64,000 nucleotides of DNA, taken from NCBI GenBank assembly GCA_017305715.1, contig JAFKKG010000014.1:186001-250000 (forward strand). Reading direction: 5' to 3'. Below the pieces are notes generated by a model, which had not been told where the DNA came from, searched no databases, and was given only the letters and a program-made list of their open reading frames with translations. This document shows, piece after piece, positions 1 through 64,000 of this stretch; position 1 is the stretch's first letter, and every line of letters begins with the position of its first letter. Source of the stretch: Hyphomicrobiales bacterium (GTDB lineage: Bacteria > Pseudomonadota > Alphaproteobacteria > Rhizobiales > Xanthobacteraceae). A program made the translations under genes and the position numbers.

Positions 1-1059
1 GACGCGCTTGACGGTGTGGCCCATTTCCTCGGCGATCAGCTGCGCGGTGTCGGCGTCGATCACGTCGGTGATCTTGTGCATCGCGCCCTGCTTCATCAGC
101 AGGCGGATGACGTCGACCGCGCGTTCCGACATGCGGTTGGCGAGTTCCTGGATATTGATGGCTTCCGGGATCACCACTTCGCGGATGATCTTTTCCTTCG
201 GCTCGTTCGAGGCGTGCCCCTTCAGGCGCTGGGTGCGGCGGCGGAACGAGGCGATCGAACGCTCGCGCACATTGTCGGCATCGAGGGCGGTGACCAGCGT
301 CAGGCGGCCGCGTTCCTTTTGCGGGCCGGGCTTATGGGTCGTCTTCGGTGGAACGGCAGGGCGCATGGCGCCGCCGGGGCCACGACGGACCTGGCGCGGA
401 CCTTCATCCTCATCGGAGGCGTCGGCGGCAACGCCGGGTGCGCGCGCGGGCGGCACGGCAGCCGCCGTCGGCCGGGCGGCGGGGCGCGCGGCTGTGGCGG
501 CCGGCGCGGGTGTCGCCGCCTTGGCCTCGGCTTCGCCGAACCGCTTCTTGGCTTCGATTTCCGCCTTGCGCTTGGCCTCTTCTTCCAGGCGATGCCGTTC
601 TTCCTCGGCCTTGCGGCGGGCTTCGGCGGCTTCGCGCTCGGCCTGTTCGATGCCCTCGCGGCTGGCGCGGCGTTTGGCTTCTTCCTCGGCGAGGCGGCGT
701 TCCTCGATGTCACGGACCTTGGCGTCGGCCAGTGCGCTGGCGCGCGCGGAACGTTCGTCCTCGGTCAGCGTGCGCAACACCACGCCGCCGGGGCGCGGCG
801 CGGCCGGTGCCGCAGGACGGCTCGGCGCCTTGGCGACCACCGGTGCGGGCTTGGCGACGACCGGCTCGGGCGCATGCGGTTCGCCGGCGGATCCGTCGCC
901 GCCGACGCGGCGCTTGCCACGCTTTTCGACCACGACCTGCTTGGTCCGGCCATGGCTGAAGCTCTGGCGTACGGTGCCCGTCTCGACGCGCGGCTTGAGC
1001 GTCAAGGTCTTGGTCGGGACACTCAAAGTCTTGTCGCCAGGCGTTTTGGTATCAACCAT
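1..1059 (-). CDS. infB: Translation initiation factor IF-2, N-terminal part (cut by window edge)
   Basis: IF-2 is the GTPase that brings initiator fMet-tRNA to the 30S subunit and promotes subunit joining. Only the N-terminal 353 codons are here and the gene runs off the left edge, so the G domain is not visible. The protein starts [20 protein letters not shown]. Then comes a long low-complexity Ala/Pro/Arg/Glu-rich linker (roughly residues 50-270), and near the edge the conserved IF2-N-like helical segment ([20 protein letters not shown], then [19 protein letters not shown]). Long, poorly conserved linkers of this kind are usual in alphaproteobacterial IF-2. The ATG at 1059 lies 72 bp after the ylxR stop. 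It is the last visible gene of the rimP-nusA-ylxR-infB operon. Confidence 0.95.
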
Positions 1060-1131
1060 TCAGCAGTCCTAATCTCGTTACGTTGTGCGTATCCGCACAG
1101 TCATTGAATTGCGTCGTGCAAGCACGTCTCG

Positions 1132-1839
1132 TTAGTCAGAATTTCTGGCCGCATCGGCGGTCTTGTCGTCATCGGCCATCCGGTATCGGACCAGGATCTG
1201 GCTGCGCGACAGGAACGTCTTGCTCGCCGGGCCCGCGAGCAGGGCAGCATGTATCACATTTGACCGCCCTAGTGCCAAATCCAATTCTGCCGAGGTCAAA
1301 ACATTGACGATCGGAAATTCGGTCGAGTTTTCCTGCGGAATTTCCCGCGATTCACCGGGATTTCCGCGCTTTTGCCGGACGATCCCGTCCAATTTGCGGA
1401 TTCCGTCGGCCGCGCCGTCGGAAGCGTGGATCAGGGCCGCGGCCTGCCCCTCCCGGAGCGCTCCCTCGACCTTGCTGAAGCCGCAGACGACCTGACCGGC
1501 CTTGGCAAGCATTGCCAGCGCCTCGGTCGCGCTGCGAACCAGCAAAGCCTCGGTATCGGCAGGAAGGCTCGCGGCGGCCCGGATATCGCGCTTGAAACCC
1601 TTGCTGAATTGGTTACGCCGCACCGCTTCCGCAACGGTCCGGCGTGATGCCGAGACCCACAGGCCGCGGCCGGGAAGCTTGCGCTTCAGATCCGGGATCA
1701 CCTCGCCCTGCGGCGAGACGACGAACCGGATCAGTTCGCCGATCGGGCGCACCTCACGGGTGACCGCGCACATCCGCATCGTCGCGGACTTGTCGGTCCG
1801 CGGTCCGTTGTCGAGATCGGGGTCAGCCAAAGCGAGCAT
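1132..1839 (-). CDS. YlxR-family RNA-binding protein (DUF448) with L7Ae-like C-terminal part
   Basis: A 235-residue protein encoded between nusA and infB, the classic place for YlxR (DUF448). Residues about 18-100 carry the YlxR pattern: MRMCAVTREVRPIGELIRFV, followed by LPGRGLWVS and a basic helix. Residues about 105-150 (alternating hydrophobics, AGQVVCGFSKVE) look like the L7Ae/ribosomal-protein pocket that alphaproteobacterial members often add. The C-terminal 80 residues are less conserved. The ATG at 1839 has an AGGAGA-type ribosome binding site and follows the nusA stop by 15 bp, so it is co-transcribed. YlxR proteins are thought to bind RNA and influence transcription or RNase P; the precise role here is unknown. 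Confidence 0.88.
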   Translation of the reverse strand: MLALADPDLDNGPRTDKSATMRMCAVTREVRPIGELIRFVVSPQGEVIPDLKRKLPGRGLWVSASRRTVAEAVRRNQFSKGFKRDIRAAASLPADTEALLVRSATEALAMLAKAGQVVCGFSKVEGALREGQAAALIHASDGAADGIRKLDGIVRQKRGNPGESREIPQENSTEFPIVNVLTSAELDLALGRSNVIHAALLAGPASKTFLSRSQILVRYRMADDDKTADAARNSD

Positions 1840-1854
1840 GCGCGCGGCATCTCC

Positions 1855-3468
1855 TTACGCCGTCTGGTCTTCGGTGGCTTCCGCCACCTCGGACTGCTTG
1901 GCAAGGTCGGCCTCGGTGATCCAGCCGGCAATGACGCGGGCCTGCATGATCATGGCTTCCGCATCCTCGCGGGAGATTTCGTTGGCGTCGAGAATGCCGG
2001 GGAACTTGGTCGGCTCGCCGCCTTCCTTGCGCTCGGTCCAGCCCACCAGATCGTCGGTGGCGCAACCGGCGAGATCCTCGACCGACTTGATGTCATTCTC
2101 GCCGAACTTGACCAGCATCTTCGAGGTCACGCCGGGTACCGTCTTCAAAGCATCATCCACACCGAGTTCCTTGCGTTTGTTTTCCAGCTCGGTCTCGAGC
2201 TGTTCCAGGTATTCTTTTGCACGGCTCTGCAGTTCGTTGGCGGTTTCTTCGTCGAAGCCTTCGATGCCGGCGAGTTCCTTGACGTCGACCAGCGCGAGTT
2301 CCTCGACCGAGGTGAAACCTTCCGACGCCAGCAACTGGCCGACCACTTCGTCGACATTCAGCGCTTCCATGAACACCCGCGTCGAGTTCTCGAAATCGGC
2401 CTGACGGCGCTCGGATTCTTCCTGCTCGGTAAGGATGTCGATGTCCCAGCCGGTCAGCTGCGAGGCGAGGCGCACGTTCTGGCCGCGGCGGCCGATCGCC
2501 AGCGAAAGCTGGTTGTTGGTGTCGGGCACCACGACCTCGATACGCTCGCGGTCTTCGTCGATCACGACCTTGGCGACTTCGGCGGGCGCCAGCGCGTTGA
2601 CGACGAAGGTCGCAATATCGGGCGACCACGGAATGATGTCGATCTTCTCGCCCTGCAGCTCGTTCACCACCGCCTGCACGCGCGAGCCGCGCATGCCGAC
2701 GCAGGCGCCGACCGGATCGACCGAGGAATCCCGCGAAATAACGCCGATTTTCGCGCGCGAACCGGGATCGCGGGCCACCGCCTTGATCTCGACGATGCCG
2801 TCATAGATCTCGGGCACTTCCTGCGCGAACAGCTTGGCCATGAATTGCGGATGGGTGCGGGACAGGAAAATCTGCGGCCCGCGGGTTTCGCGGCGGACGT
2901 CGAAGATGTAGGCGCGGACGCGGTCGCCGTTGCGGAACACTTCGCGCGGCAGCATCTCGTCGCGGCGCACGATGGCTTCGCCGCGGCCGAGATCGACGAT
3001 CACGCTGCCATATTCGACGCGCTTGACGATGCCGTTGACGATGTCGCCGATGCGGTCCTTGAATTCCTGATACTGCCGGTCGCGCTCGGCCTCGCGCACC
3101 TTCTGCACGATCACCTGCTTGGCGGATTGCGCGGCGATGCGGCCATATTCCAGCGGCGGCAGCGTGTCGGCGATGGTGTCGCCGACCTGGGCGCCCGGAT
3201 TGGCGCGCTGCGCATCGGCCAGCGAAATCTGGTTCGACGAATTCTCGACCACGTCGACCACCAGCATGTGGCGCGACAGCCGCAGCTCGCCCTTCTTGGC
3301 GTCGATCTCGGCGTGCACGTCGGTCTCGCTGCCGTAGCGGGCGCGGGCCGCCTTGGCGATGGCGTCTTCCATCGCCGCGATCACGATGCCGCGGTCGATC
3401 GACTTTTCGCGGGCAACCGCGTCTGCGATCTGCAGCAATTCGAGTTTGTTGGCGCTGACAGCTGCCAT
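1855..3468 (-). CDS. nusA: Transcription termination/antitermination factor NusA
   Basis: NusA binds RNA polymerase and nascent RNA and controls pausing, Rho-independent termination and antitermination. The 537-residue length matches alphaproteobacterial NusA. An N-terminal RNAP-binding domain covers about residues 1-130, starting [20 protein letters not shown]. An S1 domain follows (around [16 protein letters not shown]). Then two KH domains span about 210-345 ([18 protein letters not shown] and [15 protein letters not shown]). The C-terminus holds the helix-hairpin-helix-like acidic repeats ([12 protein letters not shown], then [20 protein letters not shown]). The ATG is 3 bp after the rimP stop and ylxR follows closely, so all lie in one operon. 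Confidence 0.97.
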
Positions 3469-3471
3469 GGC

Positions 3472-4248
3472 TCAGTCTCCTTCGGTGGGATCGAATTCGC
3501 CGCCGGGCAAACCTTGCGCGGCGAGGCGATGTTTCTTGGTATTCTTCGGTAGCGGTTTCTTCAGCGGTTTCGGCTTCGGCTTGTTGCTCTTGGCCGGATC
3601 GCTTTTCCTCGCGTGCGGGGGCGGCGGTGGCGCGAGCCCGAGATTCTGCCGCAACTCGCGCTCGGCGGCCTTGCCGCGCCGCATCGATTCGGCGATCAGC
3701 TCGTCGGTCAGCACCAGGCGGGCATCGGCGATGTCCTCCATGACAAGCAATACATCCGCATCTTCTTCCGCGCGGATGTCATCCCGATGAAGCCGCACGG
3801 CGTCGCCTTCGACGCCCTGCAAGACGCCACGGAAACGCTTGCGGCCCTGATGGGCGACCGCCATTTCGACTTTCACGAGATGGCCCGAATAGCGTTCGAA
3901 ATCCGAACGGCGGACCAGCGGGCGATCGATGCCCGGCGACGAAATCTCCAGCCGATAGGCGCGTTCGATGGGATCGGCGACGTCGAGCACCGGCGAGAGC
4001 GCCCGCGAGATCGCTTCGCAATCCTCGATCAGCATCGTACCGTCGGGCCGCTCGGCCATGATCTGCACCGTGCAGCCGGCCTCTCCCGAAATCTTGATCC
4101 GGACCAGCCGGTAGCCCATGCCCTGCAACACCGGTCCTGCCACCGCCGAAACCCGCGCGGCCACGCCCGGCTCGACCACGAGCCGCGGCTCGGCGAGCAG
4201 GTCAAGATCCTCGGAAACAGCAGTTGGATCGGTCATGTCGAAGGTCAA
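3472..4248 (-). CDS. rimP: Ribosome maturation factor RimP
   Basis: RimP helps assemble the 30S subunit. The 258-residue protein has the N-terminal RimP alpha/beta domain (about 30-115, with [26 protein letters not shown] and the signature [20 protein letters not shown]) and the C-terminal SH3-like domain (about 120-195). It ends in a Lys/Pro-rich tail of about 60 residues ([18 protein letters not shown]) seen in rhizobial orthologues, probably for RNA contact. It is the first gene of the nusA operon. The start is the ATG at 4248 ([13 protein letters not shown]); a second in-frame ATG four codons on (MTDPTAV) is also possible. A terminator-like leader lies about 110 bp upstream. Confidence 0.94.
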
Positions 4249-4573
4249 AAGCGTCTTACTTACATGGGGTTAGGCCGGGTCTAAGCCGGATCCGGCCGGT
4301 TCCCTGAACAGCACCCTTCAGGCCCGTTCTGGGCCAGGCTCGTTCAGGTAATAAAAAAGAGCGGGTCCCGGGGGGCCCACTCTCAATACGTGATCGTATG
4401 AGAACCATAAGTTGCGGCGGATATAGCGGTTTTTCCGCAATCCGGCAAGGCCTGCACGCCCTGTTAAGGGAGATTTTGAGTCATGTCCGCGGGGGTTAAA
4501 GCCTAACCCTTCGTTCACGAACGGCACCTAGATTGCCCAAAACCGGCCAATATGGCCCGGTTTGGACAGGTTT
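4249..4573. promoter_or_regulatory. Divergent intergenic region with the rimP-nusA leader
   Basis: A 325-bp gap between divergent rimP (minus) and the DUF2336 gene (plus) must hold promoters for both. On the minus strand it contains a hairpin plus U-run about 110 nt before the rimP start, listed separately. A second GC-rich palindrome (GGCCCAGAACGGGCC on the minus strand, near 4320-4336) follows the U-run. Near the plus gene there is a small palindrome, GGTTA/TAACC, at 4494-4508. An open frame of 69 codons on the minus strand (4318-4527) has no recognisable similarity and I do not call it a gene. I could not assign -35/-10 boxes with confidence. Confidence 0.5.
4353..4402 (-). terminator. Terminator-like hairpin in the rimP-nusA leader (possible attenuator)
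   Basis: Read on the minus strand, arms GAGTGGGCCC and GGGACCCGCTC (4382-4359) form a strong GC stem followed at once by six U (4358-4353), the layout of an intrinsic terminator. Directly upstream, 4402-4382, a second stem CTCATACG/CGTATTGAG shares its last bases with the terminator stem, so the two could compete. No gene ends here on this strand, so this is a leader terminator ahead of rimP-nusA. Attenuation is an inference. Confidence 0.6.
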
Positions 4574-5656
4574 ATGACGCCAGCGACAACGCTGATCCCA
4601 GGACTGGACGAAATCGTCAGGGGCGGCGATCCCAAGCGCCGCGCCGATGCAGCGCGCCGGATCAGTGAATTATTCCTCGAGGGTGCCGCCGGCTTCCGCG
4701 CCGATCACGTCGATCTGTTCGACGGCGTGTTGAGCAGCCTCGTCCCCCATGCCGATCTTGCCGCGCGAGCCGAACTCGCCGAACGGCTGTCGCTGCTCGT
4801 CAACGCGCCGCGCGGGCTGGTCGGGCAACTCGCCCATGAAGACGAAATCGCCATCGCCGGGCCGCTGCTGCGCCGCTCGCCCGTGATCCCCGAACACATC
4901 CTGGTCGAAATCGCCAGCGTCAAGGGACAGGGCCATCTGCTCGCGATGTCGGACCGGCCGACGCTCTCGCCTGACCTTACCGATGTCATCGTGCGCCGTG
5001 GCGATCGCGACGTCGTCAGGCGCACCGCGGGGAATTCCGGCGCGGTGTTTTCAACCGACGGTTATTCGACCTTGATCGAACGCGCCGGCCAGGACGGCGT
5101 GCTGACGCTCAAGCTCGGCCAGCGCGACGATCTCTCCGCCAAACAATTGAAAGATCTCCTGGAGGGATCGATCGATGTGATCCGCCGCCGCCTGTTCGAG
5201 GTGGTCAAGCCGGCCCGGCAGATGGCGATCAAGCGGGCGATGAACGAAATTTCCGGCGTTATCGAACGCGTCGATAGCGGCCGCAACTTCGAGGCGGCGC
5301 AGCGCACGATCCTTTCGCTGCATCGCGACGGCCAGCTGGTTGAAAGTGCGCTGCTCAATTTCGCCAAGGCCAACAAATACGAGGAAACCGTTGCCGCGCT
5401 GGCGGCGATGACCGGCGTGAAGATCGTCACGCTCGATCGGCTGATTGCCGGCGACCGCTACGATCCGATCCTGATCGCCGGCAAGGCGATCGGCCTCGAA
5501 TGGGCGACGGTGCGCGCGTTGATCCTGCTCCGGCTCGGGCCGAACCGCACGGCATCACCGGCCGATATCGAAAGCGCGCGCGTCAACTTCGCGCGCCTGA
5601 TGCCCGCGACCGCCGAACGCGTCGTCGGCTTCTGGAAGACCCGCCCGACGGTTTGA
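4574..5656 (+). CDS. DUF2336 domain-containing protein
   Basis: A 360-residue soluble, helix-rich protein matching the alphaproteobacterial DUF2336 family, whose molecular function is not established. HEAT-like helical segments run through most of the length: PGLDEIVRGGDPKRRADAAR at the N-terminus, HADLAARAELAERLSLLVNA, and RRSPVIPEHILVEIASVKGQ with TLSPDLTDVIVRRGDRDVVR in the middle. The C-terminal half carries SAKQLKDLLEGSIDVIRRRL and later EWATVRALILLRLG. I chose the ATG at 4574; a TTG four codons earlier (4562) is possible. It is transcribed alone, divergent from rimP, and followed by a palindromic repeat. No membrane segment or catalytic motif is visible. Confidence 0.85.
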   Translation: MTPATTLIPGLDEIVRGGDPKRRADAARRISELFLEGAAGFRADHVDLFDGVLSSLVPHADLAARAELAERLSLLVNAPRGLVGQLAHEDEIAIAGPLLRRSPVIPEHILVEIASVKGQGHLLAMSDRPTLSPDLTDVIVRRGDRDVVRRTAGNSGAVFSTDGYSTLIERAGQDGVLTLKLGQRDDLSAKQLKDLLEGSIDVIRRRLFEVVKPARQMAIKRAMNEISGVIERVDSGRNFEAAQRTILSLHRDGQLVESALLNFAKANKYEETVAALAAMTGVKIVTLDRLIAGDRYDPILIAGKAIGLEWATVRALILLRLGPNRTASPADIESARVNFARLMPATAERVVGFWKTRPTV

Positions 5657-5666
5657 GGACCTGCCC

Positions 5667-5749
5667 GTCATTGCGGGCGAAGCGAAGCAATCCATGGCGC
5701 CGCACAGGAAGCATGGCTTGCTTCGTCGCTATCGCTCCGCGCCATGACG
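5667..5749. repeat. Palindromic intergenic repeat (CGTCATTGCGGGCGAAGCGAAGCAA type)
   Basis: Inverted arms: the left begins CGTCATTGCGGGCGAAGC at 5667 and continues to CCATGG; the right reads GCTTGCTTCGTCGCT and ends GCCATGACG at 5749. The arms could pair over most of the 83 bp with several mismatches. From memory, this type of repeat is common between genes in Bradyrhizobium and Rhodopseudomonas. It lies between the DUF2336 stop and the dioxygenase gene and could act as a transcript-end hairpin. Confidence 0.7.
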
Positions 5750-5822
5750 GAAGTGATCAAAATACTCCCAAATCAAAAATGAGCGCGCTATGCTTTGCGT
5801 CAAAAACACAGGGGAGCTATCC

Positions 5823-6671
5823 ATGCTTGATGACACCGAGGTTCGGGCGCATGCCGAGAGAATCCGTGACGACGGATTCACCGTCATCGAACGCGCCGCG
5901 TCGCCCGAACTGGTCGAGGGATTGAAGGCGGCGCTGGAGCGCACCGAGCGCGAGCACAATCTCGGCTACGCGAAAACCTCGTTCGAAGGCTTCAAGACCG
6001 TCCGCATCAATAATCTGCTCACCTATGACGATCTGTTCTGGGAAGTGCCGCTGCATGACAACGTGCTGCCGGTGGTGGAGCGCGTACTGGACAAGGAATG
6101 CCTGCTGTCGTCGTTCTGTTCGCTGGTGCTCGGCCCCGGCCAGGAGGCGCAGCCGATCCACGAGGACACCCAGTTGATCCCGTTGCCGCGCCCGCACATC
6201 CCGATCACCATCAATGCGATCTGGGCGCTGTCGGATTTCCGGGAGGACAATGGCGCGACGCGCATCCTGCCGGGCACCCACAAGTTTGCGTCCTCGCCGG
6301 AATACGGCAAGGACTATGACGCGGTCACCGCGACCATGCCGGCGGGCAGCGTGATGCTGTTCGACAGCGCGCTGTGGCATGGCGGCGGTGCCAACACTTC
6401 CGACGCCAGGCGCTTTGCGTTTTCCTGCGCCTATTGCTGGGGCTGGATGCGGCAGCAGGAAAACCTGCAGCTCGGCATTCCCGTTGAAACCGCGAAGCGT
6501 TTTCCACGCCGTCTGCAGGAATTATGCGGCTACAGCGTCTACAAGGGACAGTTCGGCCACATCGACAACCGCGATCCGATCGAATTGCTGGGCCGCGAGC
6601 GCGGCAAGCGGATGGTGTGGGAAGCCACTGACGCGAAGAAGGCGCGGATGGGCGAGGCGGCGAAGCCGTAG
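5823..6671 (+). CDS. Phytanoyl-CoA dioxygenase (PhyH) family protein
   Basis: A 282-residue Fe(II)/2-oxoglutarate-dependent oxygenase of the PhyH superfamily. The metal-binding motif is visible as the H-x-D of IHEDTQLIPLPRPHIP around residue 112-114, with the distal histidine in SALWHGGGANTS around 187. The downstream arginine that binds 2-oxoglutarate is probably in DARRFAFSC. The start is the ATG at 5823, preceded by GGGGAG at seven bases; an upstream in-frame ATG at 5790 lacks this. Substrate is unknown; family members hydroxylate acyl-CoAs, amino acids or small natural products. It is convergent with the rhodanese gene and lies in an accessory block. Confidence 0.85.
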   Translation: MLDDTEVRAHAERIRDDGFTVIERAASPELVEGLKAALERTEREHNLGYAKTSFEGFKTVRINNLLTYDDLFWEVPLHDNVLPVVERVLDKECLLSSFCSLVLGPGQEAQPIHEDTQLIPLPRPHIPITINAIWALSDFREDNGATRILPGTHKFASSPEYGKDYDAVTATMPAGSVMLFDSALWHGGGANTSDARRFAFSCAYCWGWMRQQENLQLGIPVETAKRFPRRLQELCGYSVYKGQFGHIDNRDPIELLGRERGKRMVWEATDAKKARMGEAAKP

Positions 6672-6699
6672 GCCGCAACGGCAGTGATCGCCGGCGCGG

Positions 6700-7113
6700 T
6701 CATCCCGCGCCGCCGGGCTCGCTGCCTTCCGCAAATGAAAATCCTTCATCGGCCCAGCCGGTGATCCCGCCGATCATCACCTTGACCTTGCGGCCCAACC
6801 GTCCGAGCCGAACGGCGGCGCGGTCCGTGCCGTTGCAATGGGGCCCGGCGCAATAGACCACGAACAACGTATCTGCATCCCACTCGGCCATTCTGGAAGC
6901 GGTCATCTTGCCGTGCGGGAGGTTGATGGCGCCGGGAACGTGGGAGGCCTCGTAGAGCTTTGGGCCGCGGACGTCGAGCAGGACGAAATCGATGTTGCCG
7001 GTACGGATGGCCTCATGGACGTCCCAGCAATCCGTTTCAAACGCCAGGCGGCGGGAATAGTGCTGCTCGATCTCGGCGGGCGAAGCGGCGGCAATGTCGC
7101 TGACGGTACTCAT
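6700..7113 (-). CDS. Rhodanese-like domain protein
   Basis: A 137-residue single rhodanese domain. The signature is clear: IDFVLLDVRGPKLYEASHVP then GAINLPHGKM, with the active-site loop VVYCAGPHCNGTDRAA holding the candidate catalytic cysteine in YCAGPHC (about residue 90-95). The C-terminal IGGITGWADEGF is typical. The start is the ATG at 7113 with GGGAG upstream. The same frame stays open far upstream, but that part is antisense to the neighbouring regulator and is not coding. The gene is divergent from an FtrA-type regulator, 67-87 bp away depending on that start. This pairing recurs in proteobacteria and suggests the regulator controls the sulfurtransferase. Confidence 0.9.
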   Translation of the reverse strand: MSTVSDIAAASPAEIEQHYSRRLAFETDCWDVHEAIRTGNIDFVLLDVRGPKLYEASHVPGAINLPHGKMTASRMAEWDADTLFVVYCAGPHCNGTDRAAVRLGRLGRKVKVMIGGITGWADEGFSFAEGSEPGGAG

Positions 7114-7200
7114 GGATCGGCTCCCTTGTCTGATGCGCCCGATCATCCGTGCCGCCCGCCTTGCCGCCCATTGACGATAATGCCATTGTACGTCAAGATC

Positions 7201-8187
7201 ATGCCAAACTTGAAAACCGTGAAACCCAGAGGACCGCTGGTCGCCGTGCTGGCCTATGACGGCCTGTGCACCTTCGAGTTCGGCGTGGCCTACGAGGCGT
7301 TCGGCCTGCCGCGGCCGGAGATGGGGGCCGATTGGTACCGCTACACGGTCTGCGCCGTCGAGCCGGGGCCGCTGCGGGCGGCCGGTGGAATTGTCGTGAA
7401 CGCGGCGCCGGGCCGCGAGGTGCTGCGCAAGGCCGCGCTGATCGTCGTCCCCGGCTGGCGCGGCATCGATGCTCCCGTACCGGCATCGTTGATTGCGCTG
7501 TTGCGCAAGGCGCACGCGCGCGGGGCACGCATCATGTCGCTGTGCTCGGGGATTGCGGTCCTGGCCGCGTGCGGGTTCCTCGACGGCCGGCGCGCGACCA
7601 CCCATTGGCGCTATTGCGAGTCGATACAGACCCGGTATCCGGCGATCCGGCTCGAGCCCAATCTGCTCTATGTCGATGAAGGCGAGGTCCTGACGGCGGC
7701 GGGAAGCGCGGCCGGCATCGATTTGTGTCTGCATGTCATCCGCAAGGATTTTGGCCCGGAGGCTGCGAACAGCGTCGCCCGCCGGCTCGTCGTGCCGCCG
7801 CATCGCGAGGGCGGACAGGCGCAATTCATTCAGCGGCCGGTGTTGCCGCAGCGGAAAAATGTCGGTCTCGGTTCGATCATCGACTGGCTGCGAACGCATC
7901 TCGACCACCCGCATTCGATCAAGCGGCTGGCCGACAAGGCCGGCATGAGCGTGCGCACGTTCCAGCGGCGGTTCGAGGAGGCCACCGGCCTGCCTCCCGG
8001 CGAGTGGTTGATCGCCGAGCGGGTGCGGCTTGCGCAGGAGCATCTGGAAAAACAATCGGCGGCAACGCTCGACGATGTCGCCGTCACGTGCGGCTTCGGT
8101 TCGCTGGAGACGATGCGTCATCACTTCCGGCGCCGGACGGGAACGACGCCCGCGGCCTACCGGCAGCGGTTCTCCCTTGCGCGATAG
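7201..8187 (+). CDS. ftrA: FtrA-type transcriptional regulator (DJ-1/PfpI-like domain plus AraC HTH)
   Basis: A 328-residue GlxA/FtrA-like activator. Residues about 12-190 form a class I glutamine-amidotransferase-like sensor domain (VAVLAYDGLCTFEFGVAYEA; nucleophile-elbow-like IMSLCSGIAVLAACGFLDG). Residues about 225-320 form the AraC double helix-turn-helix (SIKRLADKAGMSVRTFQRRF and LDDVAVTCGFGSLETMRHHF). I use the ATG at 7201; an in-frame ATG at 7180 would add seven residues. It is divergent from the rhodanese gene, its likely target, and its stop is 2 bp from the convergent trmB stop. The inducing molecule is not known from sequence. Confidence 0.88.
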   Translation: MPNLKTVKPRGPLVAVLAYDGLCTFEFGVAYEAFGLPRPEMGADWYRYTVCAVEPGPLRAAGGIVVNAAPGREVLRKAALIVVPGWRGIDAPVPASLIALLRKAHARGARIMSLCSGIAVLAACGFLDGRRATTHWRYCESIQTRYPAIRLEPNLLYVDEGEVLTAAGSAAGIDLCLHVIRKDFGPEAANSVARRLVVPPHREGGQAQFIQRPVLPQRKNVGLGSIIDWLRTHLDHPHSIKRLADKAGMSVRTFQRRFEEATGLPPGEWLIAERVRLAQEHLEKQSAATLDDVAVTCGFGSLETMRHHFRRRTGTTPAAYRQRFSLAR

Positions 8188-8189
8188 CT

Positions 8190-8930
8190 CTATCCGATTC
8201 GTTGAAACCGCAGATACGCCGCCACGCGTCCCTCGCGTTCGGCCTTCCGGCCGTAACGCGTCATCGTGTAACCGGTCCACGGTTCGCGCCAGTCGGCGGC
8301 GCGCTCGGCCATCCAGGAAAAATCCGGCGAGCGCAGCAGATGCGCCAGCGTCCACGCGCAGTAATCGTCGATGTCGCTGACGAAGCGAAATTCGCCGCCT
8401 GGCTGGATGATGCGGGCCATCGCCGCCACGGTGGCGTCCTGCACGAAGCGGCGCTTCCAGTGCCGCCGCTTCGGCCAGGGATCGGGATGGATCAGATCGA
8501 TCCGCGCCATCGATCGCGGCGGCGCCCAGGCCAGCAGTTCGGCCGCGTCGCCGGCGTAGAGCCGGATGTTGCCGATGTTGTGGGCCTCGATCTGCGTCAG
8601 GATCTTGGCCATGCCGTTGACATAGGGCTCGCAGCCGATGAACCCGATATCCGGAAAGGCCTGCGCCTCGGCGATCAGATGTTCGCCGCCGCCGAAGCCG
8701 ATTTCCAGCCTGACACCGGCGGGCTTCGACTCGAAGATATCGGTGAGATCATCGGGCGCGGGCGCGCCGATATCCAGCGCCAGATGCGGCAGCAGATTAT
8801 CGATCAGGTCGGCCTGATGGATGCGCAGCTTGTGGCCCTTGCGGCGGCCGAAGAACGAGCCATGCGAATGTGCGACGCCGCCGTCATCCGGCAGCGCGTC
8901 GCGGTCGAATCTATCGCGCGAAACGGTCAT
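8190..8930 (-). CDS. trmB: tRNA (guanine-N7-)-methyltransferase
   Basis: TrmB methylates G46 in the tRNA variable loop with S-adenosylmethionine. The 246-residue protein has the SAM-binding glycine loop RLEIGFGGGEHLIAEA, the acidic end of the second strand (GCEPYVNGMAKI) and the TrmB signature LIHPDPWPKRRHWKRRFVQD. The ATG at 8930 overlaps the stop of the upstream M20 peptidase by 4 bp, so the two are translationally coupled. In many rhizobia trmB lies directly after metK and before rimP. Here its upstream neighbour is the peptidase, and rimP is about 4 kb away past inserted genes. Confidence 0.95.
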   Translation of the reverse strand: MTVSRDRFDRDALPDDGGVAHSHGSFFGRRKGHKLRIHQADLIDNLLPHLALDIGAPAPDDLTDIFESKPAGVRLEIGFGGGEHLIAEAQAFPDIGFIGCEPYVNGMAKILTQIEAHNIGNIRLYAGDAAELLAWAPPRSMARIDLIHPDPWPKRRHWKRRFVQDATVAAMARIIQPGGEFRFVSDIDDYCAWTLAHLLRSPDFSWMAERAADWREPWTGYTMTRYGRKAEREGRVAAYLRFQRIG

Positions 8931-10060
8931 CGCAGCGTCTGGTACAGCCGGTGCAGCAGCCGTGCCCGCGGTTCGATCGAGGAGATGTACATCTGCTCGT
9001 AATGGGTATGCGCGCCCTTGCCGTCGACCCCGAGACCATCGAGGGTCGCGGTATGAGGCGCGGTGAAATTGCCGTCGCTGCCGCCGCCGGTGGCGGTGTC
9101 CACCAGATCGAAGCCGATCTCGGCCGCCAGCGTCCTGGCGTGCTCGAACAATGCCGCGCCGGCATTGCCCTTTTCATAAGGCGGGCGGTTCAACTCGCCG
9201 GTGACGGTGACGCTCACGCCCTCGGTGCGCGATTTCAGACCGAGGATTTTTGGGACGAGCTCTTCCGAATCGGCCATCGTCGGCACCCGCATGTCGATCT
9301 CGGCATAGGCCTCCTCCGCGATCACGTTCGGTTTGGTGCCACCCCGGACGACGCCGACATTCACGGTGATGCCGCGCGTAAGGTCGTTCATCGCCTCCAG
9401 CGCCTGGATGACGTTGCCGAGCTCGCGGATCGCGCTGCGACCATCCTCGGGCCGGGTGCCGGCGTGCGAGGGCACGCCCTTGATGAAGACTTCGAAGCGC
9501 GCGACGCCCTTGCGCCCGGTGACGATTTTTCCGCCGTCGCGGGCGGGTTCGGTCACCAGCACATATTTGGCCTTGCGTCCCTCCGTCTCGATCAGCGCAC
9601 GCGAGGTCGGGCTGCCGATTTCCTCGTCGGAGACGAACAACTGGGTGATGCCGAGCGGCGCGCGGGCGCTATCCGCACAGATCTGGCAAAAGGCATGGTA
9701 GGCGAGGTAGGCGCCGCCCTTCATGTCATAAATGCCGGGCCCGAAGGCGCTGTCGCCCTCGATCTTGAATGGCAGCCGCTCGATGAATCCCATGGGGTGC
9801 ACGGTATCGAGATGGCTCAGCACCAGGATGCCGGGCGCGTCCTGCCCCCATGACGAGCGCGCGACCAGATGATCGCCGCAGCCGTCCTTTCCGGCGATCC
9901 GCTCCACGGTCGCGGGCAGGTCGCGGTAGCCGGAGGCCACGAGATCGGCGAGCTTGTTGATCTGCGCGGGAACCTCGGTCGGCGTCTCGATTTCAACCCA
10001 GCGGCGGATGCCGTCGAGGATCGCGCGGGGATCAAAGGGATTGGCGGTCGCATGGTTCAT
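8927..10060 (-). CDS. M20 family metallopeptidase (glutamate carboxypeptidase-like)
   Basis: A 377-residue di-zinc hydrolase of the M20/carboxypeptidase G2 group, which removes C-terminal amino acids or deacylates N-acyl amino acids. Metal ligands and catalytic residues are in place: LVLSHLDTVHPMG (His and Asp), GPGIYDMKGGAYLA (bridging Asp), and FVSDEEIGSP (catalytic Glu and ligand Glu). A dimerisation domain follows (about 190-290, GVPSHAGTRPEDGRSAIREL), and the last histidine ligand is in the C-terminal GKGAHTHYEQMYISS. No signal peptide is seen, so it is probably cytoplasmic. It overlaps trmB by 4 bp. Confidence 0.92.
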   Translation of the reverse strand: MNHATANPFDPRAILDGIRRWVEIETPTEVPAQINKLADLVASGYRDLPATVERIAGKDGCGDHLVARSSWGQDAPGILVLSHLDTVHPMGFIERLPFKIEGDSAFGPGIYDMKGGAYLAYHAFCQICADSARAPLGITQLFVSDEEIGSPTSRALIETEGRKAKYVLVTEPARDGGKIVTGRKGVARFEVFIKGVPSHAGTRPEDGRSAIRELGNVIQALEAMNDLTRGITVNVGVVRGGTKPNVIAEEAYAEIDMRVPTMADSEELVPKILGLKSRTEGVSVTVTGELNRPPYEKGNAGAALFEHARTLAAEIGFDLVDTATGGGSDGNFTAPHTATLDGLGVDGKGAHTHYEQMYISSIEPRARLLHRLYQTLR

Positions 10061-10121
10061 TAGCGCAGCTTTGCCTCGAGGTAAGTTCGGCCAATGTCAT
10101 GCGCTCGCGCCAATGGGCGCG

Positions 10122-11081
10122 TCAACCCGGACGTTGCCTGCGCATGTCCGACGGTGTCATGAAATAACGTCGCTTGAAGCGACGGTTGAAATGCGAAAGA
10201 TCACCGAAGCCTGCCTCCAGCGCGATCGCCGTAATCGACCAGTTCGCGTAGCGCGGGCTGGTCAGCATATTGCGGGCGGCATCCAGCCTCCGTTGCAGGG
10301 CAAATTCCGAGAAAGTGGTGCCAGCCTCCTCGAACAGCATCTGGACATAGCGCGGCGAGATGCCCTGACGCGCGGCAAGCTGGTCGAGATGAAGCGCGGT
10401 GTTCTGAATCAGGTCGGCCTTGATTGTTTCGAGCCGCGCCGCCCGGATGCCCCGCCGGCTCGCAATCTCGCGGCCCTCGTCCGTCGCGCCGATGGCGAGG
10501 GCGATCAGGTCGTAAATGTGGGCTGCCGAGAGCCGGCCGAGTTCCGGATCAGCAATGCGCTCGGGCAGGTTCGCAACATAGTTCCGCAACAGGGACAACG
10601 CTTCCGTATCGGAGGGAATGCTTCGCGCAGCGGCCGCCCCCACATTGTTTGCAAGCGTCGAAAGCGCATTGAACGGCACGCGGACGGAAAGATAGGTGGC
10701 GTCCACGAATTGCAGGAGAGCGGGTTCACGGTAGACGAGGAGGACGCCATCGCCGACCTGCGGCACGCCTTCCCGCCGGCACTGCGTAAGGGCCATGTGG
10801 CCTGCGGTCTTCATCATCAGGCAGACGGTGTCTTCGCCGTCAGCGAGCATTTGGGCGGGCCGCGTTACGCGTGCCGTCAGCGAGGATAGCATCTTGGCGC
10901 GGCGCAGGCCCGGCGCCACGTGCATCGTCATTTCGACGGCGTGGCCAGGCTCCGCGTCGATCTCGAGACGGATCGACTTGTCGAAGAGTTCGCGCAGCGC
11001 AGGCAGGCGTTTCGAAGCGGGAAGATCGCGCGTCGAGAAGTGCAGGGAAGCGCGGTCTCGCTCCTCGACGGTCTTCATCAT
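10122..11081 (-). CDS. AraC family transcriptional regulator
   Basis: A 319-residue regulator with an AraC-binding-like N-terminal domain (about 20-190; SIRLEIDAEPGHAVEMTMHV, VCLMMKTAGHMALTQ) and a C-terminal AraC DNA-binding domain with both helix-turn-helix units (LDQLAARQGISPRYVQMLFE and SITAIALEAGFGDLSHFNRR, ending FMTPSDMRRQRPG). The start is the double ATG at 11081, preceded by GGGAGAT; the frame continues 35 codons upstream without a good ribosome binding site. It is divergent from a secreted cupin gene 185 bp away, followed by a second cupin, which are its probable targets. Ligand unknown. Confidence 0.88.
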   Translation of the reverse strand: MMKTVEERDRASLHFSTRDLPASKRLPALRELFDKSIRLEIDAEPGHAVEMTMHVAPGLRRAKMLSSLTARVTRPAQMLADGEDTVCLMMKTAGHMALTQCRREGVPQVGDGVLLVYREPALLQFVDATYLSVRVPFNALSTLANNVGAAAARSIPSDTEALSLLRNYVANLPERIADPELGRLSAAHIYDLIALAIGATDEGREIASRRGIRAARLETIKADLIQNTALHLDQLAARQGISPRYVQMLFEEAGTTFSEFALQRRLDAARNMLTSPRYANWSITAIALEAGFGDLSHFNRRFKRRYFMTPSDMRRQRPG

Positions 11082-11265
11082 AGCATCTCCCGAACCGGGC
11101 GCGCGCTGTCGGGATTGTATTCCGGGCAGAAAATGCTGTCCATCCCCGGGCAGCGCGCGACCGAACCCCTGGTTCGTCCACGGCATAGCGCGATTTCGTG
11201 CAAATCCGAGACAGGGCCGGAATGGCCGCCGACAATGGGCACCTTGTCAGATTGCGAGGAAACAC

Positions 11266-11685
11266 ATGCTCAAATTCACATCGGTCACTTGCGCCGCTCT
11301 TGCGGCGTCAATTTGGATAAGCCCCGCCGCAGCTCAGCAAACCTTGCCGGCTGCAACCGCTCAGACGCAGAATATCAAACGGATCCCGCTGCAGCGCTTC
11401 GACGTGCCGGGGACGGCCTACGAGACCGTGATCGGCATGGCCGAGATTGCGCCGAACGTATCGATCGGGCGTCACACCCATCCGGGCCCCGAGTCTGGCT
11501 ATCTGATCGAGGGCGGTATTGAACTGCTGATCGAGGGCGAGCCGCCGCGACGGCTCAAGGCCGGTGAATCCTACAAGGTGCCGCCACGCACTGTTCACGA
11601 TGCAAAGACCGGCTCCGACGGCGCCAAGGTGATCGCGACGTATGTCGTTGAAAAGGGACAGCCGCTCGCGTCCGCCGAGAAGTGA
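11266..11685 (+). CDS. Secreted cupin domain protein
   Basis: A 139-residue protein with an N-terminal signal peptide (MLKFTSVTCAALAASIWISP, cleavage likely after PAAAQ near residue 24) and one conserved-barrel cupin domain. Cupin motif 1 is visible as GRHTHPGPESGYLIEGG (two His and a Glu as metal ligands), and motif 2 includes YKVPPRTVHDAKTG with the last His. It is expected in the periplasm. The ATG at 11266 has GCGAGGA upstream. It lies between the divergent AraC regulator and another cupin-like gene. Enzymatic activity is unknown; many such small cupins are quercetinase- or isomerase-like or sensory. Confidence 0.85.
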   Translation: MLKFTSVTCAALAASIWISPAAAQQTLPAATAQTQNIKRIPLQRFDVPGTAYETVIGMAEIAPNVSIGRHTHPGPESGYLIEGGIELLIEGEPPRRLKAGESYKVPPRTVHDAKTGSDGAKVIATYVVEKGQPLASAEK

Positions 11686-11779
11686 GATCGCATGAGGCCC
11701 TGGGCGGGCAACAGCCGGCGGGACGGCGGCCGGGAGCGCTGAGCGATCTCTGCCGTCCATGCGAACGAGGAGGATACCC

Positions 11780-12163
11780 GTGGGACAAGCTCCGGCGTCT
11801 GCCGTGAATTTGTTGCGCCTCTATGCCGATGACAATGGTGACACTCACCTCGGCACGGCAGAAATAGCGCTGGCACTTCAGGAATTCGCGCCGCCGGCGA
11901 CACCGTTCAACGTCTCCGATATCCAGCCCGCAACACGGTTCGTGATTATCACGCTGCCGGCGGGTTGGGTCGGGGAACCGCACAGGTCACCAAGGTCGCA
12001 GGTGCTGTTCTGCCTGGGCGGCAGCCTGAAGATCACCTGCAGCAGCGGTGAAACCGCCGTGATCGAGGCGGGAATGGGTCTCGTCATGAGCGATGTCTGC
12101 GGCAAAGGCCACAAGAGCGAAGTCATCTCCGCCGAACCGGTCTATGGAGTCATCATTCAGTAA
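11780..12163 (+). CDS. Small cupin-like protein
   Basis: A 127-residue protein predicted to be cytoplasmic. The second half has cupin-barrel spacing: PHRSPRSQVLFCLGGSLKIT, then ETAVIEAGMGLVMSDVCGKG, HKSEV. The usual HxH of motif 1 is degenerate, so metal binding is uncertain. I take the GTG at 11780 because AGGAGG lies six bases upstream; an ATG at 11759 is possible but has a weak site. It follows the secreted cupin by 94 bp on the same strand and is probably co-regulated by the nearby AraC protein. Function unknown. Confidence 0.7.
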   Translation: MGQAPASAVNLLRLYADDNGDTHLGTAEIALALQEFAPPATPFNVSDIQPATRFVIITLPAGWVGEPHRSPRSQVLFCLGGSLKITCSSGETAVIEAGMGLVMSDVCGKGHKSEVISAEPVYGVIIQ

Positions 12164-12242
12164 GTCAAATAGCCGCGGACGAATCGCGTCATTTCCCGTC
12201 GCGATGGAACCGGATCATGGAGGCAGGAGGTGACCGCGGAAA

Positions 12243-12659
12243 TCAGCGCGGGTCGGGGCCTTCGCGTGCGGCGATCTGCTCGACCAGGTCGACGATGTTG
12301 CGGCGCATTTTGGCATCGGTGATGCGCGTGAACGCGCGCGTCAGCGCCAGGCCTTCGGCGGTCGCGAGAAAGTCGGAGACGTAAGCGGGCGAACCGCCTT
12401 CGCTCAAACCCTCGGCATTGACGGCCCCGCTCGGGCCGCCGTCGAACAGAAACGATACCGGCACCTGCAGGATTTCTGAAATCTGCTGCAGGCGGCTGGC
12501 GCCGACCCGGTTGGTGCCCTTTTCGTATTTCTGAACCTGCTGGAATGTGAGACCCAACGCGTCGCCAAGTTTCTCCTGGCTCATGCCCAGCATGATGCGA
12601 CGCATGCGGACACGACTGCCGACATATTTGTCAACAGGGTTTGGCGCTTTGGTGGACAT
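12243..12659 (-). CDS. XRE-family HTH transcriptional regulator (PraR-like)
   Basis: A 138-residue regulator. Residues about 10-70 form the lambda-repressor-type helix-turn-helix (GSRVRMRRIMLGMSQEKLGD, GLTFQQVQKYEKG, RLQQISEILQVPVSFLFDG). The C-terminal half contains a helical segment (ALTRAFTRITDAKMRRNIVD) likely for dimerisation. It resembles PraR of Azorhizobium and Rhizobium, a repressor linked to attachment and host interaction, and genes of this type often lie between lnt and metK. Start is the ATG at 12659 (MSTKAPNPVDKYVG); the frame extends 26 codons further up without support. It follows lnt on the same strand after 249 bp; no metK follows it here. Confidence 0.88.
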   Translation of the reverse strand: MSTKAPNPVDKYVGSRVRMRRIMLGMSQEKLGDALGLTFQQVQKYEKGTNRVGASRLQQISEILQVPVSFLFDGGPSGAVNAEGLSEGGSPAYVSDFLATAEGLALTRAFTRITDAKMRRNIVDLVEQIAAREGPDPR

Positions 12660-12908
12660 CTCCAACACTCCTGGGATTTCGCGCCGGGGAATGAGGCAAA
12701 CGCAAGCGGAGTATGCCTCAGGCGCCGGTACCGTCAAATCCTGCTCGGAGGATCGGGTCGAATTGCGGACGATTTGAGCAATGAACTGACTGGTTCTTGT
12801 TTTTGGTTGCGACCATAGAATGCGAATTGCGCGGTCGGTCTGTCAACTGGTTAGTGGATTGGCGCGCGTCCGTTTTTCCGGCAACGCGACATTCATCAGT
12901 ATTTAATC

Positions 12909-14519
12909 TTAGGCACTGCGCCTTGCAAAGCGGCGCCGGACCACCAGTAACAACGCGACAGCCAGCATCACGCCTGCTGGAATGTCTCCAAGACGGGCAT
13001 AAATTGTCGGCGGCAAAGCCGACGGCAGGTTGGCATCCAGGACGCCCTCGATGCCGAGGCCAAGCCGTGCGACAATACGTCCCGTCGGATCGATCACGGC
13101 CGAGATGCCGGTGTTGGCGGCGCGAACGACGGGCAGGCCTTCCTCGACGGCGCGCAGCCGAATCTGCTGCAGATGCTGATACGGACCCGTCGAAATTCCG
13201 AACCAGCCGTCATTGGTCACATTGATGATCCAGCCCGGGCGAGCGTCGCGTGGCGTTATATCGCCGGGAAATATTGCCTCGTAGCAGATCAGGGGCAGCG
13301 CGCGCGGCGCATTGGGGATTTCCATGGCGCGGCGACGGGTGCCCGGGATGAATCCGCCCTGCACCCGCGTTAGCTGCACGAAACCGAGTTTTTCCATCAA
13401 CTCCTGAAACGGCAGATATTCGCCGAACGGCACCAGATGCAGCTTGTCATAAACCGACAACACGCTGCCGTCATGGTCGATAATATATATCGAGTTGTAG
13501 GCGCGACTGATTCGCACGCCGGGCGGAAGGTCGGGCGCGCGCACCGCGCCGGTGATCAGCACGGTGCCCGTGGGCAACAGATCGGCGATCTGCGCCATCG
13601 CATCGGCTTCGCGGGTCAAAAAGAACGGAAACGCCGATTCCGGCCAGATCAGGATGTTGGCGTCGCTGACCCCGGTCGATTGCGGCCCCGAAGCGCGGTC
13701 GGACAGCGCGAGATATTTCTGCATCACCTGCGCCTTGGCGGCGTAATTGAATTTGACGTCCTGCTGCAGATTGGGCTGCATGATGCGCAGCTTGACCGCG
13801 GTCAGCACGGTCGGCTGCTGCGACAGCCTGATCGCGCCGAACACGGCCATGACGGCCAGCAAGCCGAGGGCGGCCACCGGCGCGATCCAGGGCTTTCGCC
13901 CGCGCGAACTGCTGTCGATCAGGACCGCTGGGCTTGCGAAGATCGCCACGCTCAGGAACGTCATGCCCCACAGCCCGATCAGCGACGCCGTCTGCGCCAG
14001 TGCCAGCGGCTCCGACAGCGCGTAGCCGAACGAGTTCCACGGAAATCCCGACAGCAGATGGCCGCGCAGCCATTCGGTGACGGTGAGGCTGATCGCCAGC
14101 GCCAGCAGGCGCGTGGCACCGCGGGTCCAGAGCAGGCGCGCGAGACCGAAGGCGACAGCGGTGAATAGCGCCAGGTAGGCCGGCAGGCCCAGCACCGCGA
14201 ACGGCAGCAGCCAGGCAAACGTCGGTGCATCGACCAGGAAGGCGTAACCGATCCAGTAAAGGCCGACCACGAAATAGCCGAGTCCGAACCAGAAGCCCGA
14301 CATGGCCGCCGCCGGCACGCCGCGCCATCGCCCCGCGCCGGCGCCATCGATCAGCCAGACCGCGACCGGAAACGTCAGGAACAGCACCGGCCATGCATTG
14401 AACGGGGCCATCGCCAGCGCCGACAGCGCGCCGGCCATCAGCGCGATGGCGGCGCGCTTCCATCCCCAGGTCAGGATAATCGCCAAAACGGCTACGCGAA
14501 GTCTGCTGCTGGAGATCAC
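12909..14519 (-). CDS. lnt: Apolipoprotein N-acyltransferase
   Basis: Lnt adds the third acyl chain to outer-membrane lipoproteins at the periplasmic face of the inner membrane. The 536-residue protein has about seven hydrophobic segments in the first 210 residues and near the C-terminus, and a nitrilase-like periplasmic domain. The catalytic triad is recognisable: Glu in ILIWPESAFPF, Lys in VYDKLHLVPFGEYLPF and Cys in LPLICYEAIFP. The C-terminus has the expected TM helix (GDIPAGVMLAVALLLVV). The GTG at 14519 overlaps the stop of the upstream CBS-domain gene by 4 bp. It belongs to the ybeY-CBS-lnt run conserved in rhizobia. Confidence 0.96.
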   Translation of the reverse strand: MISSSRLRVAVLAIILTWGWKRAAIALMAGALSALAMAPFNAWPVLFLTFPVAVWLIDGAGAGRWRGVPAAAMSGFWFGLGYFVVGLYWIGYAFLVDAPTFAWLLPFAVLGLPAYLALFTAVAFGLARLLWTRGATRLLALAISLTVTEWLRGHLLSGFPWNSFGYALSEPLALAQTASLIGLWGMTFLSVAIFASPAVLIDSSSRGRKPWIAPVAALGLLAVMAVFGAIRLSQQPTVLTAVKLRIMQPNLQQDVKFNYAAKAQVMQKYLALSDRASGPQSTGVSDANILIWPESAFPFFLTREADAMAQIADLLPTGTVLITGAVRAPDLPPGVRISRAYNSIYIIDHDGSVLSVYDKLHLVPFGEYLPFQELMEKLGFVQLTRVQGGFIPGTRRRAMEIPNAPRALPLICYEAIFPGDITPRDARPGWIINVTNDGWFGISTGPYQHLQQIRLRAVEEGLPVVRAANTGISAVIDPTGRIVARLGLGIEGVLDANLPSALPPTIYARLGDIPAGVMLAVALLLVVRRRFARRSA

Positions 14520-15634
14520 TGCGAACCGGCTCCATCGCTGGACGATGGCGGTGCGTTGTCATTGGCCTGCGGCGCGTTGGCGTCGGATGTCGTTTCGCGG
14601 CGACGGCTCTCACGCTGGGTGCGGGGTGCCGGCCGCTCCTTGCGGATGGCGATGCGCAGCCGCTTGACCCGCCGCGGATCGGCGTCGAGAACTTCGATCT
14701 CGTAATTGCCGGGGCCCGAGATGACCTCGCCGCGCACCGGCAGCCGGCCGACCTGCGAGACGAGGTAGCCGCCAAGGGTTGCGACTTCCTCACCGGCCTC
14801 GCCGGTGATGAAATCCTCGCCGATCACCGAGCGGGCGTCTTCGAGGCTGGCGCGGGCATCGGCGATGAATGAATTATCCGCCTGCCGCACGATCGCCGGC
14901 GGCTCGTCGCTGTCATGCTCGTCGTCGATCTCGCCGACGATCTGTTCGACGATGTCCTCGATCGACACCAGCCCGTCGGTCCCGCCATATTCGTCGACCA
15001 CCAGCGCCAGATGGATGCGTGAGGCCTGCATTTGCGCCAGCAGGTCGATCGCGCGCATCGACGGCGGCACGTAGAGCAGCTTGCGGATGATGTTGGCGTC
15101 CGCCAGCGGCATCGCCAGATCGACCGCGCGCAGATCGAGGCCGGCCGGGAACGGCTTCTTGCGCTTGGGTTTGCCGGTGTCGCCGACCCTGGCCTTCACG
15201 GTCATGAACGCCAGCAGGTCGCGGATATGCACGATGCCTTCGGGATCGTCGAGCGTCTCGTTGTAGACGACGAGGCGCGAATGCGCCGCGCTCTCGAACA
15301 GGCCCATCAATTCGCCGAGCGGGATGTCGCGCTTGACCGCGACGATGTCGGCGCGATGCACCATGACGTCGGCGATGCGCCGTTCGTGCAGGCCGAGGAT
15401 GTTGCGCAGCATGGTGCGCTCGATCGCGGAAAAGCCGACTTCGTCCGGCGTCGAGGCGTCGAGCACGACCTGCAAATCGGCGCGGACCGATCCCGGTTTC
15501 CAGCCGAACAGCGTGCGGATCGCGCGGGTCAGCCAGTTCTCGGCGGCCGGGCGCAGCACCTCGCCTTCCTGCACGACGGCCGGAAGGTTGCGCGTATTGC
15601 GCGGGTTGTCATGGGTAGGGTCGGAGTCCGGCAT
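14516..15634 (-). CDS. CBS-domain protein of the CorC/HlyC (TlyC) family, soluble type
   Basis: A 372-residue protein without the DUF21 membrane domain, like CorC of gamma-proteobacteria. Two CBS motifs lie at about 85-205 (MVHRADIVAVKRDIPLGELM and DANIIRKLLYVPPSMRAIDL), with the conserved core HLALVVDEYGGTDGLVSIED and EDIVEQIVGEIDDEHD. The C-terminal CorC_HlyC domain (about 235-325) includes FITGEAGEEVATLGGYLVSQ and GEVISGPGNYEIEVLDADPR. It is probably involved in divalent-cation efflux; the old haemolysin label is historical. The ATG at 15634 is one base after the ybeY stop, and a palindrome sits about 17 bp upstream in ybeY. It couples to lnt by a 4-bp overlap. Confidence 0.92.
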   Translation of the reverse strand: MPDSDPTHDNPRNTRNLPAVVQEGEVLRPAAENWLTRAIRTLFGWKPGSVRADLQVVLDASTPDEVGFSAIERTMLRNILGLHERRIADVMVHRADIVAVKRDIPLGELMGLFESAAHSRLVVYNETLDDPEGIVHIRDLLAFMTVKARVGDTGKPKRKKPFPAGLDLRAVDLAMPLADANIIRKLLYVPPSMRAIDLLAQMQASRIHLALVVDEYGGTDGLVSIEDIVEQIVGEIDDEHDSDEPPAIVRQADNSFIADARASLEDARSVIGEDFITGEAGEEVATLGGYLVSQVGRLPVRGEVISGPGNYEIEVLDADPRRVKRLRIAIRKERPAPRTQRESRRRETTSDANAPQANDNAPPSSSDGAGSQ

Positions 15635-15635
15635 G

Positions 15636-16247
15636 TCAGTCCATCCGCTCCCGATCCGTATGCGGATCTCGATCCGCATACGGATCGGGAATGCCGAGTT
15701 GCGCGAGAATCTCTTGCTCGAGACTCTCCATCGCTTCGGCTTCGCCGTCTTTTTCGTGATCATAGCCGATCAGGTGCAGGAACCCATGCACCGCCAGATG
15801 GCTGAGGTGATGATCGAACGGCTTGTGCTCTTCGTCGGCCTCTTTACGCGTCGTCTCATAGGCGATCGCGATGTCGCCGAGCATGCGCGGCGCGTCATCG
15901 GGCGTTCCCGCGCCGGTCGGCTGCAACGCCGGGAACGACAGCACGTTGGTCGGCTTGTCGATACCGCGCCAGTTGCTGTTCAGCGTGCGAATCCCGGCAT
16001 CGTCGGTCAGCATGACCGCAAGCTCGGCCTCGCCGACATCGGCCTCGGTGAATTCGGCCGCCGTGTTGATGGCGCGATGGATCACCGCCTCGGCGTCGGG
16101 CTCGGTCTGCCAGCAATCGGCGACCACGAGGACTTCGGTTACGGGAAGGGCGGAAGACAATTTCGTTCCAGGGTTTCGCAGTCCAGCACGTGGGTTGCGG
16201 CCAGGGTCCGCCTGCTGCGGGCCCGAAGCCGGATATCTGGCACTCAA
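15636..16247 (-). CDS. ybeY: Endoribonuclease / rRNA maturation factor YbeY
   Basis: YbeY is a zinc endoribonuclease needed for 16S rRNA 3-prime processing and ribosome quality control. The signature HLAVHGFLHLIGYDHEKD supplies the three histidine ligands (HxxxHxxxxxH), and NSNWRGIDKPTNVLSFPALQ is the preceding conserved strand. The open frame is 203 codons. The TTG at 16247 overlaps the phoH stop by 4 bp, but the conserved part only begins near residue 36 (VTEVLVVADCW), so a downstream TTG or GTG is equally possible. The last 16 residues (DPYADRDPHTDRERMD) are encoded by a perfect palindrome and look like an acquired tail. Confidence 0.93.
   Translation of the reverse strand: MSARYPASGPQQADPGRNPRAGLRNPGTKLSSALPVTEVLVVADCWQTEPDAEAVIHRAINTAAEFTEADVGEAELAVMLTDDAGIRTLNSNWRGIDKPTNVLSFPALQPTGAGTPDDAPRMLGDIAIAYETTRKEADEEHKPFDHHLSHLAVHGFLHLIGYDHEKDGEAEAMESLEQEILAQLGIPDPYADRDPHTDRERMD
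15651..15688. repeat. Perfect 38-bp palindrome inside the 3-prime end of ybeY
   Basis: Left arm CCGATCCGTATGCGGATC (15651-15668) and right arm GATCCGCATACGGATCGG (15671-15688) are exact reverse complements separated by 2 bp. The palindrome is translated in frame as the YbeY tail and lies 17 bp upstream of the next start codon (15634). In the mRNA it would form a very stable hairpin. Confidence 0.9.
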
Positions 16248-17299
16248 GATTTTCCGGTTGCCGTTTTTTGCGGCAAGCCCTCATAGGCGGCGACGATCCG
16301 CGCCACCAGTTCATGGCGGATGACGTCTTCGGCGGTGAATTTCACCTGCGCGATACCCTCGACGCCATCGAGCAGCTTGACGGCTTCCGCAAGCCCCGAC
16401 GTCTGGCCATTCGGCAGGTCGACCTGCGAGGGATCGCCGGTGATGATCATGCGGCTGTTCTCGCCAAGCCGGGTCAGGAACATCTTCATCTGCATCGAAG
16501 TGGTGTTTTGCGCCTCGTCGAGGATGATGACGGCATTGGTAAGCGTGCGGCCGCGCATGAAGGCCAGCGGCGCGATCTCGATTTCGCCGCCCTGCAGCGC
16601 GCGTTCGACGACGCGCGCGTCCATCAGATCGTACAGCGCATCATAGATCGGCCGCAGATAGGGATCGACCTTTTCGCGGAGGTCGCCGGGCAGGAAGCCG
16701 AGCCGCTCGCCGGCTTCGACCGCGGGCCGCGACAGGATGATGCGATCGACTTCCTTGCGCTCGAACAATTGCGCGGCATGCGCCACCGCAAGCCAGGTCT
16801 TGCCGGTGCCGGCGGGGCCGACGCCGAACACCATCTCGCTGCGCTTCAGCGCGCGGATATAGGAGTCCTGCGCGGCGGTGCGTGCCCGCACCGGACGCTT
16901 GCGCAGGTTGATGGTCTCGAACGCGTTCTTGGCGGCCTTGGGATCGAATTCGAACAGCGATCCCTGCGCGATCACGGCGCGGATCGCACCCTCGACATCG
17001 CCCTGCGCCAGATCCTGGCCCTGCAGCGCCTGCGCATACAGCGTCTCCAGCACGCGCCGCGCGGCGTCGCAGCCGTCGCGCGATCCGGCGATCGTGATGT
17101 GGTTGCCGCGCGAATCCACGACAATGCCGAGCCGGCGTTCGATCAGCGCCAGATTCTGCCCGTACGGGCCGACAAGGGCGGATGCGGCGCGGTTGTCGTC
17201 GAAGTCGATGACGACTTGTGTTTCGGGTGGAATTTGCATCTCGCGGTCAAATTTGCGGCTGGGAGCCAATGAAGGTGAATCCGATGCGCTTTTTGGCAA
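16244..17299 (-). CDS. phoH: PhoH family ATPase
   Basis: A 351-residue PhoH/PhoL-type P-loop ATPase that in bacteria is nearly always next to ybeY and is thought to act with it in RNA metabolism. An N-terminal KH-like region (about 25-100, [20 protein letters not shown]) precedes the ATPase core. The Walker A is [17 protein letters not shown], followed by [20 protein letters not shown] and the Walker B/sensor region [20 protein letters not shown] and [14 protein letters not shown]. The frame opens with TTG at 17299, five bases after miaB; an ATG at 17239 is an alternative. It overlaps ybeY by 4 bp. Confidence 0.94.
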
Positions 17300-17303
17300 G
17301 GGT

Positions 17304-18722
17304 TCAGGCTCCCGCGTTCAATCGAGAAGAATCGATCATGGGTGAAAGTGTCGATGGGGCAGGCCGCGTGACGGGCGACGCGAGTTCGCCGAGCAGGCTG
17401 TAGCGCTCGAGGCTGCCGATGGTGACCGGCAGCACCCGTCCGATGATATCGGGCGAGGCCATCACATGCGCCGGCTGCAGATAGGCGGTACGGCCGACGA
17501 TCTGGCCGGGATTGCGGGCCGCGCGTTCGAACAGCACATCGACGGTTGTCCCAATCATCGCCTTGTTGAAGGCCGATTGCTGGCTGTCGATCAATTCCTG
17601 GAGCCGCACCAATCGCTCGTCCATCTCTGCCGCTGACACCGTCTCCCGCATGTCCGCCGCCGGTGTGCCTGGCCGCGGCGAATATTTGAACGAATAAGCC
17701 CCAGCGTATCCGATTTGCGTGACAAGCGCGAGGGTGGCGGCAAATTCTCCCTCGGTTTCGCCGGGAAAGCCGACGATAAAATCCGAAGAGAACGCAATGG
17801 CTTGGCAAGCCTCGCGAAATCGGTCGATGACGCGGCGGTAATCATCGGCGGTATGCTTCCGGTTCATGGCAGCCAGAATGCGGTCGGAGCCGGATTGTAC
17901 CGGCAGATGCACGAACGGCATCAATTCGGGCAGATCGCGATGCGCCGCGATCAACGAATCATCGACGTCGCGGGGATGGCTGGTCGAGTAGCGCAGCCGC
18001 ACGATCCCGGGGATTTCGGCGAGGCGATGCAACAGCCGGCCGAGCGGCCAGTTCCGTCCGTCCGGACCGTCGCCGTGATAGGCGTTGACGTTCTGTCCGA
18101 TCAGCGTGATCTCGCGCACGCCATTGTCGGCAAGCCGCATCACGTCGTCGATGATCTTTGCGGCCGGGCGCGAGACTTCGGCGCCGCGCGTGTACGGCAC
18201 CACGCAGAAGGTGCAGAATTTATCGCAGCCTTCCTGCACCGTGACGAATGACGAGATGCCGCGTGCGCGGATCGCTGACGGCTTCGGCGGCGGCAGGAAA
18301 CCAAATTTGTCTTCGACCGGGAATTCGGTCTCCAGCGCGCGGCCATGGCTTTTGGCGCGGGCGAGCAGTTGCGGCAGATGATGATAGCTCTGCGGGCCGA
18401 CCACGACGTCGACGGTTGGCGCGCGGCGGATGATCTCTTCGCCTTCGGCCTGCGCGACGCAGCCGGCGACCACGATGTTCATCTTGCGGCCGTCGCGCGC
18501 GGCTTCATCCTTGGCGACGCGCAAGCGTCCGAGTTCGGAGTAGACTTTTTCGGAAGCCTTCTCGCGGATGTGGCAGGTGTTGAGGATGACGAGATCCGCA
18601 TCCTCGGCGCGGTCGGTCTCGACAAAGCCTTCCGGTGCCAGCGTGTCCACCATGCGCTGCGCATCGTAGACGTTCATCTGGCAGCCATAGGATTTGATGT
18701 GCAGCTTGCGCGGCGGTGTCAT
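17304..18722 (-). CDS. miaB: tRNA-2-methylthio-N6-dimethylallyladenosine synthase
   Basis: MiaB is a radical-SAM methylthiotransferase that modifies i6A37 in tRNAs reading UNN codons. The 472-residue protein has the N-terminal UPF0004 domain ([18 protein letters not shown] with its first Fe-S cysteine, [20 protein letters not shown]), the radical-SAM motif [19 protein letters not shown] (CxxxCxxC), and a C-terminal TRAM domain ([13 protein letters not shown] onwards). The start is the ATG at 18722 ([11 protein letters not shown]). The gene lies between the HAD phosphatase and phoH, and its stop is 5 bp before the phoH start codon. Confidence 0.96.
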
Positions 18723-18827
18723 GGAACCTGAATGCTGATGTGGCGCGGCGCCCATCGGCGCCCGGTCAGGGGTCAATTATAGCTTAAATGGCCGAAAATC
18801 CAGCGACTTGCGCCGGCCATTCCGGGC

Positions 18828-19496
18828 CTAATCGGCCCCAATCCGCGCAATTAGATCGGGCAATTGCCGCATATCGTCGAAAGTGACCGCAGCGCCAGCG
18901 GCGCGCAGTGTGTCGGCGGTGTCCGGACGGCAATGGCTGCCGCCGTGATAGCCGAACGCGATCATCCCGGCGGCCAGGGCCGCGGTGACGCCGGCGATGC
19001 TGTCCTCGATCACCAGGCACCGCGCCGGCGGGACTTTCATCTGCTCCGCTGCGAACAGAAACAGGTCGGGCGCGGGCTTGCCGTTCTGCACCTGCACGGC
19101 TGAAAAAATGTTCGGCGCAAAGCGGTCGTACAGCCCGACGCGATTGAGACTGGTGCTGATCTTCTCCGGCGGGCCGCTCGATGCGACGCAGGCAGGCACC
19201 GTGATGCCGGTCAGCGCGTCGTTGATATGGGGCGTGGCTTGCAGCGAAGCCGCAAACAATTTGAAGACTTCGGCATATACTTGCGCGGGGAAATCATCCG
19301 GCAGCGCGCGGCCTAATTCCGCTTCGATTTCGAGCGTTGCCTGCCGCATCGAACGACCGAGGAAGCGATCGAATACCTGATCGGCCGTGATCGGATAGCC
19401 GTGGCGGGTCAGCGTCTCCGCATGGGCACGGCATGAAATGACTTCGCTGTCGACCAGCACACCGTCGCAATCGAAAATGATGAGCTGAGGAATCAA
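18828..19496 (-). CDS. HAD-family hydrolase (phosphatase, beta-phosphoglucomutase-like)
   Basis: A 222-residue HAD superfamily enzyme. Motif I is LIIFDCDGVLVDSEV (nucleophile Asp and the +2 Asp), motif II is the Ser of PACVASSGPPEKI, motif III is the Lys of QNGKPAPDLFLFAAE and motif IV the acidic pair in CLVIEDSIAGVTAALAAGM. The cap domain is the alpha-helical C1 type between motifs I and II. I take the TTG at 19496, six bases downstream of the fur stop codon; the frame extends to a TTG at 19532 overlapping fur. Substrate unknown, likely a sugar phosphate or phosphoglycolate. It sits between fur and miaB in the same direction. Confidence 0.85.
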   Translation of the reverse strand: MIPQLIIFDCDGVLVDSEVISCRAHAETLTRHGYPITADQVFDRFLGRSMRQATLEIEAELGRALPDDFPAQVYAEVFKLFAASLQATPHINDALTGITVPACVASSGPPEKISTSLNRVGLYDRFAPNIFSAVQVQNGKPAPDLFLFAAEQMKVPPARCLVIEDSIAGVTAALAAGMIAFGYHGGSHCRPDTADTLRAAGAAVTFDDMRQLPDLIARIGAD

Positions 19497-19501
19497 GTCG
19501 G

Positions 19502-19951
19502 CTACGACTTGTCTTCGTCCAGCGGCACGCAATACAGCTCGAGCCGGTGATCGACCAGTCTGTAGCCGAGCTTGCGGGCGATCTCGGCCTGCAGCTTCTC
19601 GATCTCTTCGGAAGTGAATTCGATCACCTTGCCGTCGCGCAGATTGATCAGGTGATCATGATGGCTGTCGGGCATCTGCTCGTAGCGCGCGCGGCCCTCG
19701 CGGAAATCGTGCCGTTCGATGATCCCGGCGTCCTCGAACAGTTTCACGGTGCGGTAGACGGTCGAGATCGAAATCTTGTCGTCGACCTCGACGCAGCGCC
19801 GGTAAAGCTCCTCGACATCGGGATGATCCACCGAATCCGCCAGCACCCGCGCGATCACCCGGCGCTGCTCGGTCATGCGCATGCCGGTGGCGGCGCAGCG
19901 TGCCTCGATGCCGGTATTCTTGTGCGCGGACGGGGATTTTAGCACGGTCAT
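19502..19951 (-). CDS. fur: Fur family transcriptional regulator
   Basis: A 149-residue Fur homologue. The winged-helix domain covers about residues 20-90 (RMTEQRRVIARVLADSVDHP, ISISTVYRTVKLFEDAGIIE). The C-terminal dimerisation/metal domain has the histidine cluster DSHHDHLINLRDGKVIEF. The cysteines normally found after HHDH (HHDHxxCxxCG) are absent, as described for alphaproteobacterial Fur/Mur proteins that bind iron or manganese without a structural zinc. Start is the ATG at 19951 (MTVLKSPSAHKN); the frame is open 50 codons further but overlaps the rimI end. It lies between rimI and the HAD gene. Confidence 0.93.
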   Translation of the reverse strand: MTVLKSPSAHKNTGIEARCAATGMRMTEQRRVIARVLADSVDHPDVEELYRRCVEVDDKISISTVYRTVKLFEDAGIIERHDFREGRARYEQMPDSHHDHLINLRDGKVIEFTSEEIEKLQAEIARKLGYRLVDHRLELYCVPLDEDKS

Positions 19952-20001
19952 AATCTCAGCCTTGGCGAATAAAGCGGGGCTGTTTTGCCACCGCATGCAC
20001 A

Positions 20002-20496
20002 TTACGACAAGTCGCGCCGCATCAGAAGGGCGTTCAATGGCTCCCCGCCGGGCTGCTGATAATAGCGTTCGCGGCGTCCGATGACGCCGAATCCGGCCCA
20101 TTCATACAGCCGTCGCGCCGGCTGATTATTTTCTTCCACTTCCAGAAAGATGGAACGCACGCCGCGGCCGGCAAGATGGCCAAGATGTGTCATGAGCAGA
20201 TGGCGCGACAGGCCGCGGCCGCGCTGGCTGGCGTCGATGGCGATCGACAATATTTCGGCTTCGTCCGCGGCCATGCGCGAGACCGCGAACCCGATCACCT
20301 TGCGCCCCTGCCGCAGCCGATGCACCAGCGTGTTGCGCTCGGCCAGCATCGCCTCGAATTCGCCTTCGCCCCAGCCGCGGTGAAACGAGGCGCCATGCAT
20401 TTGCGCCAGCCGCGCGGCGTCGCGCTGCGTCGCGGGTTCAACCACCGCCGTGCCGCCGCTCCACCATTCGGAAAGCCCTGACAGAAGCGCGATCAT
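20002..20496 (-). CDS. rimI: Ribosomal protein S18-alanine N-acetyltransferase-like GNAT enzyme
   Basis: A 164-residue GNAT acetyltransferase. The acetyl-CoA loop is SIAIDASQRGRGLSRHLLMT (Q/RxxGxG/A type) and the C-terminal SIFLEVEENNQPARRLYEWA, FGVIGRRERYY is the RimI signature. RimI classically acetylates the N-terminal alanine of S18. It is encoded with tsaB, with the ATG at 20496 overlapping the tsaB stop (ATGA), an arrangement common across bacteria that supports the name. An N-terminal stretch SEWWSGGTAVVEPATQRDAA is also typical of rhizobial members. Confidence 0.92.
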   Translation of the reverse strand: MIALLSGLSEWWSGGTAVVEPATQRDAARLAQMHGASFHRGWGEGEFEAMLAERNTLVHRLRQGRKVIGFAVSRMAADEAEILSIAIDASQRGRGLSRHLLMTHLGHLAGRGVRSIFLEVEENNQPARRLYEWAGFGVIGRRERYYQQPGGEPLNALLMRRDLS

Positions 20497-21191
20497 GATG
20501 CGGGCTGCGGCGCCTGCGGCAGCAAGGGGTCCTTGGGCGGCTTGGCGTCCGGCGCGCGAAGATAATACGGGCTGGCGGGTGACAGCTCCGGGCTGACGGC
20601 GGCGCCCAGCCAAGCCACCCAGCCAATATCCGGCGCCGGCTCCGCGTCGACCCTGAACGGCGGCGGCGCATCCGACGGCCAGCGGTCGGCGAGAATTTTC
20701 GCCGCATTGCCGACCAGATGCGGCGCGCCGAACCGCGCCGCTTCGAGCGCTTCCGATATCGGCGCCACCTTGGGTTTGACCAGCGAACCGCCGTCGCCGC
20801 TGACGACCTGGAAATAGACATGGTCATGGCGCGCATCGATGGCGGAGATGATCGGGTGTTCGCTTTTCTCGCCGACAAAGGGCGCCGCATAAGCGGTCAG
20901 CGTCGTCAGGCCCACGACCGGCTTGCCGGCCGCCAGCGCGATGCCGCGCGCGGCGGAGAGCCCGACGCGCAGGCCGGTAAAGCTGCCGGGGCCCTTGGTC
21001 ACGGCGACACGATCCAGCGACGTGAAAGCGATGTCGGCCGCCTTCATCACGCGTGCGATCAGCGGCATCAGGGCTTCGGCGTGACCGCGTTTCATCATCT
21101 GCGATTCCTGCGCGACGATCTTGGCCGTGTCGGTGTCGAGCACGGCCGCGGCGCAGGCATCAAGCGCAGTATCGATGGCGAGGATCAGCAT
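20493..21191 (-). CDS. tsaB: tRNA threonylcarbamoyladenosine biosynthesis protein TsaB
   Basis: TsaB is the non-catalytic partner of TsaD in adding threonylcarbamoyl to A37 of ANN-decoding tRNAs. The 232-residue protein has the ASKHA fold motifs LAIDTALDACAAAVLD at the N-terminus, then KRGHAEALMPLI and the hallmark VTKGPGSFTGLRVGLSAARG around residues 65-82. It lacks the metal-binding histidines of TsaD, as expected. The ATG at 21191 begins the minus-strand run tsaB-rimI-fur-HAD-miaB-phoH-ybeY, making it the likely first gene of that transcript. Confidence 0.94.
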   Translation of the reverse strand: MLILAIDTALDACAAAVLDTDTAKIVAQESQMMKRGHAEALMPLIARVMKAADIAFTSLDRVAVTKGPGSFTGLRVGLSAARGIALAAGKPVVGLTTLTAYAAPFVGEKSEHPIISAIDARHDHVYFQVVSGDGGSLVKPKVAPISEALEAARFGAPHLVGNAAKILADRWPSDAPPPFRVDAEPAPDIGWVAWLGAAVSPELSPASPYYLRAPDAKPPKDPLLPQAPQPAS

Positions 21192-21211
21192 AGGCTGATG
21201 TATAGCAGCTT

Positions 21212-21329
21212 CGTAGGGTGGGCAAAGGCGCTCTTCGCGCCGTGCCCACCTCTTATCTTGCCGCTCCGGGCAACCTGTACCTTATCGCGGTCAGAAGGGG
21301 TGGGCACGCTGCGCTTTGCCCACCCTACG
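21212..21329. repeat. Inverted-repeat element (CGTAGGGTGGGCAAAG type)
   Basis: Perfect 16-bp terminal inverted repeats CGTAGGGTGGGCAAAG (21212-21227) and CTTTGCCCACCCTACG (21314-21329) bound a 118-bp element with further internal inverted similarity (GCGCTCTTCGCGCCGTGCCCACC against GGGTGGGCACGCTGCGC). It fills the gap between nfu and tsaB. From memory, this repeat type is widespread in Bradyrhizobium and relatives. Confidence 0.8.
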
Positions 21330-21337
21330 CATCCCAA

Positions 21338-21907
21338 TCACATCGGCCGGACTTCGACCACGTCGGGCACGAAATGCTTCAAAAGGTTCTGGATGCCGTG
21401 CTGCAGCGTCGCGGTCGATGACGGACAGCCGGCGCAGGAGCCCTTCATGTTGAGATAGACCACGCCGTCCTTGAAGCCGCGGAAGGTGATGTCGCCGCCG
21501 TCATTGGCGACCGCGGGGCGCACCCGCGTCTCGATCAGGTCCTTGATGGTCGCGACCGTATCGGCGTCGGCCTCGTTGAAGAATTCCTCTTCCTCGTCGA
21601 GCGCCTCGTCATTGCCCGCGGTGCCGTCGGCCAGCAGCGGCGCGCCGGACATATAGTGTTCCATGATGGCGCCGAGGATCGCCGGCTTGAGATGCTGCCA
21701 GTCGCTGTCGTCCTTGGTCACGGTGACGAAATCGGAGCCGTAGAACACGCTGGTGACGCCCTGCACGCCGAACAGCCGTTCGGCCAGCGGCGAGCGGGAG
21801 GCGGCTTCGCGGCTGGAGAATTCCATCGTGCCGGTGTCGAGCACGGTGCGCCCCGGAATGAATTTCAGGGTGGCGGGATTGGGGGTGGCTTCGGTCTGGA
21901 TGAACAT
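21338..21907 (-). CDS. NifU-like Fe-S cluster scaffold/carrier protein (Nfu)
   Basis: A 189-residue two-domain Nfu protein. The N-terminal Nfu_N domain (about 1-88) begins MFIQTEATPNPATLKFIPGR and contains LFGVQGVTSVFYGSDFVTVT. The C-terminal NifU-like domain (about 112-185) has RVRPAVANDGGDITFRGF and the CxxC motif MKGSCAGCPSSTATLQHGI that binds a 4Fe-4S cluster transiently and passes it to client enzymes. The ATG at 21907 gives the canonical Nfu N-terminus. It is monocistronic-looking: a repeat element separates it from tsaB and 124 bp from the stress protein gene. Confidence 0.94.
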   Translation of the reverse strand: MFIQTEATPNPATLKFIPGRTVLDTGTMEFSSREAASRSPLAERLFGVQGVTSVFYGSDFVTVTKDDSDWQHLKPAILGAIMEHYMSGAPLLADGTAGNDEALDEEEEFFNEADADTVATIKDLIETRVRPAVANDGGDITFRGFKDGVVYLNMKGSCAGCPSSTATLQHGIQNLLKHFVPDVVEVRPM

Positions 21908-22031
21908 CTGATATCTCCGGCGTCGCCGGTTCAAGGCCGGCGCGTGGGTTTCCCTTAGCAGATGGCGACGGCCAGCGCACGGTCAAGGGGCGCAGGGCAG
22001 CCCTTCCGGACCCGTATTTCCTTCAATTTGC

Positions 22032-22526
22032 TCAGGAAAGTGCGTCGATTTCGGCATCCTTCAGGCCGCCGGAAATAATCATGACCGGGATCGGAAACGA
22101 GCCGGCGGCCTCCGCCATCGTCGTGACCAGCGGGCCGGGCCCCTCGGCGCCCGGATTGGCCGCCAGCACCAGCATCACGATGTCGACGTCCTTATCGATC
22201 ACGTCGCGGATCTGTTCGGTCGGATCGCCCTCGCGGATCACCCGTTCCGGCGTGATCGCGGCGATGCCGTTGGCGCGGCCGGCGGCGCGGTCGAGCGCCT
22301 CATTGGCGGCATCTTCCGCTTCGGCGCGCATGAGGTCGGCGACCCCCAGCCATTGCTGGTTCTGGTCCTCGATCTCGATGATGCGCAGCATCACGACGCC
22401 GCCGCCGACCCGGATCGCCCAGCGGCTCGCGTAATAAACCGCGCGGTCCCACTCCGCGGTGTCGTCAACGATGACAAGGCATTTTGGCTTGTGACCCGTC
22501 TCATAGCTTCGTCGCTGGGTGGTCAT
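22032..22526 (-). CDS. Universal stress protein (UspA family)
   Basis: A 164-residue UspA-fold protein. It begins with the strand KCLVIVDDTAEWDRAVYYAS, whose Asp would contact the nucleotide, and continues with RVGGGVVMLRIIE. The C-terminal part, VDIVMLVLAANPGAEGPGPL then FPIPVMIISGG, resembles the nucleotide-binding tail, though the classical GxxGxxxxGS ATP loop is altered (NPGAEGPGPLVTT), so ATP binding is uncertain. The ATG at 22526 follows GGGACATGC. A miniature palindromic element lies just upstream, between it and trpS. Confidence 0.88.
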   Translation of the reverse strand: MTTQRRSYETGHKPKCLVIVDDTAEWDRAVYYASRWAIRVGGGVVMLRIIEIEDQNQQWLGVADLMRAEAEDAANEALDRAAGRANGIAAITPERVIREGDPTEQIRDVIDKDVDIVMLVLAANPGAEGPGPLVTTMAEAAGSFPIPVMIISGGLKDAEIDALS

Positions 22527-22635
22527 GCATGTCCCGGTGCTGCGCCAAACCGACGCATGGTGCCACGGCGCAGCCGTCTCCGACAAGCGGAGTCGCAAAT
22601 GGTTTCGCAAACCGGCCGCGACGGCGGTTTTCTTG

Positions 22636-22756
22636 CCTCTCCCATCCCGAGAGGTCGCGAGCATCTTGCGAGCGGGTGAGGGGATACGGTTGATCGACAG
22701 TTCCTAACCCCTCACCCGGATCGCTAACGCGATCCGACCTCTCCCGATGGGAGAGG
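22636..22756. mobile_element. Miniature inverted-repeat element (no gene), related to the DUF559 element
   Basis: Arm 1 (22636-22683) runs from CCTCTCCCATCCCGAGAGGT to GCGGGTGAGGGG; arm 2 (22708-22756) runs from CCCCTCACCCGGATCG to CTCCCGATGGGAGAGG. They are long imperfect reverse complements around a 24-bp spacer. Outer ends (CCTCTCCC) and inner ends (GTGAGGGG/CCCCTCAC) match those of the arms flanking the DUF559 nuclease gene at 55106-55582, so this looks like a gene-less derivative of that element. It occupies about half of the usp-trpS gap (22527-22780); nothing else is seen there. Confidence 0.75.
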
Positions 22757-22780
22757 TGGAAGAGAGATTCTCGCCATCCG

Positions 22781-23830
22781 CTACCGCTTGCGGATGAAGC
22801 CGACGATGTCCTTGGCCGCCTTGATGGTTTCGGCGGCGATCGCTTCGGCGCGTTCGCCGCCCTCGATCAGGATCTGGTCGACATGACCGGGGTCGGCGAC
22901 CAGCCGTTTCATTTCCGAGGCGATCGGCGCGAGTTTGGTGACGCAGAGTTCCACCAGCGCGTTCTTGAAGCTGGAGAACTGCCCGCCGCCGAACTCGGTC
23001 AGCACCTGGGCCTTGCTGCGGTCCGACAGCGCCGCATAGATGCCGACGAGGTTATCGGCCTCGGGCCGGCCTTCCAGTCCCTTCTCCTCCGACGGCAGCG
23101 GTTCCGGATCGGTCTTGGCCTTGCGGATCTTCGCCGCGATGGTTTCGGCATCGTCGGTCAGGTTGATCCGCGAATTGTCCGACGGGTCCGACTTCGACAT
23201 CTTCTTGGTGCCGTCGCGCAGGCTCATCACCCGCGTCGCGGGTCCGGTGATCACCGGCTCCGGCAGCGGAAAGAATCCGTCGCCAAAGCCATTGGCGCGG
23301 ATCGAGTCGCCGAAGTCATTGTTGAACTTCTGCGCGATGTCGCGCGACAGCTCCAGATGCTGCTTCTGGTCCTCGCCGACGGGCACATGGGTGGCGCGAT
23401 AAACCAAAATGTCGGCGGCCATCAGCACCGGATAATCGTAGAGACCGACGGAAGCCGCCTCACGATCCTTGCCGGCCTTGTCCTTGAACTGCGTCATGCG
23501 GTTGAGCCAGCCCATCCGCGCCACGCAATTGAAGATCCAAGCCAGTTCCGCATGGCCGGAGACCTGGCTCTGGTTGAACACGATATGCTTCTTCGGATCG
23601 ATGCCCGACGCGATGAATGCCGCGGTCACTTCGCGGGTGCAGCGCACGAGTTCTGCCGGGCCGCCCCAGACGTCCATGCCCATCGTGATCGCGTGCATGT
23701 CGACGACGCAATAGATGCAGTTGTGGGTTTCCTGCAGCTTCACGAAGTTGACGAAGGCGCCGAGGTAATTGCCGAGATGCAGATTGCCCGTCGGCTGGAC
23801 GCCTGAAAAAACCCGTTCAACCATGGCCAT
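22781..23830 (-). CDS. trpS: Tryptophanyl-tRNA synthetase
   Basis: A class I aminoacyl-tRNA synthetase that charges tRNA-Trp. The 349-residue length fits bacterial TrpRS. The HIGH-type motif is [17 protein letters not shown] near residue 18, and the second signature is [15 protein letters not shown] near 210. Other TrpRS hallmarks are [31 protein letters not shown] and [16 protein letters not shown]. The first of two ATGs (MAMVERVF) at 23830 is used; the second, two codons on, is also possible. It follows murJ by 53 bp on the same strand and the pair may be co-transcribed. Confidence 0.97.
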
Positions 23831-23883
23831 GGTGGTGCTTCCTGCGAATTGTCGGTTTGGCGCGCTCGTTTGCCATTTAAGGC

Positions 23884-25443
23884 TCAGTCGCGCAAGTCGC
23901 GCGGCTGGTTCTGCCGCATCGCGTTAACCGCCTCGCGCCAGCCGGTGATACCGAAAAGCCGCAAAAACAGGCCGTAAATCGCGATCCCGGCGATAATCAG
24001 GATGAACAGGCCGATGGCTTGCACCAGCCCATGTGAGCCCTGGGTGGACATCGGTAAAGCCCGCGCCGCCAGCCACAAGGCTGCGCCCATGGCGAGCGCG
24101 GCGGCAAGGATGCCGGGCAGCCGGCGCCTCGCCGCGGCGTCGATCGAAAAGCCAAACGTCTCGCCGCCGCGGCGCAGCAGTGTCAGTGCCGTGCTCCACG
24201 CCCCGACCGCGAGGCTGGCGGCGACGCCTTCCGCGCCGAACCAATGGCCGAGCAGCACGGACAGGACGATCGCGAAGATGACCCCCTTCACCGTTGCGAG
24301 CAGCGGCGTCATCGTGTCCTCGCGCGCAAAGAACGCCGGCGACAGCGCTTTCACCAGCACATTGGCGGGCAGCCCCAGCGCCAGCCACATCAGCGCGCGT
24401 GATGTCGATGACGTGTCGTCCGCGGTGAAGGCGCCATGCTCGAACAGCATCCGCACCACGGGTTCGCTGAGCACGATCAGCCCCAGCATCGCCGGCAGCG
24501 CGAGCCCGACCGCAAGTTCGAGGCCGCGCGATTCCGCATGCGCGACGGCGGCCGCATCGCCGCCGCGCAACGCCCGCGTCATCTGGGGAATCAACACCGT
24601 GCCCATGGCGACGCCGACAATGCCGAGCGGCAATTCGACCAGGCGGTTGGCGAAATAGAGCCACGATACCGCCGAGGGCGATGACGATGCGACGATCGCG
24701 CCGGCCACCATCAATAGCTGTGGCGTGCTGCTCGCGATCATGCCGGGGATCGCCTTTGCGAGAAAGCCGCGGATTTCCCCATCGAACGAAATCCGGAAGG
24801 GCGTTGCGGTCATCTCGCCACGGCGCAGCACCAGAACCGATAGCTGCAACAGCCCGGCGATGCCGACGGTGGCGCTGAGGATCTGCGCGGCCAGCACGGC
24901 GCCCGGCCGCGACACCAGCAGCACGGCCATGACCATGATCAGCACGATATTGAACAGCAGCGGCGAGAACGCCGTGAGTGCAAAACGGCCCTGCGCGTTG
25001 AGCAGCGCCATCATCACCGTCACTGGCCCGGCAAAGGCCAGATAAGGCAGCATCAGCCGCGCATTGCCGGTCGCGAGCTGCAGCGTCTCGTGCCCGGAAA
25101 ACCCCGGTGCCAGCGCCATCAGTACGAACGGCATCAACAACCCCAGCAACAGCGTGGCCGCGATCAGCGCCGCCGTGATGGTGCCGAGCACGCGGCCGGC
25201 GAAGGCCGCGGCTGCGAGCGCACCCTCGGTGTCGCGCACGCGCAGCCATGCCGGCACCAGGGCCGAGTTCAGGCCGCCTTCGGCCAACAGGCGCCTTGCC
25301 ACGTTGACGAGCTGAAAGGCTGCCAGGAATGCGTCCGCGATCGGCCCCGCGCCAAGCAGCGCGGCGACCAGCGAATCGCGCAGGAATCCGAGCAGACGCG
25401 AGGCCAGCGTTCCCGTCGATACCGTGAGGAAGGAGCGGATCAT
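23884..25443 (-). CDS. murJ: Lipid II flippase MurJ
   Basis: MurJ (MviN) flips lipid II across the inner membrane for peptidoglycan synthesis. The 519-residue protein has about 14 predicted transmembrane segments and begins with the family signature [40 protein letters not shown], followed by [17 protein letters not shown]. The [20 protein letters not shown] and [16 protein letters not shown] segments are also typical, and the charged positions of the central cavity appear kept. The ATG at 25443 is chosen; the frame opens six codons upstream within a palindromic repeat. trpS is downstream. Confidence 0.95.
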
Positions 25444-25454
25444 GGGCACTCTAT

Positions 25455-25500
25455 AGAGCATGATCCGAAAAAGGGGACACCGGTTTTCCGAAAGTCATGC
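25455..25500. repeat. Palindromic repeat of the GAGCATGATCCGAAAA...GGTTTTCCG type
   Basis: An imperfect palindrome just upstream of murJ: AGAGCATGATCCGAAAAAGG on the left and CACCGGTTTTCCGAAAGTCATGC on the right. The core (A/G-rich run, then ACCGGTTTTC) recurs at 56762-56808 and, more divergently, inside the acyltransferase gene at 52998-53045. From memory, this repeat is abundant in Bradyrhizobium genomes. It overlaps the leader of murJ and could affect its expression. Confidence 0.75.
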
Positions 25501-25573
25501 CTCGGCCGCGGCATTCCGTGCTAGCATTCCGAAACAAGACCTTTTTCATGATCCCTTTTTTTTGGAGCGCATC

Positions 25574-25867
25574 ATGACCGTCTACAATGTGGTCAAGTTC
25601 AAGGTGAAGCCCGGCGAGGAGACAGCCTTCCTGGATGCGCATCGCGGCGGCAAGGCCAAATGGCCGGGCCTTGAGCGCGGCCTCATCATCAAGACCGGAG
25701 AGCAGACCTTCTGCCTGATCGGCACCTGGTCCAGTCAGGAAGCGCTGGTGGCGGCACGGCCCGCGATGATCAAGACGCTCGACAGCTTCAGGTCGCTGCT
25801 CGAGGATCAGGGCCCCGGACGCGGTCTCACGGACGCGGTCTCGGGCGCCGTCGTGCTCGATCTCTGA
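25574..25867 (+). CDS. Small antibiotic-biosynthesis-monooxygenase-like (dimeric alpha/beta barrel) protein
   Basis: A 97-residue protein starting MTVYNVVKFKVKPGEETAFL. Its length and pattern (beta strand, helix, GLIIKTGEQTFCLIGTWSSQ, then a helix and a final strand GAVVLDL) fit a dimeric alpha/beta-barrel domain of the ABM type. No catalytic residues can be pinned down, so it may be an enzyme or a small binding protein. The ATG at 25574 has TTGGAGCG upstream. It stands alone between divergent murJ and the adenosine kinase gene. Confidence 0.7.
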   Translation: MTVYNVVKFKVKPGEETAFLDAHRGGKAKWPGLERGLIIKTGEQTFCLIGTWSSQEALVAARPAMIKTLDSFRSLLEDQGPGRGLTDAVSGAVVLDL

Positions 25868-26002
25868 TCCCTGATATCTGCTCGACAGCCGCAGGTCCGG
25901 TTGGGCCGACATCGGGCCTGCCGGCCTGAATTTGTGGGTTCACGCCTTGCGCCGGCCGTGATAGGCCCCAGCCTTTCCTGATGGCTGCAACTGGACGGTG
26001 AG

Positions 26003-27004
26003 ATGGCTGACGCAAAATATGACGTTCTCGGGATCGGCAACGCGATCTTCGACGTGCTGGTGCAGACCGACGAGGCCTTTCTCAGCCGCCACGGCATGAC
26101 CAAGGGCGGCATGGCGCTGATCGATGAGGCGCGCGCCACGGCGATCTACGCCGACATGGGCCCGGCCACCGAAATGTCCGGCGGTTCGGCCGCCAACACC
26201 ATCGTCGGCATCGCCAATCTCGGCGCGCGCGCGGCCTATGTCGGCAAGGTGCGCGACGACCAGATTGGCGGTCTCTATACCCATGACATCCGGGCCGCCG
26301 GTGTCGCGTTCGAAACCAAGGCAGCCATCGGCGGTCCCGCCACCGGCTGCTCCTACATCCTGGTAACGCCGGATGGCGAGCGCACCATGAACACCTATCT
26401 CGGTGCGGCGCAGGAATTGATGCCTGACGATATCGACGCGGCCGAGATCGCGGCCTCCAGCATCATCTATCTCGAAGGCTATCTGTGGGACCCGAAGAAC
26501 GCCAAGGAGGCCTTCGTCAAGGCGGCTGATATCGCGCATGGCGCCGGCCGGCAGGTCGCGCTGACGCTGTCGGATTCGTTCTGCGTCGATCGCTATCGCG
26601 ACGAGTTTCTCGACCTGATGCGCAAGGGCACCGTCGATCTGGTGTTTGCCAATGAATCTGAACTGCGCTCGCTGTACCAGACGTCGGACTTCGATACCGC
26701 GCTGAAACAGCTCCGCGCCGATACCAAACTCGGTGTCGTCACCCGCAGCGAGAAGGGCTGCGTGGTGGCGTCCAAAGACGGCGTCGTCGCCGTGCCGGCG
26801 TTCCCGATTCAGAAACTCGTCGACACGACCGGCGCCGGCGACCTGTTCGCCGCCGGCTTCCTGTTCGGCCTCGTGCGCAACGCCGGCTTCGAGGCCGCCG
26901 GTCGCCTCGGGGCGCTCGCGGCGGCCGAAGTGATCCAGCATATCGGGGCAAGGCCGCAGGTATCGCTGAAGGAACTGGCGAAGCAGCACGGGCTGCCGGT
27001 CTAG
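26003..27004 (+). CDS. Adenosine kinase-like PfkB family sugar kinase
   Basis: A 333-residue ribokinase/PfkB enzyme, most like alphaproteobacterial adenosine kinases that phosphorylate adenosine to AMP. Features are the N-terminal GIGNAIFDVLVQTDEAFLSR, the substrate loop EMSGGSAANTIVGIANLGAR, the DSFCVDRYRDEFLDLMRKG segment and the C-terminal PfkB signature VDTTGAGDLFAAGFLFGLVR, whose Asp in GAGD is the catalytic base. The start is the ATG at 26003 after GGTGAG. It appears monocistronic; downstream lies a long non-coding repeat region. Confidence 0.92.
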   Translation: MADAKYDVLGIGNAIFDVLVQTDEAFLSRHGMTKGGMALIDEARATAIYADMGPATEMSGGSAANTIVGIANLGARAAYVGKVRDDQIGGLYTHDIRAAGVAFETKAAIGGPATGCSYILVTPDGERTMNTYLGAAQELMPDDIDAAEIAASSIIYLEGYLWDPKNAKEAFVKAADIAHGAGRQVALTLSDSFCVDRYRDEFLDLMRKGTVDLVFANESELRSLYQTSDFDTALKQLRADTKLGVVTRSEKGCVVASKDGVVAVPAFPIQKLVDTTGAGDLFAAGFLFGLVRNAGFEAAGRLGALAAAEVIQHIGARPQVSLKELAKQHGLPV

Positions 27005-27548
27005 TTTCGTCGGGCTACGCTGTTATGTAGCTTCCGATTTACAGAAATAACTGTTGACGCCACCCCCGACTCACCGATACATCCTCCGCATCCCGTCCCA
27101 TTCAGAGGGGCGTTGGCCATCGTCACAACGAGGGACGGGTTGCGGTGGACGCTGATGTCACGGAGACGACCGTGGTGGACGCGTACGGCAAAGACGTGTG
27201 GTCCTGACGCCGCGTTGCTGGCGTCCATGCTCCTGGAGGCGTTCGACTTCCCAGGGCGCAACGGAGGCAAAAGAGCCGTTCTCCGGGGAGAGCACGTTAT
27301 AAGCCGTAAAGCCACTGCGCAGGGAATGTCGGATGTTCTCCGCTGCCCTGTATGCTCATGTGCGCATTTTTTAGTGCACATTGCACATGAGATCGCGGGT
27401 GCAGCGCGCATCCGGCATTCCCCGCGCCCTCTGTTCAGGCAAGGCGCGAAACCAAGTGGACAACTCGGGCGTCTTACGCCGCGGGAACGCGATGTCGTAT
27501 CGGTTATTTGAAATCTTGAATCACAAAAGCGTGCCATATCGGCGGACG
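27005..27548. repeat. Non-coding interspersed-repeat-like region after the kinase gene
   Basis: No convincing gene lies in this stretch. Open frames on both strands (27113-27511 plus; 27001-27597 minus) lack ribosome binding sites, show no family similarity and change composition along their length. From memory, much of the segment from about 27110 (GGTTGCGGTGGACGCTGATG, then CGTGGTCCTGACGCCGCG, then GTTCTCCGGGGAGAGCACG) resembles a sequence found in many copies in Bradyrhizobium genomes. I cannot check that here. The most structured part is the hairpin at 27317-27427, listed separately. Confidence 0.5.
27317..27427. ncRNA. Highly structured 111-nt hairpin, candidate non-coding RNA or palindromic repeat core
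   Basis: Nested inverted repeats: outer arms GCGCAGGGAATGTCGGATG (27317-27335) and CATCCGGCATTCCCCGCGC (27409-27427) pair at 17 of 19 positions. The middle CGCTGC (27341-27346) pairs with GCAGCG (27401-27406). The inner CTCATGTGC (27355-27363) pairs perfectly with GCACATGAG (27383-27391) around a 19-nt loop. This is far more pairing than expected by chance. Which strand, if any, is transcribed is not clear: the two imperfect pairs give one wobble on each strand. Confidence 0.4.
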
Positions 27549-27550
27549 GC

Positions 27551-27652
27551 TCCCTCCCCCCTTGCGGGGGAGGGCAGGGGAGAGGGGTAAGCCACACGCA
27601 CTGCCGTTGCCGCCACCCCTCTCCCTAGCCCTCCCCCGCAAGGGGGGAGGGA
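27551..27652. repeat. Inverted-repeat element of the TCCCTCCCCC...GGGGAGAGGGGT type
   Basis: Arm 1 (27551-27588) starts TCCCTCCCCCCTTGCGGGGG and ends GGGGAGAGGGGT; arm 2 (27615-27652) starts ACCCCTCTCCCTAGCC and ends GCAAGGGGGGAGGGA. The arms are near-perfect reverse complements with a 26-bp spacer. Each arm is itself a hairpin. The design matches the miniature element at 22636-22756 but the arm sequence is a different subfamily. It lies just after the acyl-CoA synthetase gene (minus strand). Confidence 0.8.
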
Positions 27653-27686
27653 ACGCAGCTCGTTATCGTCGCTGGCAGTGCCCACA

Positions 27687-29381
27687 TCACGCCGTCTTCG
27701 CCGCCTTCAGCCCCAGCTTCGCCTCGACCGTATCGCGCATGATGAATTTCTGAATCTTGCCCGTCACCGTCATCGGAAACTCGTCGACGAATTCGACATA
27801 GCGGGGGATCTTGTTGTGCGCGATCTGGCCCTGGCAGAAGGCGCGAACCTCGTCGGCCGTCAGCGTTTCGCCGGGCCTGACGCGAACCCAGGCGCACAGT
27901 TCCTCGCCATAGCGCTCGTCGGCAACGCCGAAAATCTGCACGTCCTGGATCTTTGGATGGCGAAACAGGAATTCCTCGATTTCGCGCGGATAAAGGTTCT
28001 CGCCGCCGCGGATCACCATGTCCTTGATGCGGCCGACGATGTTGCAATAGCCCTCGGCGTCGATGATCGCGATGTCGCCGGTGTGCATCCAGCCCTGTGC
28101 GTCGAGCACGTCCTTGGTTTTCTCGGCCTCGTCCCAATAGCCCAGCATGATGCTGTAGCCGCGGGTGCACAGTTCGCCGCGCATCCCGCGCGGCACGATG
28201 CGGCCTTCGAGGTCGACCACCTTGACCTCGACATGCGGATGGATCCGTCCGACCGTGGAGACGCGGCGTTCCAGCGGGTCATCGGTGGAGCTCTGGAACG
28301 AGACCGGGCTGGTTTCGGTCATGCCATAGGCGATCGTGACCTCGCCCATGTTCATCTCGCTGTTGACGCGCTTCATCACTTCGACCGGGCAGGGCGCGCC
28401 GGCCATGATGCCGGTGCGCAGCGATTTCAGGTCGAAACGCGCAAATTCCGGGTGATCGAGTTCGGCGATGAACATGGTCGGCACGCCGTAGAGCGCGGTG
28501 CATCGCTCCTTCTCGATGGTCTGCAGCGTCGCCAAGGGATCAAAGCCCTCGCCGGGATAAACCATCGTCGCACCCAGCGTCACCGCGGCGAGATTGCCCA
28601 TCACCATGCCGAAGCAATGATAGAGCGGCACCGGAATGCAGATGCGGTCCTGTTCGGTCAGGCGCATGGCGCGGCCGACGAAATAGCCGTTGTTGAGAAT
28701 ATTGTGGTGCGTCAGCGTGACGCCCTTGGGCGAGCCCGTGGTGCCGCTGGTGAATTGAATATTGACGGGATCGTCGAACTGCAGCGTCCTTGCCAACTCC
28801 GCGAGCGTCTCGTGGTGCCGCGGGCCGCCCATCCTGGCGACGTCCTCGAAAGCGATCGTGCCCGGCGATGGTGGTCCGCCGATCTGGATCACCGCGCGGA
28901 GCTGGGGCAATCGGGCCGCGTGCAACTCGCCCGGCGTCGATTTGGCAAGCTCCGGCAGCAGCGCGTTGATCATCTCCATGTAGTTCGAGGTCTTGAAGGC
29001 GGTTGCGGTCACGATCGCCGCGCAACCGACCTTGGCCAGCGCGAATTCGAGTTCGCTGAGGCGATAGGCCGGGTTGATGGTGACGAGGATGATGCCGGCT
29101 TTCGCGGCGGCAAACTGCGTCAGCGTCCATTCCGGGCGGTTGAGCGACCAGACGCCGATCCGCGCGCCGCGTTCGAGGCCAAGCGCGAGAAAGCCGGCTG
29201 CCAGCGCATCGACGCGCGCCGCAAATTCCCTCCACGTCCAGCGGACATGATGGCTAGGCGACACCAGCGCCTCGCGGCTACCCCAGCGCCGCACCGCAAG
29301 ATCGAGGCTTTGGCCGATGGTGTCGCCCAGCAGCGGTGCGTCGGAGGTGCCGCAAACGTAACTGGCTGCTGGTTCGGTCAA
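27687..29381 (-). CDS. AMP-binding acyl-CoA synthetase (FadD-like)
   Basis: A 564-residue adenylate-forming ligase that activates a carboxylic acid with ATP and joins it to CoA. The phosphate loop is [20 protein letters not shown], the A5 motif is [15 protein letters not shown], and the later motifs are [40 protein letters not shown] and the catalytic lysine near [15 protein letters not shown]. Length and motifs fit medium/long-chain acyl-CoA synthetases; the exact substrate is not readable. I chose the TTG at 29381 because GGAG lies seven bases upstream and the protein then starts TEPAASYV; the ATG at 29411 is an alternative. A class C-type serine hydrolase gene is 105 bp upstream on the same strand. 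Confidence 0.9.
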
Positions 29382-29430
29382 ATCGGATCTCCAGGCATTG
29401 AGAGAAAGCATATACCGCAAACGGTGCCGT

Positions 29431-29455
29431 TCCCTCCCCCGCAAGGGGGGAGGGA
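29431..29455. repeat. Single hairpin copy of the TCCCTCCCCCGCAAGGGGGGAGGGA repeat
   Basis: A 25-bp near-perfect palindrome with arms TCCCTCCCCC and GGGGGGAGGGA around GCAA. It is the same hairpin that forms each arm of the element at 27551-27652, here as a lone copy upstream of the acyl-CoA synthetase gene. It could act as a transcript-end hairpin for the serine hydrolase gene, which stops at 29487 on the minus strand. Confidence 0.8.
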
Positions 29456-29486
29456 ACGGAGGGAGCGCTGCGTGAAGCGAGCGCGA

Positions 29487-30680
29487 TCACGCCGCCTTCT
29501 GGCCGCTGCCGGCATCGAGGCCGGCATAGATGCCGCGCTCGAAGGCTGCGAAGGCGTCGAGGCATTTGTGGTCGGCGAACGGAAACACCTGCATCAGGAT
29601 CACGCCCGAGATGTTGCGCACCGGGTCGATCCAGAAATAGGTGTTGGCAAGCCCGGCCCAGAACAGGCTGCCGGGGCTGCGGCCTTCCGGTGTCTTGGCG
29701 GTGTTGATCAGGAAGCTGAGCCCCCATTTCTTCACCATGCCGGGGAACAGGTCGACATCGTTGGTGTAGGCCGGCGCCACCGTGGTCATCTTGTCGACGT
29801 TGATGTCGCCGATGTTGTTCTGGCCCATCAACGCGACCGTCTCCGGCTTCAGCACCTGGTTGCCGTTGCCGCGGCCTTTGTTGAGAATCATCTGGGTGAA
29901 CTTGATGTAGTCGGGTGCCGTGCCGTAGAGGCCGCCGCCACCCATGTGGAATTCCGGATTCTGTTCGAGCTCGAACGGCATCGGCGCCAGCGAGCCGTCT
30001 TCGCCGCGGGCATGCGCGCCGACCAGGCGCTTGCGCTGGGAGTCGCCGATCTTGAAGCCGGTGTCGTTCATGCCGAGCGGCGCGAACATGTGGTCGCGCA
30101 GATAGGCGTCCAGCCGCTGGCCGCTCACCGCCTCGATCGCCTTGCCGACGAAATCGATATTGGTGCCGTATTCCCAGCGCGTGCCGGGGTCGCTCATGAC
30201 CGGTGTCTTCAAGGCGGCGTTGAGGCAGGAGATGATTCCGGGCGTGCCGGTCTTCTCCAGATACTTGCCGAGGTCGCCGTTCCACATGTCGTAGGCGAAG
30301 CCCGCGGTGTGGGTCATCAACTGGCGCAGCGTGATCGGGTTTTTGGCCGGACGCAGTTTCGGTTCGCCCTTGGCATCGAAGCCTTCCAGCACCTGTGGCG
30401 AGGCCAGATCGGGCAACAGCTTGCCGATCGGTTCATCGAGCTTGAGCTTGCCCTGCTCGACGAGCTGCATGCACGCCGCCGTGGTGACCGCCTTCGTCAT
30501 CGAAGCGATCCAGAACACGCTGTCGGTGGTCATGGCGTCGTCCTTGGCCAGGTCGCGCTTGCCGAACGCGCCCTGGTAGATCACCTCATTGCCGGTCGCC
30601 GCGACAGCGACCACGCCGGGGATCTCCTTCGCATCGGATCTCTGACGCAGGGACTGATCGATCTGAGCTTTGCTTTGCAT
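29487..30680 (-). CDS. Serine hydrolase, class C beta-lactamase-like fold
   Basis: A 397-residue beta-lactamase/esterase-family protein. The SxxK motif is WIASMTKAVTTAACMQLVE near residue 60, the YxN motif is RWEYGTNIDFVGKA near 170, and the C-terminal part (YFWIDPVRNISGVILMQVFP) probably supplies the third motif; a canonical KTG is not evident. No signal peptide is visible, so it is probably a cytoplasmic esterase (EstB or LovD-like) and not a resistance beta-lactamase. The ATG at 30680 follows a good GGGAGGTGACC site. It is upstream of the acyl-CoA synthetase gene on the same strand, so a joint role in acyl or ester metabolism is possible. Confidence 0.88.
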   Translation of the reverse strand: MQSKAQIDQSLRQRSDAKEIPGVVAVAATGNEVIYQGAFGKRDLAKDDAMTTDSVFWIASMTKAVTTAACMQLVEQGKLKLDEPIGKLLPDLASPQVLEGFDAKGEPKLRPAKNPITLRQLMTHTAGFAYDMWNGDLGKYLEKTGTPGIISCLNAALKTPVMSDPGTRWEYGTNIDFVGKAIEAVSGQRLDAYLRDHMFAPLGMNDTGFKIGDSQRKRLVGAHARGEDGSLAPMPFELEQNPEFHMGGGGLYGTAPDYIKFTQMILNKGRGNGNQVLKPETVALMGQNNIGDINVDKMTTVAPAYTNDVDLFPGMVKKWGLSFLINTAKTPEGRSPGSLFWAGLANTYFWIDPVRNISGVILMQVFPFADHKCLDAFAAFERGIYAGLDAGSGQKAA

Positions 30681-31020
30681 GGGTCACCTCCCGTTTGTTG
30701 TTATGGAGTGGTGCGATCTTCCTCCGGGCGATCCGATCCGGCAAGCGGTCGCGGCGCCTGGCCGGCGATGTCGCGTTCTCGTGATGGGCCGGCGTTCAAC
30801 GAGGCGGACGACACAAAACTGCAACACTCCGCCACAATTTGCGGCGGGCGGCGCGCGAGAGCGGTGACCGCCATGGGCATAAACGATAAGTTGATTCGAG
30901 AATCATTTCAGACCCCGAATTTTTACAGTAAGACATTCAGATTCCAGCGGAAATGCCGCCTCCGCGACTGGATGATTTGATGAAAATGGTTGCTATTTCC
31001 GCAAGCGCGAGGATGCCGCG
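30681..31020. other. Intergenic region between divergent genes
   Basis: A 340-bp gap between the serine hydrolase gene (minus) and a small hypothetical gene (plus). It must hold the two promoters. The part near 30890-30950 is noticeably A+T-rich (GATTCGAGAATCATTTCAGA, ATTTTTACAGTAAGACATTC) and contains the short palindrome GATTCGAGAATC at 30894-30905, a possible operator. I see no gene or larger repeat here. Confidence 0.4.
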
Positions 31021-31338
31021 ATGATCTCGACCTGGAGTGAATGGAAGCGTTATCCCCGCGCCGGACGCGGCGAGAATATCGAGGCGCCGATCAGCCCCGG
31101 TATCTATGAGGTCCGCATTGCCGGCACTGGCGCGCTGCACTCGTTCGGCGCGGTTGAAAATGTCGCGGTGGCGCTGGCGCAGCTGCAAGTCGGTTCCAAA
31201 TCCTGGTTCTCGCGCCGCGACACCAAATTGCCCGATCTCGAATACCGGACCTGCGCCACGTCGTCGCGGGCCGATGCCAAGGCGGCCGCGGAGCGCATGA
31301 TCGGCCGCCGCGAAACCTATATGAGCGGCGCCGCCTGA
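31021..31338 (+). CDS. Small hypothetical protein
   Basis: A 105-residue basic, soluble protein I do not recognise by name. It begins MISTWSEWKRYPRAGRGENI and has SPGIYEVRIAGTGALHSFGA, which looks like a beta-hairpin core, then a helix (VAVALAQLQVG), and SWFSRRDTKLPDLEYRTCAT before an alanine-rich helix with RMIGRRETYMSG. A GAGGATGCCGCG stretch precedes the ATG. It is upstream of gabD by 116 bp on the same strand but with its own likely promoter. Codon use looks native. Confidence 0.65.
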   Translation: MISTWSEWKRYPRAGRGENIEAPISPGIYEVRIAGTGALHSFGAVENVAVALAQLQVGSKSWFSRRDTKLPDLEYRTCATSSRADAKAAAERMIGRRETYMSGAA

Positions 31339-31454
31339 CGGCTCCGCGCAGGCCTTCAATATAGCTTGAGGCTGCTGCGCGTTTGCGGCCGGTGCATTGC
31401 TGGCGGATTGGGCCTATATTCGGATCAATACCCCAAAATCCGAGGAGTTACGCC

Positions 31455-32948
31455 ATGAACCCGCCCGTCGCCGCTCGCGCTTCGCAATCCGCGCCCTCCC
31501 TGCGCGACCGCCTGAAGGATCCCTCGCTGCTGCGCGAGCAGTGCTATATCGACGGCGCCTGGACCGGGAAGGCGTCAAAGCCGGTGACCAATCCGGTCAA
31601 TGGCGTCGAGCTTGCGAAAATACCGGTCCTGAGCACCACCGAGACGACGCAGGCCGTCGAAGCCGCCGAGCGCGCGTTTCCGGCGTGGGCCAAACTGACC
31701 GCAAAGGCGCGTTCCAACATCCTGCGCAAATGGTTCGACCTGATCATCGCCAACCGCGAGGATATCGCGCTGATCCTGACCTCCGAGCAAGGCAAGCCGC
31801 TGGCGGAAGCGCTCGGCGAGGTCGATATCGGCGCCGCCTATGTCGAATTTTTTGCGGAAGAAGCCCGCCGCGTCTATGGCGAAACCATTCCGACCCAGCG
31901 CGCGGATGCGCGTCTGCTCGCGATCAAGCAGCCGATCGGCGTCTGCGGCGCGATCACGCCGTGGAATTTCCCCTGCTCCATGATCACCCGGAAGGTCTCG
32001 CCGGCGCTGGCCGCGGGCTGCACCGTCGTGCTCAAGCCCGCCAATGAAACGCCGCTGACGGCGCTGGCGCTGGTCGCGCTCGCCGAAAAGGCCGGCGTGC
32101 CGAAGGGCGTGTTCAACATTCTGACCGGCAATTCCTCCGCGATCGGCAAGGTATTGTGCGAGCATCCCGCCGTGCGCTTCGTCGGCTTCACCGGATCGAC
32201 CGAAGTCGGCAAGATCCTGTACCAGCAGGCGGCCGTCGGCGTGAAGAAGCTCGGTCTCGAGCTCGGCGGCAACGCGCCGTTCGTGGTGTTCGATGACGCC
32301 GATATCGATGCCGCCGTCGAAGGCGCCATCGTCTCGAAGTTCCGCAACATGGGCCAGACCTGCGTCTGCGCCAACCGCATCTACGCCCAGGACAAGATCT
32401 ACGATGCGTTCGTCGAAAAGCTTTCGGCCAAGGTCGCGGCGATGAAGATCGGCGACGGTACGGAGCAGGGCGTCACGCAGGGCCCGCTGATCAACATGGA
32501 AGCGATCGACAAGGTCGAAAAGCACATCGCGGATGCGGTCAAGGGCGGCGCCAAGATCGTCACCGGCGGCAAGCGCCATGCGCTCGGCGGCAGCTTCTTC
32601 GAGCCGACGGTGCTCGCCAACGTCAAGCCCGACGCGCTGGTCGCGCATGAAGAGACGTTCGGACCGCTGGCGCCGGTGTTCCGCTTTAAGGACGAGGCCG
32701 ACGTGATCGCGATGTGCAACGCCTCGCCGTTCGGCCTGGCGTCGTATTTCTATTCGCGCGATCTCGGCCGGGTCTGGCGGGTCGCCGAAGCGCTGGAGTC
32801 CGGCATGGTCGGCGTCAACACCGGGCTGATCACCACCGAAGTCGCCCCCTTCGGCGGCGTCAAGGAGTCAGGCCTCGGCCGCGAAGGCTCGCATCACGGC
32901 ATGGAAGAATATGTTGAGATCAAATACGTGATGATGGCGGGGATTTGA
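31455..32948 (+). CDS. gabD: NAD(P)-dependent succinate-semialdehyde dehydrogenase
   Basis: A 497-residue aldehyde dehydrogenase of the succinate-semialdehyde/glutarate-semialdehyde group, oxidising the semialdehyde in GABA breakdown. Motifs: the cofactor region ITPWNFPCSMITRKVSPALA, the Rossmann-loop FVGFTGSTEVGKILYQQ, the catalytic glutamate in KKLGLELGGNAPFVVFDDAD and the catalytic cysteine in NMGQTCVCANRIYAQ near residue 302; the adjacent second Cys is typical of GabD. The C-terminus GLGREGSHHGMEEYVEIKYV is family-specific. The ATG at 31455 has GAGGAG upstream. No gabT is nearby. Confidence 0.94.
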   Translation: MNPPVAARASQSAPSLRDRLKDPSLLREQCYIDGAWTGKASKPVTNPVNGVELAKIPVLSTTETTQAVEAAERAFPAWAKLTAKARSNILRKWFDLIIANREDIALILTSEQGKPLAEALGEVDIGAAYVEFFAEEARRVYGETIPTQRADARLLAIKQPIGVCGAITPWNFPCSMITRKVSPALAAGCTVVLKPANETPLTALALVALAEKAGVPKGVFNILTGNSSAIGKVLCEHPAVRFVGFTGSTEVGKILYQQAAVGVKKLGLELGGNAPFVVFDDADIDAAVEGAIVSKFRNMGQTCVCANRIYAQDKIYDAFVEKLSAKVAAMKIGDGTEQGVTQGPLINMEAIDKVEKHIADAVKGGAKIVTGGKRHALGGSFFEPTVLANVKPDALVAHEETFGPLAPVFRFKDEADVIAMCNASPFGLASYFYSRDLGRVWRVAEALESGMVGVNTGLITTEVAPFGGVKESGLGREGSHHGMEEYVEIKYVMMAGI

Positions 32949-32951
32949 TCG

Positions 32952-32986
32952 CGTCGCCCCGGCGAACGCCGGGGCCCATAACCCGG
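32952..32986. repeat. Single copy of the CGTCGCCCCGGCGAACGCCGGGGCCCATA hairpin repeat
   Basis: A short hairpin (CCCCGGCG / CGCCGGGG) followed by CCCATA, right after gabD and before a convergent hydrolase gene. The same module begins the inverted-repeat elements at 39804 and 63410. It may serve as a transcript-end structure for gabD. Confidence 0.7.
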
Positions 32987-33014
32987 TCGCCTGTTGCAGG
33001 AGCGGGTGTGACGT

Positions 33015-34049
33015 TCAAAGCCCATCCAGAAACTGCTTCAGCCGCGGCGCCCATTTATGGGCGTCGAGGCCGGAGGCGGAATGGCCGAGTTCGCTGTCGA
33101 GCAGGAAATAATCGGCGTCGACGCCGGCGGCCTTCAGCCCCTGCATCACGCCGGGCGCGATATCGGGCGGAAACAGTTTATCCGTCCGCGACAGCACGAA
33201 CAGCACCTTCGATTTGATCTTGCCGAATTGCGCCGTCACATCGAAGCCGCGCAGCGCTTTCGCCAGGATGATCAGCGAATTGGCGTCGAAGCCGGAGGCC
33301 CAGCGCGCCGCCTCTTCGCGGATCGCGGCTTCGATGTGCGTGGGATCGGACATCGTCGCCTTCAGCCGGTCCTCGATGCCGTAGGTCTTCAGGGTGGCGA
33401 TGCGAATCTCGGTCATGGTCGCCTCGACGCCGCCGCGATCGTAATAATCGCCGCCGTTCCAGTTCGGGTCGTTCGACAGCGATGCGAGCAGCCGCGCGAC
33501 ATTCCCCTCGGACCGTTCGCGCGGCACCAGCGGCGAGGTGACGATGGCGGCGATGCCCTTCATCGCATCGGGATAGTTGACCGCCCATTGAAAGGCCTGG
33601 AACCCGCCATAGGACGGACCGACGATCGCAACCAGCCTGTCGATGCCGAGATGGTCGAGCAGCCGCCGCTGGGTGCCGACGATGTCGCTGACATTGATGT
33701 CAGGGAAGCGCGGGCCGTAGGGCTGGCCGGTGGTGGGGTCAATGCTGGCGGCATTGGTCGATCCGTAGGACGAACCCAGCATGTTCGGGCAGATCGCGAA
33801 ATAGCGGCGGGTATCCACCGCCTTGCCGGGACCCACCAGCTCGTTCCAGCTGCCTTCGCCGGTCGAGCCGCCGGGGTCGATCATCTGCGGGCCGCTGGTG
33901 TTGCCGTGCGTGATCAGCACAGCATTGCCGCGATCGGGCGCCAGCGTGCCGAGCGTCGCATAGCCGATGGTGACCTCGGGCAGCACGATGCCGCTCTGCA
34001 GGCGGTAGTTGCTGAAGGAGAATGTCTTCGTGCTGGATTGTCCGGTCAT
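33015..34049 (-). CDS. Alpha/beta hydrolase, homoserine O-acetyltransferase (MetX)-like
   Basis: A 344-residue alpha/beta-hydrolase-fold protein of the MetX-like group. It has the N-terminal GYATLGTLAPDRGNAVLITH and NTSGP oxyanion region, the nucleophile elbow VAIVGPSYGGFQAFQWAVNY (Ser in GPSYGG; true MetX usually has GGSMGG), an acid residue likely in LSRTDKLFPPD and the final His in LGHSASGLDAH. The altered elbow suggests a hydrolase or acyltransferase with a different substrate. The ATG at 34049 begins MTGQSSTKTFSFS. It lies 26 bp after the stop of the SulP gene on the same strand. Confidence 0.85.
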   Translation of the reverse strand: MTGQSSTKTFSFSNYRLQSGIVLPEVTIGYATLGTLAPDRGNAVLITHGNTSGPQMIDPGGSTGEGSWNELVGPGKAVDTRRYFAICPNMLGSSYGSTNAASIDPTTGQPYGPRFPDINVSDIVGTQRRLLDHLGIDRLVAIVGPSYGGFQAFQWAVNYPDAMKGIAAIVTSPLVPRERSEGNVARLLASLSNDPNWNGGDYYDRGGVEATMTEIRIATLKTYGIEDRLKATMSDPTHIEAAIREEAARWASGFDANSLIILAKALRGFDVTAQFGKIKSKVLFVLSRTDKLFPPDIAPGVMQGLKAAGVDADYFLLDSELGHSASGLDAHKWAPRLKQFLDGL

Positions 34050-34075
34050 GTCAAGATTCTCCCAATGAGGCCGGC

Positions 34076-36277
34076 CTAACGCCTGAGCACGGCGATGGTA
34101 CGGCTGTTGAAGCTCAATCGCTCCGCCAGGACGGAAACGAAATAGGTCAGCAATTTGTAGCTCAGCTCGGGATGTTCGGCCTTGATGGCTTCGAACTGTT
34201 GCCGGTTCAGCACATAGAGCACGCTGGAAGTTTCGGCCTGGATGGTCGCGCTGCGCGGCGCGTGCGCAACAAGCCCCATTTCGCCGATCGTCGTATAGCG
34301 TCCCAGGCTCCGCAACCGTGTGAAGTGTCCCTCTTCATCCGCCATCATGATCCCGATGCGCCCATCCACGATGAAGAGCATCGAGTCGGCGTCGTCGCCG
34401 ACGCGGGCGATGATGTCGCCGGCTTCGACCTCGAGGCGCTGGCAGTGGCGGATCAATTCCTCGGCGTCATCCTCGCTACCCAGAATTTGGGTGAACCAGT
34501 CGCGCAGATTGGCTTCCTCGTGCTCCAGCCCCTGGTGCTGGGCGATGATCTCGTTCTCGCATCGCTCCAGGGCATGATCCAGATCTGGAGCCACGTTTAC
34601 TTCGTCTGAGATGAATTCGCTCGACCGCAGGACCGTCTCGACCATGGCCGACATGTGAACCAGCACCAGCTTCACGCCCAAATCATGGGCGCGGCGCTTG
34701 ATCTGCGCAAAACTGTAGGCAGCGGAGGAATCGATGCCGGTGACAAGCTTGAAATCGAAGACGAGATAGCGGCACTCCGGATGATCCGCGAGCAGCGTCT
34801 TGACGTGCTGGTAAAGTCCGTTTGCCGATCCGAAGAACAGATAACTCTGCAAATTGAGGCCGCGGATCTTTCCGCCGTGGGCGGTGAGGACTTCCTGATC
34901 GTCGCGGGAGCGATCCAGCGAGCTGCGATATTCGGCGCCGTCGAAACTGTACTTGATCGTTTCGACACGCGCCGCGCTCAGCGCGAAGGTGGCGCAGCCG
35001 ATCACGACGCCGATCAGAACGCCGGCGACGAAGCCCCATTGCAGGATGATGACGATGATCGCCAGCAGCGACACATATTCGGTCCTGGTCAGGCGCCGCC
35101 AGGATTCGATGGTCCATTTGTGCAGCTGGTCTGCGCCCAGATAGAGCAGCAGGCCGCCGAGCACGAATTTCGGCATGTAGCCGAGCAGGACAGGCGCGAC
35201 CGCCAGCATCAGCGCCGAGACCGCGGCCACCGTCAGGCCGGAAAGCCGGCCGGTCCCGCCGCTGTTGAAGTTGAGGATGGTGCGGCTGACCGAGATGCAG
35301 CCGGGATAGCCGCCAAACGCGCCCGACAGGATGTTGGCGAAACCGGCGACGTTCAATTCCCGCTCGAGATTGGCCTCGCGGTGCGCGGCAACCTCGATGC
35401 CTGCGGTGTTGAACAGCGTGCTCGACGCCGCGACAAAGATGACGGCGACGAGATTGCCGAGCAGATCGGGCAAGGCGTGCCAGGGATATTGCGCGATATT
35501 GGCCGCACTCCACGGCAACAGGAAGCTGACGTCCGGCGGCGGTTGAAATGTCCATCCAGAGGCCTGCGCACCGGCCACGGTAAAGCCCGCCAGCTGAAAG
35601 ACGATATGCGCAATGATCACGCCTCCGACCAGCATGGCCGGCAGGCCAACCCGCGTGCGGCTGCGGTGCCAGGTCAGATACAGGGCCAGCGCCATGGCGC
35701 AGGCCGCCGCCAATTCGGACAAGGTCAGGATGTTGGCGAACCGGTCGAGCGTGGCCCATTGCAGGCGATAGCCGGTGATGACGCGGATTGCTCCCAGGAT
35801 GATCAGGCATGCCGTTGCCCCGAGAAACCCGCCCACGACGGGATACGGCACGTAGCGGATGGCGCGCCCCATCCGCGTCACCCCGAAGCCGCACAGCACG
35901 ATCCCGGTGACGATGGCAGAAAGACCCAGTGTCATCAGCGTCGGCGCCAGCACGGGCGCCGAAGCATTGCCGGCGAGGATGTGTTCGACCAGGGACGACG
36001 CCAATATTCCGGTCATCGCGGCCGTCGAATTTTCGGGGGCTGCGATGGCGAACGGGAACGAGCTTCCGGCCGCGACGACCGCGGCGAGGATGGCCGAGGA
36101 GATGAAGGTCGCGGCGATGCCGTAGCCGAGATAGGGCGCCAGCGGTCCGGTGAAAATCAGCAGCGAATAGGACAGGCCAAAGGTAATCGTCAGGACACTG
36201 GCGGCGCTGCCGCCGAGAATGTCATTGAAAGCACTCCGAACCAACTCCGGTTCGGCTCTGAGAGATCGGCTGACCAC
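34076..36277 (-). CDS. SulP-family anion transporter with STAS and cyclic-nucleotide-binding domains
   Basis: A 733-residue fusion. Residues about 15-430 are the SulP/SLC26 membrane domain with 12-14 hydrophobic segments (ITFGLSYSLLIFTGPLAPYL, FGGYPGCISVSRTILNFNSG). Residues about 455-570 are a STAS domain (YLFFGSANGLYQHVKTLLAD, VFDFKLVTGIDSSAAYSFAQ, where the Ser-Ser is the usual phosphoacceptor area). Residues about 605-725 are a cNMP-binding (Crp-like) domain (EVEAGDIIARVGDDADSMLF, IGEMGLVAHAPRSATIQAET). Anion transport may thus be gated by a nucleotide or phosphorylation. The frame starts with GTG at 36277; a TTG 11 codons on is possible. Substrate (sulfate, bicarbonate, dicarboxylate) cannot be read. 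Confidence 0.9.
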   Translation of the reverse strand: MVSRSLRAEPELVRSAFNDILGGSAASVLTITFGLSYSLLIFTGPLAPYLGYGIAATFISSAILAAVVAAGSSFPFAIAAPENSTAAMTGILASSLVEHILAGNASAPVLAPTLMTLGLSAIVTGIVLCGFGVTRMGRAIRYVPYPVVGGFLGATACLIILGAIRVITGYRLQWATLDRFANILTLSELAAACAMALALYLTWHRSRTRVGLPAMLVGGVIIAHIVFQLAGFTVAGAQASGWTFQPPPDVSFLLPWSAANIAQYPWHALPDLLGNLVAVIFVAASSTLFNTAGIEVAAHREANLERELNVAGFANILSGAFGGYPGCISVSRTILNFNSGGTGRLSGLTVAAVSALMLAVAPVLLGYMPKFVLGGLLLYLGADQLHKWTIESWRRLTRTEYVSLLAIIVIILQWGFVAGVLIGVVIGCATFALSAARVETIKYSFDGAEYRSSLDRSRDDQEVLTAHGGKIRGLNLQSYLFFGSANGLYQHVKTLLADHPECRYLVFDFKLVTGIDSSAAYSFAQIKRRAHDLGVKLVLVHMSAMVETVLRSSEFISDEVNVAPDLDHALERCENEIIAQHQGLEHEEANLRDWFTQILGSEDDAEELIRHCQRLEVEAGDIIARVGDDADSMLFIVDGRIGIMMADEEGHFTRLRSLGRYTTIGEMGLVAHAPRSATIQAETSSVLYVLNRQQFEAIKAEHPELSYKLLTYFVSVLAERLSFNSRTIAVLRR

Positions 36278-36368
36278 GCGACACGTACCTCTGGCTCCCA
36301 GTGGTAGAGACCGCCGCGCGCGACGACAACATCATTTTTCCGACCGGCGCGGCGGCGCGGTGCGCCGG

Positions 36369-37175
36369 TCAGTCGTTGTCCATATCTCCCCCGAATGCGC
36401 CGTGGCGGCCGATGCCGGACGCAAATCGTGCGGCGCCCGAGAGGGTTTCGCCGGACGCGATCACCTTCAGCCCGCCACGCATCTCGTTGGCGATCGCCTC
36501 TTTCTCCTCGAGGTCCCATTGCCGCAGCGCCGACAGCCGGTCGGCGCGCATGCAGGTCTGCGGGAAGGCTGCGATTTCCCGCGCCAGCGCGATCGCACGC
36601 GCGCACGCTTCGCCTCGGCCGACGACGCGATTGGCAAGGCCCATGCGAAAGGCCTCCTGCGCGCCGACCGGGCGCCCGGTGAGAATCAAATCGATGGCCT
36701 GGGAATGACCGATCAGCCGCGGCAGGCGGATGGTACCGAGGTCGATCAGCGGCACGCCGAATCTGCGGCAGAAGATGCCGAAGGTGGCGTCCTCGGCGAC
36801 GACGCGCATGTCGGCCCACAGCGCCAGTTCCATGCCGCCGGCCACCGCAAAGCCTTCCACGGCGGCGATCACGGGCTTTGACAGCCGCAGCCGGCTCGGG
36901 CCCATCGGTGCAATCGAGTCGTGGCCGCCGATCTCGCGCTTCTTGTTGGGATCGCCCGCCGCCACTGCCTTGAGGTCGGCGCCGGCGCAGAAATAGCCGC
37001 CAGTGCCGGTGAACACCGCGACCGATGCCGCTTCGTCGGCGTCGAACGCGAGAAAGGCATCGTAGAGTTTGCGCGCGGTCGCGCCATCGACGGCGTTGCG
37101 GCAATGCGGACGGTTGATGGAAACGATGGTCACCGGTCCATCGCGCTCGACGAGTACAGCATCGGCTTCGGTCAT
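36369..37175 (-). CDS. Enoyl-CoA hydratase/isomerase family protein
   Basis: A 268-residue crotonase-fold enzyme. The oxyanion-hole strands are FTGTGGYFCAGADLKAVAAG and IAAVEGFAVAGGMELALWAD. The first catalytic Glu of hydratases would lie in MELALWADMRV, and the second position (FGIFCRRFGVPLIDLGTIRL) lacks the usual Glu, so the reaction may be isomerase- or hydrolase-type. The N-terminus VTIVSINRPHCRNAVDGATA is typical. The ATG at 37175 is used. It lies 13 bp after the GNAT gene on the same strand, so they are probably co-transcribed. Confidence 0.9.
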   Translation of the reverse strand: MTEADAVLVERDGPVTIVSINRPHCRNAVDGATARKLYDAFLAFDADEAASVAVFTGTGGYFCAGADLKAVAAGDPNKKREIGGHDSIAPMGPSRLRLSKPVIAAVEGFAVAGGMELALWADMRVVAEDATFGIFCRRFGVPLIDLGTIRLPRLIGHSQAIDLILTGRPVGAQEAFRMGLANRVVGRGEACARAIALAREIAAFPQTCMRADRLSALRQWDLEEKEAIANEMRGGLKVIASGETLSGAARFASGIGRHGAFGGDMDND

Positions 37176-37188
37176 GGCATCCTCTCCG

Positions 37189-37725
37189 CTAGTTTGGCTG
37201 GATCGTGTCGGCCTGTCGCTCGATCACCCAACGGTTGACCGCCTGGTGGAAATTGAGTGGTCCCGGCACGGTCATGTGGGTCTTGAGGTATTTGAAGCCG
37301 GCCTTCTGCAGCGTCCGGTTCGGCGCGACGTTGAAGGCGTTCGGCTCGCAGAACAGCCGCTTGAGTTTCAGTCGCTGGAAGTAGATGTCGACACTGCGCC
37401 GCACGCATTCGGCGCCGATACCTTGATGCCTGCGCTCCGGCTCGACCACGTGCAGATGCATGTTGGCCTGCTCGCCATACCGAATCTTGTCGGCGGTGGA
37501 AAAGCCGATCGTCCCGTCGCCCGACAGCCAGATCAGCAGAACGATATTTTTCTGCTCGACCGGCAGCGCGCATTGGTGCCGAAGGCGCTCGCGCCAGCTT
37601 TCCGCCGTGGGCAGGCGCGTGGGATCAACACCAAGGGTTTCGAGATGCTCCGGCGTCGATGTCTGGAAGTAATCGATGATGACGTCCACTTCCGTGTCAG
37701 TCATCTCCCTCACCGCCAACGTCAT
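37189..37725 (-). CDS. GNAT family N-acetyltransferase
   Basis: A 178-residue acetyltransferase of the RimJ/RimL-like group. The central strand MHLHVVEPERRHQGIGAECV carries the acetyl-CoA loop (RRHQGIG), followed by RRSVDIYFQRLKLKRLFCEP and the C-terminal NRTLQKAGFKYLKTH that closes the fold. The ATG at 37725 has GGGAGAAG upstream and is preferred over the ATG at 37743. Substrate unknown. It is followed after 13 bp by the enoyl-CoA hydratase gene. Confidence 0.85.
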   Translation of the reverse strand: MTLAVREMTDTEVDVIIDYFQTSTPEHLETLGVDPTRLPTAESWRERLRHQCALPVEQKNIVLLIWLSGDGTIGFSTADKIRYGEQANMHLHVVEPERRHQGIGAECVRRSVDIYFQRLKLKRLFCEPNAFNVAPNRTLQKAGFKYLKTHMTVPGPLNFHQAVNRWVIERQADTIQPN

Positions 37726-37831
37726 CGGCTTCTCCCGCTTCACGCGGCCCGTTCGAAGGCCATATCTTGCGGGGGCGAGCCTAGCGTCTTGTGCCGGTCA
37801 ATGCCATCGCAAGCGACGGCCCCGCACCGCG

Positions 37832-38746
37832 TCAGATCTTCAACTCACTCCCCGTCACCCGGCGATACGCTTCCAGATAGCGCTTGCTGGTGGCGTCGAC
37901 GACGCTGGCGGGGAGCGGCGGTGGCGGGGCGTCGCCGTTCCAGCGGCCAGCGCGGCGCTCAGTGTCGAGGTAATCGCGCAGCGGCTGTTTGTCGAAACTC
38001 GGCTGCGGCTGGCCAGGCTTGTAGACGTCGACCGCCCAGAACCGAGAACTGTCAGGGGTCATCACCTCGTCGATCAGGATGATGCGGCCATCGCCGTCGC
38101 GGCCGAATTCGAATTTGGTGTCGGCGATGATGATGCCTTGCCGGCGGCTGATCTTTTCGCCGAAATCGTAGACCGTGCGCGCCATGCGCTCGAGCGTCTG
38201 TGCGACGTCGGCACCGAGGATCTCACGCACGCGCGCGATGGTGATGTTCTCGTCATGGCCGGTCTCGGCCTTGGTTGCCGGGCTGAAGATCGATGGCTCG
38301 AGCTTCTCGCTCTCGACCAGACCCGCCGCGAGCTTCTCGCCGGCGAGCGTGCCGGACGCGGCATATTCTTTCCAGGCCGAGCCCGAGATGTAGCCGCGGA
38401 TCACACATTCGACGGGGAAGACGGTGGTACGCCGGCACAGCATCGCGCGTCCAACGATGTCGGCGCGATGGCCCTTCAGCGCGGGCACCTGCGCAATGAT
38501 CTCGTCGGCATCGGCGCTGATCATGTGATGCGGCACCACGTCGGCGAGCTGGCGGAACCACCACGCGCTGATTTGCGTGAGCACCGCGCCCTTCATCGGA
38601 ATGGTTTCGGCCATCACGACGTCGAAGGCGCTGATGCGGTCGGTGGTGAGCAGCAGCACGCGGTCGTCGCCGACGGCATAGATATCGCGGACCTTGCCGC
38701 GGCCGATCCGTGGCAGGGGCAAATCGCTGGCGAGCATCGCGTTCAT
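37832..38746 (-). CDS. purC: Phosphoribosylaminoimidazole-succinocarboxamide synthase
   Basis: PurC joins aspartate to CAIR with ATP in purine biosynthesis. The 304-residue length matches the longer SAICAR-synthase type of alphaproteobacteria and eukaryotes. Signatures: [60 protein letters not shown], and [15 protein letters not shown] with [11 protein letters not shown] before it. The start is the ATG at 38746; another ATG three codons later (MLASDLPL) is possible. It is followed after 106 bp by the GNAT/hydratase pair and preceded by the pirin gene on the same strand. No other pur genes are nearby. Confidence 0.95.
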
Positions 38747-38819
38747 TCTGGTCTTGCTTTCGAGGGGCGCGCCCGCGGCGGACGCCCGGGCGCTGGAGCT
38801 GTGATCAAGCAGGGATAGC

Positions 38820-39737
38820 TCACTCCGGCAGCGGAATGAACTCGTGTTCGTGGGGGACATGGGCAAAACGGCCGGTTTTCCAGTCCTGTTTGGCCTGTTC
38901 GATGCGCTCCTTGCTGGAGGAAACAAAATTCCACCAGACATGGCGCGGGCCCTCCAACGCGTCGCCGCCGAGGAACATCATCCGCGTCGGCTTGATCGCC
39001 TTCACCGTGATGCGGTCGCCCGGCCGGAAGATCAGCAGGCGCGGCGCCTCATAACGCTCGTTGGCGATCTCGACCTCGCCGTCGACCACATAGATCGCGC
39101 GCTCTTCATGGTCGGCATCGAGCGGCACGCTGGTGCCGGCTGCGGCCGTCACCTCGGTATAGAACCACGGCGATACCATCGTGACCGGCGATTTCACGCC
39201 AAAGCTGCTGCCTGCGATGATGCGCGCGGTGAAGCCGCCATCCCTAACCGTCGGCAGGCTTTCGGCGGCGTAGTGCTGGAACGACGGCGTGATTTCCTCA
39301 GAACCTTTCGGCAGCGCGATCCAGCTTTGCAGACCCAGCATCTTCTGCCCGTCGCGGCGCTGGACGTCGGGCGTGCGCTCGGAATGCGCGATGCCGCGGC
39401 CGGCGGTCATCAAATTCATCGCGCCGGGCTGGATTTCCTGGATATTGCCCTCGCTGTCGCGGTGCATGATCGAGCCGTCGAACAGATAGGTCACGGTGGC
39501 GAGCCCGATATGCGGATGCGGGCGGACGTCCATGCCCTTGCCGGCCATGAACTGCACCGGCCCGAAATGATCGAAGAAGATGAAGGGCCCGACCATCTGC
39601 CGCTTGCCATGCGGCAGCGCGCGCCGCACCTCAAACCCGTCGCCGAGATCGCGGGTGCGCGGTACGATGATCAGTTCGAGCGCGTCGCAGGTTTTGGGAT
39701 CGCCGAGCACGGGATCGTTGGAGGGTTGCCAACTCAT
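38820..39737 (-). CDS. Pirin family protein
   Basis: A 305-residue bicupin. The N-terminal domain has the pirin iron ligands in [20 protein letters not shown] (His-x-His) followed by IMHRDSEGN and [14 protein letters not shown], and the [14 protein letters not shown] opening is diagnostic. The C-terminal pirin_C domain (about 180-290) includes [20 protein letters not shown]. Some bacterial pirins have quercetinase activity or bind metabolic enzymes; the role here is open. Start is the ATG at 39737 ([14 protein letters not shown]) with AGGAGTTTCTC upstream. It is probably in one unit with purC, 73 bp downstream. Confidence 0.92.
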
Positions 39738-39803
39738 GAGAAACTCCTGTGTGTTTGCGGCGACCATAGCAGGATTTGCCCAGTGTCGTCCAAACACACT
39801 ATC

Positions 39804-39926
39804 GTCGTCCCTGCGAACGCAGGGGCCCATACTCCGCGGCGCCCATTGTGATAGACGGTGTTCGAGACTGTGCCTCAATGCAAGATATCGCGTATGCGTC
39901 CCTGCGTTCGCGGGGCGACATGGGAG
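39804..39926. repeat. Inverted-repeat element (GTCGTCCCTGCGAACGCAGGG type)
   Basis: The left arm begins GTCGTCCCTGCGAACGCAGG at 39804 and continues to CCCATACTCCGCGGC; the right part ends CGTCCCTGCGTTCGCGGGGC, GACATGGG near 39926. The outer hairpin and CCCATAC-CCGCGG module match the element at 63410-63534 and the lone hairpin at 32952. It fills the gap between the divergent pirin and acetyltransferase genes and so may overlap their promoters. Confidence 0.7.
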
Positions 39927-39940
39927 AATGAGGAACCACC

Positions 39941-40507
39941 ATGATCCCTCCACTCAAGCCGGGCGCCAGACTGATGCGGGCCGATGGCCCTTTCATCGAG
40001 ACGCCGCGGCTGATCCTGCGGCCGTGGCGCAGCAGCGACATTGCTCCAAATACGGCTATGCTGTCGGATCCCGATTCCGTGCGTTTCATCACGCCCGACG
40101 GCAAGGTGATCACCAGCGAGCAGGGTGGATGGCGCAATGCGGCCGTCATTGCCGGGCACTGGGCGCTGCATGGATTCACCATGTTCGCGGTCGAGGAAAG
40201 GTCGAGCGGCAAATATGTCGGACGGGTCGGACCGTTTTCGCCGCCGGAATGGCCGGGTTTCGAGGTCGGCTGGGGCATCGCTCCGGAATACCGCGGGAAG
40301 GGGTATGCGGTGGAAGCGGCGCGGGCGTCGATCGACTGGGTGTTTGCCACCTTCGAGATCGATGAGATCGTCCATTGCATCGATGATGTGAATACGGCGT
40401 CGCAGGCCGTCGCGCGGCGGCTCGGTGCGCGCAAGGATCGGAAGGCGGTGCTGCTCGGCAAGCCTACCGATATCTGGGTGACCTCGCGCGGGTCATGGCA
40501 ACGCTAG
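39941..40507 (+). CDS. GNAT family N-acetyltransferase (RimJ/RimL-like)
   Basis: A 188-residue acetyltransferase. The RimJ/RimL-like opening is IETPRLILRPWRSSDIAPNT, the acetyl-CoA-binding strand and loop are VGWGIAPEYRGKGYAVEAAR, and the closing segment is IDDVNTASQAVARRLGARKD. It may acetylate an amino group on a protein or small molecule; nothing nearby names the substrate. The ATG at 39941 follows GAGGAACCACC. Transcribed alone, 78 bp before the membrane AraC regulator. Confidence 0.88.
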   Translation: MIPPLKPGARLMRADGPFIETPRLILRPWRSSDIAPNTAMLSDPDSVRFITPDGKVITSEQGGWRNAAVIAGHWALHGFTMFAVEERSSGKYVGRVGPFSPPEWPGFEVGWGIAPEYRGKGYAVEAARASIDWVFATFEIDEIVHCIDDVNTASQAVARRLGARKDRKAVLLGKPTDIWVTSRGSWQR

Positions 40508-40584
40508 ATGCCAAGCCCAAAATTGAACTGGTTGCCGATCTGCATTAGATTTCAGCGGCGCATGATCGCGCGGAGCGGGCTCAC

Positions 40585-41652
40585 GTGATGCTGCTTCCTA
40601 ACCTCGACATCGCCTTGCGCGGCGCCACCGTGGCGCTGCTGCTGGTGCTGGCCGCGTCGCTGTTTCGCGGCTTCGGCGCCGTGCTTGCAGGGCGGCTGGC
40701 GGCGGCTTTCGCAGTGGGGTCGGCGGCGCATGCCGTGAGCTATTCGATCGGCGCGACCGCGCCGGTGTCGATTTGGCACGCGCCGCTGATCGCGCTGTCG
40801 ACCGGCAATGTCGTGGTGTTCTGGCTGTTTACCCGCGCGCTGTTCGACGAGGCGTTCAGATGGCGCTGGTGGCATGCGCTGGTCTGGGCTGTTGTCGCCG
40901 CCTTCAGCTTTGTCAATTGCATGTGGATCGCGCCGGCATCCGGTGCGCGGCTTTCGATCATCGCGGTCAATCTGGTCGCGCTTGGTTTCATCGCTTTGGC
41001 GGTCACACAGACGATCGCCTCATGGCCGGCGGATCTGGTCGAGCGCCGCCGGGGTGTCCGCGTTTTCATCGTCAGCGCCGCCGCGATCTATGGCGGCATC
41101 AATGCCGTATTGCAGATATTGATGCCCGGCGGTCAGCCGGTTGAACTCGTCAACACCGTAAATTCCGCCGTTCTGGCCGGCGTGGTGGCGGCGATCTCCT
41201 ACGCGATGATGCGCGTCGATGGCGCCGATCTGTTTCCGGCGGCATCTCAACTCGCGCCGGTGACGATCGCACCGGCTCTGATTGTTGCGGAGGATACGCA
41301 GGATCAAAAACTGATCGATGCCTTGATGCGGCTGATGGGTGATGAGCGCATCTATCGCCACGACAACATCACCATCGGCACGCTCGCGACCAAACTGGGA
41401 ATCCCCGAATACAAATTGCGCCGGCTGATCAACCAGCGGCTCGGCTACCGCAATTTCAACGTGTTCCTCAACAATCACCGGATCGAGGAGGCGAAGGCCG
41501 CGCTCTCGGACCCGACGCAGGCCGAGGTGCCCGTGATCACCATTGCGATGGATGCCGGCTTCCAGTCGCTTGGCCCGTTCAACCGCGCCTTCAAGGCCAT
41601 CACCGGCGTGACCCCGACCGAGTACCGCCGGCAGAATGCTTCCGCGGTTTGA
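40585..41652 (+). CDS. AraC family regulator with N-terminal membrane domain
   Basis: A 355-residue protein. Residues about 5-215 contain six or seven hydrophobic helices (ALRGATVALLLVLAASLFRG, STGNVVVFWLFTRALFDEAF, ALVWAVVAAFSFVNCMWIAP, IIAVNLVALGFIALAVTQTI, VFIVSAAAIYGGINAVLQIL), so the sensor sits in the inner membrane. Residues about 245-350 are an AraC DNA-binding domain (ITIGTLATKLGIPEYKLRRL and VPVITIAMDAGFQSLGPFNR, ending TGVTPTEYRR). It would act as a one-component membrane sensor. The frame starts GTG then ATG (40585/40588) with GGAG upstream. The serine hydrolase gene that follows on the same strand is a possible target. Confidence 0.88.
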   Translation: MMLLPNLDIALRGATVALLLVLAASLFRGFGAVLAGRLAAAFAVGSAAHAVSYSIGATAPVSIWHAPLIALSTGNVVVFWLFTRALFDEAFRWRWWHALVWAVVAAFSFVNCMWIAPASGARLSIIAVNLVALGFIALAVTQTIASWPADLVERRRGVRVFIVSAAAIYGGINAVLQILMPGGQPVELVNTVNSAVLAGVVAAISYAMMRVDGADLFPAASQLAPVTIAPALIVAEDTQDQKLIDALMRLMGDERIYRHDNITIGTLATKLGIPEYKLRRLINQRLGYRNFNVFLNNHRIEEAKAALSDPTQAEVPVITIAMDAGFQSLGPFNRAFKAITGVTPTEYRRQNASAV

Positions 41653-41862
41653 TCTCTGCGCGCTTCCCCTTCTCCCCACAAGGGGACACGGAAGAGGGAG
41701 CCCATCGGCTAATCTGCATATCTTTGTAATAGCTTCATAATTTCAAAATCGGCGAGGCCTCGCCAATTCCGGCCAACCCGATTTTCAAATCCGGCGAGCC
41801 GCCGGCGGCCCGCTTCGCCAACGTGGCCGGCAACGCGCTCATGCGTCATGCCGGAGGCCAAT

Positions 41863-43299
41863 GTGACCAGACGAAACCTGCTGCTCATTCTCGCGACCAC
41901 GACCGCCCTGAGCGCGCTGGCGCTCTCCGCTGCATGGGCGCGCGACGTCCCCAAGGTCGCTACCGGCTTCGTCGCCAATATCCTGTGCTCGGAGACCTTC
42001 GTGTCCGGCCAGCAGCCCGACCGGATCTTTCGCGAGACCACCGCCGCGATGCCCGGCGCCAGCCTGATCGCCTGGGCGATGGACTATCACGTCGACCGGT
42101 CGCGGAAGGAAACCACGGTCACGCTCCTCGGCCTCAGTCGCAGCCACGCGGTCTATCGCGAAGGTTTGGGGTGCCATCTCGATCACGGCACCGCCGTGGC
42201 CGATATCGCGGTGCCCCCTGCCGATGCCAAATCATCGCCCGCGCTGTTGCCCGAGGTCGCCGGGCCTTCGGTGGTCACGCCTGCCAATCCGCAATTGGCT
42301 GATGCGCTCGACCGCGCCTTTGCCGAACCCGAACAGCGGCCGATCCGTGCGACCAAGGCGATTGTGGTGCTGAAAAACGGTCACGTCATCGCGGAACGCT
42401 ATGCTGGGGGCTACGGCATCGACACGCCGATTCTCGGCTTCTCCGCGACCAAGTCGGTGATCTCGGCGCTGACAGGCATTCTCGTGCGCAAGGGCGCGCT
42501 GACGCTCGATCAGCCGGCGCCGATCGCGGCGTGGCAAGGCGCCGACGATCCCAGGCGTGCGATCACGGTCGATCATCTGCTGCGCCACACCGCGGGCCTT
42601 GCGCTCGGCAGTTCGCTGCAGGCCTCGCTCGGCTCGGCGTTCGAGCCCGTCAACCGGATGAAGTTCATGGTGTCGGATATGGCCAAATATGCGGAAAGCA
42701 TCGCGCTCGAAACGCAGCCGGGCAGCGCGTGGAATTACAACGACGGCAACACCATCATCCTCTCACACCTGATCCGCAACGCGGTGGGCGGTGAAGCTTC
42801 GGACCTGCTGCGGTTCGCGCAGGCCGAATTGTTCGGCCCGCTCGGTATGCGCAACGTGACGATAGAATTCGACGCGTCCGGCAATGCCGAAGGCTCGAGC
42901 CAGATGCTGGCGACCGCGCGCGACTGGGCGCGTTTTGGTCAGCTCTATCTCAACGACGGCGTGGCCGGCGGCAAGCGCATCCTGCCGGAGGGATGGGTGA
43001 AATATTCAGCCGCGCCGACGCCAAATGCCTGGGTCGGAATGGGCGCCGGCTTCTGGACCAATCTTGGCGACAGTTTTGGCGCCAATTATCGCGTCGCGCA
43101 CGGCTGGCCGCGCGATGCGTTCTTCGCCAAGGGCACGATCGGGCAATATGTGATCATCATCCCCAGCGAAAAGTTGGTCATCGTGCGGCTCGGCCGTTCG
43201 CCCAACGGGCCGCCGGAAGCCGACGGCGTGTTCAGGCTGGTGACTGACGTCGTTGCTGCGGCCGGCAATAAGAAGGCAAAACTGGCGCGGGGTAATTGA
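41863..43299 (+). CDS. Exported serine hydrolase, beta-lactamase fold
   Basis: A 478-residue exported class C beta-lactamase-like hydrolase. The N-terminus TRRNLLLILATTTALSALAL, ending SAAWARD, is a signal peptide with an Arg pair, possibly Tat type. The SxxK motif is LGFSATKSVISALTGILVRK and the YxN motif is SAWNYNDGNTIILSHLIRN. A DHLLRHTAGLALGSS segment is typical of esterase/PBP4-like members. Near the C-terminus KGTIGQYVIIIPSEKLVIVR takes the KTG position. I use the GTG at 41863 because GGAGG lies five bases upstream; an ATG at 41848 is possible. Likely a periplasmic esterase or peptidase, probably regulated with the upstream AraC gene. Confidence 0.86.
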   Translation: MTRRNLLLILATTTALSALALSAAWARDVPKVATGFVANILCSETFVSGQQPDRIFRETTAAMPGASLIAWAMDYHVDRSRKETTVTLLGLSRSHAVYREGLGCHLDHGTAVADIAVPPADAKSSPALLPEVAGPSVVTPANPQLADALDRAFAEPEQRPIRATKAIVVLKNGHVIAERYAGGYGIDTPILGFSATKSVISALTGILVRKGALTLDQPAPIAAWQGADDPRRAITVDHLLRHTAGLALGSSLQASLGSAFEPVNRMKFMVSDMAKYAESIALETQPGSAWNYNDGNTIILSHLIRNAVGGEASDLLRFAQAELFGPLGMRNVTIEFDASGNAEGSSQMLATARDWARFGQLYLNDGVAGGKRILPEGWVKYSAAPTPNAWVGMGAGFWTNLGDSFGANYRVAHGWPRDAFFAKGTIGQYVIIIPSEKLVIVRLGRSPNGPPEADGVFRLVTDVVAAAGNKKAKLARGN

Positions 43300-43313
43300 A
43301 GTGCTGCGGAGAA

Positions 43314-43342
43314 CCTTCCCTTCTCCCTTCGGGTGAGAAGGT
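43314..43342. repeat. Hairpin repeat between convergent genes
   Basis: CCTTCCCTTCTCCCTTCGGGTGAGAAGG forms a hairpin with arms CCTTCTCCC and GGGTGAGAAGG. It resembles one arm of the CCCTTCTCCCC-type element around the DUF559 gene. Lying between the ends of a plus-strand hydrolase gene and a minus-strand MmgE/PrpD gene, it may double as a bidirectional transcript end. Confidence 0.6.
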
Positions 43343-43359
43343 ACAGATGCCCGCCCGCT

Positions 43360-44730
43360 TTACTGCCGTCCCAATTGCGTGGCCTTCGCGACGCGGTCGA
43401 ATCGCTCCAGCGAGAGGATCGCATCCGCAAGCTGATCGGCGCGGCCGTTGAGGACCGGGCGGGCGAGGGTGAGGAATTTCTGCTGCATCGCCTGCGCATC
43501 CGGGAATGAATCCGGCTCGCCCGAGGGATCGGCATAGAGCCGCTCATGCACGCCGTCATCGGTGGTGATGGAGACGCGCGCGCCGAACGGATGGGTGCGA
43601 CCGATCTCCAGGCGGTCGTCCTGCACCACGTCGAACTTGTCGGCGAGCGCATTGACCGCGGCGTCGCCGAGCCGGTCGTAATCGTCCCAGCCGAAGCGGC
43701 CCTGATCCAGCGCCAGCGCGCCGGTGAAGAACATCGAGAACTGGCCGCCGACGATCGAGGTCGGGTGCCGTTTGGTGGCGGCATCGCCGGTCAGCGTGAT
43801 GCCGTTGCGGTGCAGGCCGATCTCCACCTTCTTGATCTGGTCCGGCGTCAGATTGTGTTCCCGGCGCATCGCGATCAGCGCATCCAGTGCCGCATGGGTA
43901 TAGCGGCAGCTCGGATACGGCTTCACGCCGATCCGCAGCGTCTCATAGGTCTTGCCGAGGCCGGCGGTCGCTTTGTCCGGATGCGCATTGTCGCTGTAGC
44001 CGACCAACAGGCCATGCTTGCCTTCGACCGATTCGCTCGAGCCGACGAAGTCATTGCGTGCGAGCGTCGCTGCGATCACGCCGTTCATCGCGGCGGCGCC
44101 GACCTGATAGCGCTTGTTCCAGGCGCCGTTGACCAGAAATTGCAGCGAGCCCGCGGCCTGGCTGCCGGAGACGCCGAACGCCGACACGATCTGGTCCTGC
44201 GTGAGGCCGAACAGCTTTCCGGCCGCGGCCGCCGCGCCATAGGTTCCCGCGGTCGCGGTCGGATGGAAGCCGCGCGCGTAATGCGAGGTGGGATCGAGCG
44301 CGTTGCCGAGCCGGCAGCACACTTCATAGCCGGCCACGATCGCGGTGAGGACGTCGCGGCCGGACGCGCCGACCATCTCGCCGACCGCAAACGCCGCCGG
44401 CACCACGGGCGCGCTCGGATGCAGCGAGGAATCCGCGTGGGTATCGTCGAAATCCAGCGAATGGCCGAGCGCGCCGTTGAGCAGGGCCGCGACCGCGGGC
44501 GTCCAGGTCTTGCTGTCGCCGAACACGGTGGAGTCGCCCTTGCCGTCCAGCGCCAGCGCTTCCAGCATCTTGAGCAGCGAGCCGGTCGATTCCGCGTCGC
44601 GCCGCGCCCGGATCGTGCTGCCGAGGAAGTCGAGCGTCAGCACCTTGGCGCGCTCCAATACCTCCGGCGGGATGTCGTCGAACTTCAGATTGGCGACATA
44701 GGCTGCGAGCGTTGCGGTTTCGTTGGCCAT
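43360..44730 (-). CDS. MmgE/PrpD family protein (2-methylcitrate dehydratase-like)
   Basis: A 456-residue MmgE/PrpD-fold protein, the family of 2-methylcitrate dehydratase and cis-aconitate decarboxylase. The all-helical N-terminal domain has VLTLDFLGSTIRARRDAEST, NGALGHSLDFDDTHADSSLH (the HxxDFDDTH signature with acidic active-site residues), HPSAPVVPAAFAVGE and HPTATAGTYGAAAAAGKLFG. The C-terminal domain carries GVKPYPSCRYTHAALDAL. Without prpB/prpC nearby it may act on another alpha-hydroxy acid. The start is the ATG at 44730. It is transcribed alone, divergent from the FUSC-like gene. Confidence 0.9.
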   Translation of the reverse strand: MANETATLAAYVANLKFDDIPPEVLERAKVLTLDFLGSTIRARRDAESTGSLLKMLEALALDGKGDSTVFGDSKTWTPAVAALLNGALGHSLDFDDTHADSSLHPSAPVVPAAFAVGEMVGASGRDVLTAIVAGYEVCCRLGNALDPTSHYARGFHPTATAGTYGAAAAAGKLFGLTQDQIVSAFGVSGSQAAGSLQFLVNGAWNKRYQVGAAAMNGVIAATLARNDFVGSSESVEGKHGLLVGYSDNAHPDKATAGLGKTYETLRIGVKPYPSCRYTHAALDALIAMRREHNLTPDQIKKVEIGLHRNGITLTGDAATKRHPTSIVGGQFSMFFTGALALDQGRFGWDDYDRLGDAAVNALADKFDVVQDDRLEIGRTHPFGARVSITTDDGVHERLYADPSGEPDSFPDAQAMQQKFLTLARPVLNGRADQLADAILSLERFDRVAKATQLGRQ

Positions 44731-44853
44731 CGTGTTTCCTCGTTTTGCGGCGCAGGGTAGGCGGGCTATATCGGCGTTTCAAGTCGTCTGCGGGGCGCGG
44801 GCATCAGCTATGCTAAAGCTCTCTGACGGGCGGGATCGTCTGCACGTTACGGA

Positions 44854-45981
44854 ATGGGACGAATGACCGGCTTTCTAAAGCGCGCGGCCAGCCGTGTGCG
44901 GTCGCGCAGGACGCAATTGGCGCTGGCGATCCGGGTGACGGTGGCGGCGGTCGTGGCCTATGCGATTGCGACCGCGCTGCATCTGGCGCTGCCGCTATGG
45001 TCGGTGCTGACCTCCCTGATCGTGACCCAGATGAGCGTCGGCCGGTCGCTGAAGGCGACCACCGACTACATGCTGGGGACGATCGGCGGCGCGATCTATG
45101 GCGGGGCGATCGCGGTGCTGATCCCGCATTCCGGCGAAGCCCATTTATTGGGATTGCTGGTGCTGACGGTCGCCCCCCTGGCCTATCTCGGATCGCTCAA
45201 CCCAAGCCTGACCTCGGCGACGGTGACGGGCGTGATCGTCTTGCTGATTCCGGAGATGCACCATACCAGCCCGCTGGATTCGGTGATCGATCGCCTGATC
45301 GAGGTTACCGTCGGCGCGTCCACCGGGCTCGCCGCCTCCTTCCTGGTGCTGCCGTCGCGCGCGCATCGCCAGATCCGCGCCAATGCGGCGCGCCTGATCG
45401 ACCTGATCGCGGGCGCCTTCTCCGAATTGCTGGCGGGCCTGACGCATGGCCTCGACAATGACGCGCTGCACCGGATTCAGGATGGCATTGGTGCGGCGGT
45501 GACGGCCCTGCATGCGATGGGGCAGGAAGCCGAGCGCGAGCGCGCGACGCGGCTGTCTTCCGGTCCCGACACCGGACCATTGCTGCGGACCATCCTGCGG
45601 CTGCGCCACGACGTCGTGATGATCGGACGGGAATGTCTGGTCGCATTGCCGGCCAACGTGCAGACACGGCTCGACCCGCCTTTATCCGGGGTGCGCGAAG
45701 CCATCGCCGGCCATATGCGCGCCGCGGCGGCCGCCTTGCGCGACAGCGCCAGCCCACCGGTCATCGACCCCGTGCAATTCGCGTTGCAGGGCTATGCCGA
45801 GGAAGTGGCGTCAGTGCGCCGCGACGGCCTGATCCGCAGTCTCCCGGGCGACGTCGCCGAGCGATTTTTCGCGCTCGGCTTCTCGCTGGAGCAGATGCGG
45901 CAAAACCTCAGCGATCTCGATCGCTGCATCGCGGAGTGGTCCGCAACGCCGCCGGCGCGACCAGTTCAGCCCGCAACCTGA
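44854..45981 (+). CDS. FUSC family / aromatic acid exporter-like membrane protein
   Basis: A 375-residue inner-membrane protein. The first 165 residues hold five or six hydrophobic segments (LALAIRVTVAAVVAYAIATA, LPLWSVLTSLIVTQMSVGRS, GAIYGGAIAVLIP, LLGLLVLTVAPLAYLGSL, TSATVTGVIVLLIP, GASTGLAASFLVLPS) in the FUSC/ArAE arrangement; the charged C-terminal half is cytoplasmic and helical. Family members form efflux systems for aromatic acids or other weak acids, often with a partner adaptor, which is not present here. ATG at 44854, with another at 44863. The last 16 bp overlap the end of the convergent DUF2867 gene. Confidence 0.85.
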   Translation: MGRMTGFLKRAASRVRSRRTQLALAIRVTVAAVVAYAIATALHLALPLWSVLTSLIVTQMSVGRSLKATTDYMLGTIGGAIYGGAIAVLIPHSGEAHLLGLLVLTVAPLAYLGSLNPSLTSATVTGVIVLLIPEMHHTSPLDSVIDRLIEVTVGASTGLAASFLVLPSRAHRQIRANAARLIDLIAGAFSELLAGLTHGLDNDALHRIQDGIGAAVTALHAMGQEAERERATRLSSGPDTGPLLRTILRLRHDVVMIGRECLVALPANVQTRLDPPLSGVREAIAGHMRAAAAALRDSASPPVIDPVQFALQGYAEEVASVRRDGLIRSLPGDVAERFFALGFSLEQMRQNLSDLDRCIAEWSATPPARPVQPAT

Positions 45982-46439
45982 CGCAGCATGGTGCGGACGA
46001 TCAGCCGGTGAAACGGCATGATGACGGCCAGATAGGTCCGGCCCAACCAATTGTGCGTCAGCACCAGCGTGGTCGCGGTGACGTTCTGCGTGGCGCCTGA
46101 CGTTGCGACATCCACGACGACGCGGAAATCCAGATGCTTGTCGTTGAACCCGGCAACCAGCCGGTCCGGTCTTTCGCTGACGATCGGAAATATCCCGACC
46201 ATATCGCGGGCCGCGGTCGTGCCGGTGCCTGATGTCTTGAGGCCGAACGGCATCACCAGAATATTGCGCAGGCTCAGCAGCGCCTTGGCCCATCGCGGCT
46301 GGCGCGTCATCATGCGCTCGGCCGCCTGCCGCGCATTGATGGTCCTTTCATTGACTTCAATCCGGTAGGCGTCGGCAAACTGCGCGCCGGGCAGCAACGC
46401 GTCCGGGTCGACACGGGGCGTGATTTCGTGGACGGTCAT
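45966..46439 (-). CDS. DUF2867 domain-containing protein
   Basis: A 157-residue protein matching the DUF2867 family. It contains LPGAQFADAYRIEVNERTIN, a conserved ARDMVGIFPIVSERPDRLVA and a C-terminal LTHNWLGRTYLAVIMPFHRL. The overall shape suggests a lipid- or polyketide-binding START-like barrel, but function is not established. The ATG at 46439 overlaps the MATE stop by 4 bp (ATGA), so it is translated with the transporter. The same frame stays open about 1 kb upstream but only as an antisense-register shadow of the MATE gene. Confidence 0.82.
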   Translation of the reverse strand: MTVHEITPRVDPDALLPGAQFADAYRIEVNERTINARQAAERMMTRQPRWAKALLSLRNILVMPFGLKTSGTGTTAARDMVGIFPIVSERPDRLVAGFNDKHLDFRVVVDVATSGATQNVTATTLVLTHNWLGRTYLAVIMPFHRLIVRTMLRQVAG

Positions 46440-47839
46440 CGCAGCGCCAGTCTGTTCGTCAGCAGGCGAAAGCGCAAGATCAGCAGGACGGCAAACACCA
46501 CGGTGCCGACCGACAACCCGACCCAGACGCCGGGGGCGCCGAGCGAGGTGCCGAATCCGAGCGCCCAGGCGGAGGTAAAGCCGACCAGCCAGTAGCTGAA
46601 GGTCGCGAACAACAGCGGGATGCGGGTGTCGTTCATCCCGCGCAGCGCGCCGTTGGCGACGGTCTGAATGCCGTCGGTGATGAAGAAGGTGGTGCCGATC
46701 AACAGCAGCGTTGCCGTCAGCGTCGCCGCGGCGTCGGTGGCTTCGCCGAGGAACAGCTCGGCGATCGTAAACCGCCCCAGGATGACGGCGAGCGTCATCG
46801 TCGCCATGAAAATCGTGCCGAGCAATATCGCGACATAGCCCGCGCGCCGGACGGCGTCGCTGTCGCGGCGTCCGACCGCGTGGCCGACACGGACGGTCGC
46901 CGCCATGCTGATGCCGAACGGCACCATGTAGAGGATGGCGGCGATCTGCAGGGCGATCTGGTGCGCGGCGAGCGCGGTGGTGCTGATCAGGCCCATCAGC
47001 AGGCCGGCGGCGCCGAACAAGCCGTATTCGAGCAGGAAGGCGATCGAGATCGGCGCGCCGATGACGACGAGCTTGCCCATCAATGACCAGTCGATCCGCC
47101 AGATGCGGCCGAGTACATGGTATTTGCGGAACGGCCGGCGGCGCGCGGTGACCCATAGCCCGGCGAGAAACGTCCCGAGATTGACCAGGCTGGTCGCAAG
47201 GCCCGCGCCGAACAGCCCGAGTTCGGGCAGGCCCCATTTGCCGTAGAGCAGCGGATAGACCAGCAGCGCATTGGCCGGGATCGCCGCCAGCGTGATCCAC
47301 AGCACCGGCTCGGGCCGGTTCACCGCGCTCATGAAGCCGCGTATCGCGATGAACCACAGCGCCGGCAGGATGCCCCAGGCGAGACCGAACAGATATTGTT
47401 GCGCAAGCTTTGCGGCCGTCGGCGCCTGGCCGAGCGCGATCAGGATCGCCTCGCCGCGGAAGGGCAGGATCATCAGCGGCAGCGAGATCAACACGGCCGC
47501 CCACAGGCCGACGCGCAGCGCGCGCCGCACCATGCGCGGGTCGCGGGCGCCGAACGCCTGTGCCGCCAGCGGCGCCACGGCGGACACCAGGCCGAGGCCG
47601 AAGGTGAAGATCACGAAGAAAACCGTATGCGCGAGCGCTGCTGCGGCGACCGTTTCGCTGCCGAGCCGTCCGATCAATGCCAGATCGGTCGTCATCATCG
47701 CGATCTGCCCGAGCTGCGTCAGCGCCAGCGGCACCGCGAGCTTCAGCGTTTCGGCGAACTCTTCCGCGAGATGGCCGCGCGTCCGTAGCGCCGCGGCAGG
47801 CGCGATCGAGCTGGCGTCGATTTTGTCGAGCGAAGTCAT
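46436..47839 (-). CDS. MATE family multidrug efflux transporter (NorM-like)
   Basis: A 467-residue Na+ or H+ antiporter of the MATE family with 12 predicted transmembrane helices. Typical segments are LAVPLALTQLGQIAMMTTDL, IGRLGSETVAAAALAHTVFF, LVSAVAPLAAQAFGARDPRM and, in the second half, IGAPISIAFLLEYGLFGAAG, LMGLISTTALAAHQIALQIA, GISMAATVRVGHAVGRRDSD. It exports cationic drugs or dyes; substrate range is unknown. ATG at 47839. It lies 58 bp downstream of murA on the same strand and is coupled to the DUF2867 gene. Confidence 0.93.
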   Translation of the reverse strand: MTSLDKIDASSIAPAAALRTRGHLAEEFAETLKLAVPLALTQLGQIAMMTTDLALIGRLGSETVAAAALAHTVFFVIFTFGLGLVSAVAPLAAQAFGARDPRMVRRALRVGLWAAVLISLPLMILPFRGEAILIALGQAPTAAKLAQQYLFGLAWGILPALWFIAIRGFMSAVNRPEPVLWITLAAIPANALLVYPLLYGKWGLPELGLFGAGLATSLVNLGTFLAGLWVTARRRPFRKYHVLGRIWRIDWSLMGKLVVIGAPISIAFLLEYGLFGAAGLLMGLISTTALAAHQIALQIAAILYMVPFGISMAATVRVGHAVGRRDSDAVRRAGYVAILLGTIFMATMTLAVILGRFTIAELFLGEATDAAATLTATLLLIGTTFFITDGIQTVANGALRGMNDTRIPLLFATFSYWLVGFTSAWALGFGTSLGAPGVWVGLSVGTVVFAVLLILRFRLLTNRLALR

Positions 47840-47897
47840 GACGGCACGTCTAGCACGGCGACGAGGTCGAAAAGATGGTCAGGCTGTCGCGGCCCGA

Positions 47898-49190
47898 TCA
47901 CGACCGCGCGGGCACGCGGGTGATCTTGGCGCCGAGCGCATTGAGCCGTTCCTCGATCCGCTCATAGCCGCGTTCGATCTGGTCGGCATTGTTGATGGTG
48001 GAGGTGCCCTCGGCGGCGACAGCGGCCAGCAGCATCGCCATGCCTGCGCGGATATCGGGCGAGGTCATCGGCGCGCCGCGCAGCCGGCTCGGGCCCGCGA
48101 CGATCGCGCGGTGCGGATCGCACAGCACGATGCGCGCGCCCATCGAGATCAGCTTGTCGACGAAGAACATCCGCGATTCGAACATCTTCTCGAACATCAG
48201 GATCACGCCGTCGCATTGCGTGGCGGTGACGATCGCGATCGACATCAGGTCGGCGGGGAAGGCCGGCCAGGGTTGATCCTCGAGTTTGGGCACATGGCCG
48301 CCGAAATCGTCGTGGATTTTCATGGTCTGGCCGGACGGCACCACGAGATCGTCGCCCTCGACGCCGCAGACGATGCCGAGCCGCTCAAACCCCATCCGGA
48401 TCGAGCGCAGATGCTCGACGCCGGCGCGCGCAATCCGCAGCGGCGAGCGGGTTACCGCGGCGAGCCCGATCAGCGAGCCGACCTCGATATGGTCGGGCTG
48501 GATCGCGTAGCTCGTGCCGCCCAGCGTCGCCGGCCCGTGGATGATGATCGTGTTGGTGCCGATGCCCTCGATCTTCGCGCCGAGCGCCACCAGGAAGTTG
48601 GCGAGGTCCTGGACATGCGGCTCGGAGGCCGCGTTGCGCAGATGCGTCGTGCCATGGGCGGCGACCGCGGCGACCAGCGCGTTTTCGGTGGCGGTGACGC
48701 TGGGCTCGTCGAGGAAGACGTCGGCGCCCTTGAGCTTGGCGGCGCGGAATTCCAGCCGGTGCGTCGCGGTGACGGTGGCGCCCAATTGCTCGAAGGCGAG
48801 GAAATGCGTGTCGAGGCGGCGGCGGCCGATGACGTCGCCGCCGGGCGGCGGCAACGCCACCTCGCCGCAACGGGCCAGCAGCGGCCCCGCCAGCAGGATC
48901 GAGGCCCGGATCCGCGCGCAGAGTTCCGGATCGAGATCGGCAGCGCGAATTTCCTTGGCGTGGATTTTCAGCGTGTTGCGCGTTTCCCATTCGGCCGACG
49001 CGCCGACCGAGCGGGCCAGTTCGACCAGCGTCTCGGTATCGCGAATCCGGGGAACGTTTTGCAGCGTGACCGGATGCTCGGTCAAAAGCGCCGCGGCGAT
49101 GATCGGCAGCGCCGCGTTCTTGTTGCCCGACGGCTCGATCGTGCCCGCGAGCCGGTGGCCGCCTTCAACGATGTATTGAATCGGCGCCAC
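47898..49190 (-). CDS. murA: UDP-N-acetylglucosamine 1-carboxyvinyltransferase, Asp-type active site
   Basis: MurA makes the first committed peptidoglycan precursor from UDP-GlcNAc and PEP. The 430-residue EPSP-synthase-fold protein has GTIEPSGNKNAALPIIAAAL (the Lys-Asn pair), RIRASILLAGPLLARCGEVA and the catalytic loop LPPPGGDVIGRRRLDTHFLA. In E. coli this loop reads GGCTIGARPVD with Cys115 as acid and fosfomycin target. Here the aligned residue is Asp119 (GAC, 48834-48836), as in known fosfomycin-insensitive enzymes. The GTG at 49190 is used. It follows gyrB by 13 bp, so the two are co-transcribed. A second, cysteine-type MurA may exist elsewhere in the genome. Confidence 0.92.
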   Translation of the reverse strand: MAPIQYIVEGGHRLAGTIEPSGNKNAALPIIAAALLTEHPVTLQNVPRIRDTETLVELARSVGASAEWETRNTLKIHAKEIRAADLDPELCARIRASILLAGPLLARCGEVALPPPGGDVIGRRRLDTHFLAFEQLGATVTATHRLEFRAAKLKGADVFLDEPSVTATENALVAAVAAHGTTHLRNAASEPHVQDLANFLVALGAKIEGIGTNTIIIHGPATLGGTSYAIQPDHIEVGSLIGLAAVTRSPLRIARAGVEHLRSIRMGFERLGIVCGVEGDDLVVPSGQTMKIHDDFGGHVPKLEDQPWPAFPADLMSIAIVTATQCDGVILMFEKMFESRMFFVDKLISMGARIVLCDPHRAIVAGPSRLRGAPMTSPDIRAGMAMLLAAVAAEGTSTINNADQIERGYERIEERLNALGAKITRVPARS

Positions 49191-49203
49191 CAGAATTCCC
49201 CGC

Positions 49204-51723
<2,520 letters not shown>

Positions 51724-51832
51724 CTAGCGCAAAGTCTTCTCCTACAAGTTATTGAATAAATAGTGTTTTTTGGCGCTCTTTCAAGGCGTCCAAAGGCCGA
51801 TTCTGGCGCTCCCGAAAAGGCCGATTCGGGGG

Positions 51833-53917
51833 ATGCTTCCGGCCTCCGCAGGGCCTGTTTTACGGGCTTTGCTGCGGCAGAAAATGGCAGTCTGCGGCGG
51901 ACCTGCTACAGAGGGGCGGGAACAGGCGGGGCTCGCTACCGGCTGTTCGTCGCGATCCTGGATTGTCCCGCCATTGTCCCTGCCTTCGTCGCAATACCGG
52001 CCCGATGTCGACGGCCTCCGTGCCATCGCCGTGACGCTGGTTCTGATCTTTCACGCCTTTCCGCAGGCATTGCCGGGCGGCTTCATCGGCGTCGATGTTT
52101 TCTTCGTGATCTCGGGCTTTCTGATCACCGGCATCATCGCGCGTGAAATCGAGCTCGGGCGTTTCAGCCTGCTCGGCTTCTACAACAGGCGTGTCCGGCG
52201 CATCTTCCCGGCGCTGATCGTCGAGCTTTGTTTCACGCTGCTGTTCGGCTGGCTCTGGATGCTGCCGGCCGCCTTTGCGCAGCTCGGCAGCGATACTTTC
52301 GCGAGCGCGGCGTTCTTTGCCAACATCGCGCTGCTGCTGCAGTCCGGCTATTTCGATGTCGAATCCGCCAGGAAGCCGCTGCTGCATCTGTGGTCGCTCG
52401 GCATCGAGGAGCAGTTTTATCTGGCCTGGCCGCTGCTGCTGATGCTCGCCGCACGGCTGCGGCTGAACCTGTTGGCCGTGGCGCTCGCGCTCGGCATCGG
52501 TTCGTTCCTGCTCAATGTGGCGCTGATCGGCCCCTCACCGGTCGCGACCTTCTATCTGCCGTTCACCCGGGCCTTCGAGTTGCTCACCGGCGCGGTGCTG
52601 GCGTGCACCTGGAGCCGGGTCAATCAGGCCGGCGGGGCCAGCAATATGCGCGCCGCCATCGGCGCGGCGCTGATTGCCATCGCGGCCGGCGTGCTCGACA
52701 GCCATCGTGCCTTTCCGGGCTGGTGGGCCCTGCTGCCGGTCGTCGGCGCGGCGCTGTTGCTGTCCGCACCGGCGGCCTGGGTGAACCGCGTCCTGCTCGC
52801 CGCCCGGACGCCGGTCTGGATCGGGCTGATCTCCTACCCGCTCTATCTCTGGCATTGGCCGCTGCTGGTATTCTTCGCCATCATCAAGTTCGCCCCGCTG
52901 ACGCCGCTGGAACGCGGCCTGATTGTCGGGTTGAGCTTTGTGCTGGCGTGGCTCACCTACCGGTTTGTCGAAACCCCGTTGCGGTTCGGCCGGCAGGGCG
53001 CGTTTTCCAGCAAAGTGGATACCGGTTCGCGGCGAGAAAACGCGCCAAATCAAAAATCTTCCCGCCGGATTGCCGGCCTCTGTGCCGCCATGCTGGTGGT
53101 CGCGGTGGCCGGCGCGGTCATCGTTCAGGGGCGCGGCTTCGATTTCCGGCTGCCGACGGAAATCCGCGCCATGGCCAATGTGCCGACGCAGAATGCGCAC
53201 TGGCGCTTCCACCAATGCCTGCTCGATCTCGGCCGCGAGATGTCGTTCGCGGACGACTGCGTCGAACGCGGCCGCCGGCCGCTGCTGATGGTGTGGGGCG
53301 ACTCCACCGCGGCCGCGCTGATTCCCGGCCTGCGCAAGGCGCAGGAAACCAGAAATTTCGCCATCGCGCAGTTCACCTCGAGTTCCTGCATTCCGATCCT
53401 CAATGCCGACATCGCGAGCACGCCGAATTGCCGCGCCATCAACGACAAGGTGATCGGGCTGGCCCGCGAGATCAGGCCCGATATCGTGCTGCTGCACGGC
53501 GCCTGGGAGACGCATCTCGACAAGCTGGCGGCCACCGTCGCGGCGCTGAAAGCGCAGACCGGGGCGCGCGTGGTCGTGCTTGGCGCGGTGCCGTGGTGGA
53601 AACGCGGCCTGCCCAACGAAGTGCTGCGCTACTTCATGCTGCAGCGAAAGCTCATTCCGGAACGCTCGGATCGCGCCGAACGCGACGGCACCGCGGCGGT
53701 ATTGCGCGAAAAACTCGCCCCGACGGGCGCGGAATTCATCTCCGCCTGGGAGGCGCTGTGCAGCCCCGGGGGCTGCCTGACGCGCGTCGGCGACAGCGCC
53801 GGGGATATTTCAGCGAGCGACCAGATCCATCTCACGGAAAAGGGTTCGGCCTATCTGGTCGAATCCGTCATCGACCGCGTGCTCGGGACGCCATCGCCCG
53901 CGAGCCCGCCACGCTAG
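51833..53917 (+). CDS. OafA/YrhL-like acyltransferase with C-terminal SGNH domain
   Basis: An integral membrane O-acyltransferase fused to an SGNH hydrolase-like domain, 694 residues from the ATG at 51833. The acyltransferase-3 part has YRPDVDGLRAIAVTLVLIFH (catalytic-type His), GGFIGVDVFFVISGFLITGI, GFYNRRVRRIFPAL and LLHLWSLGIEEQFYLAWPLL, with about ten membrane helices. The SGNH part has LLMVWGDSTAAALIPGL (Ser) and ASDQIHLTEKG (Asp-x-x-His). A linker near residues 389-405 is encoded by a palindromic repeat (52998-53045). Probably O-acetylates a polysaccharide. The start is uncertain: conserved sequence begins near 51995, and the frame is open from 51770. It lies between recF and gyrB but on the other strand. 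Confidence 0.88.
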   Translation: MLPASAGPVLRALLRQKMAVCGGPATEGREQAGLATGCSSRSWIVPPLSLPSSQYRPDVDGLRAIAVTLVLIFHAFPQALPGGFIGVDVFFVISGFLITGIIAREIELGRFSLLGFYNRRVRRIFPALIVELCFTLLFGWLWMLPAAFAQLGSDTFASAAFFANIALLLQSGYFDVESARKPLLHLWSLGIEEQFYLAWPLLLMLAARLRLNLLAVALALGIGSFLLNVALIGPSPVATFYLPFTRAFELLTGAVLACTWSRVNQAGGASNMRAAIGAALIAIAAGVLDSHRAFPGWWALLPVVGAALLLSAPAAWVNRVLLAARTPVWIGLISYPLYLWHWPLLVFFAIIKFAPLTPLERGLIVGLSFVLAWLTYRFVETPLRFGRQGAFSSKVDTGSRRENAPNQKSSRRIAGLCAAMLVVAVAGAVIVQGRGFDFRLPTEIRAMANVPTQNAHWRFHQCLLDLGREMSFADDCVERGRRPLLMVWGDSTAAALIPGLRKAQETRNFAIAQFTSSSCIPILNADIASTPNCRAINDKVIGLAREIRPDIVLLHGAWETHLDKLAATVAALKAQTGARVVVLGAVPWWKRGLPNEVLRYFMLQRKLIPERSDRAERDGTAAVLREKLAPTGAEFISAWEALCSPGGCLTRVGDSAGDISASDQIHLTEKGSAYLVESVIDRVLGTPSPASPPR
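52998..53045. repeat. Palindromic repeat in frame inside the acyltransferase gene
   Basis: Perfect 10-bp arms GCGCGTTTTC (52998-53007) and GAAAACGCGC (53036-53045) surround a core containing AAAGTGGATACCGGTT, which resembles the core of the intergenic repeats at 25455 and 56762. It encodes GAFSSKVDTGSRRENAP, between the last membrane helix region and the SGNH domain, and keeps the frame open. Confidence 0.75.
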
Positions 53918-53929
53918 AGCATGGGCGCT

Positions 53930-55069
53930 TCACGCGCGGCGGCTGACTTGGCCCGATTCCACGTCGAAAACCTCGCCGGCTGGGCCGATATCGGCGAACG
54001 CGGCCGGATCGGCGCCGGTCATCCAGACCTGTGCGCCGAGTTTTTCCAGCTCGTCGAACAGCGCCTTGCGCCTGTTCGGATCGAGATGCGCCACCACCTC
54101 GTCGAGCAGCAATAGCGGCACGATGCCGGTCATCTCGGCGACCAGCGTGGCGTGGGCCAGCACGAGGCCGATCAGCAGCGCCTTCTGTTCGCCGGTCGAG
54201 GCGTCGCGCGCCGGCATGTTCTTCGGGGCATAGACCACCTGCAGGTCGGTGGTGTGCGGTCCGTCCAGCGTGCGGCCCGCCGCGGCGTCGCGCGCGCGGT
54301 TCGCGCGCAGGATCTCGCGGTAGCGGTCCTCGACGGCGGTGGCGGTCTCGCCCACCAGCGCGTTCTCCATCCAGCCATCGAGCATGATCTGCGCCGAGGG
54401 AAATGCGGACGCCGCGCCGCGCGCGCGCAGCATCGCGGCGAGCCTCGTCACGGTCTGGCCGCGGGTGGCGGCGACCGCAACCGCAAGCTCGGCGGTTTCA
54501 CGCTCGATCGCGTCGCACCAATGGTCGTCGTAGTTGCGCACTTCGAGGAGGCGGTTGCGCGAGCGCAGCGAGCGCTCCAGCGCCGACACGCGGCTGGAAT
54601 GTTCGCTGTCGATCGCCAGCACCAGCCGGTCGAAGAAGCGGCGCCGCTCGGAGGCCGCCCCGAGAAAAAGCCCGTCCATCGCCGGGGTCAGCCACACCAT
54701 GCGCAGATGATCGCCGAAGGCCGTGGCGGAGCCGACCGGCTCGCGGTCGATCCGGCAGCGCCGGCTGGCGCCGCTGTTCTCATTCGCGGGCGCATCGATC
54801 CCGGTGCCCAGCGTCGCCAGCCCCAGTGCGCCCTCGACTTCGGCGGAAACCGCCCAGGAACCGTCGCCCTGATTGTCGGCAACGTCCTCCAGCGTGGCGC
54901 GCCGCAGACCGCGTCCCGGCGACAGAAACGAGATCGCCTCGAGGCAGTTGGTCTTGCCGGCGCCGTTCGGCCCCACCAGCACCACGACGTCGCCGCGCGT
55001 CTGCACGCTCCCCGCCCGGTAATTGCGAAAATGCGTCAGCGTCAGCCGTTGGATGCGCGAGGGGGTCAT
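53930..55069 (-). CDS. recF: DNA replication and repair protein RecF
   Basis: RecF is an SMC-like ATPase that loads RecA at gaps with RecO and RecR. The 379-residue protein has the opening RIQRLTLTHFRNYRAGSVQT, the Walker A VVLVGPNGAGKTNCLEAISF, FLSPGRGLRRATLEDVA, the ABC-type signature region ASTGEQKALLIGLVLAHATL and the Walker B PLLLLDEVVAHLDPNRRKAL with the D-loop. ATG at 55069. It is collinear with dnaN but separated from it by an inserted DUF559 element. Its stop is 13 bp from the convergent acyltransferase stop. Confidence 0.96.
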   Translation of the reverse strand: MTPSRIQRLTLTHFRNYRAGSVQTRGDVVVLVGPNGAGKTNCLEAISFLSPGRGLRRATLEDVADNQGDGSWAVSAEVEGALGLATLGTGIDAPANENSGASRRCRIDREPVGSATAFGDHLRMVWLTPAMDGLFLGAASERRRFFDRLVLAIDSEHSSRVSALERSLRSRNRLLEVRNYDDHWCDAIERETAELAVAVAATRGQTVTRLAAMLRARGAASAFPSAQIMLDGWMENALVGETATAVEDRYREILRANRARDAAAGRTLDGPHTTDLQVVYAPKNMPARDASTGEQKALLIGLVLAHATLVAEMTGIVPLLLLDEVVAHLDPNRRKALFDELEKLGAQVWMTGADPAAFADIGPAGEVFDVESGQVSRRA

Positions 55070-55105
55070 GACAGGTTGCTATGGGTAACCAACCGGGTTT
55101 TTCTT

Positions 55106-55582
55106 CCCTTCTCCCCTTGTGGGAGAAGGTGGCGCGAAGCGCCGGATGAGGGGTTCTTACGGCTCGGCGAGCTTTGCGAGAATATCCTTAAGGACAGCCG
55201 ATGGTTGTTGCAGCACATCGTTGTTCCAGTATCGCACGACTCGAAAACCTTCAGCCACTAAGAGGGCGTCCCTTGCCGTGTCGCGCCTGTTGTCCGCATG
55301 CTGGCTACCGTCGATTTCGACGATGAAGCGCTTTTCGAAGCAAACGAAATCGAGAATCAAGTTCTGAAACGGGACCTGCCGGCGAAACTTGAAGCGTTGG
55401 AACCGGCGGTCGCGAAGCAATCGCCACATCCTTGCTTCAGCATCGGTTGGATCGCGGCGCATCTTATTTGCGAAGTTGCGGATGCGCTTGGCGGCTGGCC
55501 GATGGTGTGGTGCTTGCGGCGCGAACCCCTCACCCGTCGCCGAACTGCGTTCGGCGCCACCCTCTCCCACAAGGGGAGAGGG
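55106..55582. mobile_element. Putative mobile element: DUF559 gene bounded by long inverted arms
   Basis: Left arm 55106-55153 (CCCTTCTCCCCTTGTGGGAG onward, ending GATGAGGGG) and right arm 55526-55582 (CCCCTCACCCGTCGCC to CACAAGGGGAGAGGG) are reverse complements with few mismatches and one loop-length difference. Each arm can also fold on itself. The 372 bp between them are almost entirely the DUF559 reading frame, and the inner borders are the same as in the gene-less element at 22636-22756. It fills 477 of the 542 bp between dnaN and recF. No clear target duplication is visible at the outer ends. Confidence 0.65.
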
Positions 55583-55615
55583 AAGGTCGCCGTTCGTTTC
55601 GCGAGAAACACTCAC
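55157..55615 (-). CDS. DUF559 domain protein (predicted PD-(D/E)XK / Vsr-like endonuclease)
   Basis: Up to 152 residues. The DUF559 core covers about 45-150: RNFANKMRRDPTDAEARMWR, FKFRRQVPFQNLILDFVCFE, KRFIVEIDGSQHADNRRDTA, then VVRYWNNDVLQQPSAVLKDI. The candidate active site is Asp89 (ILDF), Glu100 and Asp102 (VEIDG) and a nearby Gln/His, as in Vsr-type nucleases. The GTG at 55615 overlaps the dnaN stop; residues 10-31 (LPSPLVGEGGAERSSATGEG) are encoded by the right inverted arm. An ATG at 55462 would start inside the core, so the longer form or an unseen start in the arm is more likely. The stop lies 4 bp inside the left arm. Confidence 0.85.
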   Translation of the reverse strand: MSVSRETNGDLPSPLVGEGGAERSSATGEGFAPQAPHHRPAAKRIRNFANKMRRDPTDAEARMWRLLRDRRFQRFKFRRQVPFQNLILDFVCFEKRFIVEIDGSQHADNRRDTARDALLVAEGFRVVRYWNNDVLQQPSAVLKDILAKLAEP

Positions 55616-56730
55616 ACCCGCATCGGCATCAGCACGTAGAGTGCGCCCTTGTTGTCCTTGTCCTGCACCAGCGTCGGCGAGCCGGGATCGGCGAGGCGCA
55701 ACACGGCGACTTCGCCTTCGATCTGGGCGGCGATATCCAGGAGATACCGCGAGTTGAATCCGATATCGAGCGCGTCGGAGGCGTATTCGACCTCGAGTTC
55801 CTCGGTGGCGCTGCCGGAATCCGGGTTGGTCACCGACAGCACCAGCTTGCCGGCCGACAGAGCCAGCTTCACGGCGCGGCCGCGTTCGCTCGAAATGGTC
55901 GAGACGCGGTCGACCGCGTTCTCGAAATCCTTCTTGTCGACGATCAGTTCCTTGTCGTTGTTCTGCGGAATGACGCGGCCGTAGTCCGGGAAGGTGCCGT
56001 CGATCAGCTTCGAGGTCAGCACCACATTGCCGAGCGTGAAGCGGATCTTGCCCTGCGACAATTCGATCGAGACCTCGGCGTCATTGTCCTCGATCAGCCG
56101 CTGCACTTCGCCGACGGTCTTGCGCGGCACGATCACGCCGGGCATGCCGACGGCGCCCTTGGGCAGCACGAGATCGATCTGCGCCAGACGGTGGCCGTCG
56201 GTCGCGACCCCGCGCAAGGTCGCGGCCTTGGCGCTGCCGGCCGAGTGCAGATAGATGCCGTTGAGATAATAGCGGGTCTCTTCGGTCGAGATCGCGAACT
56301 GCGTGCGGTCGATCAGGCGCTTGATGTCGGAAGCGGCGAGCGAGAACGAATGCGTCATGTCGCCGGCGGCGAGATCCGGGAAATCGCTTTCCGGCAGCGT
56401 CTGCAGCGTGAAGCGCGAGCGGCCGGCGCGGATCGCCAGCACCGAACGGTCGCCGTCGGCCTCCAGCACGATCTGCGCGCCGTCGGGCAGCTTGCGGACG
56501 ATGTCATAAAACATATGCGCCGGCACGGTGGTCGAGCCACTGGTCGCGGTTTCCGCCGCGAGCGTCTCGGTCACCTCGAGGTCGAGGTCGGTCGCCTTCA
56601 GCGACAGCTTGGCGTTTTCGGCGCGGATCAGCACGTTGCCGAGGATCGGAATGGTGTTGCGACGCTCGACCACGCGATGGACGTGGCCCAGCGATTTCAG
56701 GAGTTGCGCGCGTTCGACGGTGACCTTCAT
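55612..56730 (-). CDS. dnaN: DNA polymerase III beta subunit (sliding clamp)
   Basis: The ring-shaped processivity clamp of the replicative polymerase. The 372-residue protein has the three-domain architecture: domain 1 begins MKVTVERAQLLKSLGHVHRV, VERRNTIPILGNVLIRAENA; domain 2 includes LSDFP-equivalent LPESDFPDLAAGDMTHSFSL and KRLIDRTQFAISTEETRYYL, NGIYLH; domain 3 ends with the conserved YVLMPMRV. The ATG at 56730 is used; the frame is open much further upstream without support. It follows dnaA by 318 bp and is followed by the DUF559 element and recF. Confidence 0.97.
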   Translation of the reverse strand: MKVTVERAQLLKSLGHVHRVVERRNTIPILGNVLIRAENAKLSLKATDLDLEVTETLAAETATSGSTTVPAHMFYDIVRKLPDGAQIVLEADGDRSVLAIRAGRSRFTLQTLPESDFPDLAAGDMTHSFSLAASDIKRLIDRTQFAISTEETRYYLNGIYLHSAGSAKAATLRGVATDGHRLAQIDLVLPKGAVGMPGVIVPRKTVGEVQRLIEDNDAEVSIELSQGKIRFTLGNVVLTSKLIDGTFPDYGRVIPQNNDKELIVDKKDFENAVDRVSTISSERGRAVKLALSAGKLVLSVTNPDSGSATEELEVEYASDALDIGFNSRYLLDIAAQIEGEVAVLRLADPGSPTLVQDKDNKGALYVLMPMRV

Positions 56731-56761
56731 TGCAATACCCGCCTGATCCCTGGGATCGTGG

Positions 56762-56808
56762 AGCATGGTCTTTTCCGAAAACCGGTTCCCGTTTTTCGGC
56801 ACCATGCC
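56762..56808. repeat. Palindromic repeat of the GCATGATCC/GGTTTTCGG family
   Basis: AGCATGGTCTTTTCCGAAAA on the left and CCGTTTTTCGGCACCATGC on the right form an imperfect palindrome around ACCGGTTCC. It is a second copy of the repeat at 25455-25500. It lies about 32 bp upstream of the dnaN start on the minus strand, within the dnaA-dnaN gap, where it would be part of the dnaN leader. Confidence 0.75.
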
Positions 56809-57008
56809 CTGAGATGGAAAAGCCGGGCGGCCCCGAAGGCGCGCCGCGGCAATTGAAACCCGAAAAGCCGGACCAGGATGGCCTTGGTCAACCCCTCGGG
56901 GGGACCGCAAGGTGACGCGGATAGGGCGGAAGTGCAAGGGCAAGGGCAGGGGGCGTGACGCCGTTCCCCACGTTTTACGGAGCGGGAAATGTTTTACCGG
57001 GAGGAAAA

Positions 57009-57042
57009 CTTTCTCCCTGCCCCCTCAGGAGGCAGGGAGAAG
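57009..57042 (-). terminator. Rho-independent terminator after dnaA
   Basis: On the minus strand, CTTCTCCCTGCC (57042-57031) pairs with GGCAGGGAGAA (57021-57011) and is followed by AG then TTTTCC (57008-57003). It lies 7 bp beyond the dnaA stop. If active it separates dnaA from dnaN, which would then rely on its own promoter in the remaining 280 bp. That remaining stretch (56731-57008) holds one palindromic repeat and no gene. Confidence 0.7.
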
Positions 57043-57048
57043 AAGAAT

Positions 57049-58479
57049 TCATTCCTGCAACTGGCGTTTCAGCGACTCGACTTCCTCCGACAGCGCGGTA
57101 TCCCGGGATACCAGTGCCTCGATCTTGCGCACGGCGTGCAGCACGGTGGTGTGGTCGCGCCCACCGAACCGGCGGCCGATCTCGGGTAGCGACCGCAGCG
57201 TCAGCGTTTTGGCCAGGTACATCGCGACCTGGCGCGGACGAACCACGTTGGCGGTACGCCGGGAAGACAGCAGATCCGAGCGGCTGACATTGTATTGCCG
57301 GGCGACCACCCGCTGGATGTCCTCGATCTTGATCCGCTTCGGCTCCTGCGGCCGGACCAGATCGCGGACTTCGCGCTCGGCCATTTCCAGCGTCACCGGC
57401 TGGGCATTGAGCTTGGAGTGCGCGAGCAGGCGGTTGATGGCGCCTTCCAGATCCCGGCCATTGTGGGTGATGGTGCGGGCGAGATAATCTAGCACCGGTT
57501 CGGGCACGTCGAAGCTCGCATGATGGGCGCGGGCTGCGGCCACGCGCGATTTGAGGATGCCGAGCCGCAATTCCTCGCCGAGCGACCCCATCTCCACGAC
57601 GAGTCCGCCGGCCAGCCGCGAGCGCACGCGATCATCGAGGCTTTCGAGATCGGACGGCGGCCGGTCGGCCGCGATCACGACCTGGCGGCCGGCATCGATC
57701 AGCGCGTTGAGCGTATGGCAGAACTCGGCCTGGGTCGATTTGCCCTGCAGGAACTGCAGATCGTCGATCACGAGGACGTCGATGCCGCGCAGCGCTTCCT
57801 TGAACGCCAGCGCCGTCTGCGTCTTCAGCGCCGCGACGAAGCCGTACATGAACTTCTCGGCGGTGAGATAGAGCACCTTGCGCTCGTTGCCGGAATTGCC
57901 GGCCCACGTGACGGCCTGCAACAGGTGGGTTTTGCCGAGGCCGACGCCGGCGTGAATATAGAGAGGGTTGAACATCACCGGATCGCCGCGGCGACCTTCG
58001 GCGACCTGACGTGCCGCGGCATGCGCCAGCGTGTTGGAGCGGCCGATCACGAAGCTTGCAAAGGTCAGGCGCGGATCGAGCGGCGAACCGCCGAGCGCAT
58101 CATGGCTGGCGGACACCGGCGCGGTCGCGGTGGCGCGGAGCTCCGGCGCGGGGCGGCCATTGGCATGCTCGACGCGGCGCGGGTCGGCCGGGGCGGGTGC
58201 TTCCTTCGCGGGGGCCGCACAGCGCATCGCGGTGCGCACGGTGAGGTCGATGCGATGCACTTCCGGCATCTCGGCCTGCCAGCAGGTGAGCACGCGGTCG
58301 GCATAATGCGCCTGGATCCAGCTCTTGAGGAAGCGGGTCGGAACCGACAGATGGACGCTTTCGTCCTGCACGCCTTCCAGATCCATGCGCGCAAACCAGC
58401 TCGTGTAGACGTCCTCGCCGACTGTCGTCCGCAACCGACCCTTCACGCGCGACCAGCGATCCTGTTCCGTATTCGTCAT
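57049..58479 (-). CDS. dnaA: Chromosomal replication initiator protein DnaA
   Basis: DnaA binds DnaA boxes and opens oriC. The 476-residue protein has domain I (about 1-85, [20 protein letters not shown]), a variable linker, the AAA+ domain (about 135-345; [20 protein letters not shown], Walker [17 protein letters not shown], Walker [20 protein letters not shown]) and domain IV with the DnaA signature [18 protein letters not shown] and [20 protein letters not shown]. The Walker A reads GVGLGKTH as usual. Start is the ATG at 58479; the frame extends 37 codons up without support. It heads the dnaA-dnaN-recF cluster. Confidence 0.98.
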
Positions 58480-59659
58480 TGCCTGATAACTTTTCTGAAG
58501 GAGTAATGTTTCTGTGGAATCGCCTTGCAGGTTTCCTGCCAGCAGGGGGGCTGCAAGGCGCGACCTCAAACGGGGCTCCGCTCCGGACATAGATCAACCG
58601 CTCGGCACGAACGCCGCTGGTCAGATTTTCCGTTGGAGAAGAGAATTTTCCCGGAGGTCAGCGCGTACTCGACGGTCCGTCCGGAGTTTGCACCGAGGAG
58701 TGACTGGAAGTTACCGATACGGTCTCGTGTAAAATTCGCAAGTTGAATGCCGCGATGATTCCGTAAAGCATAGTTCCTCCCCCTCTCGTCGCGAAAAGCG
58801 CGCGGCGAGTTGTCATGTCGCAAGTGTTTTCAAACTCAGTCTGCCGCCACCGAACATCGAATGTCCGGCATTGCCGCCGCGTTAACCTCAGTCTGTCGTC
58901 ACCAACACGTTCACGAGCTACGCGTTCCCAGTCGCTGCGGTCGTCAAAGCCTGCCTTATTCCCCTAGTCGCCGACACGCGAAAAACGCACGCCACGCCTG
59001 AGAAATTTAGACACAGAACCACCGTCCCCATACTGCTATGAGTTACCAACTTAGCATCGCTTGGAAAGCGTCACTAACGCGCACACCGCCGCCGATTTGC
59101 ACGTCCGCCCTTGGGTCTCAAACCGCGCTGATCTGGAGAGCCGTGGGCGTCGCGAACGACACTAGATGTACACCAAGCGGAAGTTCTGACAATCCGTGAA
59201 TCGACGTGGTGGAGCGAGTCTTCCGTTGTGTTGCAGCACTGCAATTGTGACAGTCGAAAGCAAGTTTCTGGATTCGTGAACAGATTCGCGCGCGCAAGAT
59301 CATCGTGACAATTTTGGATGCGCTCGCAAAAATTTTTAAGAAACCGTTACAATCGCGTAGCCGCGGACGGCTTTTCAAACCGCTTGATCTCGCTATGGGG
59401 ATAAGTGATTAGCGAAACGAAGTTTTTCGCGATTGTTTTTTAGGGTAGCTCTCGCGGGGCTTTCGCGGACCAGGAAACCGGAGTCTCTCCAAATTATGCG
59501 TGGTCTAAATCATTCGCGGCAAAAAAAATCCGCCGATCCTGCGTCGGCGCACGGCACTGCCGTTGCAACAAACCGTACCGCGTAGAATTACGGGGCGCAG
59601 GAAATATGACACGCGTTCAGCTGTGCAGCAACGAGACAGTTGAAACCGGGAAAAAGAAA
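58480..59659. promoter_or_regulatory. Gene-free region upstream of dnaA (candidate replication-origin area)
   Basis: About 1.2 kb without a convincing gene. It must contain the dnaA promoter. A 17-bp motif CTCAGTCTGCCGCCACC (58835-58851) recurs with two changes as CTCAGTCTGTCGTCACC (58887-58903), 52 bp apart. The stretch 59270-59440 is clearly A+T-richer than the surroundings (AAAAATTTTTAAGAAACCGT; GAAGTTTTTCGCGATTGTTT). One 8-of-9 match to a DnaA box (TTATCCCCA on the minus strand, 59404-59396) is present; no cluster of perfect boxes is seen. An origin here is possible by location but not demonstrated. Short open frames (such as 59118-59378 minus) show no similarity. Confidence 0.4.
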
Positions 59660-59682
59660 AAGCCCGGCGGGGCCGGGCTTTC
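59660..59682 (-). terminator. Rho-independent terminator of rpsT
   Basis: On the minus strand, AAAGCCCGGC and GCCGGGCTTT form a perfect 10-bp stem with a 3-base loop (59682-59660), followed by a T-rich tail (TTCTTTTTC). It lies 26 bp after the rpsT stop. Confidence 0.9.
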
Positions 59683-59707
59683 TTGACGAATATTTTTTAC
59701 CGTCAGC

Positions 59708-59974
59708 TCACTTCGCAAGCTTGGCGATCTGGTGGGCCAGGCGTGACACCTTCCGGCTCGCGTTGTTCTTGTGAATGATATTGCGCTGGGCAGCTTGCAT
59801 CAGTTCCGGTTCCGCGCGTGCCATCGCCTTCAACGCTGCATCGCGGTCGCCACTCTTGATGGCTTCCTCGACGGTGCGAACCGCACCGCGCATCTGGGTG
59901 CGGCGCGACTTGTTGATGATGGTGCGACGGGCAATCTTGCGGGTCGCCTTTTTGGCGGAAGTAGTATTGGCCAT
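59708..59974 (-). CDS. rpsT: 30S ribosomal protein S20
   Basis: S20 binds 16S rRNA in the body of the 30S subunit and is a primary assembly protein. The 88-residue, highly basic helical protein begins [20 protein letters not shown] and contains [20 protein letters not shown] and the C-terminal GIIHKN-type motif [20 protein letters not shown]. Length and sequence are canonical. ATG at 59974, with its own terminator. It is transcribed alone toward dnaA, a neighbourhood seen in related Bradyrhizobiaceae. Confidence 0.97.
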
Positions 59975-60329
59975 GTTCTCAACTATCCTTCGGCTGTCAT
60001 CGCTCGGGTGGTCGGGCTCGAGCGCGCCGGCCGTTCAAATTGCGTGATCGACATTGGTGTGTTTCAGGATGTTCTTGAGGGTGCCATGCGAGGGCGCCAA
60101 AATGCTCCCACCGCGGCCCTGCTCAAAGAACAGCGGCGGCAGGATTGCGCCCGCCGCCATTGGGGGTCTTATAGAGGGCGCGTTGTGCACCGTCAACGCT
60201 TTCCAGCCCCGCCAAAAATGCCCGAATCCGGCCGGAAATGGCGCATAAGGTGCTGATGAGGTTGAATTTATCAAGCGCGCCCGCTATTGGGCGGGCGGCC
60301 TTTCGGGCCCGACAGATATAAGGTGACGC
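59975..60329. other. Intergenic region upstream of rpsT and the small membrane gene
   Basis: A 355-bp divergent gap. The rpsT side should hold its promoter and leader. At 60278-60303 a GC-rich hairpin (GCCCGC-TATT-GGGCGGGC) sits about 27-50 bp upstream of the plus-strand gene start and would lie in its leader. Open frames across the gap on either strand (59771-60256 plus, 60035-60274 minus) have no ribosome binding site or family similarity. I see nothing else. Confidence 0.4.
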
Positions 60330-60647
60330 ATGATCCGCGGTTTCTTCCGGCTTATTGGCCTGCTGCTCCTGGCCGGCGGATTCGTCTTCATGGTTTATGA
60401 CGGCGCGCGGTTCGTGGCCGACCAGACCCTGCGTTTCACCCGGTTCGGGCAGTTCTGGAACGACATCCATCAGTCCAGCCAACTGGCCTTCCGTAATGCG
60501 GTGGAGGGCGCGGCGCCGTGGCTCTGGAGCAGCGTCATCAGGGTCCTGCTGGACCAGCCGGTCTTCGCGGTGCTGGGCGTGCTCGGCATTCTCCTGATGA
60601 TCGTGTTCCGGCCGAGCAAGCCGTTGATCGGCTATGCGCGGGACTGA
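60330..60647 (+). CDS. Small membrane protein, function unknown
   Basis: A 105-residue protein with two hydrophobic segments: residues about 4-24 ([20 protein letters not shown]) and about 74-92 ([17 protein letters not shown]). The stretch between them is amphipathic and contains [20 protein letters not shown], suggesting a hairpin in the inner membrane with a periplasmic loop. I recognise it only as a conserved hypothetical protein of this group of alphaproteobacteria. ATG at 60330 after AAGGTGACGC. It is followed by msrA after 134 bp. Confidence 0.75.
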
Positions 60648-60781
60648 CGGGCCCGGTCAAACCCGGCCGGCGTAACGGGCCTGCGGCAACTGGCGTAAAG
60701 CGCTATATACGTAAAGCCCCGTATAGAAGTCAGCTGGCCGCCGCCGTTGACCGTCGGCCGATGTCCGCCTGGAGGATATCC

Positions 60782-61441
60782 ATGTTGTTCATGCGCAAGA
60801 CCACCGCGTTGCCGAGCGCCGCCGAAGCGTTGCCGGGGCGCGCCACGCCGATGCCGACCGCGACAACCCATTTCGTCAACGGCCGCAAGCTGCAGCCGCC
60901 TTATCCCGCCGGCCTCGAGCAGGCAGTGTTCGCGCTCGGCTGTTTCTGGGGCGCCGAGCGCAAGTTCTGGGAACTTGGCGAGGACATCTTTGTGACCGCC
61001 GTTGGCTACGCCGGCGGCCACACGCCCAACCCGACCTATGAAGAAGTTTGCTCGGGCCGCACCGGCCACACCGAAGTGGTGCTTGTGGTGTTCGATCCGA
61101 AAAAGATTTCCTTTGAGGCGCTGCTGAAGCGGTTCTGGGAAAATCACAACCCGACGCAGGGCATGCGCCAGGGCAATGATGTCGGCACCCAGTATCGCTC
61201 GGCGATCTACACATCAGGCGAGGCGCAACGCAAAGCCGCCGATGCATCGAAGGCGATCTACCAGAAGGCGCTGTCGGCAAAAGGCCTCGGCGCCATCACC
61301 ACCGAGATCGCGCCGTCCGGCGATTTCTATTTTGCCGAAGACTATCATCAGCAATATCTCGCCAAGAATCCGGCCGGCTATTGCGGCTTGGGCGGCACCG
61401 GCGTGTCCTGCCCGATCGGCACCGGCGTCAGCGCCGCTTAG
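60782..61441 (+). CDS. msrA: Peptide-methionine (S)-S-oxide reductase MsrA
   Basis: MsrA reduces methionine-S-sulfoxide in proteins. The 219-residue protein has the catalytic motif [17 protein letters not shown] (Cys54), [60 protein letters not shown] and [12 protein letters not shown], and [11 protein letters not shown] at the C-terminus. A resolving cysteine is likely in the C-terminal [15 protein letters not shown]. The N-terminal extension of about 40 residues ([20 protein letters not shown]) is normal for the long form. ATG at 60782 with TGGAGG upstream. Confidence 0.96.
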
Positions 61442-61507
61442 TAGGACCCTAAAAAACGCTTTGTTAACCATAACCGGTGCATGACTGGAGCTGTCTCGCT
61501 TTGAGGG

Positions 61508-62248
61508 ATGGCTCCGGTGCGGGTTGCGCGCGCGTTTCGATTTTCGATCATGGCGATCATGACCGCGCTGGCTCTGTCGGGGTGCATGCGAACCACTGGC
61601 CCCGTCGCGATCGCCCCGCAAGGTGATCTCGACGCCATGACCTATGGCGCGGTGCCGGTCGCCGCCATGGACAATAGCGGCGGCGACACCATCGGCGTGC
61701 CGCGTCCCGTTTATGCGCCGGCGCCCGCGGTGGCCGCGGCACCTGTGGTCGCTGCACCCCTCGCCTATGCCGAACCGGTCCGATACGACACTTCCTATCA
61801 TCTCGATGCCGGCGACAAGCTGCGCGTCCTGGTCTACGGCCAGGAAGGCTTGACCAATACCTATGCGATCGATGCCGGCGGCGCGATCACGATGCCGCTG
61901 ATCGGCTCGGTGCGGGCGCGCGGCCGCACGCCCGCGGGCCTCGCTGCCGAGATCGCGGCCAAACTGCGCGCCGGCTTCATCCGCGATCCCTCGGTCGCGG
62001 TCGAGATCGAAGCCTACCGGCCGTTCTTCATCCTCGGCGAAGTGGCGGCACCCGGACAATATCCCTACGTCCCCAACATGACCGTCGAGAGCGCGGTCGC
62101 GATTGCCGGAGGCTTTTCGCCGCGGGCACGCCGCGACCGCGTGACGGTGACACACACCGATGGTTCCGGGACCGGACGCTATGTGGTGCCTCCCGGCACA
62201 TCGATCAGCCCCGGTGATACGGTGCTGGTCGGCGAGCGCTGGTTTTAG
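61508..62248 (+). CDS. Polysaccharide biosynthesis/export lipoprotein (Wza-like)
   Basis: A 246-residue outer-membrane-type export protein. The N-terminus FSIMAIMTALALSGCMRTTG is a lipoprotein signal with lipobox ALSGC, so the mature protein starts at Cys26. An Ala/Pro-rich stretch (about 60-90) is followed by the Poly_export domain (YHLDAGDKLRVLVYGQEGLT, IDAGGAITMPLIGSVRARGR) and a SLBB-like segment (FFILGEVAAPGQYPYVPNMT, VESAVAIAGGFSPRARRDRV). It would form the outer-membrane channel for exopolysaccharide, but no Wzc or glycosyltransferase genes are in the window. ATG at 61508; a stretch CGCTTTGTTAACCATAACCG upstream may be regulatory. Confidence 0.9.
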   Translation: MAPVRVARAFRFSIMAIMTALALSGCMRTTGPVAIAPQGDLDAMTYGAVPVAAMDNSGGDTIGVPRPVYAPAPAVAAAPVVAAPLAYAEPVRYDTSYHLDAGDKLRVLVYGQEGLTNTYAIDAGGAITMPLIGSVRARGRTPAGLAAEIAAKLRAGFIRDPSVAVEIEAYRPFFILGEVAAPGQYPYVPNMTVESAVAIAGGFSPRARRDRVTVTHTDGSGTGRYVVPPGTSISPGDTVLVGERWF

Positions 62249-62397
62249 AATTTTCTGTTCGTCATTCCGTGCGGCGGCATTGTCGCTGTGGTGAATCAGC
62301 GCATTCGGCGTCAAGGGCCGGATGGAAACTTGCCTCGCGCAGGCCGGCGGCCTATGCCGCGACGAACCCGATCCATCAAACTCAGCCTGGAGAAAAG

Positions 62398-63405
62398 ATG
62401 AGCATTCGTCTGCCAATCAAGTTCGCACGCGCCGCCGTTTCAGCCGCCATGCTGGCGGGGCTTGCCATGACGGTGGTGTGCGCTTCTGCGGATCGGGTGG
62501 CGGCGCAATCTTATCCGGACCGGCGAATAACCTTCGTCGTGCCCTATCCTGCCGGCGGCGCCACCGACGTGTCGGCGCGGCTGCTGGCCAGCAAATTGTC
62601 GGAGGCGTGGAAGCAAACCGTCGTCGTCGAAAACAAGTCGGGCGGCGGCGGCGTGGTGGGCAATGATTACGTCGCCAAGGCGGCGCCCGATGGCTACACG
62701 GTGCTGGTCGCCATCACCCAGATCATCCAGGCGCCGAGCCTGATTGCAAAGCTGCCCTACGATGTCTTCAAGGATCTCGCGCCGGTGACCCAGGTCGGGC
62801 TGTCGACGGTGGTGCTGGTGGTGCCCAAGGCGCAGCCGATCAAGTCGGTCAAGGAACTGATCGATCACGCCAAGGCGAACCCCGGCAAGGTGCCGTACGG
62901 TTCGTTCGGCAATGCGACGACCTCGCATCTCTACGGCGAACTGCTGAAGAAGAATGCGGGCATCGAGATGACCCACATTCCTTATCGCGGCGCTGCCCCG
63001 CTGCTGAACGATCTGCTCAACAACACGGTGACGGCAGGGTTCATCGATCTGACGACGGGCGGCGCCCAGATCGCCGCGGGCAAGATCAGGGCGCTGGCGG
63101 TCGGCGGCGAGAAGCGCAGGACCCAATTGCCCGACGTGCCGACGCTGGCCGAACTCGGCTTCCCCGGCTTTGAGGCCGAGGGCTGGGTCGGTGTTTTCGT
63201 GCCTGCGGGTACGCCCAAGGACATCGTCACGAAGCTGTCCGCGGAACTGGCCCGCATCATCGCCTCCCCCGAAGGGATCGCAGGGCTCGAGGCGGTCAGT
63301 CTCATGCCGGTTGGCGGAACGGCCGAAGCGTTCGAAGCCGCCCTGCGCCGCGACACCGCGCGCTGGGCGGATGTCGTAAAGGCCACCGGCGTCAAGAGCG
63401 AGTGA
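62398..63405 (+). CDS. Tripartite tricarboxylate transporter substrate-binding protein (Bug/TctC family)
   Basis: A 335-residue periplasmic solute-binding protein. A signal peptide covers about residues 1-36 (KFARAAVSAAMLAGLAMTVV, cleaved after RVAAQ). The Bug signature follows: YPDRRITFVVPYPAGGATDV, SARLLASKL, then ENKSGGGGVVGNDYVAKAAP and DGYTVLVAITQ; later PYRGAAPLLNDLLNNTVTAG and PDVPTLAELGFPGFEAEGWV. Family members bind carboxylates for TctAB, but many are orphans, and no TctA/TctB genes are beside it. ATG at 62398 with GGAGAAAAG upstream. Confidence 0.92.
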   Translation: MSIRLPIKFARAAVSAAMLAGLAMTVVCASADRVAAQSYPDRRITFVVPYPAGGATDVSARLLASKLSEAWKQTVVVENKSGGGGVVGNDYVAKAAPDGYTVLVAITQIIQAPSLIAKLPYDVFKDLAPVTQVGLSTVVLVVPKAQPIKSVKELIDHAKANPGKVPYGSFGNATTSHLYGELLKKNAGIEMTHIPYRGAAPLLNDLLNNTVTAGFIDLTTGGAQIAAGKIRALAVGGEKRRTQLPDVPTLAELGFPGFEAEGWVGVFVPAGTPKDIVTKLSAELARIIASPEGIAGLEAVSLMPVGGTAEAFEAALRRDTARWADVVKATGVKSE

Positions 63406-63409
63406 GCAT

Positions 63410-63534
63410 CGTCGCCCCGGCGAAGGGCCGGGGCCCATACGCCGCGGCCGATCGATGAGCACGCTGGCGTTAGAGAGCTTCCGCACCAACGAGCGCCGCG
63501 GAGTATGGGTTCCGGGTCAAGCCCGGGACGACAG
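63410..63534. repeat. Inverted-repeat element (GTCGCCCCGGCG...CCCATACGCCGCGG type)
   Basis: Left arm 63410-63447 (CGTCGCCCCGGCGAAGGGCC, GGGGCCCATACGCCGCGG) and right arm 63496-63534 (CCGCGGAGTATGGGTTCCGG, GTCAAGCCCGGGACGACAG) are long imperfect reverse complements with a 48-bp spacer. It belongs to the family at 39804-39926. It lies between the convergent Bug-family gene and the dienelactone hydrolase gene and may serve both as transcript end. Confidence 0.8.
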
Positions 63535-63540
63535 CATTTG

Positions 63541-64000
63541 TTATTTCAAATGCTTGGCAAAGAAATCGAGGCTGCGCGGCCAGGCGATGTCGGCGCTGGT
63601 CTTGTCGTAGCTCGCCCGCTCGTCGCAATGAAAGCCGTGCTGCGCGCCGGGATAGACGAAGACCTCGACGTCGGGCCGCTTGGACTTGATGGTCTCGACG
63701 TCGGTCAAGGGAATGCCGGCGTCCTTTTCGCCGAAATGCAACTGCGTCGGCACTTTCGGCTTGTCGTCGGCGAAGCGAACCACGGCGCCCCCGTAATAGC
63801 CGACCGCGGCCGACAGGCCTGACAGTTTCGTCGCGGCGACGAAAGCGATGCTGCCGCCGAGGCAGAAGCCGATGATGCCGACCGGCCCGACGTTCCTGAC
63901 CGCGTCGATCGCGGCCTGGGTGTCGAGCAGCATCGCGGCCCAATCCGGATTGGCGACGAATTTGCGCGCGTTGGCGACCTCATCCGGCGAATAGCCGGTC
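63541..64000 (-). CDS. Dienelactone hydrolase family protein (cut by window edge)
   Basis: A DLH-family alpha/beta hydrolase whose 5-prime end lies beyond the right edge; the last 152 codons are visible. The nucleophile elbow GIIGFCLGGSIAFVAATK carries the catalytic Cys in place of Ser, the acid is in THLHFGEKDAGIPLTDV-like QLHFGEKDAGIPLTDVE, and the His is in VYPGAQHGFHCDERASYDKT. These match carboxymethylenebutenolidase, which opens dienelactones in aromatic degradation, though many homologues act elsewhere. No other catechol-pathway genes are in the window. Confidence 0.92.
   Translation of the reverse strand, partial: TGYSPDEVANARKFVANPDWAAMLLDTQAAIDAVRNVGPVGIIGFCLGGSIAFVAATKLSGLSAAVGYYGGAVVRFADDKPKVPTQLHFGEKDAGIPLTDVETIKSKRPDVEVFVYPGAQHGFHCDERASYDKTSADIAWPRSLDFFAKHLK

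Follow-up and report, generated by a model that had tools for sequence, protein, structure and literature searches.

In the window (the whole 64,000-nucleotide stretch analysed here) we found a gene of the DUF559 family between inverted palindromic arms, and this arrangement, a nuclease gene inside palindromic arms, proved to be general. Its architecture, its recurrence over phyla, the existence of gene-less arm pairs, the co-occurrence of gene and palindrome, purifying selection on the gene and its presence or absence at fixed sites are established. Together they suggest that DUF559 acts on the palindromes and may cut, move or maintain them. We consider it rather likely that the gene makes up, with the palindromes on either side of it, a selfish (or semi-domesticated) element of two parts, similar to a REPtron, in which the nuclease acts on its own palindrome. 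Bacterial genomes commonly contain REP-like palindromes, and DUF559, a widespread domain of unknown function, is now tied to a palindrome class of many phyla.

The unit (55107-55582) sits between two host genes that we take, from homology and synteny, to be recF (53930..55069, minus strand) and dnaN (55612..56730, minus strand). The DUF559 open reading frame (55157..55615, minus strand) has a GTG start as listed, where its 5' end overlaps the dnaN stop codon, and its conserved domain covers about 55169-55486. The left arm (55107..55156, plus strand) consists of two hairpins (55107-55129 and 55131-55143) followed by a tail, GGATGAGGGGTTC, pointing towards the gene. The right arm (55523..55582, minus strand) is inverted relative to the left and lies within the reading frame, with its tail at 55523-55537 and its hairpins at 55538-55556 and 55560-55582. 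Positions 55107-55142 and 55547-55582 were 86% complementary over 36 nt, and 55139-55156 and 55523-55540 were 89% complementary over 18 nt. The sequence-only reading, which had described a DUF559 gene enclosed by inverted arms in the dnaN-recF gap, was therefore correct on this point. It was also right that the frame runs into one arm: the 5' part of the frame crosses the right arm, and the stop codon abuts the left. Folding of the arm sequences bore out its further statement that each arm is itself a hairpin, with two hairpins and a tail per arm; for all four arm sequences folded, none of 200 shuffles folded as well as the real arm (z −3.66 to −6.19).

The Pfam search assigned the protein to DUF559 (E 1e-35, residues 44-149), with MTES_1575 below its cut-off and no other family. 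Invariant residues of the domain, including D89, E100, D102 and H106, are kept in the window protein in an alignment of 26 sequences. The predicted fold had a mean pLDDT of 83.8, with values of about 60 in the arm-coded N-terminus. A fold search returned a solved DUF559-family structure, 3hrl, as its best match (E 3e-8) and the homing endonuclease I-Bth0305I as its second (E 1.2e-3; profile match E 0.0041); Vsr ranked 19th (E 0.15), and the protein scored 13.8 bits with the curated Vsr model, short of the cut-off of 97.85. The window protein is accordingly predicted to be a small PD-(D/E)XK/Vsr-like nuclease and not a Y1 HUH tyrosine transposase. VsrA, a DUF559 protein of Caulobacter, is described as required for an SOS response when a cytosine methylase is absent (PMC12907096), which suggests nuclease activity in vivo.

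The arms also occur elsewhere in the host. A search of the 7.45-Mb genome for the 16-base arm core, CTCCCCTTGTGGGAGA, with up to two mismatches gave 48 matches, compared with one for the reversed pattern. As counted from the match list, 34 of these form 17 pairs, all head-to-head in one order (plus then minus), and 14 are single. Sixteen pairs are spaced 96-122 bp apart and have no room for a gene; the seventeenth, at 452 bp, is the window unit. When the left arm was aligned with 11 short pairs, the match extended over 51-70 columns in eight (the closest being 51/51, 55/55, 53/54 and 54/55), over 36 columns in one, and over merely 23 bases in two. The best gene-less match, 55/55, lies at locus L007. 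The window unit looks like a short pair in which the loop has been replaced by a gene. The host genome contains four DUF559 matches, and the three strong ones (L001, L002 and L003, the window copy) are all flanked by inverted palindromic arms, which fall into three subtypes. The weaker fourth match (L004), in a 400-codon frame, has no arms and may use the domain differently, in a non-mobile role.

Pairing of DUF559 genes with palindromes

We scored inverted arms by local alignment of the 300 bp upstream of each locus with the reverse complement of the 300 bp downstream, setting the threshold at a score of at least 40. In the genus, 27/33 best-per-genome DUF559 loci reached this threshold; by site, and with the host's own copies counted once, inverted arms were present at 24/28 dnaN-recF loci and 14/14 trpB-trpA loci. 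The threshold was likewise reached by 15/30 best and 10/20 lower-ranked loci of the class, by 12/28 loci of the phylum (6/15 outside the class), and by 58 of the 80 matches listed, from named genomes of many phyla, among 576 confirmed relatives. Summed over these five sets, 122/191 loci carried inverted arms, with 25/50 class loci and 16/28 phylum loci falling below the threshold. Outward-shifted control windows reached it in 0/68 cases for the genus (counted from the listing), 0/60 and 0/20 for the class, 0/56 for the phylum and 1/208 for the named genomes. Judged by record titles, the armed named loci come from alpha-, beta-, gamma- and deltaproteobacteria, Chloroflexi (SAR202), Aminicenantes and Planctomycetota, although single assignments may be wrong because many of these records are metagenome bins. 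The searches of the genus, class and phylum gave loci of the best matches, about one per genome, except for the lower-ranked loci (20 DUF559 and 20 GIY-YIG), which were chosen by hand; the named and unnamed sets may overlap by a few loci.

A looser test, for a perfect pyrimidine-stem hairpin within 200 bp, placed a pyrimidine-rich palindrome beside 166/186 DUF559 loci from the genus to other phyla, on both sides in 98, compared with 4/174 control windows and 0/174 on both sides. Short flanks led to the omission of 1/33 genus loci, 4/80 named loci and 12 control windows. The bordering of DUF559 genes by such arms, proposed from a single locus, thus holds widely. Chance was rejected as the origin of the pairing on the basis of the shifted windows, reversed patterns and shuffles. 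Selection bias through the arm-coded residues of the query was rejected as well, since matches starting at residue 38 or later were armed as often (24/33) as the others (34/47). Among plasmids, 31 of 72,556 records matched the window protein, all at less than 60% identity.

The arms belong to one recognisable class that varies with the protein. The DUF559 core and both flanks were found in 75 genus loci, and among the 60 armed loci used for comparison, arm similarity tracked protein similarity (Mantel rho 0.54, p 0.001). Median arm similarity was 0.35 for paralogues of the same genome and 0.85 for cross-genome pairs with similar protein. Arm and protein subtypes therefore go together.

We then scanned 289 alphaproteobacterial genomes for the hairpin CTCTCCC-(2-8)-GGGAGAG, defining a strong DUF559 match as one with E below 1e-20. 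At least three copies were present in 52/72 genomes with a strong DUF559 match and in 15/217 of the others. The total number of copies was 1324 in the former and 165 in the latter, compared with 10 and 23 for the reversed control. The Fisher p value of 3e-27 is a guide only, as it overstates independence because the genomes are related. Exceptions occurred in both directions: 15/72 genomes with a strong match had no copy of the searched hairpin, and 11 genomes lacking any DUF559 match, as well as four with a weak one, had at least three copies. The shared arm core and this co-occurrence sustain the idea of a palindrome family with a long, gene-bearing copy and gene-less relatives; the part of that idea in which DUF559 moves or maintains the family stays a matter of interpretation.

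The pairing was specific when nuclease and transposase loci of the genus were compared within 250 bp. A DUF559-type palindrome was found at 27/28 DUF559 loci, with GTAG and CGTC REPs at 0/28 each; Y1_Tnp loci (RAYT-type and other) had GTAG REPs at 17/28 and a DUF559-type or CGTC palindrome at 0/28. In two broad sets of GIY-YIG loci, a strictly defined CGTC tag was present at 7/29 and 8/20, GTAG at 3 and 1, and the DUF559 type at none. Windows placed 900 bp further out served as controls, except for the 20 lower-ranked GIY-YIG loci, which were too short; the sole palindrome in them was GTAG, at 1/28 DUF559 and 3/28 Y1_Tnp loci. Losses to short flanks in this comparison were 5/33 DUF559, 2/30 Y1_Tnp and 1/30 GIY-YIG loci. 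As a yardstick, 16/28 Y1_Tnp loci of the same genomes reached the inverted-arm threshold, measured with 500-bp rather than 300-bp flanks and with 2/30 left out for short flanks. A RAYT was rejected as the mover of the DUF559 palindromes. The single, weak Y1_Tnp match of the host genome (E 1.3e-4, L391) is flanked by GTAG and has no DUF559-type motif within 500 bp, and the 28 genus Y1_Tnp loci had no DUF559-type palindrome within 250 bp, with a short motif within 500 bp at 2/28 (L388 and L393).

Presence and absence at trpB-trpA and dnaN-recF

Two gene junctions were compared across 60 genus genomes, the host's own included. At trpB-trpA, the two genes overlapped by exactly 4 bp in 39 genomes, were separated by a 0.5-kb DUF559 unit in 15 and by gene-less repeats (175-241 bp) in four, and could not be assigned in two. 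One conserved junction thus either carries the DUF559 gene or lacks it precisely, as is characteristic of homing endonucleases. Both trp genes are whole where the unit is present, which places TGA on either side of it; a target-site duplication would look like this, but selection on surviving insertions could give the same picture. In one genome (L295, G053), no trpB lies within reach upstream of trpA, and inspection by eye suggested that this region may contain DNA of an insertion sequence and a pair of gene-less repeats.

The dnaN-recF gap contained DUF559 in 30 genomes (four partial), a GIY-YIG nuclease in 13 and neither in 16, with one gap unreadable; none of the readable gaps held both genes. 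The gap is highly variable across the genus rather than invariant. In the window it measures 542 bp and would be about 66 bp if the unit were removed, close to the 65 bp or so given by the sequence-only reading, but a clean empty gap was not seen in any of the 60 genomes when repeats were judged by eye, and the shortest of 57 gaps measured was 75 bp. Empty sites expected in relatives were therefore not encountered: all 16 gaps lacking DUF559 or a full GIY-YIG gene keep CGTC or GTAG repeats or their remnants, and three also keep a relic DUF559-type arm. DUF559 units, GIY-YIG units, and repeats of the CGTC or GTAG type appear to have taken turns in occupying the gap. In the genome with the highest recF identity to the host among 59 sampled congeners (L066, G012), the DUF559 gene of this gap has decayed (the best aligned piece being 27 residues) and the arms are still visible.

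On a recF+trpA species tree, at least 16 changes at the trp site and at least 25 at the recF site were required, and the occurrence of DUF559 was patchy, differing even between sister species. Median dN/dS of the DUF559 genes was 0.085 at the recF site (26 genes) and 0.083 at the trp site (15 genes), demonstrating strong purifying selection; the host genes gave 0.122 at both sites. Four of the 30 recF-site genes were too short for this analysis, and dS was not usable in 128/325 recF-site and 2/105 trp-site pairs. DUF559 dN correlated with host dS (Spearman 0.46 and 0.74 at the two sites), indicating that the unit is mostly inherited with the host at both. The history of these sites thus includes prolonged residence followed by loss, or else recombinational replacement, with repeated homing at most hypothetical.

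Outside the recF and trp sites, 23/26 DUF559 genes in complete genus genomes point with the replication fork, taking recF as the origin proxy. We draw no conclusion of a replication-strand bias from this, as sites shared between genomes were retained and the overall count of 26/36 is distorted by the genes of the recF gap, which sit immediately ahead of the proxy.

Possible modes of action of the DUF559 nuclease

If the element is indeed of the two-part kind that we favour, the nuclease would nick or cut at the foot of an arm hairpin, probably once the hairpin has been extruded or has become single-stranded at the fork. The arm-bounded piece would then be copied to a new place by repair or replication, and the gene-less pairs would be copied in trans. 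REPINs are dispersed gene-less doublets that share a REP palindrome. The DUF559 palindromes are similarly dispersed as doublets, the host having 16 short pairs in addition to the window unit. REPtrons (REP-RAYT; PMC3733652) resemble the DUF559 unit in that a small enzyme gene lies inside inverted palindromes and that enzyme and palindrome subtypes are paired. They differ from it in their enzyme, an HUH tyrosine transposase rather than a PD-(D/E)XK/Vsr-like protein, and in the GTAG tag, which was present within 250 bp at none of the 28 DUF559 loci. MITE families with an autonomous parent offer another parallel, as an arm-bounded long copy with a gene is accompanied by numerous short ones that share its arm core; unlike a MITE parent, DUF559 is not a transposase of a known class, and each of its arms itself forms hairpins.

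A homing-type selfish gene, in which DUF559 cuts the unoccupied allele of a gene junction and the unit is copied from an incoming homologous chromosome, is an unlikely alternative. The palindromes would then be accessories of repair or recognition. Such a gene would account for the state of two junctions across the genus, which are either occupied or, in the case of trpB-trpA, exactly empty, and for the differences between sister species. I-Bth0305I, matched in the fold search, shares with DUF559 a similar catalytic fold, that of a homing family, and presence or absence at fixed sites; unlike DUF559, it is intron-encoded (its PDB name is 'mobile intron protein'), and we know of no palindromes flanking its gene that also occur dispersed. 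Homing-endonuclease and transposase/DUF559 repeats of Legionella have also been proposed as hot spots of intragenomic recombination (PMC12308824). However, homing alone does not explain the 16 dispersed gene-less pairs, and the divergence of DUF559 is largely congruent with that of the host.

Strong purifying selection and the need for VsrA in the Caulobacter SOS response without cytosine methylase (PMC12907096) would also be expected of a host Vsr-like repair nuclease, beside which the palindromes serve as terminators or regulatory sites and are spread by something else, such as a tyrosine transposase. In other taxa, some tyrosine transposases are described as bordered by inverted repeats that bear GGGGWSAS (PMC3733652), and by our own reading the DUF559 arm tails GGGGTGAG and GGGGAGAG would fit this motif; our Y1_Tnp comparison was confined to the genus. 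We nevertheless regard this explanation as improbable, given the patchy occurrence of the gene even between sister species, the palindromes that track DUF559 over genomes, the low score with the Vsr model, and the mutual exclusion within 250 bp of DUF559-type palindromes from 28 Y1_Tnp loci and of GTAG from 28 DUF559 loci, tempered by the two Y1_Tnp loci with a motif within 500 bp. That DUF559 is a passenger, which landed in the arms by chance or rides another element, is very improbable. The 11 genomes with repeated hairpins and no DUF559 match are in keeping with a passenger, but the excess of palindromes beside DUF559 loci over controls and the matching of arm and protein subtypes argue against it.

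GIY-YIG nucleases and CGTC palindromes

The CGTC class of REPs has been characterised by its CGTC tag, a stem of 8-9 bp and a CCA tail, occurring mostly as head-to-head dimers and mostly in alphaproteobacteria (PMC3733652). That 2013 survey associates an enzyme with the GTAG class alone among REP classes and ties the CGTC class to no transposase. CGTC REPs resemble the DUF559 arms in their predominantly head-to-head dimers and in their occurrence in the dnaN-recF gap of congeners. They differ from them in tag, stem and tail, and adjoin a GIY-YIG nuclease instead of DUF559.

The GIY-YIG subfamily of the recF gap was matched in 116/289 genomes in a class-wide search. We took the best 30 loci, of which five were left out for short flanks. 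A CGTC- or TGTC-tagged palindrome lay within 300 bp of 24 of the remaining 25 loci, on both sides in 17, compared with 0/25 controls; inverted arms were present at 15/25 and in 0/50 controls. None of the 16 best broad GIY-YIG matches (L095-L110) had inverted arms. These results suggest the GIY-YIG nuclease as a candidate partner of the CGTC REPs, a class for which the survey reports no transposase association (PMC3733652). Among the titles and abstract openings listed from open-licence papers, we found no description of a DUF559-palindrome or GIY-YIG/CGTC pairing, which may exist elsewhere; DUF559 is named in 14 of these papers, and none names GIY-YIG together with repetitive extragenic palindromic sequences.

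There is perhaps an even chance that living off bacterial REP palindromes is a widespread strategy of small nuclease genes. Three or more unrelated folds (HUH/RAYT paired with GTAG, GIY-YIG with CGTC, and DUF559 with pyrimidine-rich palindromes) would each have given rise to a self-spreading unit, a single nuclease gene between its own hairpins, with gene-less pairs as parasites and the units competing for the same intergenic sites. Both new pairings are directly testable, as the proteins are small and the DNA hairpins short. One dnaN-recF gap of 149 bp (L325, G002) resembles, by eye, a GIY-YIG unit minus its middle and is possibly a gene-less derivative.
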